DNA of 20,386 nt from a virus: the IMG/VR virus record IMGVR_UViG_3300046002_004770, positions 1 through 20,386 of that record; one strand, 5' to 3'. The notes beneath the pieces are model-generated. The model was not told where the DNA came from and did no database searches. It saw nothing but the letters and a program-made list of their open reading frames with translations. The position numbers and the translations under genes are program-made. Below, piece by piece: positions 1-20,386 of the stretch. Each line of letters opens with the position of its first letter. The first letter of the stretch is position 1.

Positions 1-1289
1 GGGCACTGGCAGTGACTGCGGTTGGCAACGCTCAAATATCCACAACGCAGAGCAAGTATGGTGGAGCAAGTGCGTACTTTGATGGTAGCGGGGATGCTGT
101 CCAAATCCCATATTCCGCTGCACTTGACCTTACGTCTGGCGATTTCACAATCGAGGGATGGGTGTATTTTAACTCAGTCTCTGGAACCCCGACCATTATC
201 ACTCCATTTGGCACGGGAAACACTTTTGGCGGATGGGTAATCGTTCTTAACAGTAGCTCGCAGTTTGCATTCTACTTAAGCACAGCCGCGAATACGTGGA
301 ACGGACCCAGCAACGTACTGTTTTCTGCTACTGCCGCTACTACCGGAACATGGTATCATTTTGCCCTAGTTCGGAATGGCAGCACATTTACTCCATATTT
401 AAACGGCATCGCTGGTACAACAGCAACATTTAGTTCAACGCTGTACAATAACAGCAAGCCGCTGAAGATTGGTGCAGAGAAAGATAGCAACGGCTTTCCA
501 TTAAACGGCTACATCGACGACCTCCGCATTACCAAATACGCTCGATACACATCAGCATTCACGCCACCCGCTGCGGCACTACCAGACATTTACAACCCAA
601 ATACAACCCTGCCTGTGACAGGTGCTGCACTCTGGCTGGACGCATCGCAGCAGAATACGCTGTTTACGGACGCTGGAACAACACCAGTCACAACTTCAGG
701 CCAGAGTATTTACCAGTGGAACGATCTGTCCGGCAATAACAGGCACGCAGTACAGGCAACAGCAGGCGAGCGGCCAACGTGGGTTCCACCAGCAAGCGGG
801 CAGAATGGGCTGGGGGCAGTCAGGTGCAGTACAAGCCTTGAAACTCGTATTTATTATTCAACCCTGTCTAGCTCCAGCAAGACTATCTTTATTGTCCACA
901 AGGGAGTTGCATCTGGCCTAATGGACACGCGATTGTTCACGGTCAACGGAGACTATAAGGTCAACATCGGATCGACATCAACCACACTGTCCTTTGTACG
1001 AGAACTTATAGCGTGGACAAATTCTGGATTCAGCAAGATATATAACCCGACTGTATTCAATTTAACTTACACGAATACACCGTCATTCTCGGCAGTTTTG
1101 TCTAAATCTGAGTCTGCTGGGTCTACCACTATCCAAACTATATTTTCGCAGGGAGGTGGTAGTGGATACCCAGATTATCTTAGCCAGTCAGGAGACTATT
1201 ACGAAGTCGTCCTATTCACCCGAACGCTTACTACTACCGAGATTTCGTCCATGAATAACTACCTAAGATCCAAATGGGGAACCCCGTAA
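1..1289 (+). CDS. LamG/concanavalin-like adhesion protein, probable tail fibre (5' partial)
   Basis: The frame is open to the left edge of the window, so the GTG at 12 is probably internal and the N-terminus is missing. Counting from that GTG, residues about 15-185 form a LamG-type jelly-roll: it has a YFDGSGD stretch, then FTIEGWVYF, then WYHFALVRNG, and ends in GYIDDLRITKYARYTSAFTPP. This order is typical of LamG_3 domains. Residues about 205-425 look like a second concanavalin-like domain (ALWLDAS, then QWNDLSGNNRHAV). Such domains bind glycans or surface proteins and are common in phage tail appendages. The next gene starts inside its stop codon (TAATG) and resembles tail-fibre assembly proteins, which supports a fibre role. 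The domain call is firm; the tail-fibre role is inferred from phage context. Confidence 0.8.
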   Translation, partial: ALAVTAVGNAQISTTQSKYGGASAYFDGSGDAVQIPYSAALDLTSGDFTIEGWVYFNSVSGTPTIITPFGTGNTFGGWVIVLNSSSQFAFYLSTAANTWNGPSNVLFSATAATTGTWYHFALVRNGSTFTPYLNGIAGTTATFSSTLYNNSKPLKIGAEKDSNGFPLNGYIDDLRITKYARYTSAFTPPAAALPDIYNPNTTLPVTGAALWLDASQQNTLFTDAGTTPVTTSGQSIYQWNDLSGNNRHAVQATAGERPTWVPPASGQNGLGAVRCSTSLETRIYYSTLSSSSKTIFIVHKGVASGLMDTRLFTVNGDYKVNIGSTSTTLSFVRELIAWTNSGFSKIYNPTVFNLTYTNTPSFSAVLSKSESAGSTTIQTIFSQGGGSGYPDYLSQSGDYYEVVLFTRTLTTTEISSMNNYLRSKWGTP

Positions 1290-1867
1290 TGCAATATTGC
1301 CAAGTCAGTCCCAACGGTCAAATCTCAGGCCCACAGTGGCTACCACAGTCATTCACGACTGTCAGCAATTTTAACGCCCTCGACGATGCGAGTTTAGCCA
1401 CATACGGCTATTACCCGTACACCCCATCGCCCATTCCAAGCTATAACCCTGCAACACAACGACTTTCTCAGAGCTTTGCAGTCAACGGATTTACCGTGAC
1501 CGACATATACATAGTCATTGATCTGACGGCAGAAGAACAGCAAGCATACGTCATTCAAAGGCTTACCGAGATCGGTAACGGTATCGGCTCATTTCTCGAT
1601 CAAGCGGTATCCGTAAAGCAATACGACAGCATTCTTTCAGCTACAAGCTGGACGCTGAGCAACATTACGACCTACAAGTCTGAAGGTGATGCCGCAATCG
1701 CTTATCGCGACTCAATCTGGAGCTTGTTTTACGGCATGGTTCAGGCTGTTCAGACGGGTACTCAGGCACTTCCAACCGTGGGCGAATTCTTTGCATCCCT
1801 GCCACCGCTCTGGCCTATCAACAACGGCAACGGAACCTCCAACGGAACATCCAACGGGCCAATCTGA
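1289..1867 (+). CDS. Tail-fibre assembly-like protein
   Basis: The ATG at 1289 overlaps the upstream stop as TAATG, so I prefer it to the in-frame ATG at 1274. The product is about 192 residues. Its N-terminal half (YYPYTPSPIPSYNPATQRL) resembles the short repeats that describe a residue position in phage Tfa or DUF4376-type proteins. Its C-terminal half has the AYRDSIWSLFYGMVQAVQTG pattern, a helical segment seen in many phage tail assembly chaperones. The last residues are an Asn-Gly-Thr-Ser repeat, encoded by a 12-base unit repeated twice near 1832-1858. Its place directly after a LamG fibre gene suggests it folds or assembles that fibre. The family assignment is by resemblance only, and it could also be a minor fibre component. 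Confidence 0.6.
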   Translation: MQYCQVSPNGQISGPQWLPQSFTTVSNFNALDDASLATYGYYPYTPSPIPSYNPATQRLSQSFAVNGFTVTDIYIVIDLTAEEQQAYVIQRLTEIGNGIGSFLDQAVSVKQYDSILSATSWTLSNITTYKSEGDAAIAYRDSIWSLFYGMVQAVQTGTQALPTVGEFFASLPPLWPINNGNGTSNGTSNGPI

Positions 1868-2076
1868 TGACTTTCAGTGCTGCCGCCAAGAACTTTGTCG
1901 TGTTGATCACAGTTGCAATCGTGCTGCTGATTGTTGATCTGATCAAGTGGCAAAGCGGCGGCGTGACATGGTCTGAAGCAATCTGGGAAGTCAATCAGCA
2001 CAGTCTCAGCTTTGCTCTCGGGGTGGGGATCGTCTTGGGCCACTGCTTCACTGTTCCAAGGGGGATCAATAAATGA
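1867..2076 (+). CDS. Small two-helix membrane protein, holin-like
   Basis: This 69-residue protein starts in a TGATG overlap with the upstream stop. It has two hydrophobic segments, about residues 8-27 (VVLITVAIVLLIVDLI) and 46-62 (SLSFALGVGIVLGHCF), separated by a polar loop with Trp and Glu. The second segment carries a GHCF motif like the GHxF seen in small phage membrane proteins. The size and two-helix shape fit a holin or a superinfection or membrane-modifying protein. It stands in a run of small membrane proteins upstream of a protease, which makes a lysis role reasonable, but no residue proves it. Confidence 0.6.
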   Translation: MTFSAAAKNFVVLITVAIVLLIVDLIKWQSGGVTWSEAIWEVNQHSLSFALGVGIVLGHCFTVPRGINK

Positions 2077-2318
2077 CCGCACGTGAATTACTCGACTGGC
2101 TCAGGGGCAGACCCAAGATCACGCCAGAAGAACTGGCAAAACGAGCTGCACGCCAAAAGGCGATTGAGCGGTATGCAATAGATTCCAGACGGCACGCTCA
2201 GTTGGTCACCCAGCTTGTGAATGCCCCAGCTCCAGTGTTCCAAAACTATCTGGACGATCCGAACTACGTCTGGAACCCATCCGTTGTCCCAGTGCCACCC
2301 AAACCCAGGCCGATCTGA
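2073..2318 (+). CDS. Small basic helical protein of unknown function
   Basis: The 81-residue product starts in an ATGA overlap with the gene before it and ends in a TGATG overlap with the nuclease-like gene after it, so it is locked into the same translational unit. Residues 1-55 look helical and rich in Arg, Lys and Glu. The C-terminus is proline-rich (VPVPPKPRPI). There is no membrane segment, signal peptide or catalytic motif. I do not recognise a family. The tight coupling to the neighbours is the main reason to accept it as a gene. Confidence 0.6.
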   Translation: MTARELLDWLRGRPKITPEELAKRAARQKAIERYAIDSRRHAQLVTQLVNAPAPVFQNYLDDPNYVWNPSVVPVPPKPRPI

Positions 2319-2671
2319 TGAACCCAGTCGTCAACTACACCTACGCAGCCAGGCTTGAGCGAATCATCGACGGTGATACGGCAGTCTTAATGATTGACTT
2401 GGGTTTTGACATGCAAACACGGCAGCACGTGCGGTTCAAAGGCTATAACGCCCCAGAAATGCACAAGTCGCTCGCAATGGAAGGCATTAGAGCCAAGGCT
2501 GAACTGGAAACGCTTCTATTGGGCAAGCAATTGGTGATCACAACCACCCAGGACTTCCAGCAGACCTTTGCTCGCTATTTGGCCGAAGTTTACGTGATCC
2601 ACCAAACCGGCATCGAATCTGTATCAGAACATATGATCAAATCTGGATTCAACGTCAAACAGGGGGATTGA
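2318..2671 (+). CDS. Staphylococcal-nuclease-like (SNase fold) protein
   Basis: At 117 residues this is a compact SNase domain, the fold of calcium-dependent nucleases that cut DNA and RNA. Visible landmarks are IIDGDT at residues 16-21, an Arg at 39 followed by GYNAPE ending at Glu47, and FARYLAEVYV with Arg86. In staphylococcal nuclease these match Asp21, Arg35, Glu43 and Arg87. The usual calcium-ligand Asp40 and the following Thr41 are replaced by Asn44 and Ala45, which also happens in other phage and bacterial homologues. I see no signal peptide, so it probably acts in the cytoplasm. It overlaps the previous gene by one base. A role in host DNA breakdown or recombination is possible, but the sequence does not decide. 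Confidence 0.8.
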   Translation: MNPVVNYTYAARLERIIDGDTAVLMIDLGFDMQTRQHVRFKGYNAPEMHKSLAMEGIRAKAELETLLLGKQLVITTTQDFQQTFARYLAEVYVIHQTGIESVSEHMIKSGFNVKQGD

Positions 2672-2672
2672 T

Positions 2673-2933
2673 ATGAGCGAAGACGAACTAAAGAATCTGC
2701 CGAGCCTTCAGGGCTACATCAACGTCGAAGAGCTTAAATCAACGCTCCTAAAGGCGTTCGGAACAGGCTCGGTTTCGGCTTTGATTCTAACCCTTCTGAC
2801 TGTCATCCTCGAGAACCTCAGCAAGATTTATGTAGGTCCGGCAGCAGCAGTCGTAATTTCAGTCGCATCCGCTTTAGCAGCATTGCTTAAGGCTCATCAA
2901 GTCGGGATGAAGTATTTACAAGAGGGCGAGTAA
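2673..2933 (+). CDS. Two-helix membrane protein, holin candidate
   Basis: The start at 2673 lies one base after the nuclease-like gene and has a purine-rich site (CAGGGGGA) just upstream. The 86-residue product has an acidic N-terminus, then hydrophobic segments at about residues 32-47 (GSVSALILTLLTVIL) and 55-73 (GPAAAVVISVASALAALLK), and a charged C-terminal tail. This is the usual layout of a class II holin, though N-terminal topology and function are not proven. A strong promoter for the next gene begins inside its last codons. Confidence 0.6.
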   Translation: MSEDELKNLPSLQGYINVEELKSTLLKAFGTGSVSALILTLLTVILENLSKIYVGPAAAVVISVASALAALLKAHQVGMKYLQEGE

Positions 2934-2944
2934 CAGGTTATAAT
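2915..2944 (+). promoter_or_regulatory. Sigma70-type promoter inside the accessory module
   Basis: TTTACA at 2915-2920 is separated by 18 bases from a perfect TATAAT at 2939-2944. Transcription would begin near 2951, giving a leader of about 18 bases with a GAAGAGG ribosome site before the ATG at 2969. The -35 box and most of the spacer lie within the end of the holin-like gene. The match is close to the bacterial housekeeping consensus; whether the host's main sigma factor reads it is inferred. Confidence 0.65.
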
Positions 2945-2968
2945 ATGCTTATATGAAGAGGCCTAGAA

Positions 2969-3304
2969 ATGTCGTCTTCCGTCGCCACCGTGTCAGCATA
3001 CGACCGCACCGCACCCCAAGACCCCAATCGGATCTTAGCGATGCAAACACCCGACCCCTCGTTCGACCTCCTGAACCCCAATGTGGGATGGGTGATCGGC
3101 CCAATTGCTGTCACAACAAACTGGGTGGGGGCCAATCTGGTGAATGTCGATCTGAGCTGGGCAGAGTTGCTGTACAGCGTTGCGGCTGTGATATATGCAA
3201 GTGCGGGCTTAGTGAAGAGCTTCAAAGAGAAGCGGCAATCCAACTCCTCCCCGACATCCAAATCATCTTCGACTGACAAAGAAGAGACAATCGACCTGAA
3301 ATAA
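2969..3304 (+). CDS. Single-helix membrane protein of unknown function
   Basis: This 111-residue protein has a GAAGAGG ribosome site seven bases before its ATG and a near-consensus promoter just upstream. Residues 1-60 are polar with Pro and Asn. Residues about 65-84 (AELLYSVAAVIYASAGLVKS) form one probable transmembrane helix, followed by KEKR and a serine-, lysine- and glutamate-rich tail. The positive charges after the helix suggest the C-terminus faces the cytoplasm. I do not recognise a family. Long open frames on the other strand and in another forward frame across this stretch lack such signals. A lysis or membrane role is only a guess from the neighbours. Confidence 0.6.
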   Translation: MSSSVATVSAYDRTAPQDPNRILAMQTPDPSFDLLNPNVGWVIGPIAVTTNWVGANLVNVDLSWAELLYSVAAVIYASAGLVKSFKEKRQSNSSPTSKSSSTDKEETIDLK

Positions 3305-3370
3305 CCTCTGTCCCCAGAAGGGTAAGGTGATCTAAGTGCCGGTTGGTCAAACGGTTCCATCTATCCGAAT

Positions 3371-3383
3371 CACTTGAAAGGTG
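3371..3383 (+). repeat. Direct repeat copy 1, leader containing the ribosome site
   Basis: CACTTGAAAGGTG occurs here and again at 11947-11959, each time just before the start of a gene and each time preceded by CTATCC (here at 3361-3366). The AAAGG core serves as a Shine-Dalgarno sequence, seven bases before the ATG at 3391. The identity extends past what a ribosome site alone needs. Confidence 0.55.
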
Positions 3384-3390
3384 AGCAATC

Positions 3391-3630
3391 ATGTTTATCG
3401 AAGCAGTTTTTCTCTACGCAGCACAGCCGGAATGCCCAAAAGGCAATTGCAAGCCAGTCCAGTCGGTCACGACAACAACTACGGTTGAAAAGACTGTATC
3501 ACCGCTGATCACTCTGCCTCCTCGCCCAGGTAATGGTAGTCGCCGCCCAAGGCTATTCCTTTTTAATCGCAAGCCAGCGGCAACGCAAATGAATTACATT
3601 TACATCTGTCCCAACGGGGCATGCAAATAA
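3391..3630 (+). CDS. Small protein with a CPxGxC motif at each end
   Basis: The 79-residue protein has a good ribosome site (AAAGGTGAG) before its ATG. Its N-terminus is a short hydrophobic stretch (MFIEAVFLYAA) that could be an export signal but has no basic n-region and no lipobox. CPKGNC lies at residues 15-20 and CPNGAC at 73-78. Between them is a Thr- and Val-rich linker, then a Pro- and Arg-rich segment. The paired CPxGxC motifs could bind metal or form disulfides if the protein is exported. I do not know a named family; similar motifs occur in small planctomycetal proteins, from memory only. The next gene overlaps its stop. Confidence 0.55.
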   Translation: MFIEAVFLYAAQPECPKGNCKPVQSVTTTTTVEKTVSPLITLPPRPGNGSRRPRLFLFNRKPAATQMNYIYICPNGACK

Positions 3631-3812
3631 TGTTCACCCAACTCATCATACGCCTGATGACCCCACTGATCGTGGAAGTGATCAAGGAACTGCTCCAGCA
3701 ACTCGCCAGGGGCGAAGTCGTAAGCCTCAATGAGGAAACGGTTAAAGCCGCAATGGTTCAGCGTGAAGACGCTATTTCCAAAGCAGTAGCCGCAGCGACA
3801 GCTGGCCTGTGA
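3630..3812 (+). CDS. Small helical protein of unknown function
   Basis: The likely start is the ATG at 3630, overlapping the upstream stop as TAATG; an in-frame ATG also exists at 3621. The product is about 60 residues and looks like one long amphipathic helix: a hydrophobic N-terminal half (FTQLIIRLMTPLIVEVIKEL) followed by a charged then alanine-rich part. It could sit on the membrane surface. The very short membrane-protein gene at 3809 overlaps its stop codon. No family is recognised. Confidence 0.5.
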   Translation: MFTQLIIRLMTPLIVEVIKELLQQLARGEVVSLNEETVKAAMVQREDAISKAVAAATAGL

Positions 3813-3946
3813 TACGGGTGTTAGCTACTTTCGGATACATCATACTTGGAATTCTTATCGGTTTGTCCTTGTGTCTCTACTGGTCTATGGATGACGACTG
3901 GTATGAGAAGTGGGAACACCAGGACAAGCCGGAAGGGTGGGATTGA
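3809..3946 (+). CDS. Very short single-helix membrane protein (GTG start)
   Basis: This 45-codon gene fills the stretch between two longer genes. It starts with GTG in a four-base GTGA overlap with the upstream stop and ends at TGA 3944-3946, three bases before the next ATG. Translation gives IRVLATFGYIILGILIGLSL up to residue 21, a clear transmembrane helix at about residues 5-24, then a tail rich in Trp, Asp and Glu (WSMDDDWYEKWEH, then KPEGWD). The membrane-then-acidic-tail layout and the exact fit between neighbours argue for a real gene despite its size. The role is unknown; small phage membrane peptides of this kind can be holins, antiholins or spanin parts. Confidence 0.6.
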   Translation: MIRVLATFGYIILGILIGLSLCLYWSMDDDWYEKWEHQDKPEGWD

Positions 3947-3948
3947 TT

Positions 3949-4449
3949 ATGCTTTTCGCTGCACTGATGCTACTTGGGCAGACCTCGATCCCCTCTTTCA
4001 ACGTACCTCCGGTAACGGAAGTCTCCGTTGTTTTTGTGGATCGCGGTAGGACATACGTTGTCGGTACACAATCTGGAACAGTCAAGGCTTATGACGGGCA
4101 GGAAACTGACCCTGAGAAGAAACCCGTTCCACCGAACCTGACAGGCCTTGCAAACGAGTTCTGGTCCATAGTGACCATTACTGTGCCTGACAAGGCGAAA
4201 CGCAAGCAAGGGGCATTAGCCCTCGACAAATCGATACAGATCACTGAAGCACAGGCTGGAGCGTTGGGCCTGGACATGGCTCAGATAATCGGAGTATTGG
4301 CAAAGAGTGCTGACGACAATGGCATTCGGACTTATTGGGCTGGTGTGGGTCTTGGCGATCTGCTTGCAAGCAAGGGGTACAAGACACGCGAAGAACTGCT
4401 GGCGGCATTAGCTGAAATCAAGAAAGCCTGTGAGGAGTTGAGCAAATGA
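3949..4449 (+). CDS. Probable exported protein of unknown function
   Basis: From the ATG at 3949 the product is 166 residues, with GGAAGGG about ten bases upstream. It begins MLFAALMLLGQTS, a short hydrophobic stretch that may be an export signal. A GTG at 3910 would add 13 residues including an arginine and make a more usual signal peptide, but would overlap the small membrane gene. Residues about 20-45 are beta-rich (VSVVFVDRGRTYVV), and the C-terminal 90 residues are mostly helical, ending in KTREELLAALAEIKKACEEL. No catalytic motif is seen. It overlaps the papain-like protease gene by ATGA. Such coupling hints at a partner, inhibitor or carrier for the protease, but that is an inference. 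Confidence 0.5.
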   Translation: MLFAALMLLGQTSIPSFNVPPVTEVSVVFVDRGRTYVVGTQSGTVKAYDGQETDPEKKPVPPNLTGLANEFWSIVTITVPDKAKRKQGALALDKSIQITEAQAGALGLDMAQIIGVLAKSADDNGIRTYWAGVGLGDLLASKGYKTREELLAALAEIKKACEELSK

Positions 4450-5354
4450 CCCCTTACGATGCTCTCAATTTCGGCTTCGGCTGGCACAAAGATCCTCAGG
4501 AAGTCGCCCGAATCGTCTCCGAAAACGGAATTCAAGGCTTTTCCGCGACCGCTCCCCATCTCATGGATTCCGCTCCCACTGGGCCTGTCATACTGACAAA
4601 GTACATGGACATGGTCTGGGGCAAAGATAAATGGATTTACAATCAGGGTTCCTGCGGCTCATGTGTTGCCAACGGTGCTGGGATGGCGGCAGAAATCCTC
4701 GTAGCCCAAGACATAACAGATAACGGTGCTGAGAATCCCGGTCGCCTTGACTGCATGTCCATTTACTGGGGAAGTCGTGTTGAAATCGGTGGTGGAAGAA
4801 TTTCAGGGGAAGGCTCGGTCGGAGCTTGGGCGGCTCAGTATTTGCAGAAATATGGGGTTCTCCCCCGTAAGAAATATGCATCCGTAGATCTTACAAAATA
4901 CAGTGCCGCACTCTGCTGCTCAAGTTATGCCCGTAAGGGTGTTCCTGACGACCTCGAGCCTACAGCAAAACTCCACCCAATCAAGTCTTACGCCAAGGTT
5001 GACTCCTGGGATGAACTGGTCAGTGCAATCACCTCCGGCTATCCCGTCACAGTTGCTTCCGATCAAGGGTTCAGCTATACGAGAGACGCTAACGGATTCT
5101 CAGCCCCTAAAGGCTCATGGTCGCACCAGATGATCATCATTGGGATTGACCTCTCAGACGAGTCCGCAGTGATCCTGAATTCATGGGGCAACGACTGGAT
5201 CTCAGGCCCGAAACCTGACTGGATGCCCGCTGGTAGCTTCAAGATCCGCAAGAAAACTGCGGAAAGCATGCTTAAAGAGGGCGATTCCTGGGCCTTCAGC
5301 GATCTGGCTGGCTGGCAACGCAAAGAAATCCCTTGGGCGAAACTCAATTGGTAG
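4446..5354 (+). CDS. Papain-family (C1) cysteine protease
   Basis: The 302-residue protein carries every catalytic landmark of clan CA papain-like peptidases: NQGSCGSCVANGAG with the oxyanion-hole Gln67 and nucleophile Cys73, then WSHQMIIIGID with His227, then ILNSWGNDW with Asn245. The Ser-Cys pair before the nucleophile (Cys70) matches the conserved disulfide Cys of papain. The 66 residues before the active site are short for a propeptide and I see no signal peptide. The protein ends with a Trp-rich tail. This family cuts peptide bonds in proteins. It is unusual in a phage. It lies among holin-like genes and in front of the capsid genes, with no peptidoglycan hydrolase in the window, so it may degrade a protein layer of the host at lysis or entry. 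The family call is firm; the biological role is inferred. Confidence 0.85.
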   Translation: MTPYDALNFGFGWHKDPQEVARIVSENGIQGFSATAPHLMDSAPTGPVILTKYMDMVWGKDKWIYNQGSCGSCVANGAGMAAEILVAQDITDNGAENPGRLDCMSIYWGSRVEIGGGRISGEGSVGAWAAQYLQKYGVLPRKKYASVDLTKYSAALCCSSYARKGVPDDLEPTAKLHPIKSYAKVDSWDELVSAITSGYPVTVASDQGFSYTRDANGFSAPKGSWSHQMIIIGIDLSDESAVILNSWGNDWISGPKPDWMPAGSFKIRKKTAESMLKEGDSWAFSDLAGWQRKEIPWAKLNW

Positions 5355-5461
5355 CCTGGTCTTTGTTCCTGCTGTATTTCTACCTGTACCTGATCTTCAA
5401 CACAATCGCTCTGGCAATAGGGACCATCAGACATGCCTCAAGAACCAGACGACGACGATGA
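5348..5461 (+). CDS. Very short membrane peptide with Arg-rich tail (TTG start)
   Basis: A 37-codon open frame runs from TTG at 5348, overlapping the end of the protease gene, to TGA at 5459-5461 inside the next gene. It encodes VAWSLFLLYFYLYLIFNTIA from residue 2, one strong transmembrane helix, then GTIRHASRTRRRR. The positive tail after the helix fits an N-out, C-in protein. It covers the 78 bases between two genes that otherwise have almost no gap. The weak points are the TTG start and only a poor purine-rich site upstream, so this could be chance. If real, it may belong to the lysis group. Confidence 0.4.
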   Translation: MVAWSLFLLYFYLYLIFNTIALAIGTIRHASRTRRRR

Positions 5462-5753
5462 AGTCACAAAAAAGTCTCCGATTGACTCGCTTCTGGTCGA
5501 TCTCGAGCAGATTGATGTTCAGGATAACGAAGGCTTTCAAGCCTGTGTCCTGCATCACTCCCGACTTCAATCGCTTCTGGGTGTCTGGCTACATGCCTCT
5601 CAAATGCAGTTAAGCAGCGAAGACGATTTGGTCATGGACGAACTCCGGCAGCAACTAAAACTCCTCTTGGCCGATCAAACCCATGACAAATACCTGAAGA
5701 CAGTCAGCGTGTTTCGTGCAGGAGACTACACGGCAGAACCGGAAAAGATTTAG
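5433..5753 (+). CDS. Acidic helical protein upstream of the prohead protease, unknown
   Basis: This 106-residue protein starts with an acidic stretch (EPDDDDEV) and is otherwise predicted helical (IDSLLVDLEQI, DLVMDELRQQLKLLLADQ). It has no membrane segment or known motif. The ribosome site is weak (AGGGA). The gene lies directly before the promoter of the capsid genes, in the place where many phages have portal-associated or small terminase genes, but length and composition do not identify it as either. The function is unknown. Confidence 0.55.
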   Translation: MPQEPDDDDEVTKKSPIDSLLVDLEQIDVQDNEGFQACVLHHSRLQSLLGVWLHASQMQLSSEDDLVMDELRQQLKLLLADQTHDKYLKTVSVFRAGDYTAEPEKI

Positions 5754-5754
5754 T

Positions 5755-5784
5755 TTGCATCAACAATTGTTTATCTGTTAATAT
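5755..5784 (+). promoter_or_regulatory. Promoter for the capsid genes with extended -10
   Basis: TTGCAT at 5755-5760 lies 18 bases before TAATAT at 5779-5784, which is preceded by TG at 5776-5777, an extended -10 element. The A+T-rich run at 5778-5789 contrasts with the flanking genes. Both boxes are imperfect (four or five matches of six), but the position, in the only clear gap before the prohead protease, suits a late structural promoter. Confidence 0.45.
5762..5771. promoter_or_regulatory. Operator-like palindrome between -35 and -10
   Basis: AACAATTGTT is a perfect ten-base palindrome located in the spacer of the candidate promoter. A repressor bound there would block RNA polymerase. 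The length is short enough to occur by chance, and I see no second copy nearby. Confidence 0.35.
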
Positions 5785-5821
5785 ATATAGGTGAGTATCT
5801 ATCCATTGCGAGGAAAATATC

Positions 5822-6580
5822 GTGTCTGAACCGGAACTAAGTCTGGTTTACAAGCTGGCCCCAGCACCGAGGGTTGATAATTCCGACTCTGGCGGGTTCG
5901 CTGGCTATGCTTCGACATTCCATTTCCTTGATTATCATGGCGACATTATCGCACCAGGTGCTTACAAGGCTGATATCCAGAGGTTTATGTCCAAAGGGTT
6001 TATCGGTGGCGTAAATCACGACCATGCGAATCCCATCGGCAAGCCAGTAGAACTCTTTGAGGATGCCAAAGGGCTGTTCCTCGAGGCAATTCTGGTGGAT
6101 ACGGTCAAGGCTCAGGAAGATCGCAAGCTCATCACGTCAGGCGTTGTCAAGGAATTGTCGGTGGGTATTATCCCATTGCAAATCAAGCGAATGACTAAGA
6201 AGGACACGCTCGACTATTGGAAGAAGGCTGGATACAGCCCATCCGAAGAAGAACTGATGCGAGCCGAGAGCGGTTCCCGCCTGATCAAACGAGCAAAACT
6301 ACTCGAAATTTCACCAGTCGCACTCGGTGCAAACGAACAAACAGCCATCTCGTCCTTCAAAGCTGGGCGAAAGATCTCTCAAACAACGGCAGACCTACTG
6401 GCTCAAGTGTGCGCCCAGGTCAAAGCCTCTTACGAAATGCTTGAAACTCTGCTTGTCGATGCCGGAATCAAATCCGAATCGGAAGAAGAAGAAGCCGAAG
6501 CTCCGGCCCAGGCAAAAATTGCAGTGGAAGACCCATTAAACGACCTTCTCGAAGCGTTTCGCGCCTACATCAAGGAGTAA
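5822..6580 (+). CDS. HK97-type prohead maturation protease
   Basis: The gene starts with GTG at 5822 after a GAGG site. The 252-residue product is an HK97-family prohead serine protease (family U35), which cleaves the capsid scaffold domain during head maturation inside the procapsid. Visible features are the substrate-like GYASTFHFLDYHGDIIAPGA near residues 28-47, the candidate catalytic His in GGVNHDHANPIG (residue 66 or 68), the Ser113 in VKELSVGI, and a C-terminal ISPVALGANEQT that is typical of the family. The C-terminal 70 residues are acidic and probably act as a scaffold tail. It lies four bases before the capsid gene. The portal gene that usually precedes it is absent here. Confidence 0.85.
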   Translation: MSEPELSLVYKLAPAPRVDNSDSGGFAGYASTFHFLDYHGDIIAPGAYKADIQRFMSKGFIGGVNHDHANPIGKPVELFEDAKGLFLEAILVDTVKAQEDRKLITSGVVKELSVGIIPLQIKRMTKKDTLDYWKKAGYSPSEEELMRAESGSRLIKRAKLLEISPVALGANEQTAISSFKAGRKISQTTADLLAQVCAQVKASYEMLETLLVDAGIKSESEEEEAEAPAQAKIAVEDPLNDLLEAFRAYIKE

Positions 6581-6584
6581 TCCC

Positions 6585-7925
6585 ATGGCAGCATCGCCAA
6601 AATTGCGTGCTGAGTTCAAAAGTGCCTTTGCTGAGGCTGAAGCACTTCGGTTGAACGAAGATCGCAACGACGACCAGACAGCTCGCTACAAGGCAATCTT
6701 GCAAGAGACCCTGCCTACGCTCAAAGCCAAAATCGACGAAGCCGACTCGCTCGACTCTGTCAATCTGGACGCTTACCGCGACCTGACCAACAAGTCTGTT
6801 GGTACGCCTTACAGTGGCTCAACACGCTCTGCCGGGTTCACGACGATCTCGGATTCAGGTGAGGTTCAAGACGATGGTCTGGGCATCCTGACAGAGAAAC
6901 AAAATAAGTCGATTTCGACTCCAGAATACGCCCGTGCTTTCAAGGCTTTCCTCCACTTTGGTGAAGACAAGCTCAAGAACAACTACGCTCGGACATTCAA
7001 AACGCTGGTCGAAGGCATCGACGAAGGTGCTGGCTATTTCGTACCACCTGACATGCTCAACGAAGTCATTCAGCGTAAGCCAGCCCCAACAACCCTGCGA
7101 GGTCGTGTTCGTCAGATCACCACCAACAGCAACCGTGTTGTCATGCTGCGTACCACTTTCCGCGACGATGTCTATACCAGCCCGATTCAGGGCATGTGGA
7201 CAGGCGAAGCCGGAACACCAAGTGCTTCCCTTGAGCCAACCTTCGGTGAAGTTTCGATCCCAGTTCATGAATACATGGGCCGGATTTCGATGTCCAACAC
7301 CCTTTTGGAAGACTCAGGATTCAACCTGGAATCCTACTTCAACCAAGAGTTGCAAACCTGGCTGGATCTCCATTACGAGAAGCACCTTGCTTACGGTACG
7401 GGTGTAGGCCAACCTCGGGGTATCTGGAACTCGATTTCCAGCAGTTCGGGTGGCGAGGCAGGTAAATTCGGCTTCGTGACTGCATCTGGTTCTAGCTCGA
7501 CGCTGGACGCTGATACGGTTAAATCCATGCGGTTCAGCATTCTGCCTCAATACGCTCAACCAAACTTCAGCTTCGTGATGCACCAGCAAACAGCGAAGAC
7601 TGTGAGCCTGTTCAAAGCGTCCAACGGTCAGTACCTGTTCCAGAGCGGTCAGAACTTCCCTGGCATCGTCCAGCCGATTCCTGACTCGATTGACGGGTTC
7701 CCAATCAGCTACTGCCAGTTCGCTCCTCTTCAGGGTACGAGTGGTAACGCAGTTGCGTTCTTCGGATCGCTTCAAGGCGTGTTCATGCCGATTCGTATGG
7801 GCTTATCCGTACGGGTTTTAAATGAAATCGAAGCCGTGAACAATCGCCGTGTTTACCTCTTCCGTTTGCGTTGGGGTGCAGACACAATCCAAGAACAATA
7901 CGGCAAATTCATCAAGGTATCTTGA
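6585..7925 (+). CDS. HK97-fold major capsid protein
   Basis: The product is 446 residues, the usual size for a Phage_capsid family member with an N-terminal scaffolding (delta) domain. Residues 1-60 are helical and charged, as expected for that domain, and the folded shell domain begins around residue 145. Its motifs include GMWTGEAGTPSASLEPTFGEVSIP, AYGTGVGQPRGIW and RMGLSVRVLNEI. A GGAG site precedes the ATG at 6585. It immediately follows the prohead protease, which would cut the delta domain. The following gene is probably a decoration protein. The family call is confident by layout and motif. Confidence 0.9.
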   Translation: MAASPKLRAEFKSAFAEAEALRLNEDRNDDQTARYKAILQETLPTLKAKIDEADSLDSVNLDAYRDLTNKSVGTPYSGSTRSAGFTTISDSGEVQDDGLGILTEKQNKSISTPEYARAFKAFLHFGEDKLKNNYARTFKTLVEGIDEGAGYFVPPDMLNEVIQRKPAPTTLRGRVRQITTNSNRVVMLRTTFRDDVYTSPIQGMWTGEAGTPSASLEPTFGEVSIPVHEYMGRISMSNTLLEDSGFNLESYFNQELQTWLDLHYEKHLAYGTGVGQPRGIWNSISSSSGGEAGKFGFVTASGSSSTLDADTVKSMRFSILPQYAQPNFSFVMHQQTAKTVSLFKASNGQYLFQSGQNFPGIVQPIPDSIDGFPISYCQFAPLQGTSGNAVAFFGSLQGVFMPIRMGLSVRVLNEIEAVNNRRVYLFRLRWGADTIQEQYGKFIKVS

Positions 7926-7948
7926 TATAAGCACAAGAGGAGAACCAT

Positions 7949-8455
7949 ATGTCCCGTCATAATCAGCTCTTAAGTGGTGTTCAAGTCAAGCACCTTGTGT
8001 TTACCTCGGGAAACAGCTCGTCTGTTCAGGTAAACAGTGCCAACGGACTCTTCGGCGGGGTGACCTTTCTGGTCAACTTTGCTCTGGCTGCATCCTCGGC
8101 AATCAAGGTTCAGGAATCAGCCGATGGTTCCACATGGACTGACCTTACGGTCGGTTACCAAGTGTCCACTACATTTGGCACGCCAATTACTGCTGTTCCT
8201 GCTGTTCCTGGTGCTGCAATCTCTGCATCTGCTACGACAGCCGCGACAAACCAGTTCCTGGCGATCAGCGTCAACCACCCAGGCAAGGACACTGCTGTCC
8301 AAGTGTCAAACACAACCGCTTTTGTGAGCAAGCCTTACATGCGTGTTGTAGCGACCACTGGCACAGCCACTTACGGTGTTGCCTTGCTGCACAACTCGAA
8401 CCTGACTCCGGTTCCGCAACCTGATGTTGCCATCGAGACCAAGGGAACCAACTGA
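7949..8455 (+). CDS. Probable capsid decoration or head protein
   Basis: The ATG at 7949 has a strong ribosome site (AAGAGGAGAA), as expected for an abundant virion protein. The 168-residue product is beta-rich and poor in charged residues: it has AIKVQESADGSTWTDLTVGY, then a Pro-Val-Ala linker (AVPAVPGAA), then PYMRVVATTGTATYGVALLH. The shape is like the small beta proteins that sit on or near HK97-type capsids. It lies directly downstream of the capsid gene and is followed by a strong hairpin. The decoration role is inferred from position and composition, with no sequence family recognised. Confidence 0.6.
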   Translation: MSRHNQLLSGVQVKHLVFTSGNSSSVQVNSANGLFGGVTFLVNFALAASSAIKVQESADGSTWTDLTVGYQVSTTFGTPITAVPAVPGAAISASATTAATNQFLAISVNHPGKDTAVQVSNTTAFVSKPYMRVVATTGTATYGVALLHNSNLTPVPQPDVAIETKGTN

Positions 8456-8475
8456 TTCCCACCTTTCGGCCCTCT

Positions 8476-8497
8476 GGGGCGACCTTCGGGTCGTCCC
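8476..8497 (+). promoter_or_regulatory. UUCG-capped hairpin downstream of the capsid-decoration genes
   Basis: Bases 8476-8484 pair with 8489-8497 as a nine-pair stem with one G-U, closing a C(UUCG)G tetraloop, one of the most stable RNA loops. It sits in the 70-base gap between the decoration gene and the head-tail adaptor gene. Only two T follow the stem, so it is not a normal intrinsic terminator. It could stabilise the 3' end of capsid mRNA, act as a processing site, or be an attenuator that lowers expression of the connector genes. Confidence 0.6.
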
Positions 8498-8525
8498 TTG
8501 GGGTTCGAGAGTTTAAGGAGACCCT

Positions 8526-9197
8526 GTGGATATTCTGCTGACTCTAACCGAATGCCTGACGTATATTCCTTCACTAGCGGATGCTCCATCGGCTACTGTA
8601 CAGGTCTATATCGACGCTGCTTCGAGATCAGTGGAGAAGTTCTGCAACCGGATTTTCCTATCCGACACAGTCACCGAGCGTTACGTTATCAATCAAAGCC
8701 AGCGTATCTACCTCCGCAGAACGCCAGTTACAAGTGTTTCCCGAGTCGCAATTTACCAGCAGTCCGACCCTGTCAAGGGCGATTCCTGCGGCTACGTGGA
8801 CAGCTATAACTCCAGCGAAACAAACCTGACCGAAACAAAGCTGGACATCAATCTCGAATACGTTCTCGAGCCATCCACAGGCGTGCTTACATTCGTCAAT
8901 CCGTATATAAACAGGTTTAAGTCATTCATCAAGCAAGACAACCCGTACAGTTTGCAATATTTTTACACAGTCGATTACACGGGTGGATTTGACTATTGCC
9001 CAGATCCTGTAAAACTTGCAGTTGCCCAGCTGGTCAGCAGCATGTACTCATCTTCAAAGTATGATGACTCGCTCCAGTCCGAAAGGATTGGCGATTACTC
9101 GTACACGCGATCTGGTGCTACACCCTTTCTTACAGCAAAGCATCCCGTTGCTAACCTTTTAGCTCCTTACGTGAGGTACTCAGTCAATGGCATTTGA
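8526..9197 (+). CDS. Head-tail adaptor (gp6-like connector)
   Basis: The start is a GTG at 8526 after AAGGAG. The 223-residue product has the HK97 gp6-like pattern: an N-terminal helical half with VQVYIDAASRSVEKFCNRIF, then YLRRTPVTSVSRVAIYQ, a beta domain, and the C-terminal VDYTGGFDYCPDPVKLAVAQ segment followed by a SERIGDYSYT motif. These proteins form the ring below the portal. The C-terminus overlaps the head-closure gene by 11 bases. The assignment is by motif layout and order. Confidence 0.75.
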   Translation: MDILLTLTECLTYIPSLADAPSATVQVYIDAASRSVEKFCNRIFLSDTVTERYVINQSQRIYLRRTPVTSVSRVAIYQQSDPVKGDSCGYVDSYNSSETNLTETKLDINLEYVLEPSTGVLTFVNPYINRFKSFIKQDNPYSLQYFYTVDYTGGFDYCPDPVKLAVAQLVSSMYSSSKYDDSLQSERIGDYSYTRSGATPFLTAKHPVANLLAPYVRYSVNGI

Positions 9198-9510
9198 CGA
9201 CTTCCTCAACCAGACTGCCGTGATCAGCGAACTGCAATCCCTAAAGGATGTTCAGGGCGGCGTGTATCAATCTTGGATACCCGTTCTGACAGTCAAATGC
9301 CTCGTTCAGCCGAGATCTGGTGGTGTTGACCGTGAAGATGCCAAAGATGGTTCTGCTGCAACGCACAACATTCTGCTTAAAGGCTCGCGTAACCTTACGG
9401 CACGCAATCAGATAAAGGTTGGAACATATGTTTATAACGTGGTAAGATGTAATGACTGGAATTCTTTGAGCCATCACACAACCGCTGAATGCGTAGTGGA
9501 GACATCCTGA
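9187..9510 (+). CDS. Head closure / head-tail joining protein
   Basis: The 107-residue beta-rich protein begins within the end of the adaptor gene. Its pattern (TAVISELQSLKDVQGGVYQSW, then CLVQPRSGGVDREDAKDG, then KVGTYVYNVVRC) fits the small head-tail joining proteins (gpFII / SPP1 gp16 class) that plug the connector. The position between adaptor and gp10-like protein is exactly where such a gene is expected. The call is supported by length, order and composition rather than by an invariant motif. Confidence 0.7.
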   Translation: MAFDDFLNQTAVISELQSLKDVQGGVYQSWIPVLTVKCLVQPRSGGVDREDAKDGSAATHNILLKGSRNLTARNQIKVGTYVYNVVRCNDWNSLSHHTTAECVVETS

Positions 9511-10361
9511 TGGATATTAACTCCGCAATGAAACTGATTAATCAAATCGCAAAGAGCGGCGTAACGTCCGGTTCCAGCCAGAGCATGCCCCAAAAGGCCT
9601 CCAAGCAGTGGATCTCAGACAACAACGATGTTTTCAGGGTGAATTCCGCTGCGTTAGATGCAGTTGCAAAGTATGCCGTGCGAAGGGTAAAGAGATCGTT
9701 GAGCGAAAAGTATCCACCTTCCTCTAGACCGTTTGAAGCCCCTGCACGCAGAACTGGAACACTACAAGACTCAATCCACTGGAGAAGAGGCGTAGAATCC
9801 CGTCAATTCCCAGGGCCAGCCAGCAATTCTGCCATTGATGAAAAGCGATTTGCCGCCAAGAAGCCAGCAGACTATGCATGGCGAGAAAAGATTCAAAGAG
9901 AAGGCTTTAGCGACAACTCGGCCATTACACCTTACCCAGTCAGACAAAACAAGTCTATCGGAACCCGAATCATTCAGGTGAATCCTCGGGCTGTAGACAG
10001 ATCTGAACGCAGTCGCCTCGAGTATTACAGCTTTTACCTGGAAACAGGTTGGTATTCCAAGGGGAATGACGGGTTTGGCGATAAACGCCCAGAGAAGCAG
10101 GGTGAAGGCGAAAAAGTCAAGCGACAGTCCGTCCCTAAAAGTGACAAGCGAGATGGTCCAAAGTGGAACCCACCCAGACCTTACCTCTCACGACTAGCTT
10201 GGCCTGGTATCGCAAAGGAACTGGAGGGAGTCTACAAGGATTACCTCAGAGACAAACTTCCAGCTGCCTTTAAATCGCTCGCAGATAAAGCGACCCTCAA
10301 GGTCACTTACAACCGTGGTCTTCGTGTTCCGTACATTTCCGACAACAAAAATCGTCTCTAG
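9510..10361 (+). CDS. HK97 gp10-like neck / minor tail protein
   Basis: I take the ATG at 9510, overlapping the upstream stop as TGATG; an in-frame ATG at 9489 would overlap more. The product is about 283 residues, long for this class. Motifs include the helical LDAVAKYAVRRVKRSL, the RRTGTLQDSIHWRRG stretch typical of gp10-like proteins, a YYSFYLETGWYSKG segment corresponding to the usual 'YA.YVE.G', and NPPRPYLSRLAW near the C-terminus in place of 'RPFL'. Such proteins join tail and connector. The middle is lysine- and proline-rich and probably disordered. Gene order supports the role. Confidence 0.65.
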   Translation: MDINSAMKLINQIAKSGVTSGSSQSMPQKASKQWISDNNDVFRVNSAALDAVAKYAVRRVKRSLSEKYPPSSRPFEAPARRTGTLQDSIHWRRGVESRQFPGPASNSAIDEKRFAAKKPADYAWREKIQREGFSDNSAITPYPVRQNKSIGTRIIQVNPRAVDRSERSRLEYYSFYLETGWYSKGNDGFGDKRPEKQGEGEKVKRQSVPKSDKRDGPKWNPPRPYLSRLAWPGIAKELEGVYKDYLRDKLPAAFKSLADKATLKVTYNRGLRVPYISDNKNRL

Positions 10362-10376
10362 GGGTGGGTTTCGTAA

Positions 10377-10943
10377 ATGCCAACCTCAATCGGCACTGAC
10401 ACTGGTAATAACGGTACTACTACAGGGGGAACATCCATGCCTATCACAGCTTCCGGCGTAATCAGCGCGTCTACCAGCATGACTCTGACCGATTCTGATG
10501 TGAACAGCACATCCACGGTCACCCAGTCGAACTCGCTATCATCCGTCACTCGGCCATCCACAGGGGTTCCCGCCTCGCCTACAGCGACAGAACTCACCCA
10601 GATGTACGCCGACCGCATCTTCAAGAAGACTTATACGGGCATCGCGGCCAATGCGACAACAACCGTATCGCTCAGTTCATTCCCAGACTTGTTTTGCAAT
10701 ACTGGCACGATCTCCAAGATCAACTCTGTCAGCGTCAAGAACAACTCCAATGTGCCGATCAATTTTGTCTTTGACAACCTGACAGGTGCTACGGGCGACA
10801 TCATCAAGGTTCCGTCCTACGGATACGCACAGGTTGGCGCACCTCTGGATGGAATCGCTGTCACAGCCGCCAACTTCACTTTGACGTGTGCCACAGCTAA
10901 CTCCACAGCCGACGCCGTTGTGACAATCGCCTACCAACGATGA
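10377..10943 (+). CDS. Beta-rich virion protein of unknown role
   Basis: The ATG at 10377 gives 188 residues; the ATG at 10437 has a stronger ribosome site (AGGGGGA, six bases upstream) and would give 168, so the N-terminal 20 Thr/Gly-rich residues may not be made. Residues 1-60 are very rich in Ser and Thr. The C-terminal half is beta-rich (SVSVKNNSNVPINFVFDNLT, then VPSYGYAQVGAPLDGIAV). It lies between the gp10-like protein and the tail terminator, where most siphoviruses have no extra gene. A jelly-roll or Ig-like decoration or neck protein is plausible. I do not recognise a family. Confidence 0.55.
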   Translation: MPTSIGTDTGNNGTTTGGTSMPITASGVISASTSMTLTDSDVNSTSTVTQSNSLSSVTRPSTGVPASPTATELTQMYADRIFKKTYTGIAANATTTVSLSSFPDLFCNTGTISKINSVSVKNNSNVPINFVFDNLTGATGDIIKVPSYGYAQVGAPLDGIAVTAANFTLTCATANSTADAVVTIAYQR

Positions 10944-11308
10944 TTCCATTTGCCCAGATCGTCAACCGCTGGACAGCTTATTCAGTAGCTCCGATGTATG
11001 TCGGGGCTATTCCTGAAGGCTTGTTCCCACCTTACGCAGCACTAAACGTAGTGCAAAGCAATCAGGTGACACTTAGCGGGAACGCGATCCTCTGGACGGA
11101 GTCTCTTCTGCAATTGAGCGTGGCTCACACAACACTTGCAAACTGCGAGTCTCTGGCTGATCAAGCGATCCAGACTTATGACCGTAAGCAGTTTGCCGGA
11201 GTTGCCGACATGACCTTGCTCAATCGAGCCACATCGTACAGCGAACAGCCTAACCTTACAGGCAACCGCATATGGACAGCGACTTTGGAATTCCGAGTCA
11301 GACACTAA
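10940..11308 (+). CDS. Tail terminator-like protein
   Basis: The 122-residue protein overlaps the previous gene by ATGA and fits lambda gpU-type tail terminators: an N-terminal helix, then PPYAALNVVQSNQVTLSG, ESLLQLSV, a CESLADQAIQTYDR helix, and a C-terminal strand WTATLEFRVR. These proteins cap the tail tube at the head-proximal end and form hexameric rings. Position directly before the tail tube gene is the expected one. There is no invariant motif, so the assignment depends on order and secondary-structure pattern. Confidence 0.65.
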   Translation: MIPFAQIVNRWTAYSVAPMYVGAIPEGLFPPYAALNVVQSNQVTLSGNAILWTESLLQLSVAHTTLANCESLADQAIQTYDRKQFAGVADMTLLNRATSYSEQPNLTGNRIWTATLEFRVRH

Positions 11309-11329
11309 TATCCCACCAAGGAGACTCCG

Positions 11330-11938
11330 ATGGCAGTAACGCCAAGACCAACGCCAATTGACAAATACGCTCTAGGGCGTAACAGCTTTGTAGAACTCTA
11401 CTTTCGCGGCCTGACCTCAGCAGCAAGCACCTATGACGTAGGGTTTTCTATCTGTATTTCCGAAGGGACGCTTTCCCTGGACACAGATACTATTGAGATT
11501 AACTCTAATTGTCAGAATGGATGGAAGGTTAAACTTCCTGGACTAAAGTCAGGGACTCTCAGCTTTACAGGCTACATCGCCTCGTCTGTGAATCAGACTC
11601 CCGGTCCTGGTATGACCTTTGATCCAACCACAGCCCGAAACAAGCATGACATCATGCAGTACCTCGGTGAACCGTGCGTTGCTTTCGTCTATTCTCTTCA
11701 AAACCCAGACGAAAACTTTTTTGGCGTCGAAACGACTTTAGACCCAGAGATCCCGTTTGCTCTCATAGCAGACATTCAAAACCTTAAAGAGCTTCCTAAC
11801 GGATTCTTTAAAACTGGATCTGTAACGATTAGCCCAGACGACGCAGTTAAAGTCTCTATGAGCGTTGAATTGTCTGGCAAGCAGATAGTCCAAGGGTATG
11901 TGGCTGTCGGGGCTTTGGCTCCCGCTCCTTCCGCTTAA
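11330..11938 (+). CDS. Major tail tube protein
   Basis: An AAGGAG site precedes the ATG at 11330. The 202-residue product is beta-rich with the pattern of siphovirus tube proteins: SICISEGTLSLDTDTIEI, then NGWKVKLPGLKSGTLSFTGY and a final VSMSVELSGKQIVQG stretch. It forms stacked hexameric rings around the tape measure. The next genes are the chaperone pair and the tape measure further on, which is the standard order. The C-terminus ends in an alanine- and proline-rich tail. Confidence 0.75.
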   Translation: MAVTPRPTPIDKYALGRNSFVELYFRGLTSAASTYDVGFSICISEGTLSLDTDTIEINSNCQNGWKVKLPGLKSGTLSFTGYIASSVNQTPGPGMTFDPTTARNKHDIMQYLGEPCVAFVYSLQNPDENFFGVETTLDPEIPFALIADIQNLKELPNGFFKTGSVTISPDDAVKVSMSVELSGKQIVQGYVAVGALAPAPSA

Positions 11939-11946
11939 TCACTATC

Positions 11947-11959
11947 CACTTGAAAGGTG
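11947..11959 (+). repeat. Direct repeat copy 2, leader containing the ribosome site
   Basis: CACTTGAAAGGTG matches the copy at 3371-3383 exactly and is preceded by CTATCC at 11942-11947. It ends nine bases before the ATG at 11969 of the tail chaperone gene. The AAAGG core is the ribosome site. Confidence 0.55.
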
Positions 11960-11968
11960 GGATCTACC

Positions 11969-12418
11969 ATGTCAGAAGCATTTTACATCGACAAGCTGGC
12001 TAACTCTGGAATCGAAGTCAAGATGGCAGGGGCGACCTTCCGGGTTCGTCAGCTTACACTTCGCGATCAGGGCGTTCTTCAGGCAATCATCCGCAAACTG
12101 CAACCATTTCCCTCAGAAAAGGCCAAGAAACTGGTCATTGGAATGGATAAGCAAGTGGCGGGAGATGTCATGAAGGAGGCTCTGAAAGCTGACCTCTTTT
12201 ACCCGACTCCGGTTGCATCCCCCGAAGGATTGCAATTGCTGGTCAACTCAGACGAAGGCCAGAAGGCACTCCTGAAAGCCGCAATCGGTCGGAACGAAGG
12301 TGTCTCTGATTCCACGATTGAAGATCTGTACGGGGAACTCTCCTACGCAGAATTCATGCGGATTGCCGCAATTGCTGTCTCTGGGGAAGATCCAGACAAC
12401 GACCCAAAAGCGGAATGA
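11969..12418 (+). CDS. Tail assembly chaperone, G-type
   Basis: I choose the ATG at 11969 with GAAAGGTGG nine bases upstream; the GTG at 11957 is inside that ribosome site. The 149-residue protein begins EAFYIDKLANSGIEVKMAGA and has RQLTLRDQGVLQAIIRKL, as expected for the N-terminal part of a siphovirus tail chaperone; the C-terminus is acidic (SGEDPDNDPKAE). It sits between tube and tape-measure genes, and a CCCAAAA slippery site lies just before its stop. In lambda the G protein and its frameshifted GT product together load the tape measure for tail assembly. Confidence 0.75.
   Translation: MSEAFYIDKLANSGIEVKMAGATFRVRQLTLRDQGVLQAIIRKLQPFPSEKAKKLVIGMDKQVAGDVMKEALKADLFYPTPVASPEGLQLLVNSDEGQKALLKAAIGRNEGVSDSTIEDLYGELSYAEFMRIAAIAVSGEDPDNDPKAE
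12403..12409 (+). other. Programmed -1 frameshift slippery site CCCAAAA
   Basis: In the reading frame of the upstream chaperone the heptamer falls as C-CCA-AAA, the exact X-XXY-YYZ phase. Slipping back by one base joins the frame at 12409 to the short open frame ending at 12612, giving a fusion of about 214 residues when counted from the ATG at 11969. A purine-rich GGGGAAGA lies about 15 bases upstream and may act as a stimulating Shine-Dalgarno-like element. No strong stem is seen downstream. Frameshifting at this locus is known across tailed phages (lambda G/GT). Confidence 0.75.
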
Positions 12419-12612
12419 GCAGCGGTTCGCATAAAGGTGATTCAGGAATGAATTATCAGAAGTTGATCAAGAATCTCGTTGTCGATGGACATATGTCTTT
12501 CCATGAGGTTCTTGATTTAACTCCTTTACAGGTCGCTGCTCTAATGGCCGAAAACACGATCCCGCCAGGCGAAGTTGATCCAGATCTATACCGGAGAATT
12601 GTAAATGGCTGA
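12415..12612 (+). CDS. Tail assembly chaperone T part (frameshift extension)
   Basis: The 65-codon frame overlaps the upstream chaperone stop (ATGA) and is read by -1 slippage at 12403-12409, adding about 67 residues. Residues from 12448 onward have a small helical pattern (NYQKLIKNLVVDG, then LDLTPLQVAALMAENTIPPG) like the T domain of other phages. It could in principle be translated alone from the ATG at 12415, but no good ribosome site precedes it, which favours the fusion. It ends eight bases inside the next gene. Confidence 0.7.
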   Translation: MSSGSHKGDSGMNYQKLIKNLVVDGHMSFHEVLDLTPLQVAALMAENTIPPGEVDPDLYRRIVNG

Positions 12613-14260
12613 TCAAGCACCCTGGCATATCGACCCACCAACCCCAACCATTGGCGTAGGGAACGTCTTAGCACCTGCAAGGCTCCTTAAGCCTCCTCCC
12701 GAGCCAAAAGATGTCGAAATTGGTTACTTAAGCAGTCAGGCGGTAAAGTCGCACACGAAGTACTGGTTCCCCGACATGACTGGCTGGCGTGTTTCCTATG
12801 GCGAACAAGGCTTAGAGCATTGCCAGCAAACATGGATCGCGCCTTGGTACACAGTACCTGACTTAAAATTTAAAGACCCAAAACAGGATCTTGGATATGA
12901 CTACATCCCCCTGAATATTGCTATCCGGCAACTTATGTCATGGAACAGGGAACGGTACGACCATTACAACAAGTTCTGGGACAGCGAAGACACTGTATTA
13001 CAAATTGTTCCTGATTACCACAATTTTTGGAATGGAGAGAATTGCTACCGAAACCTTGTGGTTACGGGCATAGAAGTTGTTCCTCGCCCAGATCTTATGG
13101 ATACAGTATCCGATAGGGCTTCCGTAGTGGATGGCGAACTTCCGACCCTTGGAGTAATGTCGAAAAGCGGGCTTGCTGATGACAACTGGAGCGATACCGG
13201 AGACGCCAGTTTAGAATATCTGGGTTATGTGGAATACATGCAGCAGCAGCTAAGGGTGGTTGGTAAAGCAAATCCCGACTCTGAAGCAAAGTCTTGGCAA
13301 CAGCGGTTCCCTCGCATCCGTTCGCAGTACTGGCAAGTCAACCTGACTTGGGGACCAGACCCTTACGTAAATCGCTACGGCATCCGTTACGCCAAGATGG
13401 AAATCCAGCCATCCTTGAGAATGGAATCGCTTAAGAACGTGCCTATGGGAGTTGTGCCGACTGATACGACTGGGCAACCAGCATTTGATTCCGTTGACCC
13501 AGCTTTCACCTTGCTACCAGGATTCACAGACACAAGGCCAGGTGTCTCCGGTGGCCCGCCTGCTAAAGGCAGATCCGACTGGGTGCAGATTCTTTCGACG
13601 GGATTCCCTGTTAGAGAACCGCAGATCACAATCCGTCTGACCTACCCGTGGGTATCTCTTGAAAATCTACTTAAGTATGGGCCAATCGGGAACCCCGACC
13701 AGCTAGAAGCAGACGCGACAAAAAGGCTTGCAACTGTCAGCCCGATGCAGATTCCAGAGGGATTGTTTCTTGGGTGCGTCAACAGAGATTCGTTTCTTGG
13801 CTACAGTCGTGGCAGAGTGCTGTACAATTCAGCCGAGGTATCAGAAGCAACGAGTCCGATTACAGGCAAGATTGGTTATAGGGTGACGCATGAATTCCTG
13901 GTTAATCCTAATATGGAGTGGAATCAGACGAGGTACACAGGCGACTACGAGCCGTATATGAACCCGGTGGACTTCTACCTAAAACAGGTTGATCCGGCAA
14001 CTGTCGGAGACAATTCCGTTTATCAGTTTGCCCCTGGGCAATCCAACCCGTCATGGAAGACAGGTTTTGTTGTTCAACTTCAAGGGCGAACTGGAAACGA
14101 AAGGGTTTACAGGATAAAAGTTGGCAGCAATTATCAAGCTGTATACCCTTATCCGTACAAGCAACTAAACGATCTGCTCTACTATGGACTCGACAAGGAA
14201 GTCTCAAAAGCCTCTGACGGTACAGTGAAGTTCGACCCATTCGACACAAAAGAGGGCTGA
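12605..14260 (+). CDS. Large protein of unknown role between chaperone and tape measure
   Basis: The 551-residue product starts with ATG at 12605, after CGGAG. It is rich in Pro, Trp and Tyr, has no membrane segment, and ends in an acidic tail. The N-terminus is proline-rich (PTPTIGVGN, then KPPPEP). The middle has WQQRFPRIRSQYWQVNLTWG and the C-terminal third has a GLFLGCVNRDSFLGYSRGRV stretch followed by HEFLVNPNMEWNQT, a repeated aromatic beta pattern. It looks like a structural protein made mainly of beta sheets. Its place between the chaperone genes and the tape measure is unusual, since these are usually adjacent. I do not recognise a family. Confidence 0.65.
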   Translation: MADQAPWHIDPPTPTIGVGNVLAPARLLKPPPEPKDVEIGYLSSQAVKSHTKYWFPDMTGWRVSYGEQGLEHCQQTWIAPWYTVPDLKFKDPKQDLGYDYIPLNIAIRQLMSWNRERYDHYNKFWDSEDTVLQIVPDYHNFWNGENCYRNLVVTGIEVVPRPDLMDTVSDRASVVDGELPTLGVMSKSGLADDNWSDTGDASLEYLGYVEYMQQQLRVVGKANPDSEAKSWQQRFPRIRSQYWQVNLTWGPDPYVNRYGIRYAKMEIQPSLRMESLKNVPMGVVPTDTTGQPAFDSVDPAFTLLPGFTDTRPGVSGGPPAKGRSDWVQILSTGFPVREPQITIRLTYPWVSLENLLKYGPIGNPDQLEADATKRLATVSPMQIPEGLFLGCVNRDSFLGYSRGRVLYNSAEVSEATSPITGKIGYRVTHEFLVNPNMEWNQTRYTGDYEPYMNPVDFYLKQVDPATVGDNSVYQFAPGQSNPSWKTGFVVQLQGRTGNERVYRIKVGSNYQAVYPYPYKQLNDLLYYGLDKEVSKASDGTVKFDPFDTKEG

Positions 14261-14263
14261 TCC

Positions 14264-17017
14264 ATGTCAAACTCAGTCAATATCACGGGATCAGACTTTG
14301 GCGAACTGACAAAAGCTCTCTCCACGATCAACAGGGTAGCAGCGAAAGCCAACGCCAAGATTGATTCGATGTTCCAGCTTAACTTCAGTGGATCAAAACT
14401 ATTTTCCTCTCTGGATGCCCTGAACGGTAAACTCGCAGTCGCCAGAATCCGCGCCGATGGTCTCGCCACAGCCCTCAAAGGGATCAAGGGAATCGGGACA
14501 ATCAAGGTTCTCTCTGGTGGTGGATCTGGAGGCTCAGGTGGTGGAAAAGCAGGAGGAGGTAGCGGGAAAAGCAAAGGCGGGTTTTGGGTAGCCAGTGATG
14601 GCACTTTTATGAACCCGTCTGGAGACCTGAAAAACAACTTCGCCTCCAGTCTTCACGCTATGCTTCAAGCGGATAAGTTCAACAAGAAGATGGAGTCCCT
14701 TAAAGAGAAGAAGCGAATCAAGGATGAAAAGGATGCTGAAAGGCGAGCCAAAGAGGAAGCCCGTCAAGAGGAGTTAGCCAGCCGTAAGCGTCAAAAGCTG
14801 ATCGCAGAGACCGCTCCTTCCAACACGCTCTACAACCTGACCAAACAGGCGTGGCATCGAAGGTTAATGGCTCAGAACTTGTTTGGCTTTAAGTCGGGCA
14901 TGGGGCTTGATCCTAATGGGACAGGCAATCCATTCATGGTTTCCCGCTTCGGCAACCCCGGCCAGATGCCACTGATGAGCCGATTTCGCGTCTTTCAGCG
15001 TCCATTCCCAGGTTCGGAACGCAATCCGTTTGCTCTGGGTGATGCTGCGAACATTATGAATAATGGTGTTTACTCTGCTGGGCGTGGGATCGAAGGGCTA
15101 TTCAAGGGGATCACTTCAGCTGGGTCCGACTCCGTTCGCGCCTTGACAGGTTTCACACAGATCGGATTGGCAGCAGGTACGGCCTTGGGGAGCATGATTC
15201 CAGGGATTGGAAAATTCGTCGCTGTTATCGGCCAAGGCTTGATGACTGGTCTGGATATTGCATCTAAGACACTGACGTTTTTTGCAGACACTTTGTCAAA
15301 GGCTGTCGGTGGGCTGATAAATTTCGCTACAAATCTCACGCTGGGTGTTAGCGGACTAGCGTCAAGGGCTGTACAGGCTTCCTCGGCGTTGACAGAACTC
15401 AAGAATGCGGCATTCGTTTATGTCGGTGCAGCGGGATCTCGCAACTTGTTTAACAATGCGATGCAAAACCAAGCTCAATACGGTCTCTCCGCAACAGACT
15501 CTCTTCGGCTTATGACACGGATTGCTGGACAGGTTAGACAGACAACAGGAGCAGGAAGCGAACAAGCGGCGTCAGCAGCAATTGACATCTTTAATTCGGC
15601 GAAGGAAGCGGGTTCGGTCCTCAACATGTCGCTAGACGACATCGGTAAAGTGGTGCAGTCCGCACTTGCTGGGCGTTACACGCCTCTTCGTAGGATTGGC
15701 GTTGCGGTTTCCGCTCCCTACCTTGATCAGATTGCAAGCACTAAGGGCTACACCGATAACGCCAAAAATCCATTTGAAGCCCGAATGAAAGCCTTGCTGG
15801 ATGAAATCCGGCGGCAAACCGCTCCTTTTATGGGAGACCTCGAGCAAACGCAATACGAATTTGCAAATCAGCAGCGTAAACTTCTTGGCATGTTTGAAGG
15901 GCTGTTCGTACAAGCTGGACGAATCCTCGAGCCTTTCGCAAAAGCCATGCTGCTTGTCTCTAATACCGTCATGTCAAGCCTCTACGAGAAGCTAAAAGGG
16001 TTTGCCGAAACAGTGGACGGAGTTCTCGCAGACATGCGAGCCGGAGGGTCTGGCGGGTCTTACGGTTCTGCATTAAAATCGCTTGTAGGTGCTTTATCTA
16101 GGGCGGCAGACTACGTCATTTACTTTGGAGACAAGCTCTGGGAGTCAAGGGATGCTATAGGTCGCTTCTTAGGCAAAATGCTTGACACTATCTCCTCTGT
16201 TGCAATCGACCTGGTCCGATTCTCTTCTAAGATGGTTACCACGCTTGCCAGCCTTCTAGGCACGTTCGATGGTTTGATTCCTTCATTGGAAGGGTTTGGA
16301 AACGTACTTGTGGGACTTGCAGATTTTATCGACAGGCACTTTGGAGAGGACCGTAGAGGGACAGCTGTGTCGCAGTTTGCCAATGACGCTAAAGACAGGG
16401 ATGTCTTGAAGCACATGGAAAAAACGAACCAAGGCGGCATGATGATGAAATTTTTGACAGGGGGCGGGTACAGCCAAAAGTCTATCAACGCAATGCGGGA
16501 AAAGGTCAAGGAGTCTGAGCCAAGATTTAGTGCTGCCAGCAACCTTATAGGCAAAGGAGTTGCACAAAACCAGGCCATATACGAGGCTTACGGAGTCACT
16601 AGCTTCAGGGGAGTCGGGAAGAACGGAATAGAGACGGTTAAGAATATGGCTGGTAACCTAGACACAGCGGCGATGCAGCTTGAGAAAGGGGCTTTAGATT
16701 TCAAGGCATTGCTAGGAGATGCTCCAAAATTTGTGGACCAAAACACCGTTCTGCAAAATCTCTTGAAAGACTCTAGCGGCAGAAAGATTGACTTTATCCC
16801 ACCTCCTGAGATTGAACCCAATGCTATGGGGTCTGGCCGACTCTCAAGCTACTTCTCTCCTGCGGCATTCCGAGATGAGATCGCTGGTTCCGACCGTCAA
16901 ATGCTCACCGCAGCAGAAACAACCGCAGCTAACACCAGCATGCTTGTGGAGTTCCTCAAGCCCAAAAACAACGTCAATATCGAGCAACGGTTCCTTCCAG
17001 GTATGACAACAAGATAA
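14264..17017 (+). CDS. Tail tape measure protein
   Basis: At 917 residues this is by far the longest structural gene. The first part (residues 1-80) is helical, followed by a Gly/Ser linker at residues about 84-106 and a highly charged helix around 145-180 (KEKKRIKDEKDAERRAKEEA). Around residues 280-375 there are several hydrophobic segments (GLAAGTALGSMIPGIGKFVA), as usual for tape measures that insert into the membrane during DNA entry. Following it is a region typical of the family (LSATDSLRLMTRIAGQV, then LNMSLDDIGKVVQSALAGRY). The length sets tail length, predicting roughly 140 nm at the usual 1.5 angstrom per residue. Its role is confident from size, order and composition. Confidence 0.85.
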   Translation: MSNSVNITGSDFGELTKALSTINRVAAKANAKIDSMFQLNFSGSKLFSSLDALNGKLAVARIRADGLATALKGIKGIGTIKVLSGGGSGGSGGGKAGGGSGKSKGGFWVASDGTFMNPSGDLKNNFASSLHAMLQADKFNKKMESLKEKKRIKDEKDAERRAKEEARQEELASRKRQKLIAETAPSNTLYNLTKQAWHRRLMAQNLFGFKSGMGLDPNGTGNPFMVSRFGNPGQMPLMSRFRVFQRPFPGSERNPFALGDAANIMNNGVYSAGRGIEGLFKGITSAGSDSVRALTGFTQIGLAAGTALGSMIPGIGKFVAVIGQGLMTGLDIASKTLTFFADTLSKAVGGLINFATNLTLGVSGLASRAVQASSALTELKNAAFVYVGAAGSRNLFNNAMQNQAQYGLSATDSLRLMTRIAGQVRQTTGAGSEQAASAAIDIFNSAKEAGSVLNMSLDDIGKVVQSALAGRYTPLRRIGVAVSAPYLDQIASTKGYTDNAKNPFEARMKALLDEIRRQTAPFMGDLEQTQYEFANQQRKLLGMFEGLFVQAGRILEPFAKAMLLVSNTVMSSLYEKLKGFAETVDGVLADMRAGGSGGSYGSALKSLVGALSRAADYVIYFGDKLWESRDAIGRFLGKMLDTISSVAIDLVRFSSKMVTTLASLLGTFDGLIPSLEGFGNVLVGLADFIDRHFGEDRRGTAVSQFANDAKDRDVLKHMEKTNQGGMMMKFLTGGGYSQKSINAMREKVKESEPRFSAASNLIGKGVAQNQAIYEAYGVTSFRGVGKNGIETVKNMAGNLDTAAMQLEKGALDFKALLGDAPKFVDQNTVLQNLLKDSSGRKIDFIPPPEIEPNAMGSGRLSSYFSPAAFRDEIAGSDRQMLTAAETTAANTSMLVEFLKPKNNVNIEQRFLPGMTTR

Positions 17018-17025
17018 GGTGGCAA

Positions 17026-17490
17026 ATGGGCGACTATTGGAAACCAGGCGAGGGTATTTCAGCCAGTAAGCTGAACCGCAACTCAGCCAGTACGAACGCA
17101 GTCAATTACTCGGGAGGTGGGTCGTTCAGCAAGAATGGCTCTACGTTCGCTTCAGCAGTACCCGACATTGGGCCGGAATGCTTTGTTGTTGCGGTTGATG
17201 AGGTTCACAGGGAAGAGATTGACTCGAAGGTCGGTGGAAGCCCTACAAGGTACATTTACAGCCACAGCTGGACAGCGGTGACATTTGATACGTTGAGAGG
17301 CTTATGGAAGAGAGACAATACGAGGAGGGGCCATTGGTCGGTTGATCCGCTCTACATGGTTACACCCAATGAGCAACTGACCCCGTCAGGTGACGGTAAG
17401 CAGTATGGAGATAGCAAAGAGTTTTTCTTAACTGCTGTCTACTCGGTTCAACGAGATCCTCACACCGGGATTTTATTTTTTTTTTCCTAA
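17026..17490 (+). CDS. Tail-tip protein, N-terminal part (frame broken at a T10 run)
   Basis: The 154-residue frame begins nine bases after the tape measure with GDYWKPGEGISASKLNRNSA, like the N-termini of several phage tail-tip proteins ('WxPGxxIxAxxLN'). It runs into the T10 run at 17476-17485 and stops a few bases later. The next frame (+1) continues at once with coding sense (PKSGVQCAVPNDPGWPVYLF), so this and the following open frame are one gene of about 786 residues if one T is removed. The likely role is a distal tail or host-contact protein by position. Confidence 0.65.
   Translation: MGDYWKPGEGISASKLNRNSASTNAVNYSGGGSFSKNGSTFASAVPDIGPECFVVAVDEVHREEIDSKVGGSPTRYIYSHSWTAVTFDTLRGLWKRDNTRRGHWSVDPLYMVTPNEQLTPSGDGKQYGDSKEFFLTAVYSVQRDPHTGILFFFS
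17476..17485 (+). other. T10 homopolymer causing a frame change
   Basis: Ten T in a row occur inside the coding frame. Nine T would read ATT TTA TTT TTT TTT CCT AAG AGT and keep the frame open to 19387. The extra T can be a sequencing or assembly error, a genuine mutation, or a phase-variable or slippage site. Confidence 0.8.
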
Positions 17491-17560
17491 GAGTGGCGTC
17501 CAGTGCGCTGTTCCGAATGATCCAGGCTGGCCTGTCTATCTATTCGGCTTTAGCGGGATC

Positions 17561-19387
17561 ATGGAATTCGGTTACATCGACTTGGTTGACCCAGTCACGG
17601 GCGAGTATTACTTAAACCCGTCGATACCTGATAAAGATGCTGTGACGCACATCCAGGATTTTAAGGTGGGGCGGGTTGTGGCTCACGACGAAGATGGCAA
17701 CTCTAAGGTTTATCAGTTCCGAGGATGGTCTGGATGGTATTTTCAGGCCTCTGCCTCGACTTCCACGATTGACCTGAACGCAACCCAGCAGTCTGAGTTA
17801 AACCCTGGGACGAATCGCAGCGGATGGAAAGACCTCACAGAGTACTGGTACAACAGGCCTCAATTTGTAAATCCTCCAGTACACGACGGTGAAGAGTTTT
17901 TTGGTCTTGATTACCTGTTCAGGGGTTTAACTGAGTTCGAGGGACACTCGTTTGGTGAAACGGTTGATGCGTACGTAGATTCAAATGGGAATTACGTTCC
18001 AATATCGTGGAGTCGTTTCCCAGGTCCGATACGGATGAGCTATTTGTATGGCCCCCAAGGCGACAGCTTGAATAAGATTAACCACCAGCTTCGGTTTAGC
18101 CTGTCAGGTAAATGCAGCGTCATGCTGCATGGGAGGTTTCCTGGGATTCGCGACTGGAGTTCTGAATACGGATCTTACATTCTGCCCAGCAAAGCAACGA
18201 CCATGCTGCTTAAGCCTGGGTCTGACAATCTGATCCTAATTGACGGGCGTAACGCTATAAGAATCAGGCTTAATGGATGGCACGCTCACTTTGGCGATCA
18301 TGTTCTCAAGCCAGAACTTAGTCAAAAGTTTTTTGCTACGTTGGGATCTGGAAACTTCCTTACATACGGATATGCATTTTCAACGCCTTGTGAAGACGGT
18401 TATTTTGGCGATAGCACCAGCGAATCAAGTCTCGACGACAACGGGAACACCGTGTTTGGATCTGCTTTTGAGTTGAGCGGAGGTCACCACTTTCACATCG
18501 GTCGATGGATCGAGGCCAACCAGAACAAAGGACTGGACAGGTTTAATATTAAAGCCGTAGCAAAAGCATGGAAAAAGTTGCCTGGAGACTACGACCCATC
18601 GTCCAATCTTCCTCAGCTTAACATTCCAGACCCTTACACTGTTATGCTGAAAACAGAAGAGGATCGTCCTGCCGATGAGACTGTCTACACCACAGCTATT
18701 CCCAGAAAGACAGTCCATGAATTTGACCCTGACCACAATCAGTACGGTATCGAGTGCGACCCCACTTACGCCGATAGCATGGGCTTTATCTTCAACTTCA
18801 AAGAACCGCTGAACCACTACAAGTACGTTCACATTTCTTGGTACTACGATGGAGTTCTGATCGGAGTCAACTTCAGGCAATCTGTCGGGAGTGGTCCTGA
18901 CTCGTACATTACTGGGGGCAACAGGGCTAACGCTATCCCATGGAAGGCGACCGATAAGTCCTTGTTTCCTGGCTATGGGGGTGACCTGCCGATTCCTCCA
19001 TCAGAGAAAGACCCCGACCACGAAGGAAGTCCAATGGATGAAGAGGGAAATGAAGCCTATCTCGTCTGCATCCCATTCGGACCAAACAATACGGATTTTC
19101 TGCCGACTTGCGGATTCCATATCACCGTAAAAGGTTCTGTGGGAAATCCCTACACGTTTATTCCATGGACCTACTTGCCTCGAGTCGATTTCGGAGGAGC
19201 TTCAATCATAAAAACGGTCACTCTCGATTGGGGCGATGGACTTGCAGACGCATGCTTCCTCGATACACCCATCAAGCACCAATGGGATACTGCTGGAGAC
19301 TACACGATATCTATGGAAGTGACTTACACAGAAGCGTCAGGGCGTGGACCGGACAGATCAAAAACCTATATCAGGGTCGCACCATAA
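17561..19387 (+). CDS. Tail-tip protein, C-terminal part with PKD-like domain (same gene as 17026)
   Basis: The ATG at 17561 is only the first methionine of a frame that is open in coding sense from the T10 run at 17485. No ribosome site is seen before it, so I treat this as the rest of the gene beginning at 17026. The 608 residues are rich in aromatic and acidic residues, suggesting a beta structure. The last 60 residues form a PKD-like domain: TVTLDWGDGLADACF, then KHQWDTAGDYTISMEVTYTE. PKD domains usually mediate protein or carbohydrate contact outside the cell. With LamG at the other side of the window, host binding is a fair inference. No catalytic motif is recognised. If the frame break is real in the virus, the C-terminal part is only made by slippage. 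Confidence 0.65.
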   Translation: MEFGYIDLVDPVTGEYYLNPSIPDKDAVTHIQDFKVGRVVAHDEDGNSKVYQFRGWSGWYFQASASTSTIDLNATQQSELNPGTNRSGWKDLTEYWYNRPQFVNPPVHDGEEFFGLDYLFRGLTEFEGHSFGETVDAYVDSNGNYVPISWSRFPGPIRMSYLYGPQGDSLNKINHQLRFSLSGKCSVMLHGRFPGIRDWSSEYGSYILPSKATTMLLKPGSDNLILIDGRNAIRIRLNGWHAHFGDHVLKPELSQKFFATLGSGNFLTYGYAFSTPCEDGYFGDSTSESSLDDNGNTVFGSAFELSGGHHFHIGRWIEANQNKGLDRFNIKAVAKAWKKLPGDYDPSSNLPQLNIPDPYTVMLKTEEDRPADETVYTTAIPRKTVHEFDPDHNQYGIECDPTYADSMGFIFNFKEPLNHYKYVHISWYYDGVLIGVNFRQSVGSGPDSYITGGNRANAIPWKATDKSLFPGYGGDLPIPPSEKDPDHEGSPMDEEGNEAYLVCIPFGPNNTDFLPTCGFHITVKGSVGNPYTFIPWTYLPRVDFGGASIIKTVTLDWGDGLADACFLDTPIKHQWDTAGDYTISMEVTYTEASGRGPDRSKTYIRVAP

Positions 19388-19731
19388 TGGCTCACACATG
19401 CACATGCACAGAACCAGGTACTTGCAATTTCTTCAAGCGCGAGATGAGCGATACCGATTACGATATCTGCCGCAACTGCTTCAATAACAAAACTCGAGCC
19501 TCAATCGTATCCCAGTGGTACAAAGAAAGAGGCAGAAAGCTCGGCATACTCAACGGTTGTGCTTTGAAGGGCGATCCAGTTCTCAACGAGTTTGGCAACC
19601 AAAAGATTCGCAGGACGTGCGGATGCGGTGGAATGAAATCCGAGATTCCCCTATTTGAATGCCATCATCCACAGCCCAGAACAGCCGAAGAGGACTGCGA
19701 GAAAAGATGTACGGATTACACAAGTCTCTAA
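19387..19731 (+). CDS. Cysteine-rich small protein, possible zinc binding
   Basis: The ATG at 19387 overlaps the upstream stop as TAATG. A longer frame from 19108 lies in another frame of the tail-tip gene and is not needed. The 114-residue product has 11 Cys: CTC at 5-7, Cys13, CRNC at 28-31, Cys58, CGC at 78-80, ECHH at 92-94, and Cys104 and Cys108. The CxxC and CxC pairs plus His suggest one or two metal sites. There is no signal peptide. I do not recognise a named family; small Cys-rich proteins occur near phage tail genes. Its end overlaps the terminator of the convergent resolvase gene. Confidence 0.6.
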   Translation: MAHTCTCTEPGTCNFFKREMSDTDYDICRNCFNNKTRASIVSQWYKERGRKLGILNGCALKGDPVLNEFGNQKIRRTCGCGGMKSEIPLFECHHPQPRTAEEDCEKRCTDYTSL

Positions 19732-19753
19732 AAAAAGTAGCCCATCCATGGGC
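19730..19753 (-). terminator. Intrinsic terminator for the resolvase transcript
   Basis: Read on the - strand, GCCCAT-GG-ATGGGC (19753 to 19740; effectively a five-pair stem with a TGGA loop) is followed three bases later by seven T (19736 to 19730). It lies about 145 bases beyond the resolvase stop and coincides with the end of the Cys-rich gene on the + strand. The stem is short, but the T run is clear. Confidence 0.55.
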
Positions 19754-19897
19754 CTCGGAAACTGCTTACTATCGCCTCTCGATTGGATCAGTCGTGCTGG
19801 GTCACTGCAACTTGAATGTCTGAGTCGCTCGCCAGCAAAACACAGCGATAGCACCGACGAAATCGATGCAAAAATCGGCCTACAGTTTCCGGTTGTC

Positions 19898-20383
19898 TCA
19901 GTAACGACTATCAATGATCCCAGAGTTCTTTAACGATCTTGCGTAAACTGCTATGCACAAAGCGTCCGCTGGGCCATCCTTGAGCTTACCTTGATCAGGC
20001 CACCGTTGCTGGCAGTAGATGATCGAGCGAGCCTTGCCCAGTTTCTTGTCCAGCCCCTTGAACACAGCGGATTGCCAGACCTGAGGTCTCACAAGGGCAA
20101 ATGGACTGTCAAGAGTGCAAAGCACAGCCTGTAAGCCACCAAAGCCCATGCCGAAGGTAAACATGCTTGTCACGCCTTGACCAGGCATCGCGCTTACCTT
20201 TTCGATCACAGAAAAGTCCGGTTCCCATTCTCTCACAAGAGTCGCGACAGCATGAAAGTCAATGCTCGACCCTTTCTCACCTTTGGTCACAGGCATGGAC
20301 TGGGTATGCAGGATGTCTCCGTATTCATTGACAGCTGATATCCCGCCCTTCAATCCTGGATCAAAACCTATGTAAACAGCCAT
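19898..20383 (-). CDS. RuvC-like Holliday junction resolvase
   Basis: This is the only gene clearly on the - strand. The 161-residue product starts at the right edge (ATG at 20383-20381) and shows the RuvC fold: YIGFDPGLKGGISAV with Asp8, VIEKVSAMPGQG with Glu61, then a FTFGMGFGGLQAV helix, and a C-terminal LKDGPADALCIAVYARS with acidic residues Asp136 and Asp140. These make the metal site that cuts DNA four-way junctions. In phages it clears branches before packaging. It faces the tail genes convergently and ends before an intrinsic terminator. The family is firm; the branch-clearing role in this phage is inferred from known relatives. Confidence 0.85.
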   Translation of the reverse strand: MAVYIGFDPGLKGGISAVNEYGDILHTQSMPVTKGEKGSSIDFHAVATLVREWEPDFSVIEKVSAMPGQGVTSMFTFGMGFGGLQAVLCTLDSPFALVRPQVWQSAVFKGLDKKLGKARSIIYCQQRWPDQGKLKDGPADALCIAVYARSLKNSGIIDSRY

Positions 20384-20386
20384 CTC

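Follow-up and report, generated by a model that had tools for sequence, protein, structure and literature searches.

A conserved pair of papain-like cysteine protease and exported partner protein in a plausible lysis-type cassette of uncultured tailed phages

In the textbook view, tailed phages leave their hosts by means of a holin and a peptidoglycan hydrolase, and the canonical holin–endolysin cassette is S-R-Rz of phage lambda. A different neighbour for such genes is found in Thermoanaerobacterium phage THSA-485A (NC_018264), where the papain-like peptidase Tsac_2838 is encoded 15 bp downstream of a GH25 endolysin. THSA-485A thus sets a precedent, at the level of annotation, for a papain peptidase among phage lysis genes; our literature search found no study of this peptidase itself. 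Phages also draw on the papain-like fold superfamily for lysis in the form of the CHAP and NlpC/P60 endolysins (PMC10318531).

The DNA of interest here, referred to as the window, is 20,386 bases long and makes up the entire IMG/VR virus record IMGVR_UViG_3300046002_004770. It is included, at 100% identity and with an offset of ~8.17 kb, in a longer contig (G001; 37,575 b, ~37.6 kb). From this contig and a 39.8-kb relative (G004), the following gene order was obtained, several of the names being assigned by eye from the sequence: portal, tail fibres, LamG protein, protease cassette, prohead protease, major capsid protein, adaptor, tape measure and tail, with RuvC, ThyX, helicase and primase on the minus strand, and then integrase, YqaJ-like exonuclease and terminase. 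By eye, the helicase gene (G001:30515-32998, minus strand, in L025) appears to be split by an intein (CFPAGTLVDG...NNNYFANGVLVHN).

The features of the cassette and its surroundings are given below. Throughout, type A denotes C1 proteases like that of the window and type B a divergent C1 protease that occupies the same slot in other phages; pN/pS values are means over 10–11 relatives.

1274–1867, + strand: 197-aa protein after the tail fibre/LamG gene, a marker of the shared module (sequence comparison)
1867–2076, + strand: 69-aa membrane protein, holin-like (hydropathy 2.62), conserved with the module
2318–2671, + strand: SNase-family nuclease in the same operon as the protease (Pfam PF00565 above cut-off; PHROG 452)
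2673–2933, + strand: 86-aa holin-like protein with two TM segments (hydropathy 2.02 and 2.19; pN/pS 0.12)
2915–2944, + strand: promoter-like site TTTACA-18-TATAAT (11/12 matches), preceding the genes from the 111-aa protein to the protease
2969–3304, + strand: 111-aa protein with hydrophobic segments near threshold (hydropathy maximum 1.54)
3621–3812, + strand: 60/63-aa small, amphipathic-looking protein, present in type-A and type-B phages (pN/pS 0.08)
3809–3946, + strand: 45-aa single-TM peptide (hydropathy 2.33 at residues 4–22; pN/pS 0.12)
3910–4449, + strand: exported partner, 179 aa (from GTG 3910) or 166 aa (from ATG 3949) (adjacency, alignments, AF2 model; pN/pS 0.12)
4446–5354, + strand: C1A papain-like cysteine protease (type A), 302 aa, no signal peptide (PF00112, AF2 model, residues, pN/pS)
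5333–5461, + strand: 37/42-aa single-TM peptide with a basic tail (hydropathy up to 2.12; pN/pS 0.28)
5822–6580, + strand: prohead protease (PHROG 80 'head maturation protease', E 2e-28)

The initial annotation of this DNA described the ORF at 4446–5354 as a full C1 cysteine protease with Gln67, Cys73, His227 and Asn245, and this description was confirmed in three ways. Firstly, the ORF matches Pfam family PF00112 (Peptidase_C1; 28.5 bits against a cut-off of 20.7, residues 64–251) as the sole family above cut-off, with no known peptidoglycan-hydrolase family among the matches, and it also matches PHROG 16701 ('peptidase', E 6e-10). Secondly, Q67, C73, H227 and N245 are invariant in six type-A proteins (that of the window and five that are 68–97% identical to it), and Q67, C73 and N245 are invariant across 21 proteins of types A and B, down to ~20% identity. 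Thirdly, an AF2 model (pTM 0.81) finds xylellain (3ois) as its top match in the PDB (E 6e-12), with cathepsins and papain next. By profile, residues and predicted fold, the protein is a genuine member of the C1A papain family, and proteolytic activity is predicted for it. Cellular C1A enzymes usually carry an inhibitory propeptide and a secretion signal, though neither is strictly defining. For the window's protease, hydropathy gave no signal or TM segment above threshold, the Pfam scan gave no propeptide-domain match, and the N-terminal extension is short. With a pN/pS of 0.06, the gene is constrained as strongly as that of the major capsid protein (0.07). A search of INPHARED with the protease returned no match, and NCBIfam has no names for the protease, for the exported partner, or for the proteins with planctomycete-like motifs that are described further below.

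Immediately upstream lies the gene for the exported partner, which consists of a signal-like segment, an N-terminal beta region and a helical C-terminal domain. Its AF2 model has a pLDDT of 80; a fold search with this model against the PDB gave nothing significant, and the protein has no family match. The tight overlap that the initial annotation had pointed out is real: the partner ORF and the start of the protease share 4 nt, and the start of the 37/42-aa ORF overlaps the protease stop codon.

How the pair fares in other phages was examined among viral contigs. The window's protease is found in 22 of these at 68–100% identity, including the contig that holds the window itself, and its next relatives (L045 and L157) are 42–51% identical. 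The 197-aa gene has a wider distribution, being ~84–95% identical in many phages that differ in their heads and carry one or the other protease type, many of them without the window's protease. In those inspected (L069, L071, L163, L149, L153 and L056), the slot holds a different C1 protease of 263–273 aa that is ~21% identical to the window's; phages that carry the 197-aa, 69-aa and 60/63-aa genes have such a different C1 protease in the slot, and no recognised peptidoglycan hydrolase was seen there. Type-B proteases match PF00112 at 38–48 bits in Pfam. As profiles, types A and B barely align (E 0.002, probability 13%), so what unites them is that both belong to PF00112, occupy the same position and come with the partner.

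We compared 62 loci whose C1 sequences are distinct, 20 of type A and 42 of type B. In these the exported-protein gene stands directly upstream of the C1 gene, with exceptions that consist of (i) an inserted cargo gene, (ii) a partner ORF that was not resolved, or (iii) a contig end. Tallies of slot contents that take several loci per contig do not serve here as frequencies. The pair is kept in more distant loci too. Cargo has repeatedly been inserted between exported protein and protease (in L031, L033 and L021, upstream of the C1 gene, and in L045:1791-2411 and L074), and by eye these genes are PAPS-reductase-like or DNA-methylase-like. The initial annotation had suggested looking in related phages for the protease together with its neighbours, and nearly all loci do show a type-A or type-B C1 gene following an exported protein or cargo. 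Judged from sequence, exported protein and C1 protease form a conserved module; a search of the open literature found no description of such a protease/partner module.

The partners themselves vary with the protease. In alignments, all share the signal-like segment and a region around PPxxExxxxFxDxGxTYxVGxxSGxV. On the C-terminal side of a proline-rich linker, type-A partners are helical, and type-B partners have a domain that, by eye, is thioredoxin-like and is without the CXXC pair. The C-terminal domain switches together with the type of protease; the N-terminal beta region is common to both. This co-change fits a physical partnership between the two proteins, but simple recombination within the gene would account for it equally well.

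The remaining cassette genes are small and tightly packed, with the 60/63-aa ORF overlapping the 45-aa ORF. According to pN/pS, every cassette ORF is under purifying selection, and the low values of the 60/63-, 45- and 42-aa ORFs (0.08, 0.12 and 0.28, the last probably inflated by overlaps) argue that these are real genes. A reverse-strand ORF at 2938–3360 was rejected as a gene on the basis of a pN/pS of 0.56 and frame-breaking gaps. Of the very short single-helix membrane peptides that the initial annotation placed beside the protease (two in number), the description suits the 45-aa and 37/42-aa peptides, each with a single TM segment, but not the 60/63-aa peptide, whose maximum hydropathy of 1.37 leaves no TM segment above threshold and which looks amphipathic, unlike a classic single-helix membrane protein. 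The two holin-like genes noted nearby are recovered as hydrophobic segments at 1867–2076 and 2673–2933; the holin-like genes of the window, as well as those of G037 and G038 (see below), are called by hydropathy, and the window proteins have no match to a holin family.

Conservation of these neighbours is uneven. The 86-aa holin-like protein has homologues in G011, L044, L056 and L149 and no convincing family match in Pfam or PHROG; the 111-aa protein has homologues in L056 (54%), G011 and L229; and the 60/63-aa protein is 52–63% identical in type-B phages. The 45-aa peptide is found in close relatives only, with no match among the ORFs of G011, L021, L044 and L045. In L056, the type-B protease is followed by a 41-aa TM peptide, a pattern resembling that of the window's 37/42-aa peptide. 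The SNase-family nuclease (2318–2671) is present in many relatives, not in all. Both hexamers of the promoter-like site at 2915–2944 are invariant in 11 close relatives, and the spacer is variable; the total number of sites of the TTTACA/TATAAT kind is no higher than chance.

The pair is found with more than one kind of head. It accompanies HK97-like capsids in the window and in G011; it is present in G018 and G035, one of which has a P22-like coat match; and G021, which also carries it, has an SPP1-type portal and lacks any HK97-type capsid match. Since the module is not tied to one type of capsid and lies next to holin-like genes, a role in capsid maturation is unlikely. We also rejected the protease as the prohead protease of this phage: it matches PF00112 and no prohead family, head maturation is already served by the separate enzyme at 5822–6580, and the pair occurs with other head types too. 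In two distant phages the module lies elsewhere, next to a small holin-like gene and upstream of terminase. The closed genome G037 has the order partner, C1, a 93-aa one-TM protein and terminase genes, and G038 the order partner, C1, a 118-aa membrane protein, HNH and terminase. This position ahead of the terminase is also that of the lysis genes in lambda. As a side observation, a histone-deacetylase domain (PF00850, E 1e-35) is found in a protein of G021 (L193/L194), a closed 37-kb phage whose C1 protease is of type A.

We searched for peptidoglycan hydrolases in six reading frames of 28 contigs, covering Amidase_2, M23, SLT, phage lysozyme, M15_3 and NlpC/P60; control genomes gave the expected signals. 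Genomes were considered closed if they had exact terminal repeats of 63–127 bp, the lengths being odd, as expected of assembler k-mers. Eight closed genomes bear C1 (G011, G021, G018, G020, G025, G035, G037 and G039), and one (G030) does not. Neither these eight nor the remainder of the 28 contigs gave an above-threshold match to any of the six families; the only yield was one sub-threshold SLT fragment (G040). The contig that includes the window was likewise negative for the six families. These results agree with the initial annotation, which saw no peptidoglycan hydrolase in the window and proposed that relatives be searched for loss of classic endolysins. The full lists of Pfam matches for four closed genomes were also free of peptidoglycan hydrolases. 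They covered, for G011, ORFs from 60 aa upward except one large replication ORF (E ≤ 0.01); for G021, ORFs from 90 aa upward (E ≤ 0.001); and for G018 and G035, ORFs from 90 aa upward apart from a single large ORF in each (E ≤ 1e-4). Nor was there such an enzyme among the 25 Pfam families listed for G030 and G037–G039. CHAP, Amidase_3, GH25 and others were covered through the Pfam scans only. It is possible that these phages have a hydrolase of an unrecognised kind.

Of the 28 contigs, 26 carry C1, a figure that is no unbiased frequency, since the contigs were picked via the module. The two exceptions, the closed G030 and the near-closed G029, keep a thioredoxin-like exported protein and have no C1 protease and no match to the six hydrolase families; the 130-aa exported protein of G030 matches only the C-terminal domain of type-B partners. 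It follows that a phage without a known lysin need not have C1, and G030 shows C1 to be dispensable in this phage group. The slot in L057 is also without C1 protease and hydrolase. We further noted a clade of related phages (L179:6404-6793, minus strand, and L107/L111/L116) in which the slot holds a thioredoxin-like exported protein and neither a C1 protease nor a recognised lysin is present. In L057:892-1467, a phage protein that adjoins a holin-like gene ends in a PEP-CTERM-like sorting signal (VPEPSGLIAMGIALVIAAFSRKIRRLA).

Several observations bear on the host. Relatives encode CsrA and a DnaN-type clamp, which point to a bacterium. Upstream of or beside the integrase, L025:17350-17415 (in G001) reads, by eye, like the 3' end of a tRNA-Ala(TGC); this is probably attP and could identify the host. 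The N-terminal motif VNALE[NT]RESLSG, found in two closed relatives (L278:2320-2823, plus strand, and L281:7648-8139, minus strand), resembles planctomycete sorting motifs. The planctomycete-like motifs of G037/G039 and the PEP-CTERM-like tail in L057 are host leads only. Planctomycetes, the likeliest guess at the host, do have peptidoglycan (PMC4432640). The tRNA search gave no informative tRNA, and two scans of GTDB genomes with short conserved peptide patterns gave no relative of the protease.

We give about an even chance (probability roughly 0.5) to the reading that C1 protease and exported partner are a lysis or egress module of a group of tailed phages, in which the protease is released by a holin and cuts envelope proteins. 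We infer holin-dependent release, an envelope-protein substrate, a role for the partner and causation of lysis along the following lines: (i) lacking a signal peptide, the protease would be synthesised in the cytoplasm, (ii) late in infection, a holin-like membrane protein encoded in the same operon would release it, (iii) once released, it would cleave envelope or cell-surface proteins, substituting for a peptidoglycan hydrolase, and (iv) the exported partner, specific to the type of protease, would sit outside the membrane and may position, activate or restrain the enzyme. In favour we count the fold, selection, pairing, refilling of the slot by a different C1 protease, co-change, capsid independence, holin-like adjacency, the place ahead of the terminase in G037 and G038, the lack of a match to the six hydrolase families, and the papain peptidase that follows an endolysin in THSA-485A. 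Against it we count G030/G029 and L057, the peptidoglycan of Planctomycetes, the endolysin of THSA-485A, and the recognition of holins by hydropathy only. The initial annotation had suggested that a phage of a bacterium with a protein-rich envelope might use the protease as its lysin, and had named entry, or host or virion proteins, as other possible settings for it. The conserved pair, the holin-like neighbours and the absent hydrolase families speak for this; G030, which is without both protease and hydrolase, and THSA-485A, whose peptidase is additional to an endolysin, speak against it, and the lysin step is one that we infer. A lysis-type cassette in which a protease takes the place of the usual enzyme is a plausible interpretation, and one that the analysis has strengthened. 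The bolder proposal, that in a large lineage of uncultured phages the peptidoglycan-hydrolysing endolysin has given way to a C1A protease with a dedicated exported partner and lysis is by envelope proteolysis, the two interchangeable types being alternative 'protein-lysins', is tentative, with the odds against it.

Three other explanations were weighed. The protease could be an accessory of egress and dispersal, freed at lysis to strip surface proteins (S-layer, outer-membrane, biofilm) while an unrecognised hydrolase or host autolysins open the wall. THSA-485A shows exactly this order of endolysin and then papain peptidase, G030 manages without the protease, and cargo genes insert between partner and protease; however, no endolysin of the families searched is recognisable in the eight closed C1 genomes, and C1 is retained in nearly all of the contigs (picked, as stated, via the module). 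We consider this explanation unlikely, yet the best of the three. Less credible is a protease that resides in the particle and cuts surface proteins at adsorption or DNA entry, or processes tail-fibre proteins. Such a role would suit a gene lying between tail-fibre/LamG genes and head genes and travelling with the 197-aa gene beside the fibre genes, but in G037 and G038 the pair is ahead of the terminase, away from tail genes, a separate prohead protease is present, and the partner's export-signal-like segment would be unusual for a virion protein. An intracellular role is the most improbable of the three: the enzyme would attack proteins of the host or of a competing phage (in takeover, anti-defence or superinfection exclusion), and the partner would neutralise or deliver it. 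Papain-like enzymes are diverse in role and the region has other accessory genes (SNase, DNA methylase, PAPS-reductase-like cargo), but the pairing with an exported protein is conserved, holin-like genes adjoin, and the pN/pS of 0.06 marks a constraint as strong as that on the capsid gene.

A widespread phage group with a conserved module of swappable protease and exported partner and with no recognisable hydrolase makes lysis via envelope proteins testable, and the protease/partner module is a possible marker for uncharacterised lysis systems in uncultured phages.

Several known systems resemble the module in part. The closest solved fold, xylellain (Xylella fastidiosa, PDB 3ois), is a bacterial C1A protease; it is only 18–19% identical and is a cellular enzyme, outside any phage cassette. 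Proteases of types A and B are both members of PHROG 16701 and PF00112, where the PHROG function stops at 'peptidase', and the partner is without a family match. The CHAP and NlpC/P60 endolysins belong to families separate from C1, and NlpC/P60 was searched for in the 28 contigs and was absent. Nearer to the module is Tsac_2838 of THSA-485A, to which the L149 type-B protease aligns at 26% identity over 95% of its length; in INPHARED, type B matches only THSA-485A and a 595-kb metagenomic phage. Like the proteases described here, Tsac_2838 is a phage C1A peptidase among lysis genes, but it is additional to a GH25 endolysin, which is its upstream neighbour in place of the exported partner. With lambda-type cassettes, the module shares an enzyme without a signal peptide beside small membrane proteins and, in G037 and G038, a location upstream of the terminase; it differs from them in that no spanins were recognised, the enzyme is a protease, and an extra, exported partner accompanies it.
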